A DNA stretch of 64,000 nt from Lactiplantibacillus pentosus (GTDB lineage Bacteria > Bacillota > Bacilli > Lactobacillales > Lactobacillaceae): assembly GCF_003641185.1 (NCBI RefSeq), contig NZ_CP032757.1:1798001-1862000 (forward strand), read 5' to 3'. Position 1 is the stretch's first letter. Each line of letters starts with the position of its first letter. Shown piece after piece: positions 1 to 64,000 of the stretch. Made by a program: the position numbers and the translations under genes. The notes under the pieces were generated by a model that made no database searches, was not told the DNA's origin, and saw nothing but the letters and a program-made list of their open reading frames with translations.

Positions 1-1184
1 CGGAAGCCTTCGCAGTGCCCGTCTACTTAGGTATCACTAAGCCAGAAGTCACACGGAACCTGTTGATGTACCGTTACAAGCAATTGGATGGTGCCTATCA
101 TAATGCGCAACAACAAGGCTTGAAGGGCGCACTTTTCCCAATGGTGACCTTCAACGGGATCGAATGCCATAATGAATGGGAAATCACGTTTGAAGAAATC
201 CATCGTAACGGCGATATTGCATTTGCGATTTACAATTACACGCGCTACACCGGCGATACGTCCTACGTCTTACATGAAGGTAGCAAAGTCTTGACCGAGA
301 TTTCACGTTTCTGGGCTGACCGGGTACACTTCAGTAAACGCAACCAGCAGTACATGATTCACGGCGTTACCGGTCCAGATGAATACGAGAACAACGTGGA
401 CAATAACTTTAACACCAATTATTTAGCACAGTGGACCTTAAAGTACACGCTTGAAATCTTGGACCAAGTGGACGCTGACCAAGCAGCGGCTTTGAACGTC
501 ACCCCTGAAGAACGCGCAAAGTGGCAAGATATTGTCGACCGGATGTACTTACCATATGACAAAGATCTGGACATCTTCGTTCAACATGATGGGTATTTGG
601 ATAAAGACCTCGAACCAGTCTCAGCCATTCCAGCTGACCAATTGCCAATCAACCAACACTGGTCATGGGATCACATTTTACGGTCACCATATATCAAGCA
701 AGGCGACGTCCTACAAGTGATGTACGACTTCATTGACGATTTCTCAAGTGACCAATTGAAGCACAACTTTGATTTCTATGAACCAATGACGGTGCACGAA
801 TCCAGTCTCTCACCAGCCATTCACGCGGTGCTCGCAGCGGACTTGCACTATGAAGACAAGGCGGTTGAATTCTACAATCGGACCGCTCGTCTGGACTTGG
901 ATAACTATAACAACGATACGGTCGATGGCTTACACATCACTTCCATGACCGGTGGCTGGATCGCCATGGTGCAAGGATTTGCCGGCATGCGGGTGCATGA
1001 TGGTCAATTAAGTTACCGCCCATTCTTGCCTAAGCAATGGACCAAGTTTTCCTTCCGGCAAGTCTTCCGTGACCGCATCATTGAAGTCACGGTCGATCAC
1101 GATGGGACGAGTCTGAAATTGATTGCGGGTGATCCAATCGACGTGCAAGTCAACGGTAAAACCCAAAGCTTGCAACAAGCCTAA
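1..1184 (+). CDS. Glycoside hydrolase family 65 phosphorylase (maltose phosphorylase type), C-terminal part
   Basis: The reading frame is open to the left edge (first full codon at base 3), so this is the 3' part of a longer gene; family members have about 750 residues and about 390 are seen here. GH65 enzymes phosphorolyse alpha-linked disaccharides in the cytoplasm, maltose giving glucose and beta-glucose 1-phosphate. Visible family marks are the GPDEY segment holding the general-acid Glu (near base 375), the phosphate-contacting HESSLSP segment (near base 795) and the later SMTGG loop, followed by the C-terminal beta-sandwich. The aldose epimerase gene 22 bp downstream fits maltose use. 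Kojibiose or trehalose specificity cannot be excluded without the N-terminal part. Confidence 0.85.
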
Positions 1185-1206
1185 CTAACAACCATAAAAT
1201 GAGAGG

Positions 1207-2229
1207 GTGAGGCGTACGATTTCAAAAGTCCCGTTTGGCAGCTATCAAGGCGAGCCCGTCTGGCGCTATACGATTGAAAATGCGCGCCATAGCCAATTGC
1301 AAGTGCTCAGTTATGCCGCGACCTGGTATGACTTCATCGTGCAAGTTGGCGGCCAGCCCCAGTCGCTCGTTTGGCACTTTGAAACGCTAGACGACTATCT
1401 CAAGACGCCGTATCAGGTTGGCAAAACGATTGGGCGGGTGGCTGGTCGCATCGGTCATGCCCAGTTTGAGTTAAACGGTCAGACTTATCGATTGCCACCA
1501 AACGATGGTCAACACCTGTTACATGGCGGCGATCACGGTTTACAGACGCATAATTTTGACGGCCATTTTGACCCCACTGGGGATACGGTGACGTTAACGA
1601 CGACCTTATTGTCCACTGAAGATGGCTTTCCGGGTGATTTGAAGGTCACGGTGAGCTATCGGCTGACGACGGATGATACGGTGCAAATCACTTATCATGG
1701 GGTGACGAGTGCTGATACGCTGTTTGATCCGACTTGTCATGTGTATTTCAATTTGAATGGCGGTGCGGCCCTGATCAATTCGCAGCAATTAGGCATTAAT
1801 TCGACAAAGTTAGTGCATACCGACCAAGACAAGGTGCCTACGGGGGTCTTCTACGTGCCGTCACCAGCCTATGATTTTCGCGCCCAGCCTGTGATTCAAG
1901 CGCAACTGGACCGATTAAGTCAAGAAACGGGGCAGCTAGGTTACGATGACTGCTACGTCATCGACCATCAGTCTGAACCGGCAGGCAGATTAGTCGCAGC
2001 ACACGGTCAGCTGATTTTCAACACCGACCGCAATGGCATGGTGATTTTCACTGCCAACCCGGATCATGGCCAAGCGACCACGGCCGGAAAGTATCACGCA
2101 CTGGCAGTCGAACTGCAGACCCTACCGGATGCCATCAACCATCACGGCTTTGGTGATCCGATTCTCAGGGCGGACACGCCGCGGACATTTATCAATCAGT
2201 ATCGCTATGTGGGCAATCAAACGCGCTAA
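1207..2229 (+). CDS. galM: Aldose 1-epimerase (mutarotase) family protein, GalM-like
   Basis: This 340-residue protein has the length and fold marks of galactose mutarotase-type epimerases, which interconvert alpha and beta anomers of sugars. Visible are the N-terminal part with GRVAGRIGHAQFELNG and HLLHGG, and the later HVYFNLNG segment that carries the central His. It follows the GH65 phosphorylase gene closely, and the beta-glucose or beta-glucose 1-phosphate made there explains the pairing. The start is uncertain: the GTG at 1207 overlaps the purine-rich GAGAGGGTGAGG that would be its ribosome site, so a non-canonical start a few codons later is possible. A strong terminator follows. Confidence 0.85.
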   Translation: MRRTISKVPFGSYQGEPVWRYTIENARHSQLQVLSYAATWYDFIVQVGGQPQSLVWHFETLDDYLKTPYQVGKTIGRVAGRIGHAQFELNGQTYRLPPNDGQHLLHGGDHGLQTHNFDGHFDPTGDTVTLTTTLLSTEDGFPGDLKVTVSYRLTTDDTVQITYHGVTSADTLFDPTCHVYFNLNGGAALINSQQLGINSTKLVHTDQDKVPTGVFYVPSPAYDFRAQPVIQAQLDRLSQETGQLGYDDCYVIDHQSEPAGRLVAAHGQLIFNTDRNGMVIFTANPDHGQATTAGKYHALAVELQTLPDAINHHGFGDPILRADTPRTFINQYRYVGNQTR

Positions 2230-2243
2230 ATTCGAATAAGTCC

Positions 2244-2287
2244 GATAACACCGTCAACCATATTTTAGGCTGACGGTGTTATCTTTT
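2244..2287 (+). terminator. Rho-independent terminator after galM
   Basis: A perfect 13-bp stem (GATAACACCGTCA with TGACGGTGTTATC) is followed by TTTT. It closes the maltose-use operon and isolates it from the leucine operon. Confidence 0.9.
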
Positions 2288-2416
2288 GCACAAAATTAAA
2301 TGACGCACAAGTTAATGTAATTCGTCAAAATGCTGTGGTTTAATGCTAAATTGTGCAAAGGCAACCGGAAAAAGTGGGGTCAAATGCTTAATATTATAAT
2401 TTAATTAGAAAATGAA

Positions 2417-2445
2417 TTGAATGACATGAGACCACATGTTATATT
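2417..2445 (+). promoter_or_regulatory. Predicted promoter of the leucine operon
   Basis: TTGAAT and TATATT are separated by 17 bp, a good match to a housekeeping sigma promoter. The transcript would start near 2452, about 10 bases before the ribosome site of the leader peptide. An alternative TATAAT at 2395-2400 has no convincing -35 partner. Confidence 0.65.
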
Positions 2446-2471
2446 AATCACAACAAATTTTAAGGGAGGTC

Positions 2472-2540
2472 ATGATGATGACTAAAATGCAAATTAAATC
2501 AGTAACCATGATGACCACCTTATTAGCCTTATTATTATGA
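2472..2540 (+). CDS. leuL: Leucine leader peptide (attenuator peptide)
   Basis: A 20-22 codon reading frame preceded by AAGGGAGGT. Three consecutive ATG codons (2472, 2475, 2478) could start it, and spacing favours the second or third. It ends Leu-Leu-Ala-Leu-Leu-Leu-stop, all five Leu codons being TTA. Four bases after the stop begins a chain of mutually exclusive hairpins ending in a terminator, then leuA. This is the layout of a ribosome-mediated attenuator, in which slow decoding of Leu codons controls folding of the downstream RNA. The peptide itself probably has no other function. Gene finders miss it because of its length. Confidence 0.8.
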   Translation: MMMTKMQIKSVTMMTTLLALLL

Positions 2541-2544
2541 TGCA

Positions 2545-2630
2545 GGACTCAGACAATTTATGTCGAGTCCTATTTGCGTTATGGAATGGGGCTCGAGCAA
2601 GCATCCCATTTCACGAAGGGGTGCTTTTTT
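2545..2630 (+). promoter_or_regulatory. leu operon transcription attenuator (competing hairpins plus terminator)
   Basis: Five segments can pair in alternation. A (2545-2555) pairs with B (2561-2570). B (2563-2570) pairs 8 bp with C (2589-2596). C (2583-2591) pairs with D (2604-2612). D (2599-2607) pairs 9 bp with E (2618-2626), followed by a U tract to 2630: the terminator. My reading: a ribosome stalled on the first Leu codons leaves A free, so A:B and C:D form and the terminator does not. A ribosome reaching the stop codon covers A, so B:C forms and D:E terminates. The pairings are seen in the sequence; the order of events is inferred. Confidence 0.75.
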
Positions 2631-2676
2631 CTTTGTTCCGTTACTTCTAAGTTAGCCGGATAGAAAGGTGATTAAT

Positions 2677-3840
2677 ATGAGTAAAATGATTCAATTTTTT
2701 GATACGACGCTCCGAGATGGGGAGCAGACGATTGGCGTCAATTTCAGTGTCGCCCAGAAGGTCGCAATTGCCAAACAGCTTGAACGCTGGGGTGTCGACT
2801 GCATCGAAGCGGGTTTTCCGATTGCGTCTACGGCCGATTTTGAAGCCGTCCAAGAAGTATCGAAGGCAGTCAAACACACAACTGTCACGGGTTTAGCACG
2901 CGCACGGCGGGGCGACATCGATGCTTGTGTCAGTGCGACCCAAGCGGCTCGACATCGACAAGTGCACGTGTTTATCGCAACGAGTCCGATTCATCGTGAG
3001 GCTAAATTACATATGACCAAGGCCCAAGTGCTAGCGACGATTGACGAAATGGTGCGCTATGCCCGTCAATTTTTCGAAGTCGTGGAATTTTCGCCTGAGG
3101 ATGCGACGCGCACCGAAGCAGATTTCCTAGCGACGGCGATTCAGACGGCCATAGATGCGGGCGCCACAGTGATCAATATTCCGGACACGGTCGGTTATAC
3201 GAATCCCGTTGAGTTTGGTCAATTGTTCGATTTCTTACAACAACACGTCGCGAGTTTCAATGAAGTCACTTTTTCAGTTCATTGCCATGATGATCTCGGA
3301 TTAGCCGTCGCCAATAGTTTAGCCGCGATTGCACACGGTGCGACCAGAATCGAGGGCACCATCAACGGCATTGGCGAACGGGCCGGTAATGCCGCACTTG
3401 AAGAAGTTGCAGCCGCTTTACACGTGCGCCATGATTATTATCAGGTTGACGACCATATTCAATTAAGCGAGACCTGGGCGACTAGTCAATTAATCAGTCA
3501 GGCCGCTGAAATGCCGATTCCGCATAATAAAGCTGTAATTGGGGCCAACGCCTTCGCACATGAATCTGGCATTCACCAAGACGGCATGCTGAAAAATCCG
3601 CAGACGTATGAGATTTTGACACCTGCTAGTGTCGGGGCGCCGAAGACAACGTTACCACTAGGCAAGTTATCTGGCTCCCACGCGGTCATGCAAAAATTAC
3701 AGCAATTAGGTTACCAGATCGACGCACAACAAATGTCAGCTGTGTTTGCGCAATTCAAACGGATCGCTGAGCAAGTCGATATTGTCTGTGATGCCGATTT
3801 GAAAGCAATGATGGCCAATTTTGAAACGGGGGTGGCGTAA
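2677..3840 (+). CDS. leuA: 2-Isopropylmalate synthase, short form
   Basis: Catalyses the first committed step of leucine synthesis: acetyl-CoA plus 2-oxoisovalerate to 2-isopropylmalate. The ATG at 2677 is chosen because GAAAGGTG lies 7 bases upstream; an in-frame GTG at 2668 lies inside that ribosome site. HMGL-type TIM barrel motifs are complete: [10 protein letters not shown] at the N terminus, [27 protein letters not shown] and [11 protein letters not shown]. The protein has 387 residues against about 510 for typical LeuA, and the missing part corresponds to the C-terminal LeuA dimer domain that binds leucine. The enzyme may therefore not be feedback-inhibited. A homocitrate or citramalate synthase is less likely given the leuBCD neighbours. 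Confidence 0.9.
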
Positions 3841-4922
3841 TGACGACAACTTCAGTTGCTCAGATTGCGGTCCTAGCCGGTGACGGTGTCGGACCAGAGA
3901 TTATGAACGCGGCCCTGGCAGTGCTTAAGGCAGTCAGTCAGGATCAATTCCAATACCAGCTACAAGCAGTCCCCTTTGGTGGGATTGCAATCGACCAGTG
4001 CGGCGAGCCGTTACCCGCAACGACTTTGGCGACCTGCCAAGCGAGTGATGCTGTGTTATTAGCGGCGGTCGGTGGCCCAAAATGGGACCAGGCCCCGCAG
4101 CGTCCCGAAGCGGGGCTACTCGCTTTACGTCAGGCGTTAAACTTATTTGCAAATATTCGGCCAACACGGATCACTGAGGCAAACCAGCACTATTCACCGT
4201 TGAAGTTAGCGGCCCCGGTTGATTTCGTTATTTTCAGAGAATTGACGAGTGGGATTTATTTTGGCCAACCACGGACGTTCAGTTCAGAGATGGCAGTTGA
4301 TACGATGCGTTATCAACGCGAAGAGATTGCCCGCATTGCGCGCTTAGCTTTTCAATTTGCGACCACCCGCAGCCAACATGTGACGTTAGTCGATAAGGCG
4401 AACGTGTTGGCTAGTAGTCGACTATGGCGGCAAGTCGTTGCAGCAATTGCCGCTGAATTCCCAGCAGTCACTTATGATACCAAATACGTTGACGCGACGG
4501 CCATGCAACTGATTGCCCATCCGGAACAATTCGATGTGATTTTGACGGCCAACCTGTTCGGCGACATTTTGAGCGATGAAGCTGCTGAAATCACCGGGTC
4601 ACTAGGAACGATCCCATCAATTAGTCAGGGTAGTCAGGGACCAGCCTTATATGAGCCGATTCACGGTTCAGCACCAGATATTGCTGGGCAAAGTCGCACT
4701 AATCCGATTGCGATGATTCGCTCCGTTGCCCTGATGCTCGCACATTCATTTAAACGGACTGATTTAGCTAATGAGATCACGACAGCTATCGATGCGGTGA
4801 TGGTAGCCGGAATCGTCACCCCTGATTTGGGTGGGTCAGCCACGACGACCGCAGTGACCGCTGCCATTATTAATCACATTCAAGAAAGTAGGGAAGTCTA
4901 TGCCACAGACCATGTTTGGTAA
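3840..4922 (+). CDS. leuB: 3-Isopropylmalate dehydrogenase
   Basis: Oxidatively decarboxylates 3-isopropylmalate to 2-oxoisocaproate with NAD and a divalent metal. The 360-residue length is normal. Characteristic segments are GDGVGPEI, the substrate-binding [16 protein letters not shown] and [10 protein letters not shown] with metal-binding Asp residues, and the NAD-site [10 protein letters not shown]. The start overlaps the leuA stop by one base (TAATG), implying translational coupling. Order leuA-leuB-leuC-leuD is the common arrangement. Confidence 0.96.
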
Positions 4923-6273
4923 ACTTTGGAATCGTCACGTCATCAGCGGTAAAGCTGGTGAGCCACAATTAATTTATGTGGATTTGCATTTATTACACGA
5001 GGTGACGTCGCCTCAAGCCTTTGAGGGCTTACGAGAAAATCATCGCCGCGTGCGCCGGACCGACAAGACGTTTGCGACGATAGATCATAACGTGCCAACC
5101 GAAGATATTTTCAATATTAAGGACGCGATTTCACGCAAACAGATTGAAACGCTGGCCCACAATGCCGCCGAATTTCATGTTCGGCTCGCAGGTATGGGCG
5201 ATGCGGATCAGGGTATTATTCACGTGATTGGCCCACAATTGGGCTTAACGCAGCCTGGAATGGTCATCGTATGTGGTGACTCACATACTGCGACCCACGG
5301 CGCCTTTGGGTCAATCGCGTTTGGCATCGGCACTAGCGAGGTTGAACACGTGCTCGCGACTCAGACCATCTGGCAAACGAAGCCGAAAACCATGGGGATC
5401 CACGTTCATGGCCAGCTCGGACACGGCGTTTATGCGAAGGATATTATCATGGGCATCATCGCTCGTGAAGGGGTCGCATTCGGGACGGGTTACGCGGTCG
5501 AACTTTATGGTGACACGATTGAACGCATGAGCATGCCCGAACGAATGACCCTCTGTAATATGGGGATCGAAGGTGGCGCAAAAATGTGTCAAGTTAAGCC
5601 AGACCAAACGACTTTTGATTACGTCGCCGGTCGTAAATATGCCCCTAAAAACATGACCAAAGCGATTGCCGATTGGCAGCAGTATTACACGGATGATCCT
5701 GACGCCTTTGATCGCGTGATTGATTTTGATGTCAGTGACTTGGCGCCGTTCGTCTCCTGGGGAACGAACCCCGGCATGTCGATTCCGATTGACCAACAAT
5801 TACCACCGATTAAGAACGCGGATGACCAAAAAGCATACGAATACGTGGGCTTGCATCCTGGTCAAGCCGCCGTCGATATTCCGATTCAGTACGCCTTCTT
5901 TGGTTCGTGCACCAATGGTCGCCTGTCAGACTTAAAGATTGCGGCCAATGTCTTACGCGGGCATCATATTGCACCTGGTTTGACTGCACTGGTCGTTCCT
6001 GGGTCTCGGGCAGTCAAAGAAGCTGCTGAACGTCTTGGCTTAGATAAGATTTTTAAGGACGCTGGTTGTGAGTGGCGTGAACCGGGATGTTCAGCCTGCT
6101 TAGGGATGAATTCGGACCAGGTTCCCGCTGGTCTGCACTGTGCGTCGACCTCGAATCGGAACTTTGAGGGTCGCCAGGGTGCGGGCTCGCGAACCCACTT
6201 AGCTAGCCCAGCGATGGTGGCGTATGCCGCAATTAACGGCCACTTTGTTGATATTCGAAAGGAAGCGCTTTAA
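4900..6273 (+). CDS. leuC: 3-Isopropylmalate dehydratase, large subunit
   Basis: Forms with LeuD the isomerase that converts 2- to 3-isopropylmalate by dehydration and rehydration on a [4Fe-4S] cluster. The cluster cysteines are visible at Cys337 (GSCTNGR), Cys397 and Cys400 (CSACLGMN). [13 protein letters not shown] and SRNFEGRQG are also family marks. The 457-residue length is normal. The ATG at 4900 follows GGGAAG and overlaps the end of leuB by 23 bases; the next ATG at 4912 is a possible alternative start. Confidence 0.96.
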
Positions 6274-6274
6274 G

Positions 6275-6859
6275 ATGACGCCAATTACCACGATTACGAG
6301 CACGACGATCCCATTGATGAAAGAAAATATTGATACTGACCAGATTATTCCAAAACAATTTTTGAAGAACATTTTAAAAGTCGGTTATGGCGACCATCTA
6401 TTTTATGACTGGCGCTACCGTCATCCCAACGATCCGGACCCGGAGTTCATTTTAAACCGACCGGAACGGCAGGGGGCTCATATTCTAGTGACGGGTGCGA
6501 ACTTTGGCTGCGGCTCCTCACGTGAACACGCGGTGTGGGCCCTTAAGGACTTCGGCTTTCAAGTAATCATTGCTGGCAGTTACAGTGATATTTTCTACAT
6601 GAACAGCACCAAAAATGGTGTACTGGCGATCACTTTGCCGGAAGCAGACCGGCTTCAATTAGCACAAATTGCGCCGAATGCGGAAGTGACGGTCGATTTA
6701 CCCAACCAGGTCGTTTGCTACCAAGATCAACAGTTTTATTTTGAAATTGACCCGTTATGGAAACACAAATTTATTAATGGCTTGGACGATATTGCGATTA
6801 CGATGGGATATGAAGACCAGATTGAGGCCTATGAAGCGAAGATTCCAACTTATGATTGA
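6275..6859 (+). CDS. leuD: 3-Isopropylmalate dehydratase, small subunit
   Basis: The 194-residue swivelling-domain partner of LeuC. Family marks are [14 protein letters not shown] near the N terminus and [17 protein letters not shown], the substrate-recognition loop. The ATG at 6275 begins one base after the leuC stop and has GAAAGGAAG upstream; the longer open frame to the left lies inside leuC and lacks a ribosome site. The next gene starts 11 bases after the stop. Confidence 0.96.
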
Positions 6860-6870
6860 AAGGGTGGTTC

Positions 6871-8184
6871 ATGCGCATGGAAATTCAGACAGAGACACAG
6901 TTGCGACAGCGAATCGACCGGACCCATGAGTCACCGCTGTTTTATAAGATTTTTGCGTTAGTTGCAGGTGGCATGTTCTTGGATGCTGCGGATGTGTATA
7001 TGGCAAGTGCCGTCGCGAGCACGTTATTGAAGAGTGGCTGGTCAACGATTGCCACCAACTCGTACTTCCTATCGAGCGGCTTTTTGGGCCTCTTCATTGG
7101 TTCATTGACCGCTGGCTTTATCGGTGATTTGAAGGGACGCCGGGTCGCATATCAAGTTAATTTGTTACTATTTGGCGGCTTTACCTTTTTAGCAGCCTTT
7201 GCACCCAACATGGCGGTTTTGATTGGCTGTCGCTTGATTGCTAGTATCGGCTTAGGATCCGAAATCGTGACCGGGTATGCGATGATCAACGAGTTCGCAC
7301 CCGTGCATCGGCGCGGACGGTGGTGTGCCAGCGTGTCGGTGATTGCCAACACGGGCGCCCCAGTGACGATGCTTGCTTGCACGATGATCATTCCGCGCTT
7401 TGGTTGGCGGGTGATGTTTGCCGCGATTGGCATCATTGCCGCAATCTTGTGGGTGCTCCGCCGCGACATTCCAGAATCACCCCGGTGGTTGTTGAGCCAC
7501 GGCCAACCAGTCGCTGCGGCTGCGGTGATCAAACGTTTGGAAGTCTCAACGGGACAGGCACACGTGGATGAGGCACAAACCACATCAGTCCGGCCCAATG
7601 CACCAGTTAGCCGGCACCTAGGTGTCAGTTTATTCGTCGCCATCGTTGCCGTTTCAGCCACGATTATTTGTCAGTATACATTTACTTCCTGGGTACCAAC
7701 GTTATTGGTCAAACGCGGCATCAACGTGGCGGGCTCCCTAGGGGTATCAACCGTCATGATGTTAGGCGCCCCAATCGGCTGCGCAGTCGGTGCTTACTTG
7801 GTCGATCGTATTGGCCGCAAATGTACCATCGTGCCGGCCTTTCTACTGACAGCGGTACTTGGCATGGGATATGGACAACAAACTGCGATCCGTGGCGTTG
7901 TCATGGTGGGCTTTGCACTGACCGTTTGCTTCTATATTCTAATGGCGAGTGTCGTCGCGGTATACGTCTCAGAGTTATTTCCGACTAAATTCCGCTTTCG
8001 TGGTTCTGGCATTGCTAACGGGACTGCAAAATTATTCACGGTTGCAATGCCAATCGTCGTTGCTTGGCTACTACAAGTGACCAGCGTCAACGTGATTTTC
8101 TGGATCATCAGCGGCATCGCATTGTTGGCTGGACTCATCGTCTGGGGACTAGGTGTTGAAACCAGTCAGCGGCGGTTAGATTGA
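6871..8184 (+). CDS. Major facilitator superfamily transporter of the leucine operon
   Basis: A 437-residue protein with about 12 hydrophobic segments. MFS signatures are seen after TM2 (GDLKGRR) and in the second half (VDRIGRKC), with PESPRWL at the central loop, resembling the sugar-porter and aromatic-acid:H+ symporter families. The ATG at 6871 follows AAAGGGTGG; the ATG at 6877 is an alternative. It follows leuD by 11 bases without a terminator, so it is probably co-transcribed and answers to the same attenuator. That suggests a branched-chain keto acid, hydroxy acid or isopropylmalate as substrate, but the sequence does not identify it. Confidence 0.85.
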   Translation: MRMEIQTETQLRQRIDRTHESPLFYKIFALVAGGMFLDAADVYMASAVASTLLKSGWSTIATNSYFLSSGFLGLFIGSLTAGFIGDLKGRRVAYQVNLLLFGGFTFLAAFAPNMAVLIGCRLIASIGLGSEIVTGYAMINEFAPVHRRGRWCASVSVIANTGAPVTMLACTMIIPRFGWRVMFAAIGIIAAILWVLRRDIPESPRWLLSHGQPVAAAAVIKRLEVSTGQAHVDEAQTTSVRPNAPVSRHLGVSLFVAIVAVSATIICQYTFTSWVPTLLVKRGINVAGSLGVSTVMMLGAPIGCAVGAYLVDRIGRKCTIVPAFLLTAVLGMGYGQQTAIRGVVMVGFALTVCFYILMASVVAVYVSELFPTKFRFRGSGIANGTAKLFTVAMPIVVAWLLQVTSVNVIFWIISGIALLAGLIVWGLGVETSQRRLD

Positions 8185-8253
8185 GTCGGTGAGAACGGGG
8201 GCTAACTAGTGCTGATGTGTGGCGTGCGCAATGGATCATATGGGTTACGCATG

Positions 8254-9192
8254 GTGCTAGTTAATTCGTCATGATTTAATCGTGCCAATTATTAAGTTCA
8301 AATGCGGCCAGCTGAGAATCGCTGGAAATAAGGCGAGTTAGCGTAAATCTGCTTTACGGTGGCTTCCTACACCGACTTCCAGGCATTCTGTGCAATGGCC
8401 GGAACGTGGTGGACACAGATTTAAGCCGACAAATCACGTCTTAAATACTGGTCTTTCACTAACCAAGCAAAGGACGCTTGATAAGTGAAATTTCACCACT
8501 GGGCCTTGCACAGAATACCTTCCAGCCGGGATTGTATTCGAAAGGCAGACATTTGCGAACTCAACTTTTTCTTAGATTAGTCGTTGATTCACAATCCAAG
8601 GTCATTTTGACATTCACTGTCAGACTAGTTTCTAATGCTAGTTAAGCTTCCTAACCCATGTTTTAACTTTTCGAATCAGCAGTTTCACTGAGTTTGTCAG
8701 AACTTTCTTTAGTCGCTTGAGATAGCAAGGTCTCAAATTATAAACGAAGGTAATTTTATCGACTAAATGCAAGACTAGTGTCCATTGAAATTAGTGAATT
8801 ATATTCAGTAATCTTCTCAGTACTCAAATGTCATAAAGCATCAGCGATACCAATTCAAAGCTTGCTTGAAGAACAAGGCCCTAATATTCAGTGGTCAATT
8901 GTACCCAGATAGGTGGCTGTTCATCCGCCATTCGAGCGGCTTCCCGACTGGAGGGGCTGGCGGACAATGCTCAAGGGCGAAGTTCTTCTTGTCCGGGTGG
9001 GCTTCCCGGGCTAGAAGAAGACTCGTATTTGAAATTGCGCAGTGGGTTTCTGCGTGAGTTCAAATCGATGTCCGCCCTGTTCCAGCGTTGTCAGCCAGCC
9101 CCGGAGGTCGGACTAAGACGCTCTCAGCTGACGAACAGTAAGCCACACAATTAGCATGTCTTAATCATGAGTCATGCTAAATAATAACTAGC
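8254..9192 (+). repeat. Long non-coding repeat R1 (copy 1 of 5, plus orientation)
   Basis: Fills the 1.1-kb gap between the convergent leucine and mevalonate operons. It begins GTGCTAGTTAATT and ends AATAACTAGC, an imperfect terminal inverted repeat. It contains two large imperfect hairpins: the first around 8370-8540 (arms around CCGACTTCCAGGCATT and ACCTTCCAGCCGGG), the second around 8945-9115. This copy has the short apical module in hairpin 1. An 87-codon reading frame (8891-9154) lies over hairpin 2 but is interrupted in copies R2 and R5, so I do not call it a gene. Just upstream (8202-8271) an imperfect inverted repeat of TAACTAG may act as an operon end; no classical terminator follows the transporter gene. 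Confidence 0.85.
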
Positions 9193-9226
9193 AAATACAT
9201 CGGCAGTCTATTATTGTTGTTACATA

Positions 9227-9287
9227 CAAAAATCACGACTAACAAGTTCCAACGTAACTTAATACGTGACTTGTCAGTCGTGATTTT
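9227..9287 (-). terminator. Terminator of the mevalonate operon
   Basis: On the minus strand, AAAATCACGACT pairs with AGTCGTGATTTT with a further inner stem (GACAAGT with ACTTGTT), followed by a T run. It lies 8 bases after the fni stop codon and is symmetrical enough to work in both directions. Confidence 0.85.
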
Positions 9288-9294
9288 GTCGCTT

Positions 9295-10329
9295 TTAAAG
9301 CGTTTGTTTGTAATTAACAAGTTCCGGTGATAGTAGGATTTTATCACCCATCTGATGTAAATCAGCAATCGAGGTTGCACCGACCAGTGCTAAGAGCCGT
9401 TTTAATTGGCTTTGCCAGTCAGTTAGCATTGCAATAACTTCATCGTCAGTATGGTGGAGCAACGCGTGGAGTACGGTCCCAGCCATTCCGACAGCATCCG
9501 CTCCCAGCAACAGGGCCTTCAAGACATCGAGTGGCTGGCGAATGCCACCAGCTGCAAAAATCGTCAAGTCTTGTGGATGGCCTTGAACACTCAGCAAGGA
9601 TTCGACGGTGGTCAGTCCAAAGTCATGCAGATAGGCCATGTCACGCTGCGGTCGGCGCCGATTTTCGATATCTACGAAGTTGGTCCCGCCATGACCACCG
9701 AGATCGATGTAGCGGACACCGGCCTGGTAAAGTTGTTCCATGGTTGGCTTAGAAATGCCAAAGCCGACTTCCTTGACGATCACTGGTACGGGTAAAGCTT
9801 GGACCAGCGTTTGAATATTGGCCAGCCAATGAAAGTCGCGGTCTCCCTCGGGCATGACGATTTCTTGGACGACGTTTAGATGCAATTCGAGCGCATCAGC
9901 TTTTAACATTTTGATTGCTGTTTGGGCGGCTGTCAGCGGATGACCGGCGCCGAGGTTACCAAAAATCAACCCATCAGGATTATTGGTCCGCATACTGCTA
10001 AAGGTGTCAGCTAATTGGGAATCTTTGATGGCGACACTTTGCGAGCCGGTCGCAATCGGTAAGCCGCAAGCCGCCGCAATTTTTCCAAGCCGTGCATTTA
10101 GTTCGCCAGTGTGCGGGGAGCCGCCAGTCATGGCTTCGATATAGAGCGGACTGTCCCAGTGCCACTGTCCAATGGTCGTCTTTAAATTGACGTCGGCGAC
10201 TGCGGTTTCAGGTAGGGCATCGTGGCGAATCCGGACTTGGTCGAAGCTATTTGGTTGATCCCCATGATAGTACTTCTCGGCCAGGGAAACGTGTTCGTCT
10301 TTACGATGAGATTGTTGACTTTGTGGCAT
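9295..10329 (-). CDS. fni: Isopentenyl-diphosphate delta-isomerase, type 2 (FMN-dependent)
   Basis: Interconverts isopentenyl and dimethylallyl diphosphate, the last step before prenyl chain assembly. The 344-residue length is normal. Marks are the N-terminal [20 protein letters not shown], the Gly-rich GGHGGTNF and [24 protein letters not shown], which bind FMN phosphate. It is the last gene of the minus-strand operon mvaK1-mvaD-mvaK2-fni, and its ATG follows GGAGGTGG. A terminator-like hairpin precedes it, so its level may be lower than that of the kinases. Confidence 0.95.
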
Positions 10330-10357
10330 CAGGCCACCTCCAATATCAGGTTAATCT

Positions 10358-10390
10358 GAAAACGAGTCTGGCAGGGTGTGCCAGGCTCGT
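10358..10390 (-). terminator. Intra-operon hairpin between mvaK2 and fni
   Basis: A 12-bp stem (ACGAGCCTGGCA with TGCCAGACTCGT, one mismatch) followed by TTTTC on the minus strand. With so short a T run it probably works as a partial terminator or RNA stabiliser rather than as the end of the operon. Confidence 0.6.
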
Positions 10391-10401
10391 CAGTAACAGG
10401 C

Positions 10402-11493
10402 TTAAGAATTTGGTAAGACGGTATCTTGCACCGTGTGAACGTTTAAATTGAGTTGTTCGATACCTTCAGCGGCCCAAGCCGCTAAGAGCGGTTGGGGGTC
10501 GATCGCTTGATTGATCAAGACGATGCCGCAATCCCCACCGCCAGCACCAGAAGTTTTAGCCGCTGCGCCGGCGTTTTCAGCCAATTGAATCATGCGTTGT
10601 AATAGTGGCGTTTCAATCGTCACGTGACTAAACGTACCGAGCTTTTGTAGCAACTGTCGGTTGAGCCGCAATTCCGTTTGAATCGCATCCAGGCCACCGT
10701 GGTGAAAACCAGTGATCATGCGTTTCAGACAGGCTTTACTGGCTTGTAAGAAGGTCTGGTATTCACGGCGCTGTTTGGCCTTGACCAACGCGACCTTATC
10801 GACTAAGCGCGAGGTTGAAGCCGGCGAGCCGGTCCAGCCAATCATCAAACGCAAGTCAGCAGGTGGTGTTAAGAGTTCAATGCTCAAATCTGGCCAAGTC
10901 ATTGCCAATAGTTCGCTGAGACTGGATTGGGCTTGTTGTAGCTGCAACCAATCACGATCAAACGAGTGGTAGGCGATCCAACCGCCGTAAACACTCGCCG
11001 CAATATCGCCCAGTGAACCATTTCCCTGAACAGAGAGGTGGGCAATCGCCGCTAGTTTGAAGAGCTTCGGCTTATCCATTGGTAAGTGGTAAAACTCGCA
11101 TAACGCCTTGACGGTGGCCACGGTGACCGCAGCCGAAGAACCAAGACCGTATTTTTTGCCGTCAGCGCTATCAAGTTCACTGTTGATCCCGAGGTGGTAT
11201 ACCCCGAGGTCACGGCCTAGTTCGTGGGCATAGCTTTCAGTGTAACTGATTGCTGCCAAAATATAATGGAAGGGGTTATCACGATTATCGAAGACCATCG
11301 CATCGCCCTGACGTCGCCAAACGATTGAGTTTTCTTGGTATTGTTCTGAAACGATACTCCCAATCGTTTCGCTAGGTGAAATCGTTGCGGTCACGAACTG
11401 GTCGAGCGCAACGATAATTGCTGGATAACCGCTTTCCACCACTGCGTATTCGCCGGCAATGTAGAGTTTTCCAGGAGCTTTCACCGTTATCAT
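10402..11493 (-). CDS. mvaK2: Phosphomevalonate kinase
   Basis: Phosphorylates 5-phosphomevalonate with ATP. It is a GHMP kinase: N-terminal KAPGKLYIAGEYAVV, the ATP loop KYGLGSSAAVTVA and the C-terminal KTSGAGGGDCGI. I start it at the ATG at 11493 (363 residues) because AAAGGA lies nine bases upstream; the ATG at 11511 precedes that site. Neighbours are mvaD and fni in the standard Gram-positive mevalonate order. Confidence 0.94.
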   Translation of the reverse strand: MITVKAPGKLYIAGEYAVVESGYPAIIVALDQFVTATISPSETIGSIVSEQYQENSIVWRRQGDAMVFDNRDNPFHYILAAISYTESYAHELGRDLGVYHLGINSELDSADGKKYGLGSSAAVTVATVKALCEFYHLPMDKPKLFKLAAIAHLSVQGNGSLGDIAASVYGGWIAYHSFDRDWLQLQQAQSSLSELLAMTWPDLSIELLTPPADLRLMIGWTGSPASTSRLVDKVALVKAKQRREYQTFLQASKACLKRMITGFHHGGLDAIQTELRLNRQLLQKLGTFSHVTIETPLLQRMIQLAENAGAAAKTSGAGGGDCGIVLINQAIDPQPLLAAWAAEGIEQLNLNVHTVQDTVLPNS

Positions 11494-11542
11494 GCCATCA
11501 TGTCCTTTCATGGCCAGTCATGACCATTTAAATTAAACTGCA

Positions 11543-12523
11543 TTAATTTTCTGTTATCGTGATTCCAGGACCGGGTTTGGCAACAATCAGTTGTTCAGGT
11601 TCGAAATATTGTTGTAACGCTGTCTTAATCACGTCAGTATCCTGACCCGCACAAATGATTTTAACGTTCGGGCCAGCGTCCAAAGTATAATAACAGTTTA
11701 CCCCTTGTGAACGCAAGTCGGTGACCGCCTGAATTGCGGTTAACGTCTCAGCGGTAAAATAGTTAAACGCGGGTTCGGCACTCAAATTAAGCGCGTGCAT
11801 CCGCATCGCATTGGTCTCTGCGATTTGTCCGACCTGTTGTAAGTCACGGGCCGCGATCGCTTGTCGCATCCGTTTCAAATCGGCTTCGGCGGTCTGGACC
11901 CAAGCTGGATAGTAAGGGGAGGTTTGAACGACTCGTGCCATGCCAGCAGTCGAACTGATTGGTTTTTGCGTGGCCTTGAGTACGACGGCAATCATCTGGA
12001 TATCCCAATCCACCGGGTCCTGTAAGACTTCCGCGTAAGAACTAGCATCATCATGTCCGGCGTGCCATTCGACGAAGCCACCAAAAATCGAGCGGGTCGC
12101 TGAGCCAGACCCCCGACGTGCGAGTCGTGATAAGTCGGTCAAGTCGAGTTGCAAACCGGCTGCACGACTGGCCGCACCCGCTAAGGCGGCAAAGCCAGAA
12201 GCAGAGGAAGCCAGTCCCGCTGAGGTCGGCACGTGATTTTCAGTGACGACCTTGGCGTAGGCTGTCTGACCGCTTTGCTGGCGAACCAGGTCCAAAAACT
12301 GACTGATGCGGGCCGCTTTTTTGGCGGTCAGGCGCTGACCATTGAACTCAATTTCGTCGGCAGTCAGTTGTGTGGCAAAGGTCACGCTAGTTTGCGTATA
12401 GAAATGGTCTAAGGTGAGCGAGATACTGCCGTTTTGGGGTAGCATCAAGTCGGCATCCTTTTTGCCCCAGTATTTGACCAGCGCAATGTTGGTGTGGGCC
12501 TTTGCGGTTACAATTTTTGCCAT
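11543..12523 (-). CDS. mvaD: Diphosphomevalonate decarboxylase
   Basis: Converts diphosphomevalonate to isopentenyl diphosphate, CO2 and phosphate using ATP. Its 326 residues show family marks: AHTNIALVKYWGK near the N terminus, the phosphate loop PTSAGLASSASGFAAL and RRGSGSATRSIFGGF. The ATG follows a GGAGG-like site 21 bases after the mevalonate kinase stop. Confidence 0.96.
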   Translation of the reverse strand: MAKIVTAKAHTNIALVKYWGKKDADLMLPQNGSISLTLDHFYTQTSVTFATQLTADEIEFNGQRLTAKKAARISQFLDLVRQQSGQTAYAKVVTENHVPTSAGLASSASGFAALAGAASRAAGLQLDLTDLSRLARRGSGSATRSIFGGFVEWHAGHDDASSYAEVLQDPVDWDIQMIAVVLKATQKPISSTAGMARVVQTSPYYPAWVQTAEADLKRMRQAIAARDLQQVGQIAETNAMRMHALNLSAEPAFNYFTAETLTAIQAVTDLRSQGVNCYYTLDAGPNVKIICAGQDTDVIKTALQQYFEPEQLIVAKPGPGITITEN

Positions 12524-12544
12524 GAATTTTCCTCCAAAAGTTAA

Positions 12545-13483
12545 TTAATCATCAGTCAAAAGTGGTTCGACCCAAGTTGCCGTGGCCCCCGCAGCGCTTA
12601 ATTCTTGCGCGAGTTGGTTGGCGATACTAGCCTCAGGGGCGAGCGCGATCAAGCAGCCACCTTGGCCACTACCAGTGAGTTTTGCAGCTAAGGCACCATG
12701 CTGGCGGGCAACCGCGAGCAACTGTTCAAGCGCGGGATGACTGACACCTAGTGCCCGTAAATCATCTTGTGCGCCATTGAGTGCTGTTGCCAGTGTACCC
12801 AGATTGCCATCAGCTAGTGCAGTTCGTGCTTGGCGGGTCATGTCACCCAAGTGGTCGATTCTTTTTTGAATCGTGGCGCCCTCGATCATCAGTAAGTTAC
12901 GGACGGTCGCAACGGCAATTTTGGTCTGACTCTTAATACCAGTATCCGCAATGACTAAATATCCGGGCAATTTGACCGGAATTGGGAAATTTTCTCGTCC
13001 CTTGACGAACCAGACTGGTGATTTCGCGCTGGCCGTCGCCACGTCGAGCCCACTCGGTTGTCCATGGGTATAGCTCTCGGCAATGTTGGCCGTTGCTAAT
13101 AACGTTTGGTGTGAGAGCGGGCGTTCGAAAAAGTCATAGAACGCGCGGGTGACGGCAACTGCCGCGGCGGCTGAAGAGCCCATTCCACGTTCGGAAGGAA
13201 TATCGCTTGTAATATGAATATCAAAGCCTTGATCTGGCGCGTCGAAGCGTTCCAGCAAAGTTTTGATGAGGGTCTGAATACCCCCTAAATTGGCGGACAT
13301 CATGTTGAAGTCGCCGTTGAAGTACCGACTTTTAACGGTCTGAGCGGCATCGCGGCGATGAATCGTCGCCTGCATTTGAATCGTCGAAATTGGTAAGGCA
13401 ATCGCGGGTTGTCCATAGACGACGCCGTGCTCCCCAATTAAAATAATTTTGGCATGACTAGTACCGGTAGCTAGATTTTTCAA
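12545..13483 (-). CDS. mvaK1: Mevalonate kinase
   Basis: Phosphorylates mevalonate at C5. The 312-residue GHMP kinase has HAKIILIGEHGVVYG near the N terminus, the ATP loop ERGMGSSAAAAVA, the SGLDVAT substrate segment and KLTGSGQGGCLI near the C terminus. It is the first gene of the operon and starts with TTG at 13483, preceded by GAAAGGCAG at a rather long spacing. No ATG is available that would preserve the conserved N terminus. Confidence 0.94.
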   Translation of the reverse strand: MKNLATGTSHAKIILIGEHGVVYGQPAIALPISTIQMQATIHRRDAAQTVKSRYFNGDFNMMSANLGGIQTLIKTLLERFDAPDQGFDIHITSDIPSERGMGSSAAAAVAVTRAFYDFFERPLSHQTLLATANIAESYTHGQPSGLDVATASAKSPVWFVKGRENFPIPVKLPGYLVIADTGIKSQTKIAVATVRNLLMIEGATIQKRIDHLGDMTRQARTALADGNLGTLATALNGAQDDLRALGVSHPALEQLLAVARQHGALAAKLTGSGQGGCLIALAPEASIANQLAQELSAAGATATWVEPLLTDD

Positions 13484-13524
13484 TCGTGTCGCTGCCTTTC
13501 TGTAAGTAGATTGATAATAGCTTC

Positions 13525-13553
13525 ATAATACCTTATTCGCGTGGATTTTGCCA
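13525..13553 (-). promoter_or_regulatory. Possible promoter of the mevalonate operon
   Basis: On the minus strand TGGCAA and TATTAT are 17 bp apart, about 40 bases upstream of the mevalonate kinase start. The -10 element is good, the -35 element weak. Confidence 0.4.
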
Positions 13554-13734
13554 CGGCAACTACGGTTAGCGGCTGGATTTTAAGCTGAAATTAAGTTGGA
13601 CTGGTTTGGAAACTAACAAATTCAAGTGGCATGCAATACCTGTCGATTGTTTGTGCCATTAAAGGATGGCAACTAGTGGCGACTAGGCGTGAATATGGTA
13701 GAATTAGAAAATAATTAGAAATGAGGATGATTCC

Positions 13735-13977
13735 ATGTCAGAGACAGAAGTTTATCTGATTATGACCGGTTATGTCGAAGAAACGCCGAAGCAAGTCGGG
13801 GTCGTTGCCGCGGTCTACGTTTCAACAGATCTAAAGCGGGCACGGTCAAAACTAGCAACATTGCGACAAGCTCATCCCCAAACCTTCTATGAATTGTATC
13901 ATTGCCCACTGGATACGGACTTAGACCAGCTCAGTCATTATCCGTCAGTTGAGATTAGCCCTGCTGATTTCACCTAG
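13735..13977 (+). CDS. Small protein of unknown function (80 residues)
   Basis: I do not recognise a family. The frame has a clear ribosome site (GAGGATG, 8 bases before ATG) and a preceding TAGAAT-type -10 near 13699, so it is probably real. The protein is acidic, without membrane segments or a signal peptide, and the pattern beta strand, then a basic helix (LKRARSKLATLRQ), then beta strand suggests one small alpha/beta domain. It stands alone between the divergent mevalonate operon and dinG. Confidence 0.65.
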   Translation: MSETEVYLIMTGYVEETPKQVGVVAAVYVSTDLKRARSKLATLRQAHPQTFYELYHCPLDTDLDQLSHYPSVEISPADFT

Positions 13978-14010
13978 ACGAGGGGTCCGGGTCAATCTCA
14001 GTGCATGAAT

Positions 14011-14112
14011 ATGCTATAATTTAAAATGGTATGCGATAAGGCTGTCAATAATCCGTATGGCGCACTAATCAAATTGCTAGTGCGCCGCGGATACAGCATG
14101 CAACACGACAGC
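14011..14112 (+). promoter_or_regulatory. Extended -10 promoter and long 5'-leader hairpin of dinG
   Basis: TGCTATAAT at 14012-14020 is an extended -10 element with a poor -35. The predicted leader then folds into a long nested hairpin from GCTGTC (14041) to GACAGC (14112), with the inner perfect 9-bp stem GGCGCACTA/TAGTGCGCC. No T run follows, so it is not a normal terminator; it could control message stability or be a protein site. Confidence 0.5.
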
Positions 14113-14141
14113 TTTACAATCAATAATCTGGGGAAATGACC

Positions 14142-16946
14142 ATGAAACCAAACACAACTTATGCGGTCGTTGATATTGAGACGACCGGGACTAGTGTGAA
14201 GGACGGCGACCGCATCATTCAGATCGGTTGTGCGTTTGTAAAAAACAATAAAATAATTAATACCTTTGCCGCGGACGTTAACCCGTTAAGAACGGTACCC
14301 GCCGTGATTGAGAATTTGACGGGTATCAGTAATGCGCGGGTCCGCAAAGCACCGCCGTTTGATGACTTGGCGGGGACGATTTATAGCTTGTTGCAAGGAA
14401 CCGTTTTTGTTGCTCACAACGTTAATTTTGATTTGCCATTCATTAATGGAGAACTGCAGCGAGTCGGCTATCCGGAACTACCTATTCAGGCGGTGGATAC
14501 CGTTTCGCTCAGTCAAATCTTATTACCGACCGCGCCGAGTTTTCGTCTGCGCGATTTGAGTCACCAATTAAAGATCGACCACGAACATCCGCATGCCGCG
14601 GATAGTGATGCGATTGCGACGGCACACTTGTTTATCAAATTGCAGCAGCGCTTGGCACAGTTACCATTGATTACGCTGCAGCAGATGGTGCAACTCACAC
14701 CGGAATTGCCGCGCGAGACCGCTGACTTATTCGCCTACGCCTTCCAACAAGGCAAGCAGCATCCGCATCAACTGCCGAGTGGCTTAGTCATCAAAAATGG
14801 GCTGGCTTTGCGAAAACAACGACTGCCACAGCAGCCCGTTGGACGCAAGGCTGCCCGCTATCCGTTGACCAAAGCGCAGAAGCAACACTTATTTGGTGAC
14901 CGTTTAACTTATCGACCACAACAGGCACGGATGATGAACCAAATCTATCGTCACTATGCCAAGCAGCCGGCCGAACAACCGCCATTGTTAATCGAAGCAC
15001 CGACTGGGACCGGTAAAACCTTAGGCTACTTGTTACCATTAGCCTATTTGGCACAGGACGGCCAGCAAGTCGTGATTAGCACGGCAACGACGGTGTTGCA
15101 GACGCAATTGCGTGATCAAGGCGTCGGGCTGTTAAATCAGTTTTTGCCTGAGCCAGTGACGGCAGTCGTCATCAAGGGAAACCAACATTATGTGGACCTG
15201 AATCGGTTCGCCCGCGGATTAGCGTTACACGAACATTCCAAACAGACGCAGTTGCTGAAATTACGGGTGCTCGTGTGGTTGACGATGACGACGACCGGGG
15301 ACCTCGACGAATTGCACTTGAGTACCTATCAGGCGCCATATTTTAGTGAAATCGCCCATCACGGGGTAGCGTCACTTAAGGCGGATGACCCGTTCTTTAA
15401 GGAAGACTTTTTACGATTCCGTGACCAATTGACGGCTCAAGCAACGTTCATTATCACGAACCATGCTTACTTGATGCACCACGTGGCACAACTCGGTAGT
15501 CGGCAAGAACGGCCATTGCTGGTCTTAGATGAGGCCCAGCATTTAGCAGATGGCGTCGTCCGTGATTCACGTCAAAAATTCGACTTCAACGGCTACATGG
15601 CGACCTGTCATAGTTTGATCAGTCGCATCGATAGTGAACACCGACTGAACTTACGGGCGTTGTTTGCCGAACAGCCACAAGCCGATTATCGACTCAAACT
15701 GTTAGACAATTCGCTCAATGATACGGATCTGCATTTGCAACAACTGCAGGCGGCATTGGCACGCGCCTTCGTACCAGCGCAAAAGGGTGGCAATCAACCC
15801 GTGGAACTCGGCATCACGACTGATGAGCTGACCGAATTCTTTGCGGCCCATAATCCACTGATCAAACAATTACAAACGGCGATTGAAAACTGTTTCTTGC
15901 AATTTCAACAATTGAATGAGCAGTATCAACATGACCAGTCGCAAGTCTTACCGAGCGAGCAACACGTGTTAGACGATTTTGATAATCGCCTCCAACATTT
16001 GCGCCAAGGCTATGACTTGCTACGAACCTGGTTAGTGCCAGCCTCCCGCGAACAACGGGTCTTTTGGGTGAGTTTGAATCAGTGGCACGACCGGGGAAGT
16101 TTAACGCTGGCAGGAAGTTTAATCGATACGCAGGGCTACTTTAAGACGCAACTCTATCCCTATTTCAGCGCACCACTGTTGACTGGGGCGACGTTGTTTG
16201 CGACCGGTAAGTCTCAGTACGTTTATTCTCAGTTGGATTTGGACCAAGAGACTGCCAAGCATCACAAGTTGTCGACACCATTTGACTTAGCTCATCAGGC
16301 TCGTTTGCTGGTGGCAACTGACGCGCAGGCGAATGAACAACCGAGTGGTAAACAACGCGTGGCCTATTTGACACGCGCGATTCATGACATTGTGACGGCT
16401 ACACCGAAACAAACGCTGATCCTGTTCAATTCACTCAGCATGATTGAAGCGGTCTTCTATAGTTTGCACCAGACCAATTTGCCTGGTGACCGGGAAATCT
16501 TGGCACAAGGCGTCAATGGGAGCCGTGAAAAACTCCTGCGCCGGTTCACACAAGGCGACAACGCAATTCTGTTAGGCGCCGGCAGTTTCTGGGAAGGCAT
16601 CGATTTGCCGCAAGAACAGTTGGAACTGTTGATTGTGACCCAATTACCGTTTGAGTCGCCCGACCAAACGACGACCAAAGCGCGTTATCAGCAATTGCGG
16701 GAAGCCCAGCTCAATCCGTTTTATAATGAGGCCTTGCCGAAAGCGGCCTTGAAATTACGTCAGGGAATCGGTCGTTTGATTCGAACAGACCATGACCGCG
16801 GGGCCGCCGTGATTTTAGATGACCGGCTAATGACTAAGCGTTATGGGCAAACGATTATTAAGGCGTTGCCGAAGACCTTACCGCCGACAGCTGGGACGAT
16901 TCCGGAAATTACCGCCGAACTTCAAAGTTTTTTCAAAACTAAGTAA
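14142..16946 (+). CDS. dinG: DinG-type protein: DnaQ-like exonuclease fused to XPD-like helicase
   Basis: The 934-residue protein has two parts. Residues 1-165 are a DEDD exonuclease with all three motifs: VVDIETTG, AHNVNFDLPF and HAADSDAIATAH. From about residue 265 follows an SF2 helicase with Walker A (APTGTGKT), a Walker B box (LDEAQH) and motif VI (QGIGRLIRTDHDRG). The Fe-S cysteine cluster of E. coli DinG is not apparent, as in other Firmicutes. The role is probably DNA repair or processing of recombination intermediates. The ATG at 14142 suits the GGGGA site better than the ATG at 14136. The order dinG-ypmB-aspB-asnS-dnaD matches Bacillus. Confidence 0.92.
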   Translation: MKPNTTYAVVDIETTGTSVKDGDRIIQIGCAFVKNNKIINTFAADVNPLRTVPAVIENLTGISNARVRKAPPFDDLAGTIYSLLQGTVFVAHNVNFDLPFINGELQRVGYPELPIQAVDTVSLSQILLPTAPSFRLRDLSHQLKIDHEHPHAADSDAIATAHLFIKLQQRLAQLPLITLQQMVQLTPELPRETADLFAYAFQQGKQHPHQLPSGLVIKNGLALRKQRLPQQPVGRKAARYPLTKAQKQHLFGDRLTYRPQQARMMNQIYRHYAKQPAEQPPLLIEAPTGTGKTLGYLLPLAYLAQDGQQVVISTATTVLQTQLRDQGVGLLNQFLPEPVTAVVIKGNQHYVDLNRFARGLALHEHSKQTQLLKLRVLVWLTMTTTGDLDELHLSTYQAPYFSEIAHHGVASLKADDPFFKEDFLRFRDQLTAQATFIITNHAYLMHHVAQLGSRQERPLLVLDEAQHLADGVVRDSRQKFDFNGYMATCHSLISRIDSEHRLNLRALFAEQPQADYRLKLLDNSLNDTDLHLQQLQAALARAFVPAQKGGNQPVELGITTDELTEFFAAHNPLIKQLQTAIENCFLQFQQLNEQYQHDQSQVLPSEQHVLDDFDNRLQHLRQGYDLLRTWLVPASREQRVFWVSLNQWHDRGSLTLAGSLIDTQGYFKTQLYPYFSAPLLTGATLFATGKSQYVYSQLDLDQETAKHHKLSTPFDLAHQARLLVATDAQANEQPSGKQRVAYLTRAIHDIVTATPKQTLILFNSLSMIEAVFYSLHQTNLPGDREILAQGVNGSREKLLRRFTQGDNAILLGAGSFWEGIDLPQEQLELLIVTQLPFESPDQTTTKARYQQLREAQLNPFYNEALPKAALKLRQGIGRLIRTDHDRGAAVILDDRLMTKRYGQTIIKALPKTLPPTAGTIPEITAELQSFFKTK

Positions 16947-16960
16947 GAAACCATTCCGCA

Positions 16961-16998
16961 AACAGATAAATTTGCTATAATTAATTTATCTGTTTTTT
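16961..16998 (+). terminator. Terminator after dinG with a -10 element in its loop
   Basis: A perfect 12-bp stem (AACAGATAAATT with AATTTATCTGTT) is followed by a T run. The loop contains TGCTATAAT, an extended -10, so the same 40 bases may end the dinG message and start that of ypmB-aspB-asnS. Confidence 0.85.
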
Positions 16999-17012
16999 GA
17001 AAGGAAGAGCAT

Positions 17013-17513
17013 ATGCGAGTTCAACGTAGAAGGCGCCCTGAACGGCTCATTATGATTATCTTGGTTGTCATCTTGGCAATCATCGTAGCCGTATATGGGA
17101 CGTTATGGGCGGCACAGCGACCAATGCATCAAGCCCAAAAGACCGCTTATAGTCTTGCGGTCAGCAAAGGTAAGCTAAAGACGACCACGGCATTTTCACA
17201 GTACAATGGGACGAGTAGTTATTACGTTGTAACTGGGACTAACAGCAAGAACGTTCCAGTCTACGCGCTGATCAACACGAATAAGCATCATAAAACGACC
17301 GTTGTCAAACAGTCCGCTGGGATTTCACGGACGAAGGCGCTTAAAAAAGTTTGGTCGAAACGTAATCCTAGCAAGGTCATTAAGGCGACCCTTGGTGAAT
17401 ATGATGGCACCACCGTCTGGGAAATTACCTACTTGAATCAGAAAAAGAATTTGTGTTATGAAATCTTGCAGTATTCGAATGGGAACCAACTGAAATCGAT
17501 TATTAATATTTAA
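17013..17513 (+). CDS. ypmB: YpmB-like membrane-anchored protein (DUF5590)
   Basis: A 166-residue protein with a basic N terminus and one hydrophobic segment (about residues 13-33) followed by an extracellular domain with two PepSY-like halves. The position between dinG and aspB is the same as ypmB in Bacillus. Its function is not known; the topology suggests a cell-envelope role. The ATG follows AAAGGAAGAG. It lies 17 bp before the aminotransferase and is probably co-transcribed with it. Confidence 0.8.
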   Translation: MRVQRRRRPERLIMIILVVILAIIVAVYGTLWAAQRPMHQAQKTAYSLAVSKGKLKTTTAFSQYNGTSSYYVVTGTNSKNVPVYALINTNKHHKTTVVKQSAGISRTKALKKVWSKRNPSKVIKATLGEYDGTTVWEITYLNQKKNLCYEILQYSNGNQLKSIINI

Positions 17514-17530
17514 CGGTTAAAGGAGTGCGG

Positions 17531-18736
17531 ATGTACATGGAATTATCGCGTAAAGTAATGCAGATTCAACCGTCAGCAACACTAAAGATCAGTGCAACTG
17601 CCAAGCAAATGGTGGCGGATGGCATCGACGTTATCAATTTGGGTATCGGCGAACCCGATTACCAAACCCCTGATAATATTAAGCAGGCCGCCATTGACAG
17701 TATTCAAAATGGTCAAGCTAGCTTTTATACGCCAGCGACGGGCTTACCCGCACTGAAGGCGGCAATTAGTCAACGAATTGAAGCGGATCATCATTATCAT
17801 TTTGATCCCAGTCAAATTGTCGTGACGGATGGCGCCAAAATGGCGTTGTTCACCCTGTTCCAAGTCATCTTGAATCCGGATGACGAGGTTTTATTACCCG
17901 TCCCATACTGGGTCAGTTATTCGGAACAAGTTAAGTTGGCTGGTGGGGTACCAGTTGAAGTACCGACCGATGATCAACTGCGGTTCACGGCCGCTGACCT
18001 AGAAGCCCATCGGACAGCGAAGACCAAAGCATTGGTCTTGAATTCACCGCAAAATCCATCAGGGTTAGTCTTCAGCCGAGCTGAACTGACTGCCATCATG
18101 GACTGGGCCAATGAACACGATGTTTTGGTCGTGGCTGACGAAATTTATGAAAAGCTATTATATAACGGTAATCAATTTACATCCGTGTTAGAATTAGATG
18201 CGGCCAATATGGATCACGTTGTTTTGATCAATGGTGTTTCCAAGGCCTACTCAATGACTGGCTGGCGAATCGGGTATGCGGCTGGTCCTAAAGAAATCAT
18301 GGCGAAGATGGGTGTCGTACTCGGACACGCGGCCAGCAATCCGGCGGCCGTCTCGCAGTATGCGGCCATCGAAGCATTCAGTGGTGATCAGTCTTCAGTC
18401 GAAACGATGCGTCAAGGGTTTGAGGCGCGGTTGAATGAACTTTATCCGCTGATTGAGAGTCTGCCAGGCTTCAAGATGCCAGCTGGTAAGCCAGCAGGGG
18501 CCTTTTACTTGTTCCCAGACATCACCGAAGCCTTGCGCTTGACTGGTTATGCCGACGCGCCCGCGTTCGTGACGGCGGTGCTGCTTGAAGCACACGTCGG
18601 GTTAGTTCCTGGGGAAGCGTTTGGGTTACCAGGTTGCTTACGATTGAGCTATGCAACTGACATGGATTCGTTACGCGAAGCCCATCGACGTTTAGATAAA
18701 TTTATGACAGAAAAAATTGCTGAACAAGCAAAGTAA
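17531..18736 (+). CDS. aspB: Aspartate aminotransferase (class I, PLP-dependent)
   Basis: Transfers the amino group between aspartate and 2-oxoglutarate; here it would supply aspartate for the neighbouring asparaginyl-tRNA branch. The 401-residue protein carries VINLGIGEPDYQTPDN, NSPQNPSG, ADEIYEKL and the PLP lysine at position 238 in SKAYSMTGWRIGY, followed by the carboxylate-binding Arg of RLSYA near the C terminus. The ATG at 17531 lies six bases after AAAGGAG; the GTG at 17525 overlaps that site. Confidence 0.93.
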   Translation: MYMELSRKVMQIQPSATLKISATAKQMVADGIDVINLGIGEPDYQTPDNIKQAAIDSIQNGQASFYTPATGLPALKAAISQRIEADHHYHFDPSQIVVTDGAKMALFTLFQVILNPDDEVLLPVPYWVSYSEQVKLAGGVPVEVPTDDQLRFTAADLEAHRTAKTKALVLNSPQNPSGLVFSRAELTAIMDWANEHDVLVVADEIYEKLLYNGNQFTSVLELDAANMDHVVLINGVSKAYSMTGWRIGYAAGPKEIMAKMGVVLGHAASNPAAVSQYAAIEAFSGDQSSVETMRQGFEARLNELYPLIESLPGFKMPAGKPAGAFYLFPDITEALRLTGYADAPAFVTAVLLEAHVGLVPGEAFGLPGCLRLSYATDMDSLREAHRRLDKFMTEKIAEQAK

Positions 18737-18753
18737 CTGGAGGATGGAAGTAA

Positions 18754-20052
18754 ATGGTGCAACAGATCAGTATTATCGACGCTAAGGACCATGTTGACGA
18801 AAAAGTTAAGATTGGGGCTTGGCTAACTAATAAGCGTTCAAGTGGGAAGATTGCCTTCTTACAATTACGCGATGGTTCAGCCTTTTTCCAAGGGGTCGTC
18901 GTTAAAAGCCAAGTGAGCGAAGCTGTTTTTGAGCTCGCTAAGGAAGTCAAACAAGAAGCTAGCATGTGGATTACGGGTGTGATTCATGAAGATAGCCGCT
19001 CCAAGTTTGGCTACGAAATCGAAGTTGAAGACATTGAAGTGGTCGGCGAGAGTGAAGAATATCCAATTACACCTAAGGAACACGGGGTTGATTTCTTATT
19101 AGACCATCGTCACTTATGGCTTCGTTCAAAACGACCATGGGCAATTATGAACATTCGTAATGAAGTTACCCGGGCCACGTATGAATTCTTCAATCAAGAA
19201 GGCTTCATCAAGATGGATCCACCAATTTTGACCGGGAGTGCGCCAGAAGGAACGACTGAACTGTTCCATACGGAATACTTCGACCGGGACGCCTACTTGT
19301 CTCAAAGTGGTCAGTTATACGCTGAAGCTGGCGCATTAGCTTACGGCAAGGTCTTCACATTTGGCCCAACTTTCCGGGCTGAAAAGTCTAAGACACGTCG
19401 TCATTTGATCGAGTTCTGGATGATTGAACCAGAAATGGCCTTCATGCACCAAGAACAAAGCTTGGAAGTTCAAGAACGCTACATTGCTTTCTTAGTTCAA
19501 GGTGTCATCGACCACTGTCAATACGCCTTAGATATTTTAGGTCGCGATGTCGAAACACTGAAGAAATACACGAAATTGCCTTACCCACGGATCAGTTACG
19601 ATGAAGCCATCGAATTATTGAAAGCCAACGACTTCGATGTTGATTGGGGTGTTGATTTTGGCTCGCCAGAAGAAACTTTCTTAGCAGACCACTTTGACCA
19701 ACCCGTCTTCGTTTTAAACTATCCAAAGGCCATCAAGCCATTCTACATGAAGCCACACCCAACGCGTGAAGACGTTGTGATTTGTGCGGACTTATTGGCA
19801 CCAGAAGGGTATGGTGAAATCATCGGTGGTTCTGAACGGGCCACGGACTATAACTACCTGCTGGACCAAATCAAGAAAGCTGGCTTGAACCCTGACGATT
19901 ACGCTTGGTACTTGGACTTGCGTAAGTATGGGAGCGTCCCTCACTCTGGTTTCGGGCTTGGTTTGGAACGCTTCTTAACGTGGATCACCGCTGAGGACCA
20001 CGTACGGGAGACGATTCCATTCCCACGTTTATTGAACCGGATTTACCCGTAA
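18754..20052 (+). CDS. asnS: Asparaginyl-tRNA synthetase
   Basis: Charges tRNA-Asn. The 432-residue class II enzyme has the N-terminal OB-fold (residues about 15-110), motif 1, motif 2 ([28 protein letters not shown]) in split view around residue 210, and motif 3 [10 protein letters not shown] near the C terminus. AsnS is separated from AspS-type enzymes by its short length and by the lack of the GAD insertion. The ATG follows GGAGG and lies 17 bp after aspB. Confidence 0.96.
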
Positions 20053-20074
20053 AATAAATAAATTGATATTTTTA

Positions 20075-20107
20075 TTAAGAGCGTGGGACCTGGTCTCACG
20101 CTCTTAA
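20075..20107 (+). terminator. Hairpin between asnS and dnaD
   Basis: An 11-bp perfect stem (TTAAGAGCGTG with CACGCTCTTAA) without a following T run. A T-rich stretch precedes it, so it could terminate minus-strand transcription or partly separate asnS from dnaD. Confidence 0.5.
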
Positions 20108-20128
20108 TGGTGAAAGGGTGTTGATTGA

Positions 20129-20854
20129 ATGGAGTCTTTAGCAGCGGCATTAGTGAATGATGGTCAGACCACGATTGCCAATGCCTTACTGGCGCATTAT
20201 CGTGAGATCGGCGTCACTAATGATGAGTTATTGGTTTATCTACAATTCAAACGGTTGATCGATCAAGGCAATCAATTCCCGGATGCAGCGGTGATTGCCA
20301 AGAGTTTAGGTGAGTCAACGAACACCGTTTTTCAGCGCTTGCATGAAATGTTGGCTAAAAAGTTACTAACGATTGAATCGATTACTGGGGATGATCAAAA
20401 AATTCATGACCGGTATAATTTTGACGGTCTCTACGACAAGTTGGCCGTGGCTCTTAAAAAGCAACCTGTCACGGATCAGGCTGAAAAGCAAGCCGCTAAT
20501 GAGAACAAACGACAGAAAGTATTTCGTGCGATTCAGACTGAGTTTGGGCGGGACTTGTCGCCAATCGAAATGGAAAGCATTAGTAAGTGGTTTGATGAAG
20601 ACCATTACGACCCCGACGTTATCGAGTTGGCATTGCGTGAAGCCGTATTACGGCAAGTGTACAACCTGACTTACATGGACCGAATCTTGCTGAATTGGCA
20701 GAAGCGCAACTTGAAGACTGCGGCTCAGGTCGAAGCTGAACGTCAACGCAGCATCGAACAACGGCTGAATTCAGCCCCACAACCGCAACGCCAAACTGGC
20801 GAGAACGCGCTACCTAAAATCCCACTCTTTAAGTTGGGTGATGAGCAGTCTTAA
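20129..20854 (+). CDS. dnaD: DnaD-family replication initiation protein
   Basis: Helps load the replicative helicase at oriC and at restart sites in low-GC Gram-positives. The 241-residue protein has the N-terminal winged-helix DDBH1 part (residues about 1-110) and the C-terminal DDBH2 domain with YNLTYMDRILLNWQKRNLKT at 173-192, close to the family motif YxxxIlxnW. The start follows AAAGGGTG. In Bacillus the next genes are nth and ponA; here a repeat and a transporter block come instead, with pbp1A 10 kb on. Confidence 0.92.
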   Translation: MESLAAALVNDGQTTIANALLAHYREIGVTNDELLVYLQFKRLIDQGNQFPDAAVIAKSLGESTNTVFQRLHEMLAKKLLTIESITGDDQKIHDRYNFDGLYDKLAVALKKQPVTDQAEKQAANENKRQKVFRAIQTEFGRDLSPIEMESISKWFDEDHYDPDVIELALREAVLRQVYNLTYMDRILLNWQKRNLKTAAQVEAERQRSIEQRLNSAPQPQRQTGENALPKIPLFKLGDEQS

Positions 20855-20904
20855 GGTTGGTTTGTCGCAAAAAAACGAATAAGTGTCATAACTGGATTTA
20901 AATC

Positions 20905-20948
20905 AAACTCGCGACTAGCTATTTCGGATGGCTGGTCGCGAGTTTTTT
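20905..20948 (+). terminator. Terminator after dnaD
   Basis: ACTCGCGACTAGC pairs with GCTGGTCGCGAGT (one G-T pair) and is followed by seven T. It ends the asnS-dnaD transcript before repeat R2. Confidence 0.9.
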
Positions 20949-20989
20949 TGGCTGGCAGTTGGTATCGATGATGATAAAAAAGTGCGCAT

Positions 20990-21975
20990 TGTTTGGTTTA
21001 CTGTTCGTCTGCCGGTGATCTCCTTATTCCGACTTCCGGGGCCGGCTGACAACGCTGGAACGTAAGCCGACATCGATTTGAACTCACGCAGAAACCCACT
21101 GCGCAATTTCAAATACGAGTCTTATTCTAAGCCGGAAGAAAATCACTTCCGACTAAGAATAATTTGGCTACTGAGCATTGTCAGCCGGCCCCTCCAGTCG
21201 GGAAACCGCTCGAATGGCGGATAAACGGCCACCTATCTTGGTACAATTGACCACTGAACATTAGAAAACAGGTCCTTCAAGCAAACTTTTAATCGATATT
21301 CGATGATACTTTATGGCACTTTAATACCGAGAAAATTACCGAATATGGCTCACTAATTTCAATAGCCGCTAGTCTTGAATTTAATTGATAAAATTAGCTT
21401 CGTTTATAATTCAAGACTTTGCTATCTCAGGCGACTCGAGAAAGTTTTGACAAGTTTCATGAAGTAGCTGATTCGAAAAGTTAAAACATGGGTACGCAAG
21501 TTTAGCGATTGTCAGAAACTGGTCTGACAATTCAATATAAAAATTCTCCAGTACCAAGGAACCAACGACTAATCCAACAAAATGTTGGGTCCGCACATGT
21601 CTGGCCTTCGAATACTGTCCAGGCTGGAAGGTGTTTCTAACAATGCTCAGTGTTTTTCAGAGTGTGAGCTTCAGACGGGTTGGGACTGAGGATTAGCCTA
21701 GCTGGAGCGTTAAGCGGTGAACTTCCGCTTGGCGCTCTGGCGTAGCTAACCGGAAGTCCCAGTCTGACTCGAACACGTTTCGACAATAACGTGGAAGATC
21801 AGTATTTAAGACGTGGGTTGTCGGCTTAAATCTGTGTCCACCACGTTCCAGCGTTGTAATAAATGCCTGGAAGCCGGCGTAGGGCGATCCCAATCACTGC
21901 ATGTTTACGGTAACTCGCACTGTTTCCAGCGGGTCTCAGCTGGCTGTTTTGAACTTAATAATCGGCACGTTTTTA
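20990..21975 (-). repeat. Long non-coding repeat R2 (minus orientation)
   Basis: Homologous to R1 read on the minus strand, from the ACTGTTCGTCTGCC end at about 20998 to the CTCAGCTGGC...TTGAACTTAATAATCGGCACG end. The terminal GTGCTAGTTA repeats are decayed at both ends. It carries the long apical module in hairpin 1 (about 21630-21800), itself a hairpin, shared with R5. Its hairpin 2 uses the ATTCTTAGTCGGAAG / CTTCCGGCTTAGAAT stem instead of the TTCTTCTTGTCCGGG / CCCGGGCTAGAAGAA stem of R1, R3 and R5. The reading frame seen over hairpin 2 in R1 and R3 meets a stop after 28 codons here. Confidence 0.8.
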
Positions 21976-22060
21976 TCATTTTGATGCCAGATGTTTGTAC
22001 TACTTTAGTAAATCAAAACTAAACATCATAGAATAATTAAAAACAGATGATAACTAGTTG

Positions 22061-22089
22061 TTGACTTCTCATCATAAGAGCGCGATACT
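22061..22089 (+). promoter_or_regulatory. Promoter of the metNIQ T-box transcript
   Basis: TTGACT and GATACT are separated by 17 bp. The start point would fall near 22096, directly before stem I of the T-box. Confidence 0.65.
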
Positions 22090-22094
22090 GTAAA

Positions 22095-22414
22095 CAAGCA
22101 AGTGAATATATCGATAAATACGTGTAAGATGAGTAGGCGTTGTGTAGATCGGTCAGAGAGCTGTCGGGTGGTGTGAGGCAGTTAAACCGCAACGTCGAAG
22201 ATGGTCTTATAATGCAAGTTTCAGCGCTGAGCAGTTGATGAGTAAGGCGTTGACGGGTACGCCCGTTATTGGGTTAGAGTTACGGCAGTCATAAATACTG
22301 GCGTGACTTGAAGTGCGGTGGCCTGTGAGGGTCATTCGAAGTAAGGTGGTAACACGGAAAAACGTCCATTCGTCCTTAATCTGGCAATCAGATTAAAGAC
22401 AATGGGCGTTTTTT
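22095..22414 (+). ncRNA. T-box riboswitch, probable methionine specificity
   Basis: The leader contains the T-box core AAGGTGGTAACACGG at 22343-22357, followed by a terminator (AACGTCCATT 22361-22370 with AATGGGCGTT 22401-22410, inner stem TTAATCTG/CAGATTAA, T run to 22414). Upstream, stem I has its AGTA motif at 22131-22134, and its base pairs TAAGA with TCTTA (22205-22209). In the specifier loop the codon next to that base is ATG (22201-22203), read as Met. Uncharged tRNA-Met would stabilise the antiterminator and allow expression of the methionine transporter. The specifier is my reading by position, not a fold calculation. Confidence 0.88.
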
Positions 22415-22433
22415 AATGGAGAGGATGCAGAAG

Positions 22434-23501
22434 ATGACAGAAGCAGTAATTGATTTAACGAAGATTGGTGTAACGTTTAAGGATGGCCAGCAGACGATTC
22501 AGGCCGTTCAAGACGTGGATTTAAAAATTGAGGCTGGTGACATCTATGGCATCATCGGCTATTCTGGGGCTGGAAAAAGTACGCTAGTCCGGGTCATTAA
22601 TTTACTACAGGTCCCAACAACTGGGCGGGTGGTCGTTAATGGTCAGGCTTTGCAAGAGCTTTCGCCAGTTGCCTTGCGACAGGCACGTAAACGGGTCGGT
22701 ATGATTTTCCAACATTTTAACTTAATGCAGTCGCGGACGGTGCTCGGTAACGTGGTTTATCCACTACTCGGGCAAAAAATCAGTAAGTCTGAGCGCCGGG
22801 CTAAAGCGCTACGGTTACTTAAACTGGTTGGCCTGGAAGATTACGCTGACAGCTATCCAGATAAATTGTCGGGTGGGCAAAAGCAACGAGTGGCAATTGC
22901 CAGGGCACTGGTGACTGATCCGCAAATTCTGATTTCAGATGAAGCGACCAGTGCACTCGATCCCAAAACGACCGCGGCGATTCTGTCGTTACTGCAACAG
23001 GTGAATCGGGACTTAGGTGTTACGATCGTGCTGATTACGCATGAGATGCAAGTGATCAAGAGTGTTTGTCATCACGTGGCTGTTATGGAAAATGGCCGGA
23101 TCATTGAACGTGGCCCTGTTGCGCAAGTCTTTACGGCACCCCAAGCGCCACTGACGGTTGATTTTGTGGAAACATCCACCAATGTGCGGGCAGCCATTGA
23201 ACGCATCACGCGGACGATCAAATTGAGTGAACTGGCAGATGATCAAGAATTAATTGCGTTTAAATTCGTGGGGCAATCGACCAAGCAAGGCATCGTTTCC
23301 CATCTCTCACAAACGCTCGGTGTGGATGTCAACATTCTGTTTGCCAATATTGACCAGATCGATGGTCAAAATGTCGGTGATATGATTGCGATTATTACGG
23401 GTAATTTGCCCGCATTCAATCAAGCGATTGCGCAACTCGCTGACCAGGGTGTGCAGACTCATGTGATTAATGAACAAGATGTAAAGGAGTTGGTGGACTG
23501 A
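22434..23501 (+). CDS. metN: Methionine ABC transporter, ATP-binding protein
   Basis: Energises methionine uptake. The 355-residue protein has Walker A GYSGAGKST, the signature LSGGQKQRVAIARAL, Walker B and a C-terminal NIL regulatory domain (about 265-345) typical of MetN, which binds methionine and gives trans-inhibition. The ATG at 22434 has GAGAGGA upstream; two earlier in-frame ATGs lie in or before that site. T-box control with an ATG specifier supports the substrate. Confidence 0.94.
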   Translation: MTEAVIDLTKIGVTFKDGQQTIQAVQDVDLKIEAGDIYGIIGYSGAGKSTLVRVINLLQVPTTGRVVVNGQALQELSPVALRQARKRVGMIFQHFNLMQSRTVLGNVVYPLLGQKISKSERRAKALRLLKLVGLEDYADSYPDKLSGGQKQRVAIARALVTDPQILISDEATSALDPKTTAAILSLLQQVNRDLGVTIVLITHEMQVIKSVCHHVAVMENGRIIERGPVAQVFTAPQAPLTVDFVETSTNVRAAIERITRTIKLSELADDQELIAFKFVGQSTKQGIVSHLSQTLGVDVNILFANIDQIDGQNVGDMIAIITGNLPAFNQAIAQLADQGVQTHVINEQDVKELVD

Positions 23502-24172
23502 TGAGTGCCTTGATACCAAATGTGTTACAAATGAAAGCAGAATTTATTCAAGCAACCTGGGAGACGCTGTACATGACCGCAATCAATGCCATCGTAGCGG
23601 GTATACTTGGCCTGGGTCTCGGGGTATTACTAGTCGTTACCCAACCCGGTGGGATTTTGGCGGACCGGCCGTCTTATGAATTATTAGATAAACTAACTAA
23701 CTTATTGCGGTCTGTGCCATTCATTATTTTGCTGGCAGTCATTTCGCCACTGACCAGTTACTTAGTTGGGACGACGGTGGGGACAACGGCTTCACTGGTG
23801 CCATTAGTTTTTGGCATTTTTCCATTCTATGCTCGGCAGGTACAAAATGCCCTATTAGATGTAGATGGTGGCATCGTTGAGGCTGCTCAATCGATGGGCT
23901 CGAGCCCGGCCGCGATTATTTTTCGCGTGTATCTCAAGGAAGGCCTACCAGATTTAGTCCGAGTTTCCATCGTCACCGTCATTAGTTTGATTGGGTTGAC
24001 CACGATGGCTGGCGCAATTGGTGCTGGCGGTCTTGGTGACATCGCCATCAGCATTGGATATGCCCGGTTTGAAAATGACGTGACGTTGGTCGCAATGATT
24101 ATTATTCTAGTGATGGTGTTTGCCGTTCAGTTATTCGGCGACTGGCTCGTCAAACGAGTCTCACACCAGTAA
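23501..24172 (+). CDS. metI: Methionine ABC transporter, permease
   Basis: A 223-residue membrane protein with about five transmembrane segments and the EAA loop (EAAQSMGSSPAAIIFRVYLKE split around residue 135) that contacts the ATPase. Length and sequence match MetI. The start overlaps the metN stop (TGATG), implying coupled translation. Confidence 0.94.
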   Translation: MSALIPNVLQMKAEFIQATWETLYMTAINAIVAGILGLGLGVLLVVTQPGGILADRPSYELLDKLTNLLRSVPFIILLAVISPLTSYLVGTTVGTTASLVPLVFGIFPFYARQVQNALLDVDGGIVEAAQSMGSSPAAIIFRVYLKEGLPDLVRVSIVTVISLIGLTTMAGAIGAGGLGDIAISIGYARFENDVTLVAMIIILVMVFAVQLFGDWLVKRVSHQ

Positions 24173-24187
24173 AAGGGGAAAGTGTCG

Positions 24188-25045
24188 ATGAAACGATTAG
24201 CATGGTGGTTATTAGGCATTGCAGTGATTGTCGGCGTGTGCGTCGGCTTACACGAAATTACAAGTTACTCCGCACGGGCGCAACAAAGTGCCACGATTAC
24301 GGTGGGCTCAATGGGTTCAGATTATGAGGTATGGCAGCATATTGCTAAAAGTACCGAAGCCAAGCAAATGGGGCTAACAATTAAAGTTAAACAGATCACG
24401 GATGGTGTTCAGTTGAACAAAGCCACGGCGGACGGCGATGTGGACGTGAACGCGTTTCAGTCGTGGTCGTATTATGAAACCTACAATCGGCAAAATCCCA
24501 AGGCCAAATTGGCAGCGTTAGGAACGACCTATCTAGAACCGATGGGAATTTATTCTAAAAAATATCAAAATGTCGATGAAATTCCAGATGGCGCAACGAT
24601 CGCAATTGCCGATAATCCGTCGCAAGCATCACGGGGACTGCTGTTGTTGCAAAAAGCGGGACTCATTAAATTATCGGCGAACTTTGGCGTCCTCGGAACG
24701 ATTAAAGATATTACTAGCAATCCACGACATTTGAAGTTCAAGCAAATTGATGATACGACTGGACCGCGAATTATTAAGAACGTCGATGCCGTCTTGATTT
24801 CAAACACTGTCGCCTTGGAAGGACATTTACACGTCTTACAAGATTCGATTTATCATGAAAGTATGAATAAAAGCACTAAGGATAATGTCAATATTTTGGC
24901 GACCGCGGCGAAAAACAAGCATCGGGCCAGCTATCTCAAACTGGTCAAATTGTATCACCGTGCGGCTATCCAGAAATATATCAAGCAGAAATATTATGGG
25001 ACGAAAATCAACGTCGAAGAGCCCCTCACTTATTTCGATAATTGA
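24188..25045 (+). CDS. metQ: Methionine-binding protein MetQ (NLPA family), atypical anchor
   Basis: The 285-residue substrate-binding protein of the transporter. Family marks are TITVGSMGSDYEVWQ, GDVDVNAFQ and the later EPMGIYSKK and IADNPSQASRGLLLL. The N terminus has a basic start and a hydrophobic segment, but its only Cys lies in VGVC, which does not fit the lipobox rule of a small residue before Cys. It may be held by an uncleaved signal anchor or processed after ARA. The ATG at 24188 suits the AGGGG site; the GTG at 24182 is an alternative. Confidence 0.9.
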   Translation: MKRLAWWLLGIAVIVGVCVGLHEITSYSARAQQSATITVGSMGSDYEVWQHIAKSTEAKQMGLTIKVKQITDGVQLNKATADGDVDVNAFQSWSYYETYNRQNPKAKLAALGTTYLEPMGIYSKKYQNVDEIPDGATIAIADNPSQASRGLLLLQKAGLIKLSANFGVLGTIKDITSNPRHLKFKQIDDTTGPRIIKNVDAVLISNTVALEGHLHVLQDSIYHESMNKSTKDNVNILATAAKNKHRASYLKLVKLYHRAAIQKYIKQKYYGTKINVEEPLTYFDN

Positions 25046-25136
25046 TGAGCATATTGAATGCTAAATGATTACGTTCAAGTTATGATTATGATAACAAATG
25101 TCGTAAACTTTGAACTTGATCAGGAGGTCCTCAATC

Positions 25137-25634
25137 ATGTATGAACGAATTTTAGTCCCACTCGATGGTTCGGATAATGCTTACTTCGCGTTAGAACATG
25201 CGATTGAACTTGCCAAGGTATTTGAGTCACAGCTGTTCTTACTCAATGTGATCGATACGAATCGGTTTGGCGTCTATAGCCCGGATGTGTTTACAAGTGC
25301 GGCCCCAGATATGATGAGTTTTGATGAAGCACAGAGTAAGAAGCTGTTGGAGCAGGCGCAAGAACGTGTTGAAGCCCACCAGCTACACGCCGAAATTATT
25401 CGGCAGACGGGGGTCCCAAAAGTGGCGATTGCGGTCGATGTGCCTAAAGCACAAAATATTGACCTGATCGTGATTGGCCGTTCTGGAACCAACGCGATTT
25501 CACGACTATTCTTAGGGTCGACCACGGCCTACGTGGTGCGCAATACAGAAGCCAACGTGACAGTCGTGAACATGCCGAATGATGAAGCCGAAGAACATGA
25601 ACGGGCGGATACCACTCAGGATGAGACTGACTAG
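25137..25634 (+). CDS. Universal stress protein (UspA family)
   Basis: A 165-residue single Usp domain, starting YERILVPLDGSDNA, with the ATP-binding pattern GxxG-9x-G(S/T) seen as GRSGTNAISRLFLGSTT near the C terminus and NVTVV as the last strand. The C-terminal 15 residues are an acidic tail. The ATG at 25137 follows AGGAGG. No terminator separates it from metQ, 91 bp upstream, so some read-through is likely. Confidence 0.92.
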   Translation: MYERILVPLDGSDNAYFALEHAIELAKVFESQLFLLNVIDTNRFGVYSPDVFTSAAPDMMSFDEAQSKKLLEQAQERVEAHQLHAEIIRQTGVPKVAIAVDVPKAQNIDLIVIGRSGTNAISRLFLGSTTAYVVRNTEANVTVVNMPNDEAEEHERADTTQDETD

Positions 25635-25727
25635 CTAATCCAGTGAGGGGGCGCCAGCGGTCTGAATTTTCCATGGTAGGCCGCCTTGAGTCGTAAGATG
25701 GCGTTTCGATGCAAATACTGCTTTTAT

Positions 25728-25770
25728 AAAAAGACTTACCACGCTACCAATTGGCGCGATAAGTCTTTTT
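25728..25770 (+). terminator. Bidirectional terminator between usp and the ABC importer
   Basis: AAAAAGACTTA pairs with TAAGTCTTTTT, giving T runs in both directions. It sits between convergent transcription units and can end both. Confidence 0.85.
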
Positions 25771-25919
25771 GGTGTCCTGTGATAGTTGTGTTAGCGCGTT
25801 TGAATGTCACGCTAGTCGTGGTTGTTATCAGAGCGGTTTTAAACTGAAAGTTCGTGAACTGATCGTCCCGTCACTCAAAGCTACAATTCAGGTGGACGAC
25901 GATTAGCGACTATCTCAAA

Positions 25920-26747
25920 TTATCGATCAACTTTCAGACGTCTAGCTGCGGTCGTGCCCAATAGCGTTAGTACGACTGTAATCACCGCCAGTGCCATGCC
26001 GGATGCCGCTTCACCTTGTTCAAACGATTGGTAGATGTAGGTGGAAACGGTCGTCATGCCGGATGGTAATAACAGTAGTGCGACGACCAGTTCACGACTC
26101 GTGGCAATGAAGGCCATGATCAAACTATTGGCCAGCGCTGGCCACAAAATTGGTAAGGCAATCTTACGGATGATCCGCGCAAAGTTAGGTTCAAAGACGC
26201 GTGCACTTTGGAGCAGGCTCCCATCAAACGTCTTTAATGCGGCGGTCAAATATTGCACCGTGGTTGGCAGAAAGAGCGTGATATCAGCGATCACCAATAT
26301 TGCGAGCGTCCCATATAGTTTCGTGAAAGCCAACCATTGTGAGAATAAAATCATCAGGCTGAGTGCCAAGACCACGTTTGGTATCGCCAGTGGCAGGGCG
26401 CCTAAAATCCGGTTGACCTGTCGTAACCAGTTGGGCAGACGGTTAGTGAGACTTCCAAGACTTAAATATAGCCCAATTAGGACGTTGAGACTGCTAATTA
26501 AGAGCGCGAGGCCCAGGGTCGTCAGCATCGCCTGAAAGGCCGGACTGTCAAAACGCAATAGTTCCAGATAATGCGCCAGGGTCAAATTACTTAGCTGCCA
26601 GCCAAGACTGCGCTGCTTGAACAACGACTGAGCCAGAATTGCGCTATAGGGCAGAATGATGGCGACACCGACCAAGAGCGCTGTATAGCTACTGGCTAGG
26701 CCGATTAAGCCACGCCGAGTTGTGATGATAGGTTCTTGCCCGGTCAA
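25920..26747 (-). CDS. ABC importer permease, second subunit (iron/phosphonate type)
   Basis: A 275-residue membrane protein with about six transmembrane segments and an EAA-type loop around residue 190 (FEPNFARIIRKIALPILWPALANS). It resembles the C-terminal half of FbpB/AfuB-type permeases. Its TTG start lies 59 bases inside the preceding permease gene and has no clear ribosome site, so translation is probably coupled. An ATG-less start makes the N terminus uncertain. Confidence 0.8.
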   Translation of the reverse strand: MTGQEPIITTRRGLIGLASSYTALLVGVAIILPYSAILAQSLFKQRSLGWQLSNLTLAHYLELLRFDSPAFQAMLTTLGLALLISSLNVLIGLYLSLGSLTNRLPNWLRQVNRILGALPLAIPNVVLALSLMILFSQWLAFTKLYGTLAILVIADITLFLPTTVQYLTAALKTFDGSLLQSARVFEPNFARIIRKIALPILWPALANSLIMAFIATSRELVVALLLLPSGMTTVSTYIYQSFEQGEAASGMALAVITVVLTLLGTTAARRLKVDR

Positions 26748-27558
26748 AGTAACGCTGGGGGCGCCGTGAGAGCCATTGCTGAACGATCCATGCGGTCAGT
26801 GCTAGGCCGAGCAATATTGTTCCCGTCAAGACGCCATTCTGGAAGTCGAGTGGCCACTGACTTAAATCCTTTTGAATCGTGGTCGTCAGGACTTCGAAAT
26901 GAATGTTACGGCCAAACGTCGCCGGGGTGCCAAACTCAGCCAGAGTCTTGGTGAAGACTAGTAGCCAGACTGCTAGATATGGGACTGCCATCACGGGTAA
27001 GCTAATGCGGGTCAACTGACGCCATTTGGACACACCATGAACAGTAGCCGCCTCCGTCCAACGCCGGTTATATTGACTGAACGCCGTCTGTAATCCCAGG
27101 TACGCGATGGGATAGAGATGCAGGCTCATAATCAAGACCATGCCAGCTGGAGAGAAGAGCCACTGGAAGTGCTGATGCCAAGTCGGACTCAATTGGGCTA
27201 ACAGGCCGTGTGGTTGGAAAAAGTAGATCCAACCCATCGCGTTGATATATGGCGGTGTCATAAAGGGAACTAATAACAGGCCTTGTAACCAACGATATTG
27301 TGCGAGTGGTGTGCGGGTCATAATCAAGGCCAACGGGGTCGCAATCAACGTCGTTAGGACCATTGTACCGACACCTAAAAAGAGACTGTGCTGCAGACTC
27401 GTCTGGTTCTGTGACTGTATTAGTTGGTGCCATAAAGCCGCTGGTGCCTGTCCGAGTAGCGTTTGGCCTACCAAACCGATCAGCGGGCCAATAATTATGG
27501 CTGCTAAGATGAGCGAGCCACCAACTGAGAGACCAATCAGTCCTTGCCGTCGATTCAT
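26689..27558 (-). CDS. ABC importer permease, first subunit (iron/phosphonate type)
   Basis: A 289-residue protein with about six transmembrane segments and an EAA loop (EAATVHGVSKWRQLTRISLP). It resembles the N-terminal half of FbpB/AfuB permeases, which are usually one chain of about 550 residues; here the two halves are separate genes. The ATG at 27558 overlaps the stop of the binding-protein gene (TGATG). Confidence 0.82.
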   Translation of the reverse strand: MNRRQGLIGLSVGGSLILAAIIIGPLIGLVGQTLLGQAPAALWHQLIQSQNQTSLQHSLFLGVGTMVLTTLIATPLALIMTRTPLAQYRWLQGLLLVPFMTPPYINAMGWIYFFQPHGLLAQLSPTWHQHFQWLFSPAGMVLIMSLHLYPIAYLGLQTAFSQYNRRWTEAATVHGVSKWRQLTRISLPVMAVPYLAVWLLVFTKTLAEFGTPATFGRNIHFEVLTTTIQKDLSQWPLDFQNGVLTGTILLGLALTAWIVQQWLSRRPQRYFDRARTYHHNSAWLNRPSQ

Positions 27559-28571
27559 CAATTAAAGACCTGCTTGAAGCTGGCTAAGTTGTCGGTCAAC
27601 GCCGTATTGGCACGTTGCCAGTTGACGCGATAGGTGTTGATCGGCTGGTTGTTCAATGGGTTCGTCAGCTTGGTCGTTGTCCCGGCAATCAGATGGTTTT
27701 GTTCGACTTGTTGTTGCACCTTAGCTGATAACAAGTAATCCACAAATTTCTTGGCGGCAGTCTGGTGGCGACTTGATTTTAAAATCATTGCTGGTCGCGG
27801 ATTGACGAGCGTTCCGCTTTTAGGGTAGACGAAACCGATTCGTTCGCCTTTTTTGATGGCGGCGATGCTCATGTAATCAACGCCCCCGAAAACAGCGGCT
27901 TTTTGGCCAGTGACGACCGCATCGAGCACTTCCTTGTTCGCGCCACCCATTTCGGCCCCATTCTGTTTGAGAGCCTTCAGTAACCGATTACCATGTTGCA
28001 TTTGGTAGGTGTTTATGAAATCCAGACTGGAACCAGACGTTTGGGGATCCGGAATGGTGACTTGATTGCGAAATTCAGGCTTGGTTAAATCGGACCAATC
28101 CGTCGGTGCTACTTTGACTTGTTGCTTATTGTAAGTGATACCGACTGCAGAAGCACTGTAACTAAAGAGTTGCTGGTGCTTGTCCTGAAAGGCTGGATTA
28201 AGCTGCTGGGCGTGTTTGGCATCATGGTAGGTCAATAGTTGACCGTTGCGTTGTAAGTCGACACCAGCGGCCATTGAGGCGAGAATCAGGACGTCTGCTT
28301 GGGGGTTCGCCTGTTCTGCCTTGACTTTACTCAAGATTTTACCGGTCGTTCCATCAAAACTTTTGACCTTGATCCCAGTCTGGTGTTCGAAACCTTTAAT
28401 GATTTGATCGGACAACGGCTTGGGACCAGCGGCGTATACCGTCAAGGTTTGTTGCTCGGTTGCATTGCTAGCGGCATTTACGGCTTTGGAACGGTGGCTA
28501 TTCGTGTAGATGGTTGCACCCAGCGTCAAGACACCTAAAGTGGACAGGGTGATGATTGCTAATTTAGACAT
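27558..28571 (-). CDS. ABC importer substrate-binding protein (FbpA-like)
   Basis: A 337-residue extracellular binding protein of the family that takes up ferric iron, aminoethylphosphonate or thiamine. Marks are LTVYAAGPKPLSDQIIKGFE, the PQADVLI strand and PDPQTSGSSLDF. The substrate is not clear: the FbpA iron ligands were not located. The N terminus has a hydrophobic segment with no Cys at all, so it is not a lipoprotein and is probably held by a signal anchor. The ATG at 28571 follows TAGGAGC. Confidence 0.82.
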   Translation of the reverse strand: MSKLAIITLSTLGVLTLGATIYTNSHRSKAVNAASNATEQQTLTVYAAGPKPLSDQIIKGFEHQTGIKVKSFDGTTGKILSKVKAEQANPQADVLILASMAAGVDLQRNGQLLTYHDAKHAQQLNPAFQDKHQQLFSYSASAVGITYNKQQVKVAPTDWSDLTKPEFRNQVTIPDPQTSGSSLDFINTYQMQHGNRLLKALKQNGAEMGGANKEVLDAVVTGQKAAVFGGVDYMSIAAIKKGERIGFVYPKSGTLVNPRPAMILKSSRHQTAAKKFVDYLLSAKVQQQVEQNHLIAGTTTKLTNPLNNQPINTYRVNWQRANTALTDNLASFKQVFN

Positions 28572-28582
28572 TGTATCAGCTC

Positions 28583-29536
28583 CTAATAAGTAAGAATTGC
28601 AGACGAGTCGACGGTCATCGTAATCGTTGCGGGGGCGTACGGCAGGGCAGTTTTGAGATGCCATTGATAGTCGGCCATCTGGACCAGCGTGTCATAGTGA
28701 TCACCCATGAAGGTTGAAGTCAGAATTTGTCCTGGATAACATGGACCATCCGCGCCCTGTTCCACGAGATGCACGTGTTCCGGACGAACCGCAGTATGAT
28801 CGTCGATTTGATTCAACGGACCCATAAAGCGTGCGGCAAACTGGTTACGCGGATGCTGATACAAATTGGCAGCGGTATCACTTTGGACGACCTGTCCGGC
28901 ATGTAGCAGCACAATATTATCTGCGATTCGTAACGCTTCTTGGCGGTCATGAGTCACAAAAATGGCGGTCAAATGATGCGCCTTAACCAGCGCACTGATA
29001 TCCTGTTGCAGTTGTAGCCGTAGTTGTGGGTCGAGTGCGCTCAGGGCTTCATCAAATAAAATTAAATCGGGCTGAGTGGCCAGCGCCCGGGCGAGCGCCA
29101 CGCGTTGCTGCTGACCACCGGAGAGCTCCCGTGGATAGCGTTGGCCGTAATCAGCTAAGCTGACTTGCGCGAGCGCCCACTCGACGCGTTTTCGGCACTC
29201 AGCTTTAGACAAGTGGGTCTCAATCGCAAACGCGATGTTCTGATGGACCGTCATGTGTGGCCAGAGTGCGAAGTCCTGAAAAACCATCGCTAATTGGCGC
29301 TTTGCTGGTGGGCAGTTGAGCGACTGGTCAGCAGCAAAAATTGGTTGCTCATCGAACCAGATCTGACCACTGTCGGGCGTCGTTAAACCCGCAATGAGGT
29401 TTAACAGGGTGGACTTACCTGAACCGGATGGGCCAACCAGGGCAGTGATCTGCTGCGTCGGAATCGTCAAGTTGAGGTCCTCAATGACGGGTCCTTGGTA
29501 GCTTTTTGAAACGTGTTGTAATTTAATCGCGACCAA
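28583..29536 (-). CDS. ABC importer ATP-binding protein (iron/phosphonate type)
   Basis: A 317-residue ATPase with Walker A GPSGSGKST, Q-loop, signature LSGGQQQRVALARAL, Walker B LILFDEALSALD and the switch His in FVTHD. A C-terminal TOBE-like part (about 245-317) follows, with VRPEHVHLV, as in FbpC/PotA ATPases. I start it at the TTG at 29536, nine bases after AGAGGAG; the open frame extends 23 codons further without a site. It is the first gene of its operon and begins 44 bp from the end of repeat R3. I see no good promoter in the short gap. Confidence 0.88.
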   Translation of the reverse strand: MVAIKLQHVSKSYQGPVIEDLNLTIPTQQITALVGPSGSGKSTLLNLIAGLTTPDSGQIWFDEQPIFAADQSLNCPPAKRQLAMVFQDFALWPHMTVHQNIAFAIETHLSKAECRKRVEWALAQVSLADYGQRYPRELSGGQQQRVALARALATQPDLILFDEALSALDPQLRLQLQQDISALVKAHHLTAIFVTHDRQEALRIADNIVLLHAGQVVQSDTAANLYQHPRNQFAARFMGPLNQIDDHTAVRPEHVHLVEQGADGPCYPGQILTSTFMGDHYDTLVQMADYQWHLKTALPYAPATITMTVDSSAILTY

Positions 29537-29579
29537 AATGGATAACTCCTCTAAATTGATAAAGTTGGTTAAACGTATT

Positions 29580-30460
29580 GTGCTAGTTAATTTGTCATGT
29601 ATCATGATTAGAGCATATTAGTGGATTCCTGTTCGTCTGCCAATGCGCGCCTAGTCCGACTTCCGGGGCCGGCTGACAACGCTGGAACAGGGCGGACATC
29701 GATTTGAACTCACGCAGAAACCCACTGTGCAATTTCAAATACGAGTCTTCTTCTAGCCCGGGAAGACCACCCGGACAAGAAGAATTTCGCCCTTGAGCAT
29801 TGTCAGCCGGCCCCTCCAGTCGGGAACCCGCTCGAATGGCGGATGAACGACCACCTAACTTGGTGCAATTGACCACCGAATCTTAGGTGGCTGGTCATTC
29901 AAGCAAACTTTTGAATCTAAATTGATGATACCTATTTACCGGTAAAGTCGTTTGAAGATTACTGCTTAATCCACATTTACGATGAGACGATAAAATAGTC
30001 ATTTGTAGTGAATCTAGGGCTTTAGCAGCTATGTTAACGAGAGAAAGTTTTGTTAATGTTCAGTGATGCGGACTAAAAATACGGATAGGCAACTTCGATG
30101 TTACTGAAAACTAGTCTGACCGTTAAGTATCAAAATGACTGTCTACTATGAACCAACGAACAGTTCATCGAAAGTTGGGGCCGCACATGTCTGCCTTTCG
30201 AATACCATCCCGGCTGGAAGGTATTCTGGGCAAGGCCCAGTGGTGAAATTTCACTTAGCAAGCGTCTTGTGCTTGGTTAGTGAAAGACCAGTATTTAAGA
30301 CGTGGGTTGTCGGCTTAAATCTGTGTCCACCACGTTCCGGCCATTGCCCAGAATGCCTGGAAGTCGGCGTAGGACGCATCTATCCATCAGTTTTACGCTA
30401 ACTCGCTTTGTTTCCAGCGGTCCTAAGCTGGTAGCTTTAATACTAAATAATAACTAGCAC
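29580..30460 (-). repeat. Long non-coding repeat R3 (minus orientation), best-preserved ends
   Basis: Bounded by a perfect 10-bp terminal inverted repeat, GTGCTAGTTA at 29580 and TAACTAGCAC ending at 30460. Length 881 bp. No target-site duplication is visible in the flanks. It has both hairpins, with the short apical module in hairpin 1 as in R1. A 93-codon frame on the minus strand (29876-29595) overlies hairpin 2; it resembles the R1 frame but is broken in other copies, so I treat it as chance. Confidence 0.87.
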
Positions 30461-30558
30461 GACGCGTTTGGTTAAGTCACTTTGTATTGTAGTGGTAAAT
30501 GCTGGGTGATGCGTTGATTTTTGGTATCGTTTGTGTAAAGTTTGTGTGTAATTTAGGC

Positions 30559-30593
30559 AAAAAAAGATCACTGGTTAGATTCAACCAGTGATC
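30559..30593 (-). terminator. Terminator of the recU-pbp1A operon
   Basis: On the minus strand GATCACTGGTT pairs perfectly with AACCAGTGATC and is followed by seven T. It lies 22 bases after the pbp1A stop. Confidence 0.92.
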
Positions 30594-30614
30594 AGATGGT
30601 GCGATTAAGAAGAC

Positions 30615-32921
30615 TTATTGGCCTTCAGTGTTAGTGTCCGTTGTTGGTGTTTCAGTTGTGGCTTCCGAGCTAGCGGCAGAAGAGCTACTTGCTTCGGTAG
30701 AACTGCTCTCAGAACTTTCCTCAGATGACGAACTTTCAGCGCTGCTAGAAGAAGCAGACGATGATGATGAAGATTCTTCAGAGGAACTACTTTCACTGCT
30801 CTCAGAACTGCTACTGCTTGAAGAACTCGTCGCTGAGCTGCTAGTTACGGACGAACTGGAACTAGCTGAACTAGAAGTGCCGGATGACGCCTCACTACTT
30901 GAGAAGAGGTGACCGACGACGTACAGTTCTTCAATTCCATTACGTTTAGTGGTCCCGACCGTACTTGGTTTGGTCCAGTCAGAGTTTGGTGAGTACTGTT
31001 GCAAGTAACTCATCATCGCCCGATAGATTTGTTGTGAGATCTTCTCGTTGGAACTGTCCAAGTAACCGCCAGCTTCAGTGGCTTTGTCGTAACCAGTCCA
31101 AACGGCGACGGAATAATTCTTCGTATAACCAGCCATCCATGAATCGACGACGGCGTTAGAAGGAACTGAATTCTTGTATTTCGAATCGTAATCATCAGTC
31201 CCAGTCTTACCAGCTTGATAAACGCCGCTGATTTTGGCAGTCGTTGCAGTCCCAGTGGAACTATTGATGACACCTTTCAGCATGTCGGTAATCATATAAG
31301 CGGTCGACTTCTTCATCGCTCGTTTACCAGTACTCGTGTAGGACGTTGTCTTACCGTCTGCGGTCGTGACTTTGCGGATATAGTATGGCTTGTGGTAGAC
31401 ACCACCATCTGCAAAGGCCGCATACGCGCCAGCCACTTGCAGGGTACTTACGCCCGCACCGATCGCGTTAGCGTAGTTGACCGTCTTCAAATTGATACCG
31501 ATGCCCTTAGCAAAGGTCTGTGCCCGCGTCTTACCAACGGCTTGCAAGGTCCGTACAGCGGGGATGTTCCGTGATTGAACTAAGGCTTCCCGCATGGTCA
31601 TATTGCCCAGGTAATTGTTATCAAAGTCATGGACTGAGATATTAGTGCCAGGGTACTTATACTTAGTATCAGAAAGTGATTTATAAGTTGGCCAGTTCAA
31701 ATATTCAATGGCTGGGCCATAGTCCAAGATTGGTTTCATCGTGGAAGCGTTCGAGCGATCGGTTTGGACCGCCCGGTTAGTCCCATAAACGACGTTCCCA
31801 ATCTTTCGACCACCAATCATGGCAGAAATTTTACCCGTGTAGGAATCAACCACTGAGACCCCTAACTGGAACGTCTGCTTGCCATTGTTCGGGTAGGTGA
31901 CGTATTTCGACGTATTGGCAATCTCATAGAGGCGTTTCTGGGCGTCCATATCCAGGTTGGTATACACTTTTTCGCCATCGGTCAATTTATAACCTTTTTT
32001 GAGTAAGTCTTGACGGACTTGGTTCAAATAGGCGTCCAGAATCTTGTTGGTCTTACTGTGAGTCGTCAATCCGGATCGACCTGCACTAGATAGGCCGGTT
32101 TTAACGCTAACTTTCTTGGCAGCCGTTTCCTGAGACTTCGTGATGACCTTATTGTCGTACATCGCTTCGAGCACTAAGTTACGACGGCTCGTCGCATATG
32201 ACGGGTAGGTCGTCGGATCATAATAGGTTGGCGACTGCGGCATCCCAGCGAGCAAGGCTAATTGACTCAAGCTCAAGTCTTTGAGCGACTTGTTATAGTA
32301 ATACTTCGCAGCGGTTCCCATCCCGTAGATCCCGTTGCCCATGTAAACCTTGTTGATGTAAAATTCCAGGATTTGCGATTTGCTGTAATGTTTTTCCAGG
32401 TTAAGTGCTAACCAAGCTTCTTGGGCCTTAACTTTCAGGTTCCGGTCGGACGTATCCGTCGAGAAGACGGCCAACTTGACCAGTTGCATGGTTAGGGTAC
32501 TCCCACCTTGCATCCCCAGGGAACTGCCCTTAAGGTTACCAACTGCAGCCCCCAAGATCCGATAATAATCGACCCCGTGATGTTTATAGAAGCGACGGTC
32601 TTCAATCGAGACGACGGCGTTTTTCAAAGTCGTCGGAATGTTACTAGACTTAACGTACTGAAGGTTGCTCGTGCCCAGGTTCGTGATGTACTCATCATCT
32701 TTACCGTAAATCTTAATAGCACTGGTCCCCTTCAGGTCAGATTCAGTGATCGTTGGGGAAGTTTGTGCATAGTAGAAGAAGAGACACAGTCCCGCCAGTA
32801 CCCCGACGACAAATAAGCCAACTAATGAGAGGAAAATTCGTCGAAACCAGTGTTTCTTGGGTGGTTGGGGTTGGCTCTTACGTCGCGCAACCCGTGAATT
32901 CTGTTCATTGTTACCTGCCAT
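30615..32921 (-). CDS. pbp1A: Bifunctional penicillin-binding protein 1A
   Basis: Polymerises and cross-links peptidoglycan at the outer membrane face. The 768 residues comprise a short cytoplasmic basic N terminus, one transmembrane helix (about 28-51), a GT51 glycosyltransferase with catalytic Glu107 (EDRRFYKHHG) and GGSTLTMQLVK, and a transpeptidase with nucleophile Ser393 in STMK, then SRN and KTGT. The last 110 residues are a low-complexity Ser/Glu tail, probably a flexible wall-spanning region. The ATG follows GGAG. recU lies 11 bp upstream in the same operon, as in Bacillus. Confidence 0.96.
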   Translation of the reverse strand: MAGNNEQNSRVARRKSQPQPPKKHWFRRIFLSLVGLFVVGVLAGLCLFFYYAQTSPTITESDLKGTSAIKIYGKDDEYITNLGTSNLQYVKSSNIPTTLKNAVVSIEDRRFYKHHGVDYYRILGAAVGNLKGSSLGMQGGSTLTMQLVKLAVFSTDTSDRNLKVKAQEAWLALNLEKHYSKSQILEFYINKVYMGNGIYGMGTAAKYYYNKSLKDLSLSQLALLAGMPQSPTYYDPTTYPSYATSRRNLVLEAMYDNKVITKSQETAAKKVSVKTGLSSAGRSGLTTHSKTNKILDAYLNQVRQDLLKKGYKLTDGEKVYTNLDMDAQKRLYEIANTSKYVTYPNNGKQTFQLGVSVVDSYTGKISAMIGGRKIGNVVYGTNRAVQTDRSNASTMKPILDYGPAIEYLNWPTYKSLSDTKYKYPGTNISVHDFDNNYLGNMTMREALVQSRNIPAVRTLQAVGKTRAQTFAKGIGINLKTVNYANAIGAGVSTLQVAGAYAAFADGGVYHKPYYIRKVTTADGKTTSYTSTGKRAMKKSTAYMITDMLKGVINSSTGTATTAKISGVYQAGKTGTDDYDSKYKNSVPSNAVVDSWMAGYTKNYSVAVWTGYDKATEAGGYLDSSNEKISQQIYRAMMSYLQQYSPNSDWTKPSTVGTTKRNGIEELYVVGHLFSSSEASSGTSSSASSSSSVTSSSATSSSSSSSSESSESSSSEESSSSSSASSSSAESSSSEESSESSSTEASSSSAASSEATTETPTTDTNTEGQ

Positions 32922-32932
32922 GATGTTCTCCT

Positions 32933-33556
32933 TTAATGAATTGATGAGGCCTCATCAATGATGTTATCAATCGCATCCAAGTATGGAATTCGTGGATTGA
33001 TCTGATAATGTAGCTCCACGGCCAAGTGTTCAATATCCGTCAGTGGAATTGACTTGCGACCACCATCTCCTTGATGATCCCAATAAGTAAATAGGTCGCT
33101 GGCTGTCAGTAAAAATAGGCGTCCCAATGTAGCAAAGCGAATAATAACGAAGCAAATGCCGCTTTGTGACAAGCACTGACGCATGTGCTTGATTTGGTGC
33201 TCATGAAAGTTTTTAAGCGGAAAAGCCGTCTTACTCTTAGTCTCCTTGGCTTCAAAATCCAAATACCTGCCGCGGTAAACGCCGTTGTAGTCAGTTGTCG
33301 AAGCTTGTTTGAAGTAGGCTTCGCGAATGACTGCTGCGCTCCGTTTTGGATAATCAACTTTAACGATTTGGATGGGCGTTGGCTTTTTATGAATAACTGC
33401 GATATCATTTTCAAGATAGTAGGTATTGCTATCGTTGATTTCTTGTTCTAAGCTCATCCCGCGATCGCCAAAATTAACATTGGCAAATTTGGAAGTTTTG
33501 GATTTGGTTGGGCCAGGTTGACGATAGACTTTACCGTTGGGATAGCGAATCGTCAC
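32933..33556 (-). CDS. recU: Holliday junction resolvase RecU
   Basis: Cleaves four-way junctions in recombination and chromosome segregation. The 207-residue protein has NFGDRGMSLEQEIN near the N terminus, the nuclease core YRGRYLDFEAKETKS with D-E-K residues, and the stalk region before it. The GTG at 33556 is chosen because AGGAGG lies nine bases upstream; the longer open frame has no site. It precedes pbp1A by 11 bp and is divergent from ypsA. Confidence 0.93.
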   Translation of the reverse strand: MTIRYPNGKVYRQPGPTKSKTSKFANVNFGDRGMSLEQEINDSNTYYLENDIAVIHKKPTPIQIVKVDYPKRSAAVIREAYFKQASTTDYNGVYRGRYLDFEAKETKSKTAFPLKNFHEHQIKHMRQCLSQSGICFVIIRFATLGRLFLLTASDLFTYWDHQGDGGRKSIPLTDIEHLAVELHYQINPRIPYLDAIDNIIDEASSIH

Positions 33557-33669
33557 ATTAATCAACCTCCTAATAATGTTACATTTTACCATTAACTAAT
33601 GGGGAATGTGAAATATCTGTGAGTTTTTAGCTGATTAAGCGTGAATTCTACCGCGAAAGGAGCCTTTTT

Positions 33670-34239
33670 ATGAGTCGGTTATGGCTTAGTGGTTACCGGA
33701 GTTACGAGTTGAATGTCTTCGGTGATCAAGATGACAAATTGAAAGTTATTAAGTTTGCGTTAACTAATTACTTGAAGGCCCAAATTGAAGATGGCATGGA
33801 CTGGCTCATCACCGGTGGTCAATTGGGGATCGAACAGTGGGCGGCCGAGGTCGGACTTGAACTGAAGCAGACCTATCCGGAACTGAAAGTCGCGATGATG
33901 CTTCCATATGGAGAATTTGGTGGGCGCTGGAATGAAAATAATCAGGCCAAGTTGCAGACGTTACTGGCCCGCGTTGACTTTCACGCACCCGTCAGCAAGC
34001 AACCGTATGAAAATCCGCAACAATTAAAAAATTATCAAGAATTTATGGTGACTCACACCGATGCGGCCACCTTGGTGTATGACCCGGATAATCCCGGTAA
34101 GCCTTCCTACGACTACGATTTGATCAAGACCTTCAGCGAGAATCATCCGTATCCATTGACGCTGATCGACTTCGATTGGTTACAGGAAAGTGCCAACGAA
34201 TATGCAGAAAAACAGAATAATGGTTTTAATTTTGAATAA
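33670..34239 (+). CDS. ypsA: YpsA-like SLOG-family protein (DUF1273)
   Basis: A 189-residue protein with N-terminal RLWLSGYRSYELN, the central WLITGGQLGIEQWAAE and NYQEFMVTHTDAATLVYDP, matching the DUF1273/YpsA family of Rossmann-like SLOG proteins. In Bacillus YpsA affects cell division and stress survival; its ligand is unknown. The neighbouring gpsB gene is also a division gene and the pair is conserved. The ATG follows AAAGGAG. Confidence 0.9.
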   Translation: MSRLWLSGYRSYELNVFGDQDDKLKVIKFALTNYLKAQIEDGMDWLITGGQLGIEQWAAEVGLELKQTYPELKVAMMLPYGEFGGRWNENNQAKLQTLLARVDFHAPVSKQPYENPQQLKNYQEFMVTHTDAATLVYDPDNPGKPSYDYDLIKTFSENHPYPLTLIDFDWLQESANEYAEKQNNGFNFE

Positions 34240-34313
34240 AGTCTGCTACAATGTTTTAAGTAATGCGGATGCCTTATGGGTGTCGCGCGAATAACAATGA
34301 GGTGTTTTTAAAT

Positions 34314-34655
34314 ATGGCTAAACGTAATTTTACTCCCAAAGACATCCTTCAAAAAGAGTTTAAGCCAAAGATGCGGGGCTATGATCCCGCCGACGTGGAC
34401 GGCTTCTTAGATAATGTCATTAAGGACTATGAGTCATTTACTAAAGATAACCAACAACTTTCAGATGAAAACGAACGGTTACGTGCCAAGGTTGACGAGC
34501 TGACTAAGCAAGTCGCTGTCGGTGCAACCAGTCCATCTTCACAACCAACGAGTACGGTGACGAACATGGACATTCTGAAACGGTTGTCTAACTTGGAACG
34601 CCACGTCTTTGGTGCCCAATTAGATAATAATCAAAACGAATCACACCGTCTATAA
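34314..34655 (+). CDS. gpsB: Cell division protein GpsB
   Basis: A 113-residue DivIVA-like adaptor that links division and wall synthesis, including class A PBPs. The N-terminal membrane-binding motif ([20 protein letters not shown], residues about 5-24) and the following coiled coil (about 35-68) are clear; a Ser/Thr/Pro linker and the C-terminal helix [17 protein letters not shown] complete it. The ATG at 34314 follows GAGGTG. Its target pbp1A is encoded 1.4 kb away. Confidence 0.94.
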
Positions 34656-34665
34656 TTGTGATTCG

Positions 34666-35056
34666 ATGTAAATTCTGGGTAATCGCGGTCGGCTTATGTC
34701 GGCTGAGGAAGGTCCATGCTCGCACAAGCTGCGATGCTTGTAGTGTTCGTGCTCGGTGAAAAAATAAGCCGGGGTGCCGATTTATCGGTAACGGCGGGAA
34801 AAACGGCTAAGGTTTCGGCTATGCCCGAGTATGCCTGAAAAGTGCCACAGTGACGATACTCAGTTGGAAACGACTGAGTTGGAACGCGGTAAACCCCGCG
34901 AGCGGGCAACCCAAACTACGGTAGGGGCGCTTCACATATGGAATTGAACTGAATGTGGGGGGAGATTTGTAATCTCGAGATAGATGATTACCGCCTAGTT
35001 AACAGACCCTGTACTTTGACTAGGTACAAAACATGGCCTACAGGAATTTACATTTA
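34666..35056 (+). ncRNA. rnpB: RNase P RNA (type B)
   Basis: Catalytic RNA that matures tRNA 5' ends. Conserved blocks are GAGGAAGGTCCATGCTCGCAC near 34708, in which the AAGTCC core has an A to G change, GAAAAGTGCCACAGTGACGA near 34838, GGAACGCGGTAAACCCC and ACAAAACATGGCCTACAGG near 35025. The ends pair as P1 (GTAAATTCTG 34668-34677 with CAGGAATTTAC 35041-35051). Position after gpsB is as in Bacillus. Ends are estimated to within about 10 bases. Confidence 0.95.
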
Positions 35057-35064
35057 GACAGGAG

Positions 35065-35100
35065 ACTGGGACAAAAGTTCGCTTTTGTCCCAGTTTTTTT
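35065..35100 (+). terminator. Terminator after rnpB
   Basis: A perfect 13-bp stem with a TTCG tetraloop (ACTGGGACAAAAG with CTTTTGTCCCAGT) and a run of seven T. Confidence 0.95.
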
Positions 35101-35213
35101 AGCTATGAAGCAAGTCAACCAATAACTTATGCTAAACTAGATGGCGGGAAAACGGTTCGATTTCGATGAGGAACCAACACTAGAGATATTAACAATTGCA
35201 GTAGGAGGAAATT

Positions 35214-36356
35214 ATGCAAAAATTTAGATTAATCGCTACCGCGGCGAGTGGGATTGAAGCGCTCGTTGGTCGTGAATTACGAGACTTGGGTTATCAAGTG
35301 CAGACTGAAAACGGTCGGGTGCGGTTCAATGGAACGATCAAGGATATTTTACGGACGAACTTGTGGTTGCGGACTGCGGACCGGATCAAAATCATTGTCG
35401 GTGAATTTGACGCGACCACGTTCGATGAACTATTCGAAAAGACGCTGGCTTTACCATGGGACCAGTTATTGCCGATGGATGCTGAATTTCCAGTTGAGGG
35501 TAAATCGCGTAATTCTAAGTTACACAGTGTGCCCGATGTGCAGTCGATCGTGAAGAAAGCCATCGTCAACCAATTATCAGAGACCTACCACCGTAGCGGC
35601 CACTTACCAGAGACTGGGGCGTTGTTCCCACTCGAAGTTGCCATTAATAAGGATCACGTTTTGCTGACCTTAGATACCACCGGTTCAAGTCTGTTTAAAC
35701 GGGGCTATCGGGTCGAAAAAGGGGGCGCACCACTTAAGGAAAACATGGCGGCTGCCTTAGTTATGTTGGCTAAGTGGTATCCAGACAATCCATTTGTCGA
35801 CCCCGTCTGTGGTTCCGGAACGATTCCAATCGAAGCCGCCCTGCTCGCTCGCAACATTGCCCCAGGTTTCAACCGGGCCTTCGCTTGTGAGAAATGGGAC
35901 TGGGTACCTAAAGGGTTGAGTCAGGAATTACGTGACGAAGCCGATAGCTTAGCGGATTATGATATGGAACTAGATATTAGCGGCTACGATATCGACGGCA
36001 AAATGATCGATATTGCCAAGCTGAACGCGCGTGAAGCTGGTCTGTTACATGACATTCACTTTAAACAATTAGCCGTGAAAGACTTCACCACCGATAAAGT
36101 TAATGGCGTCATCGTTGCCAACCCACCTTATGGGGAACGGTTGAGCGACCGTGACAGTGTCCGGATTCTTTATCGCCAAATGGGCCAAGTCTACGGTAAG
36201 CTTCCCAGTTGGAGTAAGTATATTTTAACGAGTGATTTAGAGTTTGAAGACTTCTATGGTCAAAAAGCCACTAAACGGCGCAAACTTTATAACGGGGCGT
36301 TACGAACCGATTACTTCCAGTACTGGGGGAAGCGGATTCGGCCAGCGCGTAACTAA
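35214..36356 (+). CDS. 23S rRNA guanine-N2 methyltransferase, RlmL N-terminal type (YpsC)
   Basis: A 380-residue protein with an N-terminal THUMP domain (about 5-160) and a Rossmann methyltransferase domain. The SAM site appears as VDPVCGSGTIPIEAAL and the catalytic motif as VANPPYGERL, typical of N2-guanine methylation. It matches Bacillus YpsC and the first half of E. coli RlmL. The position after rnpB agrees. The ATG follows AGGAGG. Confidence 0.93.
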   Translation: MQKFRLIATAASGIEALVGRELRDLGYQVQTENGRVRFNGTIKDILRTNLWLRTADRIKIIVGEFDATTFDELFEKTLALPWDQLLPMDAEFPVEGKSRNSKLHSVPDVQSIVKKAIVNQLSETYHRSGHLPETGALFPLEVAINKDHVLLTLDTTGSSLFKRGYRVEKGGAPLKENMAAALVMLAKWYPDNPFVDPVCGSGTIPIEAALLARNIAPGFNRAFACEKWDWVPKGLSQELRDEADSLADYDMELDISGYDIDGKMIDIAKLNAREAGLLHDIHFKQLAVKDFTTDKVNGVIVANPPYGERLSDRDSVRILYRQMGQVYGKLPSWSKYILTSDLEFEDFYGQKATKRRKLYNGALRTDYFQYWGKRIRPARN

Positions 36357-36412
36357 ATAGGAGCAAGAGACAGCCTCAATTTAGGTTGATGTTGTATTTA
36401 GGTTAGCATGAG

Positions 36413-36456
36413 AAATAAGCGTTCAATCGGAAAAAATTCGGTTGAACGCTTATTTT
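36413..36456 (+). terminator. Bidirectional terminator after the rRNA methyltransferase gene
   Basis: AAATAAGCGTTCAA pairs perfectly with TTGAACGCTTATTT, with A and T tracts on either side. It serves the methyltransferase and, in the other direction, the hydrolase gene. Confidence 0.88.
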
Positions 36457-36539
36457 AGTCATCCAGGATAAACAACCGCACATGAGTTTAGCGGGACCCA
36501 ATGACACTAGCAGACACGTCGACGACTCAAATGGCGCGT

Positions 36540-37292
36540 CTAGTTCAAATAGTAATCAAAGAAATTGGCGATCTTATCCATTAACGGGATTTTAACCAGG
36601 TGTTTAGCTTGGTACCCGGTAATAAACGCGACCTGCTCAGCATACGGTGCAGTATGAACGCGGTCAAAGAAGTCGCGGGACTGGGCGTAAGGAATTCGTT
36701 CGTCGTCCGTGCCGTGCCAGAAGAGAACTGGCCGGTGGTTGATTGTTTCCGGCTGCAGATTCAGATCGTAATGGTCTAGCCAGCTGGTTAGGAGGCCGAG
36801 GTCACTGGGAAAATAAATGTGGTGTTTGGTGGCGTGCTGACGAACCAGTTGTGCATAAGCATTTAGGTTAGGGGTGCCCATGATAATGGTGGCCGCTTTG
36901 ATTTCTGGGTGGTGGGTCAGCAGGGCGCCGGTCGTCATTCCACCCATCGAGTAGCCACCCACACCGATTTGATGGTTTAAAATCAGATGGGCTTGTTCAT
37001 AGTGGGCAATGATAAGGTCGAACTCGGCGAGGTTACCCTGAATACTATTCCAGAAAGTAAACGAGGGAATGCGACTGACGGGTTGATGGCGATTGCCGTG
37101 ATTCATCGCATCTGGGAGAACGACGCGTAACCGTTGATGCGCCAACTTGCGGGCTTGCGTTAGCACAAGTTCTTTATTAGACTGCCAACCGTGATAAAAA
37201 ACGACGAGTGGCAAGGGCTGCTTTTCATCCGTTGCTTCGACAACTTCCAAAACGGGGACGTCTTGCAACTGATAGCTTTTGATGTTGATCAT
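36540..37292 (-). CDS. Alpha/beta hydrolase (esterase-like)
   Basis: A 250-residue protein with the fold marks VVFYHGWQSNKE (oxyanion strand), the nucleophile elbow GYSMGGM near residue 113, the acid in HGTDDERIP and a late His (AKHLVKIP). It resembles the YitV/YtmA group of prolyl-oligopeptidase-like esterases of unknown substrate. It stands as a single gene, divergent from the NTF2-like gene. Confidence 0.85.
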   Translation of the reverse strand: MINIKSYQLQDVPVLEVVEATDEKQPLPLVVFYHGWQSNKELVLTQARKLAHQRLRVVLPDAMNHGNRHQPVSRIPSFTFWNSIQGNLAEFDLIIAHYEQAHLILNHQIGVGGYSMGGMTTGALLTHHPEIKAATIIMGTPNLNAYAQLVRQHATKHHIYFPSDLGLLTSWLDHYDLNLQPETINHRPVLFWHGTDDERIPYAQSRDFFDRVHTAPYAEQVAFITGYQAKHLVKIPLMDKIANFFDYYLN

Positions 37293-37480
37293 GATTTTCG
37301 ACTCACTTTATGATTAGAATTGTTATTAAATTAACTCTGCCAGAAATACCTGCAGAATACAACTGATAGGTTCGATGGCGCACGCTCAAGTGATTTTGGG
37401 GCCAGCAACGCGGTTATAATTGAATTAATAATTGGACAAGTAGCTGCTAAAGACAAATCAGCAAGTGAGGGCAACATAAA

Positions 37481-37876
37481 ATGAAACCAATCGATATTGC
37501 ATCAGCTCAAAGAAGGACAACCATTATTCAACGCTATTTCAGCATGTGGCTGACCCGTGATTTTAGCAAACTCAAGCAGGTCATCGCCACGGATTGTTAT
37601 TACCAAGAATGCTACGGACCAGCATATTGTTCGTTTGCCGAAATTCAGGCCTGGATTCAGCATCAACTTACCGTGCAACGAGTCATCGTCTGGCAAATTC
37701 AGCGGATTTGGACCGCGACGGATGGGACGATGTTTGTTCAGTGGCACTTTGAAGCGCAGACACAACGACTAACCGTCTTTGATGGTCTTTCGTCGAGTCA
37801 CTTTAATGCCGCTAACCAAATTGATGACTTACGAGAATATCAAACGACCACCCAACACACTTACCCTTATCATTAG
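37481..37876 (+). CDS. NTF2/SnoaL-like small protein
   Basis: A 131-residue protein with the helix-helix-strand pattern of the SnoaL/NTF2 cone fold: RRTTIIQRYFSMWLTRDFSKLKQVIATDCYYQECYGP followed by an antiparallel sheet (IQRIWTATDGTMFVQWHFEAQTQ), given here as two observed parts. Such domains bind small ligands or act as isomerases; no catalytic residues can be assigned. A GTGAGGG site precedes ATG. The glycosyltransferase starts 71 bp later. Confidence 0.7.
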   Translation: MKPIDIASAQRRTTIIQRYFSMWLTRDFSKLKQVIATDCYYQECYGPAYCSFAEIQAWIQHQLTVQRVIVWQIQRIWTATDGTMFVQWHFEAQTQRLTVFDGLSSSHFNAANQIDDLREYQTTTQHTYPYH

Positions 37877-37947
37877 ATACAGCTGTCATTGGGATAGCGA
37901 TTGTGCCATAATGAAAGCGAAAACATTAATCTGTTGGGGGCATCAGG

Positions 37948-39288
37948 ATGCAAGTTCAGGTTTCAGTGATCGTGGCGGTTTACAATGAAGCACGATGGAT
38001 TCGTCGATGTTTGACGTCATTGCGGCAACAAACGTTGGTGGGATTAGAAGTGATTGTCGTTGATGATGGCAGTACGGATGGCACCGCTGCTATTTGTTAT
38101 CAGTACGCGCAGCAGTGGCCACAGACGTTTCGAGTTATTCATCAGTCCAATCGTGGACAAGGGCCTGCCCGAAATGTGGGGATCGCGGCTGCTCAGGGGC
38201 GTTATCTGGGGTTTGTCGACGGTGATGACTGGGTCGAATCAACGATGTACGCCACGTTACTGGCGACTGCGGAACGCAGTCAGGCCCAAATTGTGGTCTG
38301 TGACGTTCGCAAATTGTATGTGGCAACTAATCGCGAGACTAGTTTGCAGAGCTTACCGGCTGCCAGCGACCACGTGGATATCGCCGCTTATCTCAAGTAC
38401 GGGCTGAACAATGCCTATTCAGGCAATAAGCTGTATGCTCGTGATTGTTGGACAAATTGTCGCTATCAGCCGATGGTTTATGAGGATTTGGATATTTTAC
38501 TAGACATGCTGAGTCGCTGTGAGCGCGTGGCCTATGTTAAACAACCCTTTTATAACTATTACAAACATGCTGGTTCGACGACCCTTGATTACACCAATCC
38601 ACGTTTGTTCGATATTATGACCGCTTATCGGGATGCGGTTGCCCATGCAGCGCCACGTTACGTGGATGCCGTGACGTATTGTGTCGCCAAACGAATTTTG
38701 ATCAACCTGGCGACACCCGGTTTTATCGATTACTTGGCACCGTTTACCGAACTGATTCGTGGCCTAGCAACTGCCTTTAAGGCCAGTCCGTCTGTGATGA
38801 ACGACCCCGCAATCAAGCGAATTTTATATTATGCGACGCAGCCGACCTTGCCGCCATATTTGATTTGCACCGTGCAAAATTGGCTGGATTCGTGGCAAAC
38901 CTATAGTCGTGGTTTAACTGTAATAATGCCCAAAACTGGTCAAACACCAGGACAGATAAAAGCACGTCCGGATGCTGTCAAACGTGATTATTGGCAATTA
39001 CAAGGTTTGTTTGATCATGGTGGCTTACTAGTTTTGGGGCCTGTAACGTTGCAGCGGCCGTTTGGTCAGTTGCGGGCCGGTGGGGACGTGGTGGTTTATC
39101 GTGGTGAACGTTGCGTTGTCTTGGGTGCCCAACCGCAGTCACCATTAGTTTTTGAACTGTGTCAGCGGTTGTTGTCAGGGCCTCAATCGCTGTCGCAGTT
39201 ACTCACGAGTATCAAAACGCAGCCGCAACAATGGGCGCTGGTGACGAACAATTTACGTCGAGTTGCGGTCACGCACTGGGTGCACTGA
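37948..39288 (+). CDS. Family 2 glycosyltransferase with an unrecognised C-terminal region
   Basis: Residues 1-230 form a GT-A domain: VSVIVAVYNEARWI, VVDDGSTDGT and the metal-binding GFVDGDDW. This suits transfer of a sugar from a nucleotide sugar to a wall or capsule acceptor. The C-terminal part (about 310-446) is of a kind I do not recognise and has no membrane segments. No other polysaccharide gene is adjacent, so the acceptor is unknown. The ATG follows GGGGGC and CAGG. Confidence 0.88.
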   Translation: MQVQVSVIVAVYNEARWIRRCLTSLRQQTLVGLEVIVVDDGSTDGTAAICYQYAQQWPQTFRVIHQSNRGQGPARNVGIAAAQGRYLGFVDGDDWVESTMYATLLATAERSQAQIVVCDVRKLYVATNRETSLQSLPAASDHVDIAAYLKYGLNNAYSGNKLYARDCWTNCRYQPMVYEDLDILLDMLSRCERVAYVKQPFYNYYKHAGSTTLDYTNPRLFDIMTAYRDAVAHAAPRYVDAVTYCVAKRILINLATPGFIDYLAPFTELIRGLATAFKASPSVMNDPAIKRILYYATQPTLPPYLICTVQNWLDSWQTYSRGLTVIMPKTGQTPGQIKARPDAVKRDYWQLQGLFDHGGLLVLGPVTLQRPFGQLRAGGDVVVYRGERCVVLGAQPQSPLVFELCQRLLSGPQSLSQLLTSIKTQPQQWALVTNNLRRVAVTHWVH

Positions 39289-39312
39289 ACTTGAAATCCG
39301 ATTGACAGAAAT

Positions 39313-39350
39313 ACGGCTAGGAGCCACGCGGCCGTCTCCTGGCCGTTTTT
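39313..39350 (+). terminator. Terminator after the glycosyltransferase gene
   Basis: ACGGCTAGGAG pairs with CTCCTGGCCGT (G-T pairs allowed) followed by five T. Confidence 0.8.
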
Positions 39351-39444
39351 GAGTACCCTAAAGTAGCGAAAATCTTAATCACTGGATTGTTGACATTGGA
39401 AATAAATGATAACATTAAGAAACGATGAAATTGGAGGTGGTCAA

Positions 39445-40524
39445 ATGTTAAAACCAGCAGCGTTATTGCCGGGGGCCCATTTAGCTGTGGTCAGTCTTTC
39501 AAGCGGAACGCTTGGCGAACCGTCAAGTGAGCACCAACTAAAGTTAGGCTTACAACGTTTACGCCAACTTGGCTTAGTACCCGTCATAATGCCAAATGCA
39601 CTTAAGGGGCGCGAAACATTACGCCGGCACCCGGAATTGCGGGCAGCAGATTTGAAAGCGGCGTTCTTGGATGATCAAATTCAAGGTATCGTGGCAGCGA
39701 TTGGTGGGGATGAAACGTATCGGACTTTGCCATATTTGTTGAACGACGACGAATTTACAACCGCGGTTCGCCGTTCTCCCAAGCTATTTACTGGTTTCTC
39801 TGATACCACGATTAATCACTTGATGTTTTATCAGTTGGGACTTCAAACGTTTTACGGTCCTAATTTTCTTAGTGATTTAGCTGAGTTAGCCCCAGAGATG
39901 CTGCCATACACCGCCGCGACTTGGCACCGCTTTATGACAGACAATGCTCAGACGGTGATTAAGAGCAGTCCAGTCTGGTATGACGAGCGGGTTGATTTTA
40001 GTCCCACGGCTATTGGAACCTCTCGAACAAGCCATGTGGAAATGCATCACTATGAAGTGCTGCGAGGAACTGGCGTCGTTAAAGGGCCATTACTAGGAGG
40101 GTGTTTAGATAGCTTTTATGATCTATTGACGACGACTCGCTATCCGGATGAACAGCAAGTTGCCAGGACCTTCAAGTTGATTCCGGCCGCTGATGAATGG
40201 CGGGGCAAAATTCTGTTTATGGAAACTAGTGATGAGCAGCCGGCACCGGCATTGTTCCAGCGGATGTTACGCTGTATCCGCGATGCGGGTATCTTGACCA
40301 ATGTCGCTGCTGTCGTGGTCGGTAAACCCCAGAATGAAAATTACTACGCAGAATATCGCCAGTTGCTGATTGATGAGACCGCAGCGCTCGATCTGCCAAT
40401 TCTTTACAACGTTAATTTTGGCCACGCCTTTCCACGAACAGCGTTGCCATATGGTGCCCAGGCGGCAATTAATTTCGACCAGGCCAGCTTGACGATTCTT
40501 GAACCGTGGTTTCAGTCCGAGTGA
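39445..40524 (+). CDS. S66 family peptidase (LD-carboxypeptidase / MccF-like)
   Basis: A 359-residue Ser peptidase of family S66, which includes LD-carboxypeptidases of wall recycling and the immunity protein MccF. Visible are the N-terminal PGAHLAVVSLSSG, the nucleophile segment GFSDTTINHL near residue 118, GPLLGGCLDSF and the late catalytic GHAFPR. The length favours the MccF-like branch. The ATG at 39445 follows GGAGGTGG. It is a single gene with a terminator behind it. Confidence 0.88.
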   Translation: MLKPAALLPGAHLAVVSLSSGTLGEPSSEHQLKLGLQRLRQLGLVPVIMPNALKGRETLRRHPELRAADLKAAFLDDQIQGIVAAIGGDETYRTLPYLLNDDEFTTAVRRSPKLFTGFSDTTINHLMFYQLGLQTFYGPNFLSDLAELAPEMLPYTAATWHRFMTDNAQTVIKSSPVWYDERVDFSPTAIGTSRTSHVEMHHYEVLRGTGVVKGPLLGGCLDSFYDLLTTTRYPDEQQVARTFKLIPAADEWRGKILFMETSDEQPAPALFQRMLRCIRDAGILTNVAAVVVGKPQNENYYAEYRQLLIDETAALDLPILYNVNFGHAFPRTALPYGAQAAINFDQASLTILEPWFQSE

Positions 40525-40601
40525 GGTCATTGGTTCGGGTTGCCTGCTACGATGCAGGACGCGGCCCGTCTGCAGCTTTTACCAAGTAATACATTCAAGT
40601 C

Positions 40602-40663
40602 AAATTTGACACTTTTTCTGAACCAGTCACCGGTAACTGGTTCAGCGAAGGGTCAAATTTTTT
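40602..40663 (+). terminator. Nested-hairpin terminator after the S66 gene
   Basis: An outer 9-bp stem (AAATTTGAC with GTCAAATTT) encloses a 10-bp inner stem (CTGAACCAGT with ACTGGTTCAG), then a T run. The remaining 260 bases before the muramidase gene (40664-40924) are AT-rich and likely hold its promoter, but I cannot assign one securely. Confidence 0.85.
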
Positions 40664-40924
40664 AGTCTAGCGCTCAAATCCATGACATCTCAGCAAACAA
40701 GGTCCGCAAAAATGGTCAATCCCAGTTTCCAATCTACATATCTCACTGCAGTTTTGGCGCCCACCGAAAAAACTAAATCGCACTTTCCAGCATTAGTTCA
40801 CAATGTAAACAAAACGTAAAATGAATGCAATCAGTTTGTGAACCTTTTTGCACATTTTATGGGTACGATAAGTAGTGCAGGGAAAGTGGTACATATTTAG
40901 TTTAAGGATGGGAAGGCGAAGATT

Positions 40925-42256
40925 TTGAAGAAGCACAAAAAATGGCAATTAATGTTGCTACTGTTAGGGAGTTTGATTGGTAGCGCTGGCGCGGTGAAGG
41001 CCAGCGCCGCGGTGCCGGATATTTCAGAATGGCAAGGAAAGCTGACGAGTACGGAAGTCAAGAGTCTGGCGAGCCAAGCGGACTTTGTCATCAACCGGGT
41101 GCAGTACGGGAGTAGTTACGAGGATTTGTATCATTCTTCTAACGAAAGTTTATACGTGAAGTATGGGATTCCGTTTGGCTCATACGACTATGCCACGTTT
41201 ACCAGCACCAGTACGGCCAAGGCAGAAGCTAAGAAGCTGTACAGCCGGTCGAACAAGAACACCAAGTTCTACGTTTTGGACTTTGAAACGACGTCGATGA
41301 GTAGTTCGGCGGCCAATGCGGCGGTCAAGGCGTGGTATAACGAGATGCGGTCGTTAACCAGCAAAAAGCTGATTTTTTACTCATATCAATCATTTGCGAC
41401 GACCTATGCTAATACGGCGCGTCAGAGTTTTGATGCCCAGTGGATCGCTAACTATTCCTCGAAACCGACGATTTCATTTTCACTCTGGCAGTATTCTAGT
41501 AGCTACTACTTATCCTCATTAGGGCAATACGTGGATAACAGTCTGTACGACAGCGCTTCAGTAACGACGTATCATCCGTTGAGCTGGTGGACGTCAAGTA
41601 GCTCGGCTTCCAGTTCGTCGACCTCGTATGCTTATAGTAGTTATACGAAGGGCCAACACGTCTACTTGAATAAGAGTTCATCGACCTATTACGACGGAAC
41701 GACGATTCCAAGCAGTGCCAAGCAGAAGTATTATAAAGTGACCGCCACGAAATCCGTCACGACCGGAAAGTCCAAACAATTGGTCTACCTGAGCGGCTTA
41801 AATAAGTGGGTTCGTTCGCAGGATGTGACGGGCTATTGGATTGGTCAACACCGGCTGTATAAGTTGCGTGAAAAGAGTACGTTGTTCAAAGACGTTAACT
41901 TGACGACCTCGACGGGTAAGACGCTGAAGAAGGGCGGTATTTACACCGGGACACTGGTTAAGAGCGGTAACTTCTACCGGATCAAGACGAACGGCGGTTA
42001 CATTACGGCCAAAGTGTCGAAGTCTGATCATTGGTATTACGAATCACTCCCATCAAGCAAGTGGATCAAAGCCAAAGTGGGGCTGTACACGTATAACTCT
42101 TCTAACTTTGTGAAGTCTAATCGGCATGCTTACCATGCAGCCGGGGATAAAATCAAGGTCACGAAGATTTACAAACGGTCCGGTGGTTCGCGCTATTACA
42201 AGACCAATAAAGGCAATTACGTTTCAGCGAACCGCTCAAACGTGGTGACACAATAA
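40925..42256 (+). CDS. Secreted GH25 muramidase with C-terminal wall-binding-like repeats
   Basis: Hydrolyses the peptidoglycan glycan strand. A signal peptide (basic start, hydrophobic core, cleavage probably after VKASA near residue 28) precedes a GH25 domain (about 30-215) with its catalytic acids in VPDISEWQG and YVLDFETT. After a Ser-rich linker, the C-terminal half (about 240-443) holds Tyr/Lys-rich repeats resembling DUF5776/SLAP-type wall-binding units. The start is TTG, eight bases after GAAGG; no better ATG exists. It is a single gene with its own terminator. Confidence 0.9.
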   Translation: MKKHKKWQLMLLLLGSLIGSAGAVKASAAVPDISEWQGKLTSTEVKSLASQADFVINRVQYGSSYEDLYHSSNESLYVKYGIPFGSYDYATFTSTSTAKAEAKKLYSRSNKNTKFYVLDFETTSMSSSAANAAVKAWYNEMRSLTSKKLIFYSYQSFATTYANTARQSFDAQWIANYSSKPTISFSLWQYSSSYYLSSLGQYVDNSLYDSASVTTYHPLSWWTSSSSASSSSTSYAYSSYTKGQHVYLNKSSSTYYDGTTIPSSAKQKYYKVTATKSVTTGKSKQLVYLSGLNKWVRSQDVTGYWIGQHRLYKLREKSTLFKDVNLTTSTGKTLKKGGIYTGTLVKSGNFYRIKTNGGYITAKVSKSDHWYYESLPSSKWIKAKVGLYTYNSSNFVKSNRHAYHAAGDKIKVTKIYKRSGGSRYYKTNKGNYVSANRSNVVTQ

Positions 42257-42288
42257 CGGTAAATGCGAGTCGATTAATTAAATGATTC

Positions 42289-42344
42289 AAAGACCAATTG
42301 TGAGTTGATCAGGACAACCTGAAATTCGCAATCGGTCTTTTTTT
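42289..42344 (+). terminator. Terminator after the muramidase gene
   Basis: AAAGACCAATTGTGA pairs with TCGCAATCGGTCTTT (G-T pairs and one mismatch), with an inner TCAGG/CCTGA stem and seven T. The following 235 bases to the ABC-2 promoter show nothing I can name. Confidence 0.85.
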
Positions 42345-42579
42345 GCGTGCTAGAATTTTGGTGACGTATGACCCGCAGCACGCTGTCTTGAAACGCAACG
42401 CGTGACCTTCCTGAGTTAATCGATACCTTTTTATCTCAAAGAGCAAGCCGGCTTTCGGCGGAGTCGCTAAGCGTTTGAGCCGTTATTCGGTTTATGAATT
42501 GAATATTAAGATTACATTAGTCTTTGCCAGCCGTTATCTTCGCAAATTAACCGTACTTAATGTTTAGATTTGCGACGAC

Positions 42580-42609
42580 TTGCATTTCACTTGATGATAA
42601 ATATATAAT
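42580..42609 (+). promoter_or_regulatory. Promoter of the ABC-2 exporter operon
   Basis: TTGCAT and a perfect TATAAT are 18 bp apart, 35 bases before the start codon. Confidence 0.65.
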
Positions 42610-42643
42610 AAATTAATGAGATAATTAAGAGGGAGTGATGGGA

Positions 42644-43396
42644 ATGCGCAAATATGGGGTGCAGGTGGCTGTTTACACGCAGTACTTTATGAAGGTGCTG
42701 CGTGATATGCCGGGGGTGTTAGTTTATACGATTTGCCTACCACTCGTCTTTTTAGCACTGAATGTCGGTGATGCATTTTTCAAGCCACTGACGACAAGTG
42801 CGTATGTTGAACATATTATGCCGTATATCGGCTGGATGATTTTTTCCAACTGTTTGACCACCGCTGGCAACATTGCCAGTCTTCGGGAACAAGGCTACTT
42901 GAAGCAGTATCGAACACTGGTCGTCAGTCCGTCAGTGTTTATCGTCAGTCAGGCGCTGGTGAATGGCTTGCTGATGCTCAGCACGTTGTTCTTGATTGCA
43001 ATTCTAAGCAGTATTGCCTTCAAGCTGGCTTTCTTGCCCTTGCTTGGTCAATTATGGCTGACACTGGTGTTGGTCTATTTGCCGGTGACTTGCTATAGTC
43101 TGCCGTTGATTGCGTTAGCTTGGCGTCAACGGGCGATCAATACCGCCATCAATGCTGTGTCATTATTAGTCATAATTGGCTCATTTGCCATCAATGCCGT
43201 GCTCAACTTACACGTTAGCAATCCGCTACTTAATCTGATCAGTCCGATTTATCTGGTCAATAATGTGTTTGCGATGCTTACCGTCGGGCCGATTAGTCAG
43301 TTTATCGCGACTTATGGCGTTATTTTGGTCATCTTACTTGGCCTGGGCTGGTTTAGCTATCGACACTTGAAACTGTTGCCAACGGAGGGATTATAA
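42644..43396 (+). CDS. ABC-2 type exporter permease
   Basis: A 250-residue membrane protein with about six transmembrane segments and an ABC-2 layout. The ATG at 42644 follows GAGGGAG; the GTG and ATG at 42635 and 42638 overlap that site. It overlaps the ATPase gene by one base. Two-gene ABC-2 systems of this size export drugs, lantibiotics or lipids; the substrate cannot be told from the sequence. Confidence 0.85.
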   Translation: MRKYGVQVAVYTQYFMKVLRDMPGVLVYTICLPLVFLALNVGDAFFKPLTTSAYVEHIMPYIGWMIFSNCLTTAGNIASLREQGYLKQYRTLVVSPSVFIVSQALVNGLLMLSTLFLIAILSSIAFKLAFLPLLGQLWLTLVLVYLPVTCYSLPLIALAWRQRAINTAINAVSLLVIIGSFAINAVLNLHVSNPLLNLISPIYLVNNVFAMLTVGPISQFIATYGVILVILLGLGWFSYRHLKLLPTEGL

Positions 43397-44070
43397 TGCG
43401 AGTTGAACATTTGAGTTACCAGTTTGACCAGCGCTCAGCACCATTCTTTGATGATTTGAGCTTTGAATTGAAAAGTCCGGGCGTTAATTTCTTGATTGGC
43501 CAAAATGGGGCTGGCAAAACGACGTTGGCGGATATTCTGACGGGATTACGACCGGCAACTGGAGCCTTGGCATTGCCGCAGCGTGCGATTTATTTGAACC
43601 AGCAATTACCCCTGTTGAGCTCAATTCGGGTGCGGGATGTCGCTCAACTCGTGCTCGGAATTGAGGATGGCCGACTTCAGGTGACACTGGCTGATTTTAA
43701 AACCATAGTGGATCCAGCCACCTACGAATTTTTAGCGCCACTTTGGGATCAACGATACGGACAATTGTCAGGTGGGCAACGCAAATTGGTCCAGTTGCTC
43801 CTATTTTTGCAAGTCGACCGTGAATTAGTCGTCTTGGATGAACCAACGGCGGCAGTCGACCGACAAAACGTCCAACTATTATTCCAAGTGATGCAAGCGC
43901 ATCCCGAACGCACGTATCTAATGATCACCCACGACATTCGGGATATGCAGGCATTTGATGAATACCAGGTGTTGTGGCTTGATCAGCGCCAGGTCAAAAC
44001 GTTGTCGAAAGCCGCGTTTGAAAGTGCTGGTGGTCAGGCAGATTTCGTCAGCTTGTTTAAAGAAGCCTAA
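43396..44070 (+). CDS. ABC exporter ATP-binding protein
   Basis: A compact 224-residue ATPase with Walker A GQNGAGKTT, signature LSGGQRKLVQLLL, Walker B LVVLDEPTAAVD and the switch His in MITHD. It partners the upstream permease, with coupled translation. No immunity or precursor-peptide gene is next to the pair. Confidence 0.9.
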   Translation: MRVEHLSYQFDQRSAPFFDDLSFELKSPGVNFLIGQNGAGKTTLADILTGLRPATGALALPQRAIYLNQQLPLLSSIRVRDVAQLVLGIEDGRLQVTLADFKTIVDPATYEFLAPLWDQRYGQLSGGQRKLVQLLLFLQVDRELVVLDEPTAAVDRQNVQLLFQVMQAHPERTYLMITHDIRDMQAFDEYQVLWLDQRQVKTLSKAAFESAGGQADFVSLFKEA

Positions 44071-44090
44071 CTGACAGACACGCGCGTTCA

Positions 44091-44342
44091 ATGACTAAAA
44101 ATAGCATGACCAAAAGAACGACATTAATTCGAAAAATGTCCGCTGATCGTGACTTTACAATCAACTAAGTTACAACCGTTGTGAACAAGACTTTGGAAAA
44201 GCTCGTAGCGCATGTTGCGAATGATGATTCAGCGGCGTTCGTCGGTTTTGTAACTTTCAAATCACCTGAGCATGCCACTAGAAAAGGGCACAATCCACAA
44301 ACAGGAGAAGCGATTATTATTCCAGCCCGTAGCGTACCTTAA
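44091..44342 (+). pseudogene. Decayed HU-type DNA-binding protein gene
   Basis: The frame reads as an HU homologue: the signature RKGHNPQTGEAIIIPA is close to the HU signature RKGRNPQTG, and the preceding AAFVGFVTFKSPEHATRK matches the HU arm region. It is broken by a TAA at 44166-44168 (codon 26) and ends at a TAA after RSVP, losing the usual PAFKPGKALKDAV tail. No ribosome site precedes it. It appears to be an inactive duplicate of the chromosomal hup gene, or a remnant of incoming DNA, next to the TAC module. Confidence 0.75.
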
Positions 44343-44437
44343 TTTAAATTTGGGCAGACATTTAAGCAATGTATGCCCAAAAGTAATCATCCACTGTGAT
44401 AAGCATTAACTACAATCAAATTTAAACAAGTTCGTTA

Positions 44438-44473
44438 AAGCCCCTTCTCAGTTTTCAACGTGAGAAGGGGCTT
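44438..44473 (+). terminator. Strong hairpin terminator before the TAC module
   Basis: A perfect 13-bp GC-rich stem (AAGCCCCTTCTCA with TGAGAAGGGGCTT) is followed by a short ATT. A second hairpin lies at 44349-44381 (TTGGGCA with TGCCCAA). Together they insulate the module from the exporter operon. Confidence 0.75.
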
Positions 44474-44492
44474 ATTAGCATCAGAGCATATT

Positions 44493-44528
44493 TGTATTTT
44501 GTGAGATACATTTGTGTTAAAATAGTAT
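44493..44528 (+). promoter_or_regulatory. Promoter and likely operator of the TAC module
   Basis: TTGTGA (44499-44504) and TAGTAT (44523-44528) are 18 bp apart. A palindrome TGTAT-8-ATACA (44493-44510) overlaps the -35 element. Antitoxins with an HTH domain normally bind such sites and repress their own operon, so this is the likely operator; that role is inferred. Confidence 0.5.
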
Positions 44529-44556
44529 CAATAAATTTAATCTGGATGTGCTAGTG

Positions 44557-44901
44557 TTGGCGAGCCGTGAAGAGATAAAGCGCGTAATTAAAGATATCCG
44601 TAATCGCCGAAACAAGTGGGTACTCAGTAGGCGTCCTAAAAATATGGCTACCTTGGCTAACTTAGCCATTCAAGAAACACTTGCCTTAGATATTATCTAC
44701 AATAAAATTTCTTGGCAAGACTACATCTCCGGCCCAGAAACAGATGACCACCCAAGACCCATTCCATGAGATATCTGGGTGTTCGGATTAATCATAGAAG
44801 ATGTAGAATGTTACTTGAAGTTTCAAGATCGGCCAAATGGTGGCGTCGTTTGGATTTCTCTGCACGATGCAAAATATCCTATGAATTATCCATACAAGTA
44901 G
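44557..44901 (+). pseudogene. MqsR-like toxin gene interrupted by an in-frame TGA
   Basis: Read through a single TGA at 44767-44769, the frame gives a complete MqsR-family toxin of about 114 residues. It opens ASREEIKRVIKDI, has WQDYISGPETD before the stop, and after it DIWVFGLII, ECYLKF and the C-terminal WISLHDAKYPMNYPYK. The same frame runs without shift to TAG at 44899. MqsR toxins are RelE-fold mRNA interferases. The stop removes the C-terminal third with core strands, so the product is probably inactive; CGA to TGA would explain it. The start (TTG 44557, or GTG 44548) has only a weak ribosome site. A sequencing error remains possible. Confidence 0.75.
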
Positions 44902-44929
44902 TTTCAAACAGTTTAGGGGGCTAGGCATA

Positions 44930-45490
44930 ATGGCACAAAGAAAGTTCTATAATCCTGAATTAGACACGACTGAACGCTATACTGAAGTTTGGAAGATTGA
45001 GCTAGTTCAGGTACGTGATGAAAGTAATCTGATGGTTAGAAATCATTACTGGAAAGATAGCGATGGCGAGTTATGGGTTGATTTTAATAATCCAATGGAA
45101 AATGTGACTCGTAGTTTTGCGGCATATCGGTCGAAAAAAGGTTATATGACACCAGAGGATATTAGGAAATTGCGTCATAATCTAGGACTGACAGTGAGAC
45201 AATTTGCTAAACGTCTTGGGATTGCACCGTCATCCTTAACACAGATTGAAAACAACTTGCGTGTCCAGGTTAAGTATCAAGATAATTTGTTTAAGGCTGC
45301 AAAAACCTTCTATGAGGAGAATGGCCATCTTCCAGGAAATTGTTCATCAAACGAAGACGGTGTTATTGATAAGCAACTAAGCGGCCTTTTAGATAAGTCA
45401 GAATATCAACCTAGTATCAATTACGCAGAAGATCATCTTTACACTAATAATATTTATACAGATTTAGAAGTGATGGGAGTTGCAGTTTAA
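44930..45490 (+). CDS. HTH antitoxin of the TAC module (MqsA/HigA-like)
   Basis: A 186-residue protein. Residues 83-125 form an Xre-type helix-turn-helix (LTVRQFAKRLGIAPSSLTQIEN). The N-terminal 75 residues contain no Cys, unlike the zinc-binding domain of E. coli MqsA. The C-terminal 50 residues extend beyond the HTH and are rich in aromatic residues. In known TAC systems such a tail is the chaperone-addiction region bound by a SecB-like chaperone. The ATG follows AGGGGG. The gene is intact and overlaps the chaperone gene by one base. It is AT-richer than its surroundings, suggesting transfer. Confidence 0.8.
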   Translation: MAQRKFYNPELDTTERYTEVWKIELVQVRDESNLMVRNHYWKDSDGELWVDFNNPMENVTRSFAAYRSKKGYMTPEDIRKLRHNLGLTVRQFAKRLGIAPSSLTQIENNLRVQVKYQDNLFKAAKTFYEENGHLPGNCSSNEDGVIDKQLSGLLDKSEYQPSINYAEDHLYTNNIYTDLEVMGVAV

Positions 45491-45900
45491 TGGATGTGTT
45501 ACAATTTAACGGATACAGAGTTGAAAATATGAGTTATCAGAGAAATGATCAGTATCGGCAAACAAGTAAACAGATCATCTTTAGCCCTGAAATTTCAAGC
45601 GATATTGAAAAGAACGGTAACAATATCAGTGTCAGCTTAACAGTGGTTGTTGGCGCACTGGATAAGACAGAGACGCCATTTCAGGCAACATGTTCGTTGG
45701 TGGGATCATTTGTTTATCATCCCGAGGAAGACAAAGCCAACATTGGTCTAAATACATTGGTTCAGAAAAATGCTGTTGCAATTTTGTATCCTTACATTCG
45801 TGCAATAATTTCTATGTTGACCAACAGCTCTAATGAGTTTCCGGGGTTTAATCTACCAACGATCAATGTCAGTGACGCTTTAGCTCAGCAAAACAATTAA
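45490..45900 (+). CDS. SecB-like chaperone of the TAC module
   Basis: A 136-residue protein whose C-terminal part, NAVAILYPYIRAIISMLTNS followed by FPGFNLPTINV, is the helix and proline-rich end typical of SecB (compare the SecB pattern LFPYAREXIXXLT...FPPLNLPPVNF). The N-terminal half fits the SecB beta-sheet. Lactobacilli lack a general SecB export chaperone, so the role is most likely to fold and protect the antitoxin. ATG overlaps the antitoxin stop (TAATG). A terminator follows at once, so toxin, antitoxin and chaperone form one unit. Confidence 0.8.
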   Translation: MDVLQFNGYRVENMSYQRNDQYRQTSKQIIFSPEISSDIEKNGNNISVSLTVVVGALDKTETPFQATCSLVGSFVYHPEEDKANIGLNTLVQKNAVAILYPYIRAIISMLTNSSNEFPGFNLPTINVSDALAQQNN

Positions 45901-45914
45901 AACATGCCAAGATT

Positions 45915-45951
45915 AGCGCTGTAAAATCGAAATGGTTTTACAACGCTTTTT
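45915..45951 (+). terminator. Terminator after the TAC module
   Basis: AGCG-TGTAAAA pairs with TTTTACA-CGCT, with one internal mismatch, and is followed by five T. Confidence 0.8.
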
Positions 45952-45973
45952 AAATTACAGTGGGACACGCGTT

Positions 45974-46748
45974 GTGCTAGTTATTCTTTAGCCTTAAAGA
46001 TGGTTAAATCATGATAATTTGTCCGGCTTGCTGTTCGTCTGCCGGTGATCATCCTAATCCGACTTCCGGGACCGGCTGACAACGCTGGAACGCAGCCGAC
46101 GTCGATTTGAACTCACGCAGAAGTTCACTGCGCAATTTCAAATACGAGTCTTATTCTAAGCCGGAAGAAAATCACTTCCGACTAAGAATAATTTGGCTAC
46201 TGAGCATTGTCAACCGGCCCCTCCAGTCGGGAAGCCGCTCGAATGGCAGATGAACGACCACCTATCTGGGTGCAATTGACCGCTGAACGGGTCCTTTAGG
46301 TAAATTTTAATCGGTATCGATGATGATTTATGGCATTTGAGTACTGAGAGGATTACCTAAATATTTTCCAATAATTCCAACGGACCCTAGTCTTGAATTT
46401 CGTCAATAAACTCACCTGTGCATACAATTCGGAACTTTGCTATCTCAGGCGACTAGAGAAAAATCTCTCATTTTCAGTGAGGACGCGTGTTCGGAGCATT
46501 GAATCATGGGTCAGGAGCTTGATTATTGTTAGAACTAGTCTGACAATTGAATGTCAAAATGGCCCTGTACCGTGGAAACAACGACTAATCAAAAAAAGTT
46601 GGGTTCACACATGTCTGCCTTTCTAATAGGATCCCGCCTGGAAGTGGCCTAGGACGAACCTACAACAGCAAGTTTACGCTATGTCGCACTTTTTCCAGCG
46701 GGTCTCAGCTGGCAGTTCTTGAACTTATTAAATGGCATGATTTAACCA
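45974..46748 (-). repeat. Long non-coding repeat R4 (minus orientation), shortened
   Basis: Starts GTGCTAGTTATT at 45974; the other end is recognisable to CATGATTTAACC at about 46748, where the terminal repeat is lost. At 775 bp it is the shortest copy: the apical part of hairpin 1, including the TTAAGCC/CGTCTTAA block, is missing between about 46635 and 46650. Hairpin 2 has the R2-type stem. It lies immediately downstream of the TAC terminator. No gene is seen in it. Confidence 0.82.
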
Positions 46749-46749
46749 T

Positions 46750-46819
46750 AAAAAATACCCCTTCCTTGGCAGGACAAGCTTTAATTATTTGCTTGTCTAC
46801 CATGGTAGGAGTATCCCCA
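46750..46819 (-). terminator. Terminator of the minus-strand membrane protein gene
   Basis: On the minus strand GACAAGC pairs with GCTTGTC, extended by imperfect pairing of ATACTCCTACC with GGAAGGGGTAT, and followed by TTTTTT at the left end. Confidence 0.7.
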
Positions 46820-46877
46820 TTCAAGACATTTTGCCTTGGATGTCGTTTTATCTGTTTAACGCTGAAGCGCGTTTAAA

Positions 46878-47960
46878 TTAACCGAAATAATAAATGTAGC
46901 CGATGATCAAGCCCCAGAAAACGAGCCATAGGATGCTGAAGGCAATTTTGAAATAGTACAAATGGAAGCGATAGCGGCGAAATTGGTCGCTACCGGCAAC
47001 TTTGAATTTGAGGGCCTTGGTATCCAATAATTGCAAATAATCATAGAATCGGGGTAACCACGTGCCACCCGTGATCAACACGATCAGGAGTGCAACTAGT
47101 GCAAACGCTGCGGCCGGATAAACGACGCTGGTATCAACTGCGAAGCTTGGCGCTAAAATGTTGGAATACGGTAACCACAGGGCATACAATCCCAACGCGT
47201 AACCGATAATCCGACAAATCTGAACAATGATCAGATGCGCTTTAACATCTGGCTGTTGATTCAGTAAGGCGCGGTTTGCTTGGTAGTGCACCGTCCCAAA
47301 ACGAGCGCCATTTGAAATCAAGAAACGGTTCTGGTACAGGTAAGGCAATTGTGCCAGTAGCGCAACCAAGGCGACGACCGGGATTGCGATGACGACAACC
47401 ATGATCAAGTATTCAATCGTCACTGCCGGCACGGTGCTGACGCGGTAGGCCCAGCTAATCATGCCGACTAAGAGGAAGCAATCTAGGGCCAAGACGCTCC
47501 AAATCTGAGTGCGACGATAACGTTCAAAAGTCGGCGTGTCGGCTAGTTGCCAATTCTGATTCGGGTCGGTCTTGCGGCCAATCAGTTCATCATAAGCCTG
47601 TGATGGCCATACCAATGCCGGAACCAGTAACAAGATGACCCCAATCACGAGCGTCGCCATGCTGGCCACTACGCTGCGAATTGGGAATATCAGCAGTGGC
47701 AGCTTGGTCATGATCAGGTAGCAACTGACCAAGAGGCTGATGACACCCAGACATCCGCACACTAGGAGCCCGTAGTATAAGCCTTTCAAACGGGGCACCT
47801 TGTTCGTGATCGACTGACGGACCTGATGCTGTAACGTCAACTGTTCACGTAACGGCAATGGCTTAGTGGGCTGAATGACCGGATGCTGCAAACCGCGGTA
47901 TACCAGCCAACCAGTGAGGCCTAAGAGTAAAACTAAGAGAATCCAAATAATAACTAACAT
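46878..47960 (-). CDS. Polytopic membrane protein of unknown function (360 residues)
   Basis: About eight hydrophobic segments separated by short loops, with a first segment at residues 1-20 and a polar stretch at 25-55. I recognise no family motif, catalytic site or transporter signature. It is a single gene with its own terminator and stands between the TAC module/R4 and the DadA-like gene. A part in envelope homeostasis is possible but unsupported. Confidence 0.8.
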   Translation of the reverse strand: MLVIIWILLVLLLGLTGWLVYRGLQHPVIQPTKPLPLREQLTLQHQVRQSITNKVPRLKGLYYGLLVCGCLGVISLLVSCYLIMTKLPLLIFPIRSVVASMATLVIGVILLLVPALVWPSQAYDELIGRKTDPNQNWQLADTPTFERYRRTQIWSVLALDCFLLVGMISWAYRVSTVPAVTIEYLIMVVVIAIPVVALVALLAQLPYLYQNRFLISNGARFGTVHYQANRALLNQQPDVKAHLIIVQICRIIGYALGLYALWLPYSNILAPSFAVDTSVVYPAAAFALVALLIVLITGGTWLPRFYDYLQLLDTKALKFKVAGSDQFRRYRFHLYYFKIAFSILWLVFWGLIIGYIYYFG

Positions 47961-48181
47961 GGCAAAAGTCCTTTAAAACAATATAGTCGTGCTATTTTCA
48001 AGTGTAAAACGAAAATATGGTCAAAATGTGATTAAATTTTAAAACTTGATGCTTTTTTAAGGGTTGTGGGTTGTTACACCTGATCTAATGCCGTCAACAA
48101 TGTCAACCAGCGAATCGATTCCCCGTAATAAAACGGAGTATGCTAAAATGAAAGCAGATTGGTTGTGGAGGCGTTGTACAA

Positions 48182-49288
48182 ATGCAAAAACAAGTGACAA
48201 TTATTGGCAGCGGCATCGTTGGCGCTGTGACCGCGTATTATTTAAGTAAGGATCCGAACTTGAGCGTCACGATTTATGATGAAGGGATTGGTCAAGCGAC
48301 CAAGAACTCTGCCGGTATTATTTCACCGTGGCTCTCCAAGCGGCGTAATCAGCGCTGGTATCGATTGGCCAAAGCCGGTGCGGCACTGTATCCAGAAATC
48401 GTGACCGATACGCAGATGGGTTACTCAGTCTATCAGCAGGCGGGAACGATCGTCACGCGGGCTGATCCGGACGACTTACAAGCGTTGTACAAGTTAGCTT
48501 TGGAACGGCGGCAAAGCGCACCGCAGATGGGGACAATTGAAAAATTGAGCGCTGAAGCCGTTCAAGAACGAATTCCGTTGCTGACGGCCCCGCAACCGGG
48601 GGTGTTTGTCAGTGGTGGTGCCCGCGTTGACGGTGACAAGTTTGCCCATAACCTACTCAAGTATGCTGAAAAGCGCAACCTCATTCGTCATAAAGGTAAG
48701 GTTCGCCTGGGTGATCAGGGCCAGTTGTTGACGGTCAACGGGCAACAAAGCTACGATACGCTCATTCTAGCGGTCGGCGCATGGCTGAAGCCATTATTAT
48801 TACCGATGAAAATTATTGCTGACGTGCGACCGCAAAAGGGGCAACTGATCGAGATGCAATTGCCGGAGACCTGGGCAGATGATGTTCCCGTCTTGATGCC
48901 GGAAGGTGAGCGCGACTTTATTCCATTTACTCGGAGTAAACTAGTCGTGGGTGCGACCCATGAAAATGACCAGGGGTATGACCTACAAGTTTCGTCGCTA
49001 GTCGAAGACGACTTGTTCGCGAGTGGCTTAAAATTAGATGCAAACTTGACCAAGGATCAAATCAGCCAAGTCAAGGTTGGGACGCGAGCATATACGCGCG
49101 ACTTCGCACCATTCTTTGGACCATTACCAGACAACCCGCACATTCTTGTCGCTAGTGGACTTGGTTCTTCTGGTTTGACGACCGGACCGATGATTGGCAA
49201 GCTATTGGCTGATTACGTCCAAACTGGCGCGCACGATTGGGAGCAGTACCAATTACCGATTGAGACTTATTTAGAAGCGGCTGATTAG
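48182..49288 (+). CDS. FAD-dependent amine/amino-acid oxidoreductase (DadA/glycine oxidase type)
   Basis: A 368-residue DAO-family flavoprotein. The N-terminal Rossmann motif reads IIGSGIVGAVTAYYLS, and the C-terminal FAD contact is seen in ASGLGSSGLTTGPMIG. The family oxidises D-amino acids, glycine or sarcosine; the substrate is not clear. The gene has GGAGGCG before its ATG. Its last four bases overlap the end of the convergent RNase H gene. Confidence 0.88.
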   Translation: MQKQVTIIGSGIVGAVTAYYLSKDPNLSVTIYDEGIGQATKNSAGIISPWLSKRRNQRWYRLAKAGAALYPEIVTDTQMGYSVYQQAGTIVTRADPDDLQALYKLALERRQSAPQMGTIEKLSAEAVQERIPLLTAPQPGVFVSGGARVDGDKFAHNLLKYAEKRNLIRHKGKVRLGDQGQLLTVNGQQSYDTLILAVGAWLKPLLLPMKIIADVRPQKGQLIEMQLPETWADDVPVLMPEGERDFIPFTRSKLVVGATHENDQGYDLQVSSLVEDDLFASGLKLDANLTKDQISQVKVGTRAYTRDFAPFFGPLPDNPHILVASGLGSSGLTTGPMIGKLLADYVQTGAHDWEQYQLPIETYLEAAD

Positions 49289-49671
49289 TGTTTCAGGTGC
49301 AATCCCTGCTGTGCGAGTTGATGGGCGCCGTGATTTTCACTTTCGGCGATCCATTGGGTGACGACCAGTTGGCATTGATCTTGTAAGTGTAGTAAAGTCG
49401 CGAGCTCGACGGCATAATGTTTGCTGTAACCTTTGGCGACACTGTCCGCAACGATTTGGCTGTCGGTGTAAAAGAAGACACTGACTGCGGAACCATAAGA
49501 ATCCAATAAAGTTTTGAAGCCAGCAATCGCCGCGAGAAATTCTGCGGTATGATTATCGCTGTTCGGCAAGACTTGTTTAAATTGGTGCTGCTGGCCCTGG
49601 TCGATGATCAGGATTCCAGCGGCACTTTGATGATTATCGGGCGCCGTGGCGGCATCCGTATATAATTGCAT
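49285..49671 (-). CDS. RNase HI-like protein, last catalytic Asp position altered
   Basis: A 128-residue RNase H fold protein, possibly removing RNA from RNA-DNA hybrids. Catalytic residues are visible as Asp in LYTDAAT, Glu in HTAEFLAAIAG and Asp in FYTDSQIVADS. The fourth conserved acid, normally in a segment like NxxADxLA, is His in HGAHQLAQQ, so activity is uncertain. The ATG at 49671 follows GGAGTGAG; the longer open frame upstream has no site and overlaps the divergent EbsA promoter region. Confidence 0.85.
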   Translation of the reverse strand: MQLYTDAATAPDNHQSAAGILIIDQGQQHQFKQVLPNSDNHTAEFLAAIAGFKTLLDSYGSAVSVFFYTDSQIVADSVAKGYSKHYAVELATLLHLQDQCQLVVTQWIAESENHGAHQLAQQGLHLKH

Positions 49672-49705
49672 AAAACTCACTCCAATGTGAAAGGAATTGT
49701 AACTC

Positions 49706-50092
49706 TTGGATAACGATAAGCATACCTTTAAATACCAACCAATGCTAGCGTCAAGTGTGATCGTCTGGTCGTGGACCTTGCTCGTTTTGATGGCTGGCAT
49801 TATTGTCTGGTTGGAACTACTGAAGTTCAAATGGTGGTTTTTACTGATTGCGGCGGTCTTTGTCGCGTTAGTTGCCGTCCAGATCAGTTTGCGCCGGGTG
49901 ACCATCAATCACAATTTGATTATCTTCAGTACGGTTTTAAATCACTCGTGGTTAGTGATTCCACGTGACCAGCTAGAACTGATCGCACCGATTCGGGGCG
50001 GCTTAAAAGTTCAGATTGACGGTAACCAATATCATTTTTTGATGCGTAAAAAGGCCCGTAATGCCCTGATTGAGCTGGCAACTAGCCATTAA
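49706..50092 (+). CDS. EbsA-like membrane protein
   Basis: A 128-residue protein with two transmembrane helices (about 15-37 and 42-62) and a C-terminal cytoplasmic beta-rich domain resembling a PH-like fold, matching the EbsA family first named in Enterococcus. Its function is not known. The start is TTG with AAAGGA about nine bases upstream. It is divergent from the RNase H gene. Confidence 0.75.
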   Translation: MDNDKHTFKYQPMLASSVIVWSWTLLVLMAGIIVWLELLKFKWWFLLIAAVFVALVAVQISLRRVTINHNLIIFSTVLNHSWLVIPRDQLELIAPIRGGLKVQIDGNQYHFLMRKKARNALIELATSH

Positions 50093-50190
50093 TAACGAAC
50101 GATAAAAGCATTTATAATAAATAAAGTTCCTGTTTACCGGATTGATTGTTATAATTGAGTCGTAATACAAAAACGAAGGGCGGAGAATTG

Positions 50191-51846
50191 ATGAAAGACA
50201 TTGAAATTGCGCAACAAGTCACACCAGAACCAATTACGAAAATCGCGGCGAAAGCTGGATTGACAGTTGATCAAATTGATCCTTATGGCAGTACCAAGGC
50301 CAAGTTAAAGTTACCATTACCAGTGAAGGAAACCAAACGCAAGCTCATTTTGGTCACGTCAATCAATCCGACTCCGGCCGGCGAAGGTAAGTCGACCGTC
50401 ACGATCGGTCTGGGTGATGCTTTGACCAAGATTGGTCAGTCGACCATGATTGCTTTACGGGAACCCTCACTGGGGCCGGTCATGGGCATGAAAGGTGGCG
50501 CCACGGGTGGTGGTTACTCCCAAGTGATTCCGATGGAGGACATCAACCTGCATTTTACGGGAGATATGCACGCTTTGACCGCCGCAAACAATACCTTGGC
50601 AGCGTTAATCGACAATCATATCCAACAAGGCAACCAGCTCGGCATCGACCAGCGTCGGATTCAATGGAAACGCGCGCTGGATATTAACGACCGGGCGTTG
50701 CGCCACGTCGTTATCGGACTAGGTGGGGCAACTTCGGGTGTGCCGCGTGAAGATGGCTTCGATATCACGGTCGCTAGCGAATTAATGGCGATCTTGTGCT
50801 TGTCTGAAAACATTGCGGATTTGAAGCGGCGTGTCAACCGCATCGTGATTGGCTATACGCATGACCGGCAACCCGTGACCGTCGCAGATTTACAAGTAGG
50901 TGGCGCGATCACACTCCTATTAAAGGATGCGTTGCGGCCCAACTTAGTGCAGACGTTGGCCCACACGCCAGCGCTCGTGCACGGCGGGCCATTTGCGAAC
51001 ATTGCCCACGGCTGTAATAGTGTGTTGGCGACCCAGGCTGGGCTGAATTTAGCCGACTACACCGTCACCGAAGCAGGATTCGGCGCCGATTTGGGTGGTC
51101 AAAAGTTCATGGATATCAATGTTCCGGCCGTTGGACAAGCCCCGAACGCCGTCGTGATCGTCGCGACGATTCGCGCGCTTAAAATGCACGGTGGCGTAGC
51201 TTTGAAGGATTTAGAGACTGAAAACGTTGGAGCCCTACAAGCTGGTGCTGCTAACTTAGGGCATCATATCAAGGCCATGCAACGCTATGGTGTCCCGGTC
51301 GTCGTTGCCATCAATGAATTTACGGCTGATACCGATGCTGAAATTCAAGCAGTCAAAGCTTACTGTGCCGATTTGGGTGTTCAAGCGGTCTTAGCCGATG
51401 TCTGGGGCAAGGGCGGCGATGGTGCGACTGAGCTTGCTCAGGCCGTTGTCGACTTGTGCGACCAGCCGAGTGACTTCAAGCCGTTATCACCGGCGGATGC
51501 TGATTTGGAAACTAAGATTGAAGCCATCGTCACGAAGACGTATGGTGGCGCTAAGGTATCTTACTCTGCTAAGGCCAAACGGCAATTGAAGACCTTTGCC
51601 AAGCAGGGTTGGGACCACTTACCGGTCTGCATGGCGAAGACCCAATATTCGCTGAGTGATAATCCTAAACTGCTGGGTGCGCCGACTGGTTTTACGATCA
51701 ATGTACGTGAATTCGTGCCCAAGTTGGGTGCCGGCTTCATCGTTGCCTTAACGGGTAACGTCTTAACGATGCCAGGCTTGCCAAAGCATCCGGCAGCCCT
51801 GGATATGGATATCACGGATGATGGCAAAATCTCCGGGTTGTTCTAA
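50191..51846 (+). CDS. fhs: Formate-tetrahydrofolate ligase
   Basis: Makes 10-formyl-THF from formate, THF and ATP for purine and fMet synthesis. The 551-residue length is normal. Marks are [19 protein letters not shown] (ATP loop), [19 protein letters not shown] and the C-terminal [16 protein letters not shown]. The ATG at 50191 has GGCGGAG upstream. An extended -10 element TGTTATAAT at 50147-50155 lies 36 bases before the start. Confidence 0.96.
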
Positions 51847-51889
51847 AGTCGTGCAGTTGCACGAGCATCCTTTAATTTTAAATTGAGTT

Positions 51890-51934
51890 AAGCGTTGCTG
51901 ACGGTCGTCATGGACCGGCGGCAGCGCTTTTTTG
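51890..51934 (+). terminator. Terminator after fhs
   Basis: AAGCGTTGCTG pairs with CGGCAGCGCTT, with an inner CGGTC/GACCG stem and a run of T. Confidence 0.9.
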
Positions 51935-51991
51935 ATATGAGCAGTTGAACTTCGCCACTCAGCCGTCCACTGCTGAAACTGGCGGCGCGCT

Positions 51992-53055
51992 GTGCTAGTT
52001 CTAGCATTAAGGATGATTAAATCATGCTATTTTCTAAGTTCAAGAACTGCCAGCTGAGACCCGCTGGAAACAGTGCGAGTTACCGTAAACTTGCTGTGGT
52101 GGATGCTTCCTAGTCCGGCTTCCAGGCATTTCTGACAACGCTGGAACGCGATGGACACAGATTTAAGCCGAAAGCCCGCGTCTTAAATACTGGTCTTTCA
52201 CGTTAGCTGCAGTATAGATGAAACGTGTTCGGGTCAGACTGGGACTTCCGGTTAGCTACGCCAGAACGCCAAGCGGAAATGCGCCACTTAACGCTCTAGC
52301 TAGGCTAATCCTCAGTCCCAACCCGTCTGAACCTCACACTCTGAAAAACGCTGAGCATTGTCAGAAACACCTTCCAGCCGGGATGCTATTCGAAAGGCAG
52401 ACATGTGCGGGCTAACATTTTGTTGGATTTGTCGTTGGTTACTTGGTACACAGTCACTTTGATATTCAACTGTCAGACTAGTCTTTAATGATAACTAAAG
52501 TTCCTTACTTATACTGTCAGACAAGCGACCTCACTGAACTTGTCAGAACCTTCTTTAGTCGTCTGGGATAAACAAGTCTCCAATTATAAGCGAAGGTAAT
52601 TTTATCGACTAAATTCAAGACTAGTTACCATTGAAGTTTGTGGCATTGAGATGAGTGAGCAATATCTAGATAATCCTCTCAGTACTCAAATGGCATAAAG
52701 CATCACCGATACCAATTAAGAGTTTATCTGAAGGACCTGTCTCCTAACATTCAGTGGTCAATTGTACCCAGATGGGTGGCCGTTCATCCGCCATTCGAGC
52801 GGGTTCCCGACTGTAGGGGCTGGCTGACAATGCTCAAGGGCGAAATTCTTCTTGTCCGGGTGAATTTCCCGGGCTAGAAGAAGACTCGTATTTGAAATTG
52901 CGCAGTGGGTTTCTGCGTGAGTTCAAATCGATGTCCGCCCTGTTCCAGCGTTGTCAGCCGGCCCCGGAAGTCGGACTAAGACGCGCATCGGCAGACGAAC
53001 AGGAATCCACTAACTAGCATGATTTAATTATGATCCATGGCAAATTAACCAGTAC
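51992..53055 (+). repeat. Long non-coding repeat R5 (plus orientation), longest copy
   Basis: Starts GTGCTAGTTC and ends TTAACCAGTAC, a decayed terminal inverted repeat; 1,064 bp. It fills most of the fhs-lspA gap. Hairpin 1 spans about 52114-52383 and carries the long apical module (about 52225-52340) shared with R2. Hairpin 2 spans about 52804-52976 and has the R1/R3-type stem. The frame seen over hairpin 2 in R1 and R3 stops after 20 codons here. The 49 bases to either side show nothing else. Confidence 0.85.
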
Positions 53056-53121
53056 AATACGTAAGCAACCAATAAAAATTGTGCTTTTTACAAGCCAGTT
53101 TCGTACAAGCGGGGCGTCTTT

Positions 53122-53130
53122 TGGTATAAT
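53122..53130 (+). promoter_or_regulatory. Extended -10 promoter of lspA
   Basis: TGGTATAAT, a perfect extended -10 element, lies 34 bases before the lspA start. The -35 region is weak. It is outside repeat R5. Confidence 0.6.
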
Positions 53131-53163
53131 TAAACACAGCTTAGCGAAATGTGAGGGCAAAAT

Positions 53164-53613
53164 ATGTGGATTTATATTCTATTGATGGTGGCGTTGGTCG
53201 CAGCTGACCAGGCTATCAAAGCAACAATTGTGAGTCATATCGCACTAGGGGCCAGCACGAGTGTGGTTCCCGGCCTATTATCATTGACCAATTTACATAA
53301 CAATGGGGCCGCCTGGAGCATTCTGGAAGGCAAAATGAGTTTCTTCTACTTAATCTCAGTCGTGGCGCTGGTTATCATGGGTTACTTGTTATGGCGGTTG
53401 CGCGGTAAATGGGCGTATGAGGTCGGCATCTCACTGATGATTGCCGGTACGTTGGGTAATTTCATTGACCGTGTGCGGCTGGGTTATGTCGTTGATATGT
53501 TCCAACTTGATTTTATTAATTTTCCAATCTTTAACTTTGCGGATTCGTGCCTGACGATCGGTGTGATTTTCATTTTGATTGGGGTCTTACGGGACGATAG
53601 TTTTGACAAATAA
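53164..53613 (+). CDS. lspA: Lipoprotein signal peptidase (signal peptidase II)
   Basis: Cleaves the signal peptide of prolipoproteins in the membrane. The 149-residue protein has four transmembrane helices and both catalytic aspartates: AGTLGNFIDRV (near residue 103) and NFADSCLTIGV (near 122), plus the N-terminal DQAIK and NNGAAWSIL segments. The gene precedes an RluD-type gene by 19 bp, a widespread pair. Confidence 0.96.
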   Translation: MWIYILLMVALVAADQAIKATIVSHIALGASTSVVPGLLSLTNLHNNGAAWSILEGKMSFFYLISVVALVIMGYLLWRLRGKWAYEVGISLMIAGTLGNFIDRVRLGYVVDMFQLDFINFPIFNFADSCLTIGVIFILIGVLRDDSFDK

Positions 53614-53632
53614 GTAATAGGGAGCTGATAAC

Positions 53633-54556
53633 GTGGCAGGAGCGACCACGGAACAACAATATACGATTACGACGCAACAAGGCCGTTTGGACAAAGTGTT
53701 GGCTGGACTGCAGTCTGACTGGACACGTTCACAGGTCGATAAGTTGATCAAAACGGCGCAAGTAACGGTCAACGGTGAGGTTCAACCTAGTAAGTACAAG
53801 GTCAAAGTGGGCGACCAAATCACCGTCGCAGCCCAAACGGTCCAAACGACGACCATCGAACCGGAAAATATCCCGTTGGACATTGTTTATGAGGATGACG
53901 ATGTACTCGTCGTCAATAAGCCCCAAGGGATGGTCGTGCATCCGGCACCCGGGCATCCCGACCATACTTTGGTCAACGCCTTGCTATATCATAGTCCGTT
54001 ATCGACCATCAACGGCGAGTTTCGGCCGGGTATTGTGCACCGAATCGATAAGGATACGTCTGGCCTACTGATGGTTGCGAAAAATGACCGGGCACATCAG
54101 TCACTAGCGGCGCAACTCAAAGCCAAGACCAATCTGCGCGAATACGTCGCGTTGGTCCACGGCGTGATCAAGGAAGAGACTGGGACGATCAATGCACCTT
54201 TAGGTCGTTCGCCTAAGGATCGCAAGAAACAGGCCATCGTTAAGACTGGCCGACCAGCTGTAACGCATTTCAAAGTTTTGAAACGCTACCAGCACTACAC
54301 GTTGATTAGCTGCCGTTTAGAGACCGGGCGGACGCACCAGATTCGGGTCCACTTGCAGTCAATCGGTCATCCACTGGTTGGTGACCCCTTATATGGGCCC
54401 AAAAAGACCATTAAGGGACAGGGTCAGTTTTTGCATGCGCGCTTGCTCGGTTTTAAGCATCCTGTGACAGGGCAGCTGCTGACGTTTGAAGTACCTTTGC
54501 CACCGATTTTTACTGAAACCCTGGCTAAGCTTGACAAAACCGATTTGAATCATTAA
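53633..54556 (+). CDS. Large-subunit rRNA pseudouridine synthase, RluD type
   Basis: A 307-residue protein with an N-terminal S4 RNA-binding domain (about 15-75) and the RluA-family catalytic domain. The catalytic Asp lies in HRIDKDTSGLLMVAKN, and GRTHQIRVHL is a further family mark. It isomerises uridine in 23S rRNA. The start is GTG, seven bases after GGGAG. It is co-transcribed with lspA. Confidence 0.94.
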   Translation: MAGATTEQQYTITTQQGRLDKVLAGLQSDWTRSQVDKLIKTAQVTVNGEVQPSKYKVKVGDQITVAAQTVQTTTIEPENIPLDIVYEDDDVLVVNKPQGMVVHPAPGHPDHTLVNALLYHSPLSTINGEFRPGIVHRIDKDTSGLLMVAKNDRAHQSLAAQLKAKTNLREYVALVHGVIKEETGTINAPLGRSPKDRKKQAIVKTGRPAVTHFKVLKRYQHYTLISCRLETGRTHQIRVHLQSIGHPLVGDPLYGPKKTIKGQGQFLHARLLGFKHPVTGQLLTFEVPLPPIFTETLAKLDKTDLNH

Positions 54557-54573
54557 TCTAACAGTAAAGAATG

Positions 54574-54664
54574 TCCTTTAATCCGGCCCTGCGAGACTGA
54601 AAGGCAACCTGTTAACAATAACTTTTGTCGGCGGCCGTGACTCTGTGTCCGGCCGCCTTTCTTT
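54574..54664 (+). promoter_or_regulatory. PyrR-type pyrimidine attenuator leader
   Basis: The PyrR-binding stem-loop is recognisable at 54575-54605: CCTTT pairs with AAAGG, with an internal bulge and the loop CCTGCGAG, close to the family loop CCNGNGAG. It is followed by a terminator at 54630-54664 (GGCGGCCG with CGGCCGCC, then TTTCTTT). With UMP, PyrR would bind the first hairpin and favour termination before pyrR. The assignment is by pattern. Confidence 0.78.
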
Positions 54665-54686
54665 GTCATATGGGTGGTTCAAATGA

Positions 54687-55238
<552 letters not shown>

Positions 55239-55271
55239 TAAACGTAATCAAACAGATGAGAAGGGATCGCA

Positions 55272-56354
55272 ATGGCAGACCGCTATTTGATTCTTGAAGA
55301 CGGCAGCGCCTACCTAGGCGAAGGCTTTGGCTCGCCAGCGGTTTCGACTGGAGAAATCGTCGTCAATACGAGCATGACGGGCTATCAAGAAATTATTACC
55401 AATCAAATTTATCATAATCAAATCGTTGCTTTTACGCAGCCGACGATTGGCAGTTACGGCATCAATCACGACAGCTATGAATCGATTTTACCCACGGTCA
55501 AAGGGGTCGTCGTGCGTGATGTCGCTAGTATCTCGACTAATCGGCAGCGACGTTGGTCATTGGACCAATACCTAAAACAACAAAATATTCCAGGAATCAG
55601 TCACATCGACACCCGGCACCTCGCCAAGCAGTTACGAGCTAGCGGTCCAATGAAGGCCAGCATCGTGGACGTGGCGGATGCCCACGCTTTTGACCAACTC
55701 GGTGCAACCGTGTTGACCAATCAACAAGTTGCCGCCGTCGCCACACCAAAACCATTTCCCAATCCAGGGACTGGTTTGAACGTGGTCGTGGTCGATTTTG
55801 GACTGAAACACGGGATTTTACGTGAGCTTAGTAAACGGGCTTGCAACGTCACGGTGTTGCCATACACCGCCACGACCGAAGAAATTCTGAACCTTGATCC
55901 GGACGGGGTCGTCTTGTCAACCGGTCCTGGGAAACCACAAGACTTGCCGGACAGCGTGACTGAGATGATCAAAAATATTCAAAACCGGGTACCGCTCTTT
56001 GCAATTGGTCTCGGTCATGAATTGTTTGCGATGGCTAATGGTGCACAGATCATGAAGTTGTCACCCGAACATCACGGCACCAACCATCCGATTCGCGAAG
56101 TCATTACTAATCAGATTATTTATGCCTCACAGGGGCAAGGCTTTGCGGTCGATGCGGACACCGTTGACCGTAATAAATTAATTACCACGTTTGTTGATTT
56201 AATTGACGGGACGATTCAGGGCTTGCGTCTGCGCGATTTTCCAGCTTTTTCAGTCCAATTCTTCCCAGATGGCGCGCCCGGACCAACTGAGACGCGGGAT
56301 ATCTTCGATGAATTTGTTGAATCCATGCAACAAGCAAGGGGGCCAATCTGGTGA
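55272..56354 (+). CDS. CarA-like protein without the glutaminase triad
   Basis: The 360-residue chain aligns over its whole length with the carbamoyl-phosphate synthase small subunit: YLILEDGSAYLGEGFG, NTSMTGYQEIITN, SHIDTRHLAKQLR and VLSTGPGKPQD. The class I glutaminase triad is gone. The nucleophile Cys of GICLGHQ is Gly246 (AIGLGHE; GGT where TGT is expected), and the His and Glu of the YHPEA motif are Phe331 and Asp333 (QFFPDGAPGP). It cannot hydrolyse glutamine by the known mechanism. The frame has no stop or shift, and its end overlaps carB by four bases. It may bind a ligand or only support its partner. Confidence 0.9.
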   Translation: MADRYLILEDGSAYLGEGFGSPAVSTGEIVVNTSMTGYQEIITNQIYHNQIVAFTQPTIGSYGINHDSYESILPTVKGVVVRDVASISTNRQRRWSLDQYLKQQNIPGISHIDTRHLAKQLRASGPMKASIVDVADAHAFDQLGATVLTNQQVAAVATPKPFPNPGTGLNVVVVDFGLKHGILRELSKRACNVTVLPYTATTEEILNLDPDGVVLSTGPGKPQDLPDSVTEMIKNIQNRVPLFAIGLGHELFAMANGAQIMKLSPEHHGTNHPIREVITNQIIYASQGQGFAVDADTVDRNKLITTFVDLIDGTIQGLRLRDFPAFSVQFFPDGAPGPTETRDIFDEFVESMQQARGPIW

Positions 56355-58912
56355 ACAATCAAACCTTACAAAAAGTCCTGATCATCGGGGCGGGCCACAA
56401 CGATATCGGCCGTGAAGGACAACATGATGCGGCCGTCACCCAAATCGGTGCGGCGATTCGGCGACTCGGTATCGCGGTCGTACTCGTGGATAACAACGCC
56501 TATTCAGTGGCGGCGGAAAATCGGTTTGCGGATAAGGTCTACTTAGAGCCGTTGACGGTTGCTGCTGTGACTAAAATTATCGAGGCCGAGCAACCCGATG
56601 GCCTGATTCCTTCCTTGGGTGGCATTCAAACGGTGACCCTGATTCAGGGGTTAATTCGAAATAACGTGCTTAAGAATAATCAGGTCAAGCTGTTGCAGTG
56701 GGATCAAGACGTTGTCGATATGATCGTCAATCCCGCCCTCATGAGTAATCGACTGAAGGATATTGGCGAACCGGTGATTGCCTCGCAGGTCGTGGCCAGT
56801 ACTGCAGAAGCGATGGCGGTCGTGCGTCACGTCGGCTTCCCGGTCATCGTTAAATCAGTGGCGCCACGGATTGAAGCGAGTCGGCAACTCTGTGAAGATG
56901 AAGATGAACTGCAACAAGCGTTAGCGATGGGCTTCAAAGTGTCAGGTACCAAGCAATGCATTGTCGAACAAAGTATTGTTGGCTATAAGGAACTTGAGTT
57001 TGTTGCCGTCCGTGACCAAAAGGACACCGCATTACTCGTCAGTGGGATGGAAAACTTTGATCCGGTCGGCATTCACTCGGCGGACTCAATCGTTTTTGCG
57101 CCGACGCAGACGATCACTGACCAGGAGTATCAACAGTTTCGAGCCGCGATGCTGAAAATCATGCGTAAGCTGCGGCTCAGTGGGTCCTGCCACGTTCAGT
57201 TCGCCTTGGATCCGGCAACTCAAAATTACTATGTCATTAAAGTGACGCCGTATTTTGACCGCACGATGGCCTTGGCTGCCCGCGCAACCGAGTACCCACT
57301 CGCCCTAGTTGTCGGTAATCTGATGGTTGGCATTAGCTTAGCCGAAGTCAAATTACCAGGGGCTTATCGTAAACAGACGGCCCTCATTGAACCGGTGCTC
57401 GACCATATCGTCTGTCGCATCCCAGTCTGGCCGTTCAATGTGCTGAATAAGGTCAGCCACCAACTCGATACGGTCACTGAATCGACTGGATCCGTGATTG
57501 GCGTGGGTCGCTCAACGGAAGAAGCTTTGCTGAAAGGGTTGCGTTCGACCGATGAATCACGGTATCACGTGATTGCCAATCGGCCACAGAACTATTCTGA
57601 AGGCGAACTGATTCAGCGCTTGATTCACCCACAAGCTGGGCGGATGCTGATTCTGCTAGAGGCACTGAATCGGGGCTACCAGATTGACGAGCTAGCTGAG
57701 TTGACCAAGATCGACGCCTTTTATTTCTATAAATTAAGTCATATTTTAGAAATCGAACGCGCTTTACGTGAGCGGCCTTTCGACGTCCACGCATTGGGAC
57801 GGGCTAAATATTTTGGCTTTACCGATGAAGACGCGGCCGCTGCTTGGCAGGCCGAGGTCAGCAAAGTACGCCAGTTTGCACTGGAAAATGAAATTCGGCC
57901 GACGTTTAAAGAAATCGAACCAACGGCCGGCGAATTCACGGAACAAACTAGTACTTATTATTCAACTTATGAATTTGACAATGAAAGCCAACCGACTGCG
58001 GGTCGTCGTGTGGTCGTGATTGGCACCGGCGCCAACCGTATCGGGACTAACCATGGTAACGATTATCTCGTCTCACAGCTGTTGTTTTACTTGAAGAAGG
58101 CCAATTACGAGCCAATTTTGATCAATGCTAATCCGAATAGTGTGGCGATGACGCCGCAATTGGCGAAAAAGCGCTATGTTGAGCCTAAGCAGTATTCTGA
58201 CATTTTAAATGTGTTGGCGATTGAAAAGCCGTTGATCGTCTTTACCACGTACCATGACTATCGGCTGGGCCAACAGCTGATTCGGGATGGCTATCAAGTC
58301 ATTCAAATCAATAACAGTTTGCCACGCGAACAAATCAAGACGAACGATTCACCGGCCGTGGAAGTGATTACGGACGGAACGGATGTCTCGATTTTCGGCA
58401 TCAGCGAAATCATTGCTGGCAATAATCTTCGTGGCAACGTGCGCGGTGCGGTCGAAGTCTTCCCAATTCGGGATAAGGCTGAAAATCAAGCAATTACGGC
58501 ACTGACTGACGAAATCAAGCAACGGGTCCTCGCGATGGGCGCTCCCGGATTGTATACGGTACGCTTAGCAATTGCGGATACGAAGCTGCAACTGGCCACG
58601 ATTGAACCGATGAGCATTGCGACTATGGCACTGATCAGTAAAGCAAGTGGCTCGAGCGTGACCCGCTTATTACTACACGTGAAGTTGGGCGAGTCGTTGA
58701 CCAAGGTGATGTACGACTATCCAGACGTCAACCGCTTGAAGCCCGTTTACGTCCAGGCCAACACGTTCCCATATAATCATTTACAGATTTATGATGAAGT
58801 CGAAGCAACCGGCGAACCTGGTCACGCGACTGGGACGGTGATTGCCCATGGTGACACGTTGAAAGCGGCGTTGACGGCCTTGAATCAGGGCAATGAGGAC
58901 ACTGACTTCTAG
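56351..58912 (+). CDS. CarB-like protein with degenerate ATP-grasp domains
   Basis: An uninterrupted 853-residue homologue of the synthase large subunit, usually about 1,060. The N-half is full length, with MENFDPVGIHSADSIVFAP, but the Gly-rich ATP loop (family TLGGTGGG) reads SVAPRIEASRQ at about 168, and the metal-binding EVNPR segment reads KVTPYFDR from Lys297. The central oligomerisation domain (about 400-548) is present. The C-half starts GTGANRIG near 553, then about 80 residues holding its ATP loop are missing near 660, and it ends without the MGS-like allosteric domain (about 135 residues). Catalysis of either phosphorylation is unlikely. The long open frame argues for a retained non-catalytic role. 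Confidence 0.9.
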   Translation: MNNQTLQKVLIIGAGHNDIGREGQHDAAVTQIGAAIRRLGIAVVLVDNNAYSVAAENRFADKVYLEPLTVAAVTKIIEAEQPDGLIPSLGGIQTVTLIQGLIRNNVLKNNQVKLLQWDQDVVDMIVNPALMSNRLKDIGEPVIASQVVASTAEAMAVVRHVGFPVIVKSVAPRIEASRQLCEDEDELQQALAMGFKVSGTKQCIVEQSIVGYKELEFVAVRDQKDTALLVSGMENFDPVGIHSADSIVFAPTQTITDQEYQQFRAAMLKIMRKLRLSGSCHVQFALDPATQNYYVIKVTPYFDRTMALAARATEYPLALVVGNLMVGISLAEVKLPGAYRKQTALIEPVLDHIVCRIPVWPFNVLNKVSHQLDTVTESTGSVIGVGRSTEEALLKGLRSTDESRYHVIANRPQNYSEGELIQRLIHPQAGRMLILLEALNRGYQIDELAELTKIDAFYFYKLSHILEIERALRERPFDVHALGRAKYFGFTDEDAAAAWQAEVSKVRQFALENEIRPTFKEIEPTAGEFTEQTSTYYSTYEFDNESQPTAGRRVVVIGTGANRIGTNHGNDYLVSQLLFYLKKANYEPILINANPNSVAMTPQLAKKRYVEPKQYSDILNVLAIEKPLIVFTTYHDYRLGQQLIRDGYQVIQINNSLPREQIKTNDSPAVEVITDGTDVSIFGISEIIAGNNLRGNVRGAVEVFPIRDKAENQAITALTDEIKQRVLAMGAPGLYTVRLAIADTKLQLATIEPMSIATMALISKASGSSVTRLLLHVKLGESLTKVMYDYPDVNRLKPVYVQANTFPYNHLQIYDEVEATGEPGHATGTVIAHGDTLKAALTALNQGNEDTDF

Positions 58913-58979
58913 GTTGACATGCCCATGTTCGCTTGACACTGTGCCGTTATTTGACCAACGTCATTAAGAAATATTGGCG

Positions 58980-59018
58980 ATCGCAACCTAACCAAAACTT
59001 GGTCGGGTTGCGATTTTT
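58980..59018 (+). terminator. Terminator after the pyrR-carA-carB unit
   Basis: ATCGCAACC pairs with GGGTTGCGAT, with an inner ACCA/TGGT stem, and is followed by five T. Confidence 0.85.
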
Positions 59019-59144
59019 GAGTTGCGAGTGTGAACTAACGATAACCAGTTAACATTGGAATCAATGGGGTAAAACGGATATAATGTAAATTTAGGTGCTT
59101 GAACGAGTATCAGAACAAAAGGGTTAGTTGGGGAGGAATTGAAG

Positions 59145-60896
59145 ATGCGCAAACACAAAACGGCAATCGTGGTGATTGCACTTGCCGTCTTGGTCATGTG
59201 TAGTCCGTTACTATTGAATAATCACGCTTTATTAGGGGTGGATGGTTATTTTCAATACAATCGGATTTATGAGGCCGCGTTACAATTAAAAAATCACAAT
59301 TTTAGTTTTATCAATCTGTATTCATTTCAGCAAGCGGGCCGGGTGGTCAACAGCCTCTACAGTCCGCTGATCACTTACATTGCCGGTGCGTTATTACTGC
59401 TAGTCGGCAATTGGTTTCGATTCCAAATACTCTCACTAGCAATCGTTTATTTTACCAGTGGGATGTTGATGTACGCGGCCGGTCAGCGGCTTCATTTTTC
59501 GAAACGGGTCTCGATCGCTTTGGGCGTGATTTTCTTAAGCTCTAATGTGGTCTACGGCTTCTTATTCGGTGTCACTTGGCGCTCGATTGCGTTTGGCTTA
59601 TTGCCGTTACTCGTCGGTCCGATCCTAGATCTGTATGCCGGCAAGTGGGAGTTGTTACCGATGCTGAAGTTGGGCATCTACATTGGGTTGTTAGCGCAAT
59701 TTCAAATCCTGACAGTTGCGTTAGTCCTCCCATTCCTAGTGCCATTTTTCATTCACGGGCTGTGGCGAACAAAATTCGAAGTTAGCGGATTACTAAACTT
59801 CGTGGCGGCGGTCTTGCTGGCAGTATTGCTCAGTCTCGATACCATTCTGCCATTGTTAGAAGTCTACCGGGGCAACACCTTGATTCCACCCGTTGCGATG
59901 GATATGGCACCCAATGCCAGTCTGATTTTTCAGCCGATCTATAATGGCGTCGACTCCAATAGCGATATCGTCTTGACCATTATCGTGTATGCACTGTTGA
60001 CTGGTCTGGTCGTCTTCTGGCACCGCTTGACGCCATTCACAAAGTTATTTGCGACGGTCTCGACGGTCTATCTAGTGATTGGGACGACGCTATTTCCGTG
60101 GGATTTGATGCAAAAATCGTTCCCACTCTTGCAATCATTCTTGCAAATGCCACGCCGGATTACGCTGATTGGGACGCCGTTCATGTTGCTAGCGACAGTC
60201 TTGGTTTATCGTGAGGTGGCCCACACGCAGACCAGTGAAACACTTCACCGGAGCATTGGGATTGCGGCGACTTGCTTGAGTCTGATTTCGCTCATATTAT
60301 GCACGCAAAAAGTCAGTCAAAACGTGCATTTTACGATTGCCGACTCGACGCCACTCGCGCAAGGGTTACAGACGGCTGATGGCAATGTGCATTCACGGCT
60401 GAAGTACATCAAACAACTGCAACCGGCATTTCATACGCGGAAACTCGGACAGCTGATTGATGATGCTGATCGAACGACCCCGGACTACGTGCCCGTCACG
60501 CATAAGGTTGTCACGGACCCAGACGTTTACCATGCCTACACGCGGAATTTTTCTAAACAGAAATCGCGTTTTAAGCACCAAGTCATCCGTGATGGCATCA
60601 AGCTCACTTGGCATGCTAAACACGCGAAAGTCCAGACGCTACCAGTCGTCGCTTATCGTCGAACCGTGCTAGTGTTGAACGGCAAACGCGTCACATCAGC
60701 ACAAATCAAGCATCATTGGATCGGTAATATTGGGCTGAAACAGCGCCGTGGAAAGAACGTGCTCATCATCCGGTATCAAAGCAGTTTCGTTACCAAACTC
60801 GGAACGGTACTTGCAATCGTTGCGTGGATTGGTGTGTTAATTGCCTGGCCAATTACAATCAGACAGTCACGGCGGTCTGCGGCAGCGGAACAGTAA
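59145..60896 (+). CDS. Large polytopic membrane protein (GT-C-like layout)
   Basis: A 583-residue protein with about 11 transmembrane segments in the first 400 residues, an extracellular domain (about 405-555) and a last helix. An acidic pair in the first outer loop (GVDGYFQYNRIYEA) and the overall layout resemble GT-C glycosyltransferases and YfhO-like proteins; this is an impression, not a motif match. It could act on wall polysaccharide. The ATG at 59145 lies eight bases after GGGGAGG; the TTG at 59139 is closer and less suitable. Confidence 0.8.
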   Translation: MRKHKTAIVVIALAVLVMCSPLLLNNHALLGVDGYFQYNRIYEAALQLKNHNFSFINLYSFQQAGRVVNSLYSPLITYIAGALLLLVGNWFRFQILSLAIVYFTSGMLMYAAGQRLHFSKRVSIALGVIFLSSNVVYGFLFGVTWRSIAFGLLPLLVGPILDLYAGKWELLPMLKLGIYIGLLAQFQILTVALVLPFLVPFFIHGLWRTKFEVSGLLNFVAAVLLAVLLSLDTILPLLEVYRGNTLIPPVAMDMAPNASLIFQPIYNGVDSNSDIVLTIIVYALLTGLVVFWHRLTPFTKLFATVSTVYLVIGTTLFPWDLMQKSFPLLQSFLQMPRRITLIGTPFMLLATVLVYREVAHTQTSETLHRSIGIAATCLSLISLILCTQKVSQNVHFTIADSTPLAQGLQTADGNVHSRLKYIKQLQPAFHTRKLGQLIDDADRTTPDYVPVTHKVVTDPDVYHAYTRNFSKQKSRFKHQVIRDGIKLTWHAKHAKVQTLPVVAYRRTVLVLNGKRVTSAQIKHHWIGNIGLKQRRGKNVLIIRYQSSFVTKLGTVLAIVAWIGVLIAWPITIRQSRRSAAAEQ

Positions 60897-60958
60897 TCTG
60901 TCAATTTGGATATTAAGACCTTGTATCCGCGAGCGGTTATTGCCCGTGATTGGTCACA

Positions 60959-60997
60959 AGCGGCATCATCTGTTTAGGCGGATGATGCCGCTTTTTG
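60959..60997 (+). terminator. Terminator after the membrane protein gene
   Basis: AGCGGCATCATC pairs perfectly with GATGATGCCGCT, followed by five T. Confidence 0.92.
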
Positions 60998-61063
60998 TCA
61001 AGAACAGCGCTTTCATTTGTGGTATGCTTAACTTAACATTTTGATAAAGGATGGTTATGCAAA

Positions 61064-61672
61064 TTGGCAAAGACACTATATTTAATGCGGCACGGTGAGA
61101 CCTTGTTCAATCGGCTGCACAAGATTCAAGGTGCGTGTGATTCACCATTAACGGAACGGGGTATTGCGGATGCCAAGCAGGTCGGCGACTATTTTCGGCG
61201 AGCACAGATCACGTTTGATCATGCCTACTGTTCGACCCAGGAACGCGCTAGCGACACCTTAGAACTCGTGACTGACCAGCCGTACGAACGGGTAAAAGGG
61301 ATTAAGGAGTGGGGCTTTGGTGTTTTTGAAGGAGAATCTGAAGTCTTGAATCCCAAACCCGACCCAGTTCGGCGCAGCCACGGTGATTTCTTCTTACAAT
61401 ATGGTGGTGAAAGTGACTTACAAGTTCAGGCGCGCGTGGTCAAGACGTTGACGGAAATTATGGAACGTCCCAATCATCAGCAGGTTCTCGCGGTGAGCCA
61501 CGGGGGCGCCAGCTTCATGTTCTTGCGAAAATGGCTGTCGATGGACGAAATTGAACGGCAGGGCATCGTGTTACACAATTGTGCCGTTTTGAAATATCGC
61601 TATGAAGCGGGCCAGTTCCAGTTTGATGAAGTGATCGATTGGTCGGCCAATCCAACAGCTCAGATAAATTAA
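61064..61672 (+). CDS. Histidine phosphatase family protein (phosphoglycerate mutase-like)
   Basis: A 202-residue branch 1 histidine phosphatase. The catalytic LMRHGETLFN is at the N terminus, the second catalytic His is in AVSHGGASFM near residue 146, and STQERASDTLELV carries the phosphate-pocket Arg. The substrate is unknown; lactobacilli have several such paralogues. The start is TTG at 61064, with AAAGGATGG upstream at a rather long spacing; an ATG seven bases earlier is out of frame. Confidence 0.9.
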   Translation: MAKTLYLMRHGETLFNRLHKIQGACDSPLTERGIADAKQVGDYFRRAQITFDHAYCSTQERASDTLELVTDQPYERVKGIKEWGFGVFEGESEVLNPKPDPVRRSHGDFFLQYGGESDLQVQARVVKTLTEIMERPNHQQVLAVSHGGASFMFLRKWLSMDEIERQGIVLHNCAVLKYRYEAGQFQFDEVIDWSANPTAQIN

Positions 61673-61728
61673 AATTATGTCAACTAGCGACTGGTTGCTC
61701 TTTTTAACGAGAATTAGTCGCGGCGTGC

Positions 61729-61766
61729 AAACAGCCTATTCAGAAGTAACTGAGTAGGCTGTTTTT
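61729..61766 (+). terminator. Terminator after the phosphatase gene
   Basis: AAACAGCCTA pairs with TAGGCTGTTT, with an inner TTCAG/CTGAG stem and a T run; the A tract on the left lets it act for the minus strand too. Confidence 0.88.
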
Positions 61767-61853
61767 GTTCGCTTTGAATTTAGGGGTTAGACGGGTAACT
61801 GGCAATGCAGTACATGACTTGTTTGCTATCAAGTCTGACTGTCACACGAGCGC

Positions 61854-62249
61854 TTAAGCCCGCCAAAAAGTCGTGGTCGCTTGCTTAGTGTCAATATTGT
61901 ACTGAATCGTCTGGGCCAGCAAGTCATGATTAACGGGTGTTTCAAAATTGATTTGCCAGAGCATCTTTGTGGCGTGGTCACCGTTGGCTTCGATAGCAGC
62001 TCGAAAATGGTCAAGCGTGGGGGTCTCTAGCGCAATATTCAAGTGGTCCTTTGCCGTGCTAAAACCAATGATAAAGGTCCCGTGGTCAGTGAACATCGGC
62101 TGGTTCCAAGCCACGCGCGGGGTTAATTGTGGAAACGTTGTGTGGACCCAATTAAGCAGCGGAATCAGCTGTGCCCGTTGTGCGCTGGACTTACCAGCCT
62201 CAAAATACGGTTGAAGTACTGCCAGATCGGTGTGTAGTTGGTCAGCCAT
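61854..62249 (-). CDS. DUF1801 / YdhG-like protein
   Basis: A 131-residue protein with the DUF1801 pattern (YdhG/FraH-type, often annotated as iron chaperone): WNQPMFTDHGTFIIGFSTAKDHLNIAL. The ATG at 62249 follows GGAGG. The cellular function is not established. Confidence 0.82.
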   Translation of the reverse strand: MADQLHTDLAVLQPYFEAGKSSAQRAQLIPLLNWVHTTFPQLTPRVAWNQPMFTDHGTFIIGFSTAKDHLNIALETPTLDHFRAAIEANGDHATKMLWQINFETPVNHDLLAQTIQYNIDTKQATTTFWRA

Positions 62250-62320
62250 GATAAATCCTCCATAATAATTCGCCATAATTGTGTTGGTCTAAGTGTACAG
62301 AAAGGCGGAGCTGGTTGCAA

Positions 62321-62365
62321 CCAAAAACGCCGTCGACGATGCCCACACATTTCGTCAACGGCGTT
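62321..62365 (-). terminator. Minus-strand terminator between the small ORF and the DUF1801 gene
   Basis: AACGCCGTTGACGA pairs with TCGTCGACGGCGTT (one mismatch) and is followed by TTTTGG on the minus strand. It implies that a transcript from the right ends here. Confidence 0.75.
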
Positions 62366-62430
62366 AGGTTTGAGTTTCCGAGTAAACGAGCCCACTACGA
62401 TTCATTACTCGGCTGATTGTTTTAGTTGGT

Positions 62431-62547
62431 TAGGTCCCAATGCCAGTACGGATGGTGGTTTGCCACGTAAATGACAGTTGGTTGTGCTGATTGCGGTCGG
62501 CTTTGACGCCTCGTAATCGTTAAAGTTTGTTGATGACGCATAGACAT
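62431..62547 (-). CDS. Possible small basic protein (38 residues)
   Basis: A short frame from ATG at 62547 (or the second ATG at 62541, ten bases after AAAGGA) to TAA at 62431. The product is basic and Gln/Arg/Thr-rich (MSMRHQQTLTITRRQSRPQS at the start) with no hydrophobic segment. The ribosome site and the minus-strand terminator 66 bases downstream support a real transcript; I do not recognise the protein. The remaining gap to 62859 (about 310 bases) holds no feature I can name except a weak inverted repeat around 62790-62815. Confidence 0.4.
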
Positions 62548-62859
62548 CAGTTCCTTTCTTAATGAATACACTTAGTTTACGCGCCGTCGCTCGCAGTAAC
62601 TACTGCATTTTCATAAGGCTAGCATAAGAATTTCTTAGAATTGCACTGGTGGGACGAGGAGACCAATCTAACCTGAAAGGCCCTGGGTGTGGTCCTTGCT
62701 TTGAGAAGGGCGGCACTAACTGATGTCATCATGAACGGCCACCTGCCAATAATGCGATCTAACTAACTACCCAGCCTAGGACTCAGCTGATTCGAAGCGG
62801 ACTGAGGGGCGAGTCATGTTCAAGTTTAATAAAGGATCCAACACAACCTGAGCGGGTGG

Positions 62860-63528
62860 TCACCCTAAATATTGTAACGGTTGGTCCCAATAGGCTTGGA
62901 GTTCATTAAAAAAGCGACTGAGATGGTCCCCGTCGATGGTGGCGTGATTGACCGTAATGCTCAGCGGCATCGTGGTTCTGCCAGCCTCCTGCTTGAACTG
63001 ACCCGCCTGAAAAATTGGAAAAAAGCTATCCAGCGGTTTGAATGGCAGCGGTGTGTAACTGCTAAAATGAACACCCGGAAGGCTGCCGATATTGACCAAA
63101 TTTGGGGATTGCGGTGCTTTCGGCATTGGCCCTGGAAGCGCACTGAATTCAGCTTGGTCGGCTAAATAGTGTTGATAAAAAGTTCGGAAATTATTATCGT
63201 ACGTTGTCCATAAATTGGCCATTGTCCGGTCCGCGTGCAGAATCGTATACGACGGGTGGAGCACGTCAAAGGTCACCAGTTGGTCGTTCAAATAGCCAAC
63301 GCGCATTTCGGGATGGGTGGTCAGCAAGCGACTCACTAGGTAAAGATAAGCCGCGTTAAATTTGACCTGGTGGGCTTTTGTCCAAGTTAGAGTCCTAGTA
63401 ACATCCATATTGACTGTGAGACTGAAACCACTGGGGGCCAGTTTTGTAAAATAATAAAAATACGGTTGGCGTGGCCAGGTTTCTTGGTCGATAGCAACAG
63501 CGTGCATGTTTGGTTTAGTGATGGTCAT
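62860..63528 (-). CDS. Chloramphenicol acetyltransferase-like protein (CatA family)
   Basis: A 222-residue homologue of trimeric CAT enzymes, with the order of motifs preserved: FYYFTKLAPSGFSLTVNMDVT near the start (given as two joined strands, YFYYFTK and FSLTVNMDVT), FNAAYLYLVSRLL and the active-site block VNHATIDGDHLSRFF. The catalytic His195 is present; the His normally before it is Asn194. It could acetylate chloramphenicol or another alcohol; resistance cannot be concluded. The ATG directly follows the stop of the GIY-YIG-like gene, so translation is coupled. Confidence 0.85.
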   Translation of the reverse strand: MTITKPNMHAVAIDQETWPRQPYFYYFTKLAPSGFSLTVNMDVTRTLTWTKAHQVKFNAAYLYLVSRLLTTHPEMRVGYLNDQLVTFDVLHPSYTILHADRTMANLWTTYDNNFRTFYQHYLADQAEFSALPGPMPKAPQSPNLVNIGSLPGVHFSSYTPLPFKPLDSFFPIFQAGQFKQEAGRTTMPLSITVNHATIDGDHLSRFFNELQAYWDQPLQYLG

Positions 63529-63900
63529 TTAGTCTTCCTGCCAATCTTTTGGGCGCCGATTATAGCCATGTTCATCGAATGGTTGTAAATCGTGCAGCCA
63601 TTTATTTTTGAGTTCCTTAAGTGTGGCGCGCATATTCGTGACAGCCGTTGTTTCCTTTTGCCACAAGACTTGATACGAAAAGTCGGCGGGCGACTGCTGA
63701 TTCCAATCAGTCTGTAACGGATTGGCGCGATAAAAGTTCTTATTAAGATTGAGTTGATAAAAGGCCCACCGGTTATGCAAATTGGGGACAACATCAATCC
63801 AAATTTTGTGGTTGCGTTCGTTTGTAATTTGAATGACGCCATAATAAGTTGGCGCTAGTTTGTATTTTTGCTGTAAATCGCGTTTTTCTGCTGGTTGCAT
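63529..63900 (-). CDS. GIY-YIG-like small protein
   Basis: A 123-residue protein resembling the GIY-YIG nuclease fold as found in lactobacilli: TYYGVIQITN followed by HKIWIDVVPNLHNRW. The classical second motif YIG is WID here, so nuclease activity is doubtful. The ATG at 63900 follows AGGAGG, which lies inside the end of the upstream gene. It forms an operon with the DUF2087 and CAT-like genes. Confidence 0.7.
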   Translation of the reverse strand: MQPAEKRDLQQKYKLAPTYYGVIQITNERNHKIWIDVVPNLHNRWAFYQLNLNKNFYRANPLQTDWNQQSPADFSYQVLWQKETTAVTNMRATLKELKNKWLHDLQPFDEHGYNRRPKDWQED

Positions 63901-63904
63901 GCTT

Positions 63905-64000
63905 TTAATCCTCCTGAGTCGTTGTACGCCAGTATTGCCGGCCATCGACAGTTCGTCTTAAGAAGCCGTAGTCGATCAGGTAGCGGCGCAGTGTGGTGTA
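63905..64000 (-). CDS. C-terminal end of a DUF2087-domain regulator-like protein (partial)
   Basis: The minus-strand frame entering from the right edge encodes 31 residues, including TLRRYLIDYGFLRRTVDGRQ and YW, the typical end of DUF2087 domains, which often follow an ArsR-like winged helix. The stop is TAA at 63905-63907, five bases before the next start codon. The rest lies outside the window. Confidence 0.65.
   Translation of the reverse strand, partial: YTTLRRYLIDYGFLRRTVDGRQYWRTTTQED

What the first reader, a model, noticed from the sequence alone, without database searches (positions are those of the whole stretch)
55272..58912. A PyrR-linked carA-carB pair that has lost its catalytic residues but not its reading frames
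CarA lacks all three glutaminase residues (Cys to Gly246, His to Phe331, Glu to Asp333). CarB has lost the Gly-rich ATP loop and the EVNPR metal site in the N-half, an ATP-binding block of about 80 residues in the C-half, and the C-terminal allosteric domain. Yet 1,213 codons remain open, the four-base carA/carB overlap is kept, and the pair follows pyrR behind a PyrR-type attenuator. Plain decay would be expected to bring stops and frameshifts. I infer a pseudoenzyme complex, perhaps a sensor or a regulator of the true carbamoyl-phosphate synthase or of PyrR.
Basis: partly seen in the sequence, partly recalled or inferred. Interest (0 to 1): 0.9.

Follow-up and report, generated by a model that had tools for sequence, protein, structure and literature searches.

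The report
A dead carbamoyl-phosphate synthase kept alive
Two neighbouring genes that look like carbamoyl-phosphate synthase have lost the parts needed to work as that enzyme, yet lactic acid bacteria keep them intact beside a pyrimidine regulator, so they probably do a different, still untested regulatory job.

Summary
CarA* (360 aa) and CarB* (853 aa) lack glutaminase residues, both ATP sites and the allosteric domain, but are open, overlap by four bases and follow pyrR and a PyrR-type leader. This is not decay: the pair is intact in 21 of 21 genus genomes, median dN/dS is 0.014 and 0.036, and in 10 genomes CarA* is more conserved than the active PyrAa (94.7% versus 89.3% identity).

It is no local oddity. 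The degenerate pair sits at the ancestral lspA-rluD-(pyrR) site in many Lactobacillaceae; one sub-type alone matches in 205 of 397 genomes. Enterococcus and Lacticaseibacillus keep a functional pyr operon there. Cys269 is Gly, and metal ligand Glu299 is Lys or Arg, in 59 of 59 sub-type I rows (55 distinct). Streptococci seem to have reached the same state separately.

Forty-six of the 205 have no true synthase, 37 of them no ATCase over cut-off, while PyrR leaders still front uptake and salvage genes. So it is not simply a regulator of co-resident synthase. Best guess: a non-catalytic partner of PyrR (about 0.5). Four PyrR-less genomes keep a related pair, against an obligate partnership.

The parts
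53164..53613 (+). lspA-like gene; context that marks the ancestral pyr-operon site
   Evidence: ORF; same neighbour in many loci of other genera
53633..54556 (+). rluD-like pseudouridine synthase gene; upstream neighbour
   Evidence: rluD upstream of the pair in 20 of 20 loci and 20 of 20
54571..54664 (+). PyrR-type leader: PyrR-binding hairpin and GC-rich terminator with T run
   Evidence: RF00515, 26.4 bits, below gathering score 54, E 0.24; folding z -2.89 for 54562-54680; loop motif in 21 of 21 genus loci
54714..55238 (+). pyrR (second copy in the genome, PyrR2-like), PRPP loop kept
   Evidence: NF003548 273.5 bits; residue table; two PyrR in 21 of 21 genus genomes
55272..56354 (+). carA*: degenerate CPS small subunit
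   Evidence: NF009475 464 bits; residues
56007..56009 (+). codon of Gly246 in place of the catalytic Cys (E. coli Cys269)
   Evidence: Gly in 59 of 59 type I rows, 55 distinct
56262..56264 (+). codon of Phe331 in place of the catalytic His (E. coli His353)
56351..58912 (+). carB*: degenerate CPS large subunit, overlaps carA* by 4 bases; no allosteric domain
   Evidence: of the CPS domains only D1, D2 and D3 found by Pfam; domain coverage
57239..57241 (+). codon of Lys297 in place of the metal-binding Glu (E. coli Glu299) of the N-half ATP-grasp site
   Evidence: Lys or Arg in 59 of 59 type I rows
58978..59019 (+). intrinsic-terminator-like hairpin with T run after carB*
   Evidence: stretch 58965-59024 folds at -22.0 kcal/mol; not listed by the pattern scan

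Best explanation
CarA*-CarB* is an ancient two-subunit pseudoenzyme. It descends from the functional carbamoyl-phosphate synthase of the ancestral pyr operon at the lspA-rluD-pyrR site (supported by synteny and tree). In Lactobacillaceae it lost the glutaminase residues, both ATP sites and, in the window's sub-type, the allosteric domain. The fold frame, the E215 and H243 positions of the N-half site and the oligomerisation domain stayed, and the metal Glu299 became a conserved Lys or Arg (shown by sequence). A second pyr operon elsewhere in this genome holds a CPS with its residues intact. The kept function is very unlikely to be ordinary carbamoyl phosphate synthesis, and I infer that it is non-catalytic: a CarA*-CarB* complex that binds a small ligand (a nucleotide, PRPP or an anion such as bicarbonate) and tunes PyrR. 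PyrR leaders still stand before uptake and salvage genes even in genomes without a true CPS. Shown: loss of catalytic residues, purifying selection, shared site, persistence without true CPS. Supported: descent from the native pyr-operon CPS. Inferred: complex formation, a ligand, contact with PyrR.
For: Selection. Distribution and synteny. Residue census. Descent from the native pyr-operon CPS: trees. Apparent second origin in Streptococcus, also behind pyrR. Pair kept without true CPS (46 of 205), mostly without ATCase over cut-off (37 of 46). All 205 type I genomes carry PyrR, but so do 386 of 397 family genomes. PyrR keeps its PRPP loop at the pair loci tabulated except two of genus g10. 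PyrR leaders are found in 13 of 14 CPS-less type I genomes tested, before NCS2 permeases nearest to uracil permease, upp, a cytosine/purine-type permease and a nucleoside deoxyribosyltransferase. CarB*-PyrR distance correlation given rluD 0.71, against 0.39 for CarB*-LspA (26 loci). In g10 PyrR lost its PRPP loop together with extreme divergence of the pair. In L. plantarum, PyrR2 is reported to control pyr genes in response to inorganic carbon (passage in PMC3582564).
Against: Three good-quality g38 (Lactobacillus-type) genomes, G253, G306 and G335, and G037 (87% complete) have no PyrR but keep a degenerate pair of another sub-type. In 4 of 20 loci and in others the pair stands without pyrR next to it. 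The PyrR loop motif was seen between rluD and pyrR in 8 of 41 type I loci against 21 of 22 true loci (my count, one strict pattern). CarA*-PyrR correlation (0.58) is no better than CarA*-LspA (0.62), and over 36 loci without the LspA control CarB*-PyrR is 0.55. PyrR is nearly universal in the family, so co-occurrence says little. No structure, expression or binding data were available.
Confidence: 0.5

Rival explanations
1. The pair has a PyrR-independent function: a new ligand-binding scaffold or a new reaction built on the CPS fold, and its place beside pyrR is only the inherited site of the old pyr operon.
For: Pair kept in four genomes without PyrR; pyrR not adjacent in 4 of 20 loci and in the Paucilactobacillus and Limosilactobacillus loci; site identical to that of functional operons in Enterococcus and Lacticaseibacillus.
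Against: PyrR present in 205 of 205 type I genomes and next to the pair in 16 of 20 loci; streptococci converge on a dead pair behind pyrR too.
Confidence: 0.3
2. The pair is a regulatory or dominant-negative subunit of the true carbamoyl-phosphate synthase, forming mixed oligomers through the kept oligomerisation domain.
For: Oligomerisation domain and CarA domains kept; in this genome two true CPS large subunits are present.
Against: 46 of 205 pair-bearing genomes have no CarB over the family cut-off, and 37 of these no ATCase over cut-off.
Confidence: 0.08
3. The N-half still catalyses a partial or changed reaction, such as a bicarbonate- or anion-dependent phosphotransfer.
For: E215 (58 of 59 rows), H243 (57 of 59) and R306 (49 of 59) kept in type I; type II keeps Glu299 in 8 of 8 and R303 in 5 of 8.
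Against: In type I the metal ligand is Lys or Arg in 59 of 59 rows; different sub-types keep different residues, so there is no shared active site.
Confidence: 0.08
4. Slow neutral decay of a pseudogene pair.
For: Catalytic residues lost.
Against: Median dN/dS 0.014 and 0.036, no stops, kept start, overlap and length in 21 of 21 genomes; CarA* more conserved than active PyrAa in 10 genomes.
Confidence: 0.02

Closest known systems
CarAB / PyrAaAb carbamoyl-phosphate synthase (glutamine-hydrolysing)
   Same: Two-gene order, domain order D1-D2-D3 and part of the C-half, sequence homology, genome site shared with functional pyr operons.
   Different: Nucleophile Cys, catalytic His, metal ligands, Gly loop, C-half ATP site and allosteric domain absent.
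PyrR2 of Lactiplantibacillus plantarum (second PyrR, reported to answer to inorganic carbon)
   Same: The window's pyrR is a second PyrR copy in the genome; a paper passage credits PyrR1 and PyrR2 with pyrimidine and inorganic-carbon control respectively. That lp_1782 (PyrR2) sits beside such a pair in WCFS1 is inferred, not checked.
   Different: I found no text that mentions a degenerate CPS pair beside it in six searches of an open-licence library; the primary paper was not held.
Metabolic pseudoenzymes turned regulators, such as HisZ beside HisG (recalled, no call)
   Same: Works-like comparison: an enzyme paralogue stripped of catalysis and kept as a partner.
   Different: Here both subunits of a large multi-site enzyme were stripped together, the partner is unproven, and the state seems to have arisen twice.

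Membership tests
Glutamine-hydrolysing carbamoyl-phosphate synthase, small subunit (NF009475, TIGR01368) | Profile match over the curated cut-off | tested here: met
   464.2 against 221 and 366.7 against 307.35 bits
Glutamine-hydrolysing carbamoyl-phosphate synthase, small subunit (NF009475, TIGR01368) | Catalytic Cys269 and His353 | tested here: not met
   Gly246 and Phe331; Cys and His in 52 of 52 true rows
Carbamoyl-phosphate synthase, large subunit (NF003671, TIGR01369) | Profile match over the curated cut-off | tested here: not met
   563.6 against 599 and 580.4 against 1027 bits
Carbamoyl-phosphate synthase, large subunit (NF003671, TIGR01369) | Two ATP-grasp sites with Mg ligands Glu299/Asn301 and Glu841/Asn843 | tested here: not met
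   Lys and Thr in the N-half; C-half residues absent or unalignable
Carbamoyl-phosphate synthase, large subunit (NF003671, TIGR01369) | C-terminal allosteric (MGS-like) domain | tested here: not met
   8% of the E. coli domain covered; no Pfam match
Carbamoyl-phosphate synthase | Makes carbamoyl phosphate | not testable with these tools
   Needs an enzyme assay
PyrR-controlled operon | PyrR-binding attenuator upstream | tested here: inconclusive
   RF00515 26.4 bits, below gathering 54; loop motif in 21 of 21 genus loci
Pseudoenzyme under purifying selection | Catalytic residues lost while the protein sequence is conserved across species | tested here: met

The most novel reading that the evidence does not exclude
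The dead synthase is the missing inorganic-carbon sensor of lactobacilli. Its former Mg-ATP/bicarbonate pocket, rebuilt by the Glu299-to-Lys and Arg303-to-Tyr changes, binds bicarbonate or another small anion without metal, and the complex hands the signal to the adjacent PyrR. This would explain the reported CO2 response through PyrR2 and why a dead CPS evolved behind pyrR apparently twice.
Probability: 0.13. Interest if true: 0.92.

Novelty: new variant of a known kind. Interest (0 to 1): 0.82.

Why it matters
Many such CarA* proteins bear the name carbamoyl-phosphate synthase small subunit in public sources: of the 120 hits listed, 108 have Gly at Cys269 (10 Cys, 2 unaligned), among them named Lactobacillus entries. 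Metabolic models may therefore credit CPS activity to organisms without it: 46 of the 205 pair-bearing genomes had no CarB over the family cut-off. (CarB* itself is named variously, often 'ATP-grasp domain-containing protein'.) A whole biosynthetic enzyme stripped of catalysis yet kept across a bacterial family, with an apparent second origin in streptococci, suggests that CPS may carry a second, non-catalytic job beside PyrR. It also makes the question of how L. plantarum senses inorganic carbon through PyrR2 directly testable: deletion of pyrR2 could have affected the pair behind it.

Tried and rejected
Decay was rejected by dN/dS and reading-frame conservation. A regulator of the true CPS as a general role was rejected by genomes with the pair and no CPS. 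An obligate PyrR partner was weakened by four PyrR-less genomes. A single origin of all degenerate pairs, streptococci included, was rejected by an AU test (p 0.0126; the group was named by me after an earlier tree, and long branches are a caution); the earlier quick tree had placed S. agalactiae inside the Lactobacillaceae group. The Asp333 change was rejected as a sign of inactivity because true PyrAa rows carry it. No near plasmid match was found. Paper searches for a degenerate or pseudoenzyme CPS showed nothing relevant in their listings (two searches listed 0 and 1 papers, one search listed 15 of 84).

Weak points. The 205 count uses a C-terminal model; 150 of its 205 rows were printed, so 55 frame lengths were not seen, and two printed rows had short frames (667 and 473 aa). 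Sub-types II and III were read at eight loci each and not counted over the family. The 59 type I rows hold four pairs reached twice (55 distinct), and one search used some of these duplicates. Rows were sorted into 'true' and degenerate by locus and CarB after residues had been seen. Synonymous sites are near saturation: 157 of 210 pairs were usable for carA*, 42 of 210 for carB*. One search used one strict pattern, and its label for L125 was wrong (a true CarA). Four other Loigolactobacillus CarA proteins in the list keep Cys and His, so L. rennini need not speak for its genus.
Full report
What is there. The window holds, on the + strand, an lspA-like gene, an rluD-like gene, a PyrR-type leader (54571-54664), pyrR (54714-55238), carA* (55272-56354, 360 aa) and carB* (56351-58912, 853 aa, GTG start, four-base overlap), then a terminator-like hairpin at about 58978-59019 (-22.0 kcal/mol for the stretch 58965-59024; the pattern scan did not list it). 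Pfam finds the CPS small-chain and GATase domains in CarA* and, of the CPS large-chain domains, D1, D2 and D3 in CarB*. NCBIfam's CPS small-subunit models are passed over cut-off, while both large-subunit models are missed. Rfam's PyrR model scores 26.4 bits, under its gathering score of 54, but the PyrR loop motif is present in 21 of 21 genus loci (20 fetched plus the window).

What is missing. Aligned to E. coli, CarA* has Ile, Gly, Phe and Asp at Ser47, Cys269, His353 and Glu355. The last is not diagnostic: the genome's true PyrAa also has Asp, as do 39 of 52 true rows. CarB* has P, I, E, K, T and Y at R129, G175, G176, E299, N301 and R303, but keeps E215, H243, Q285 and R306. The E. coli C-half ATP-grasp is 68% covered without its catalytic residues, and the allosteric domain 8%. 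The roles of these positions are recalled from E. coli work. The same genome has two true CarB, at C1:551390-554170 and C1:2698606-2701767; the second lies in an operon that reads pyrR, pyrB, pyrC, carA, carB, pyrD, pyrF, pyrE, named by ORF order and recognition, with the pyrB and pyrR assignments later matched by profile.

Selection. All 21 genus genomes examined carry the CarB* frame without stops. CarA* is exactly 360 aa in 21 of 21, CarB* 851-855 aa, GTG start and 4-nt overlap in 21 of 21. Nei-Gojobori dN/dS medians are 0.014 for carA* (157 usable of 210 pairs) and 0.036 for carB* (42 usable of 210). In 10 genomes where the true pyrAa was also at hand, CarA* is 94.7% identical at the median and PyrAa 89.3%; dN/dS 0.0153 (32 usable of 45 pairs) and 0.0235 (24 of 45). 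A protein that has lost its active site evolves more slowly than the active one.

Distribution. A model of the unique CarB* C-terminus matches 205 of 397 Lactobacillaceae genomes (E at most 1e-12) in 20 of 40 genera. Of the 150 rows printed, 148 have frames of 814-906 aa and two are shorter; 55 rows were not printed. Twenty loci from 16 other genera show carA* and a short carB* behind rluD in 20 of 20, with pyrR between in 16 of 20. At the same rluD-pyrR site, Enterococcus, Vagococcus, Lacticaseibacillus, Latilactobacillus, Listeria and Caldibacillus carry a pyr operon whose CarA and CarB keep the catalytic residues.

More sub-types. Genomes that lack a type I match carry more diverged pairs at the same site: type II (eight loci read; CarB* 789-800 aa; named relatives Companilactobacillus and Bombilactobacillus), type III (eight loci read; full-length but dead CarB*, 1054-1067 aa; named relatives of the g38 and g28 forms are Lactobacillus and Holzapfeliella) and an extreme form in g10, where PyrR too has lost its PRPP loop (two loci read in full). 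One genome, G178, has rluD and pyrR but no pair there. Loigolactobacillus rennini keeps Cys269 but has lost His353 and the CarB sites, like an intermediate, though four other Loigolactobacillus CarA keep both. Cys269 is Gly in 59 of 59 type I rows (55 distinct), 8 of 8 type II and 8 of 8 type III, and Cys in 52 of 52 true rows. Glu299 is Lys or Arg in 59 of 59 type I rows (46 and 13) and Glu in 44 of 44 true rows, while type II keeps Glu in 8 of 8. The absence of one shared surviving site argues against a common hidden reaction. Gly at the nucleophile position may be favoured because the elbow is strained (recalled structural knowledge).

Origin. In a 69-row quick tree type I is one clade (SH-aLRT 100), and all 45 degenerate rows group (92) next to the true CarA of Lacticaseibacillus and Latilactobacillus, then Enterococcus, at the same site, while this genome's working PyrAa belongs to another clade (99) with other pyr-operon CarA of Lactobacillaceae. 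A careful 59-row tree with more streptococci gives the Lactobacillaceae degenerate rows as a group at 81/87 and four streptococcal degenerate rows as a group at 93/86 beside true streptococcal CarA (90/73); one common group is rejected (AU p 0.0126). Long branches make this provisional. In streptococci the degenerate pairs also follow pyrR: directly in S. agalactiae (L163), with one gene between in L207, and with pyrB between in L208 and L209; CarB* is 532-579 aa and Cys269 is Gly in 4 of 4. The S. agalactiae form was found in 1 of 118 streptococcal genomes searched; eight others gave only one weak match in a 582-591 aa frame, and 10 gave none; three of those eight loci were read. S. agalactiae also has a true CarB elsewhere. 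So the native CPS appears to have been replaced by another pyr operon, or lost, and kept as a non-enzyme.

Not just a regulator of CPS. Of the 205 genomes, 46 have only the degenerate CarB (none over the 599-bit cut-off). I selected these by hand from the two tables; one of them, G180, is fragmented, and a few are under 95% complete. Of the 46, 9 have an ATCase over cut-off and 37 do not; the eight streptococci have one in 8 of 8. PyrR is in 60 of 60 genomes (45 of the 46 plus 15 others) and in 386 of 397 of the family; the 11 without it include none of the 205. Seven of the 11 belong to genus g30, whose sites I did not read. RF00515 leaders are found in 13 of 14 CPS-less type I genomes tested (8 over gathering; two only at 33-34 bits). 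Ten genes downstream of such leaders, picked from the 30 loci, were checked by profile: five NCS2 permeases nearest to uracil permease (one reaches that model's cut-off), one Upp, one OMP decarboxylase, one cytosine/purine-type permease, one nucleoside deoxyribosyltransferase and one MFS transporter. PyrR therefore probably still has targets there, mainly for uptake and salvage.

Link with PyrR. For: linkage in most loci read, retention of PyrR's PRPP loop and most RNA-binding positions (positions recalled from B. subtilis work; table), co-divergence in g10, and a CarB*-PyrR partial distance correlation of 0.71 against 0.39 for CarB*-LspA and 0.40 for PyrR-LspA (26 loci). Against: CarA*-PyrR (0.58) is no better than CarA*-LspA (0.62), and over 36 loci CarB*-PyrR is 0.55; three good-quality g38 genomes and one 87%-complete genome have a pair and no PyrR, two of the four with no leader match and two with weak ones; the leader motif was seen in 8 of 41 type I loci against 21 of 22 true loci (my count).

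Known work. A passage in PMC3582564 says that PyrR1 and PyrR2 control the L. plantarum pyr operon in response to pyrimidines and inorganic carbon; a table passage in PMC7911632 names lp_1782 as pyrR2 and lp_2704 as pyrR1. The primary paper (PMC1698236) is not held; from recall, deletion of pyrR2 made growth CO2-dependent. Whether that deletion affected genes behind pyrR2 I could not check. No text on a degenerate pair was found in the open-licence library; most subscription papers are outside it.

Judgement. That this is a conserved pair unable to act as an ordinary CPS: about 0.93. That its main role is with PyrR: about 0.5. The inorganic-carbon sensor version: about 0.13.

Noticed in passing
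L192 (G029) 7582-8058 and L210 (G067) 6547-7017: In one Lactobacillaceae genus (g10) PyrR itself is degenerate: PRPP loop gone, DRGHRE motif kept, frame intact, in an operon with an extremely diverged carA*-carB*.
   Followed up: partly
L207, L208, L209 (streptococcal genomes G508, G421, G435): carA* with Cys to Gly and a carB* of 576-579 aa behind pyrR; eight streptococcal genomes of this kind gave no full-length CarB match but all have an ATCase over cut-off, so their carbamoyl phosphate source is unclear.
   Followed up: partly
L128 (Loigolactobacillus rennini) 1204-2241: CarA keeps the catalytic Cys but has lost the His, and CarB has lost both ATP sites; it looks like an intermediate stage of the same loss.
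   Followed up: partly
L071, L072, L077, L080, L081, L083: THF riboswitches over gathering score lie a few kilobases from the pair in 6 of the 11 loci scanned.
   Followed up: no
window 34671-35045: Bacterial RNase P class B RNA, 336.5 bits.
   Followed up: no
G146 C45:102210, G227 C67:63653, G319 C1:50799: PyrR rows reported with one stop inside in g6 genomes that hold a second PyrR copy; may be only the gene's own stop codon.
   Followed up: no
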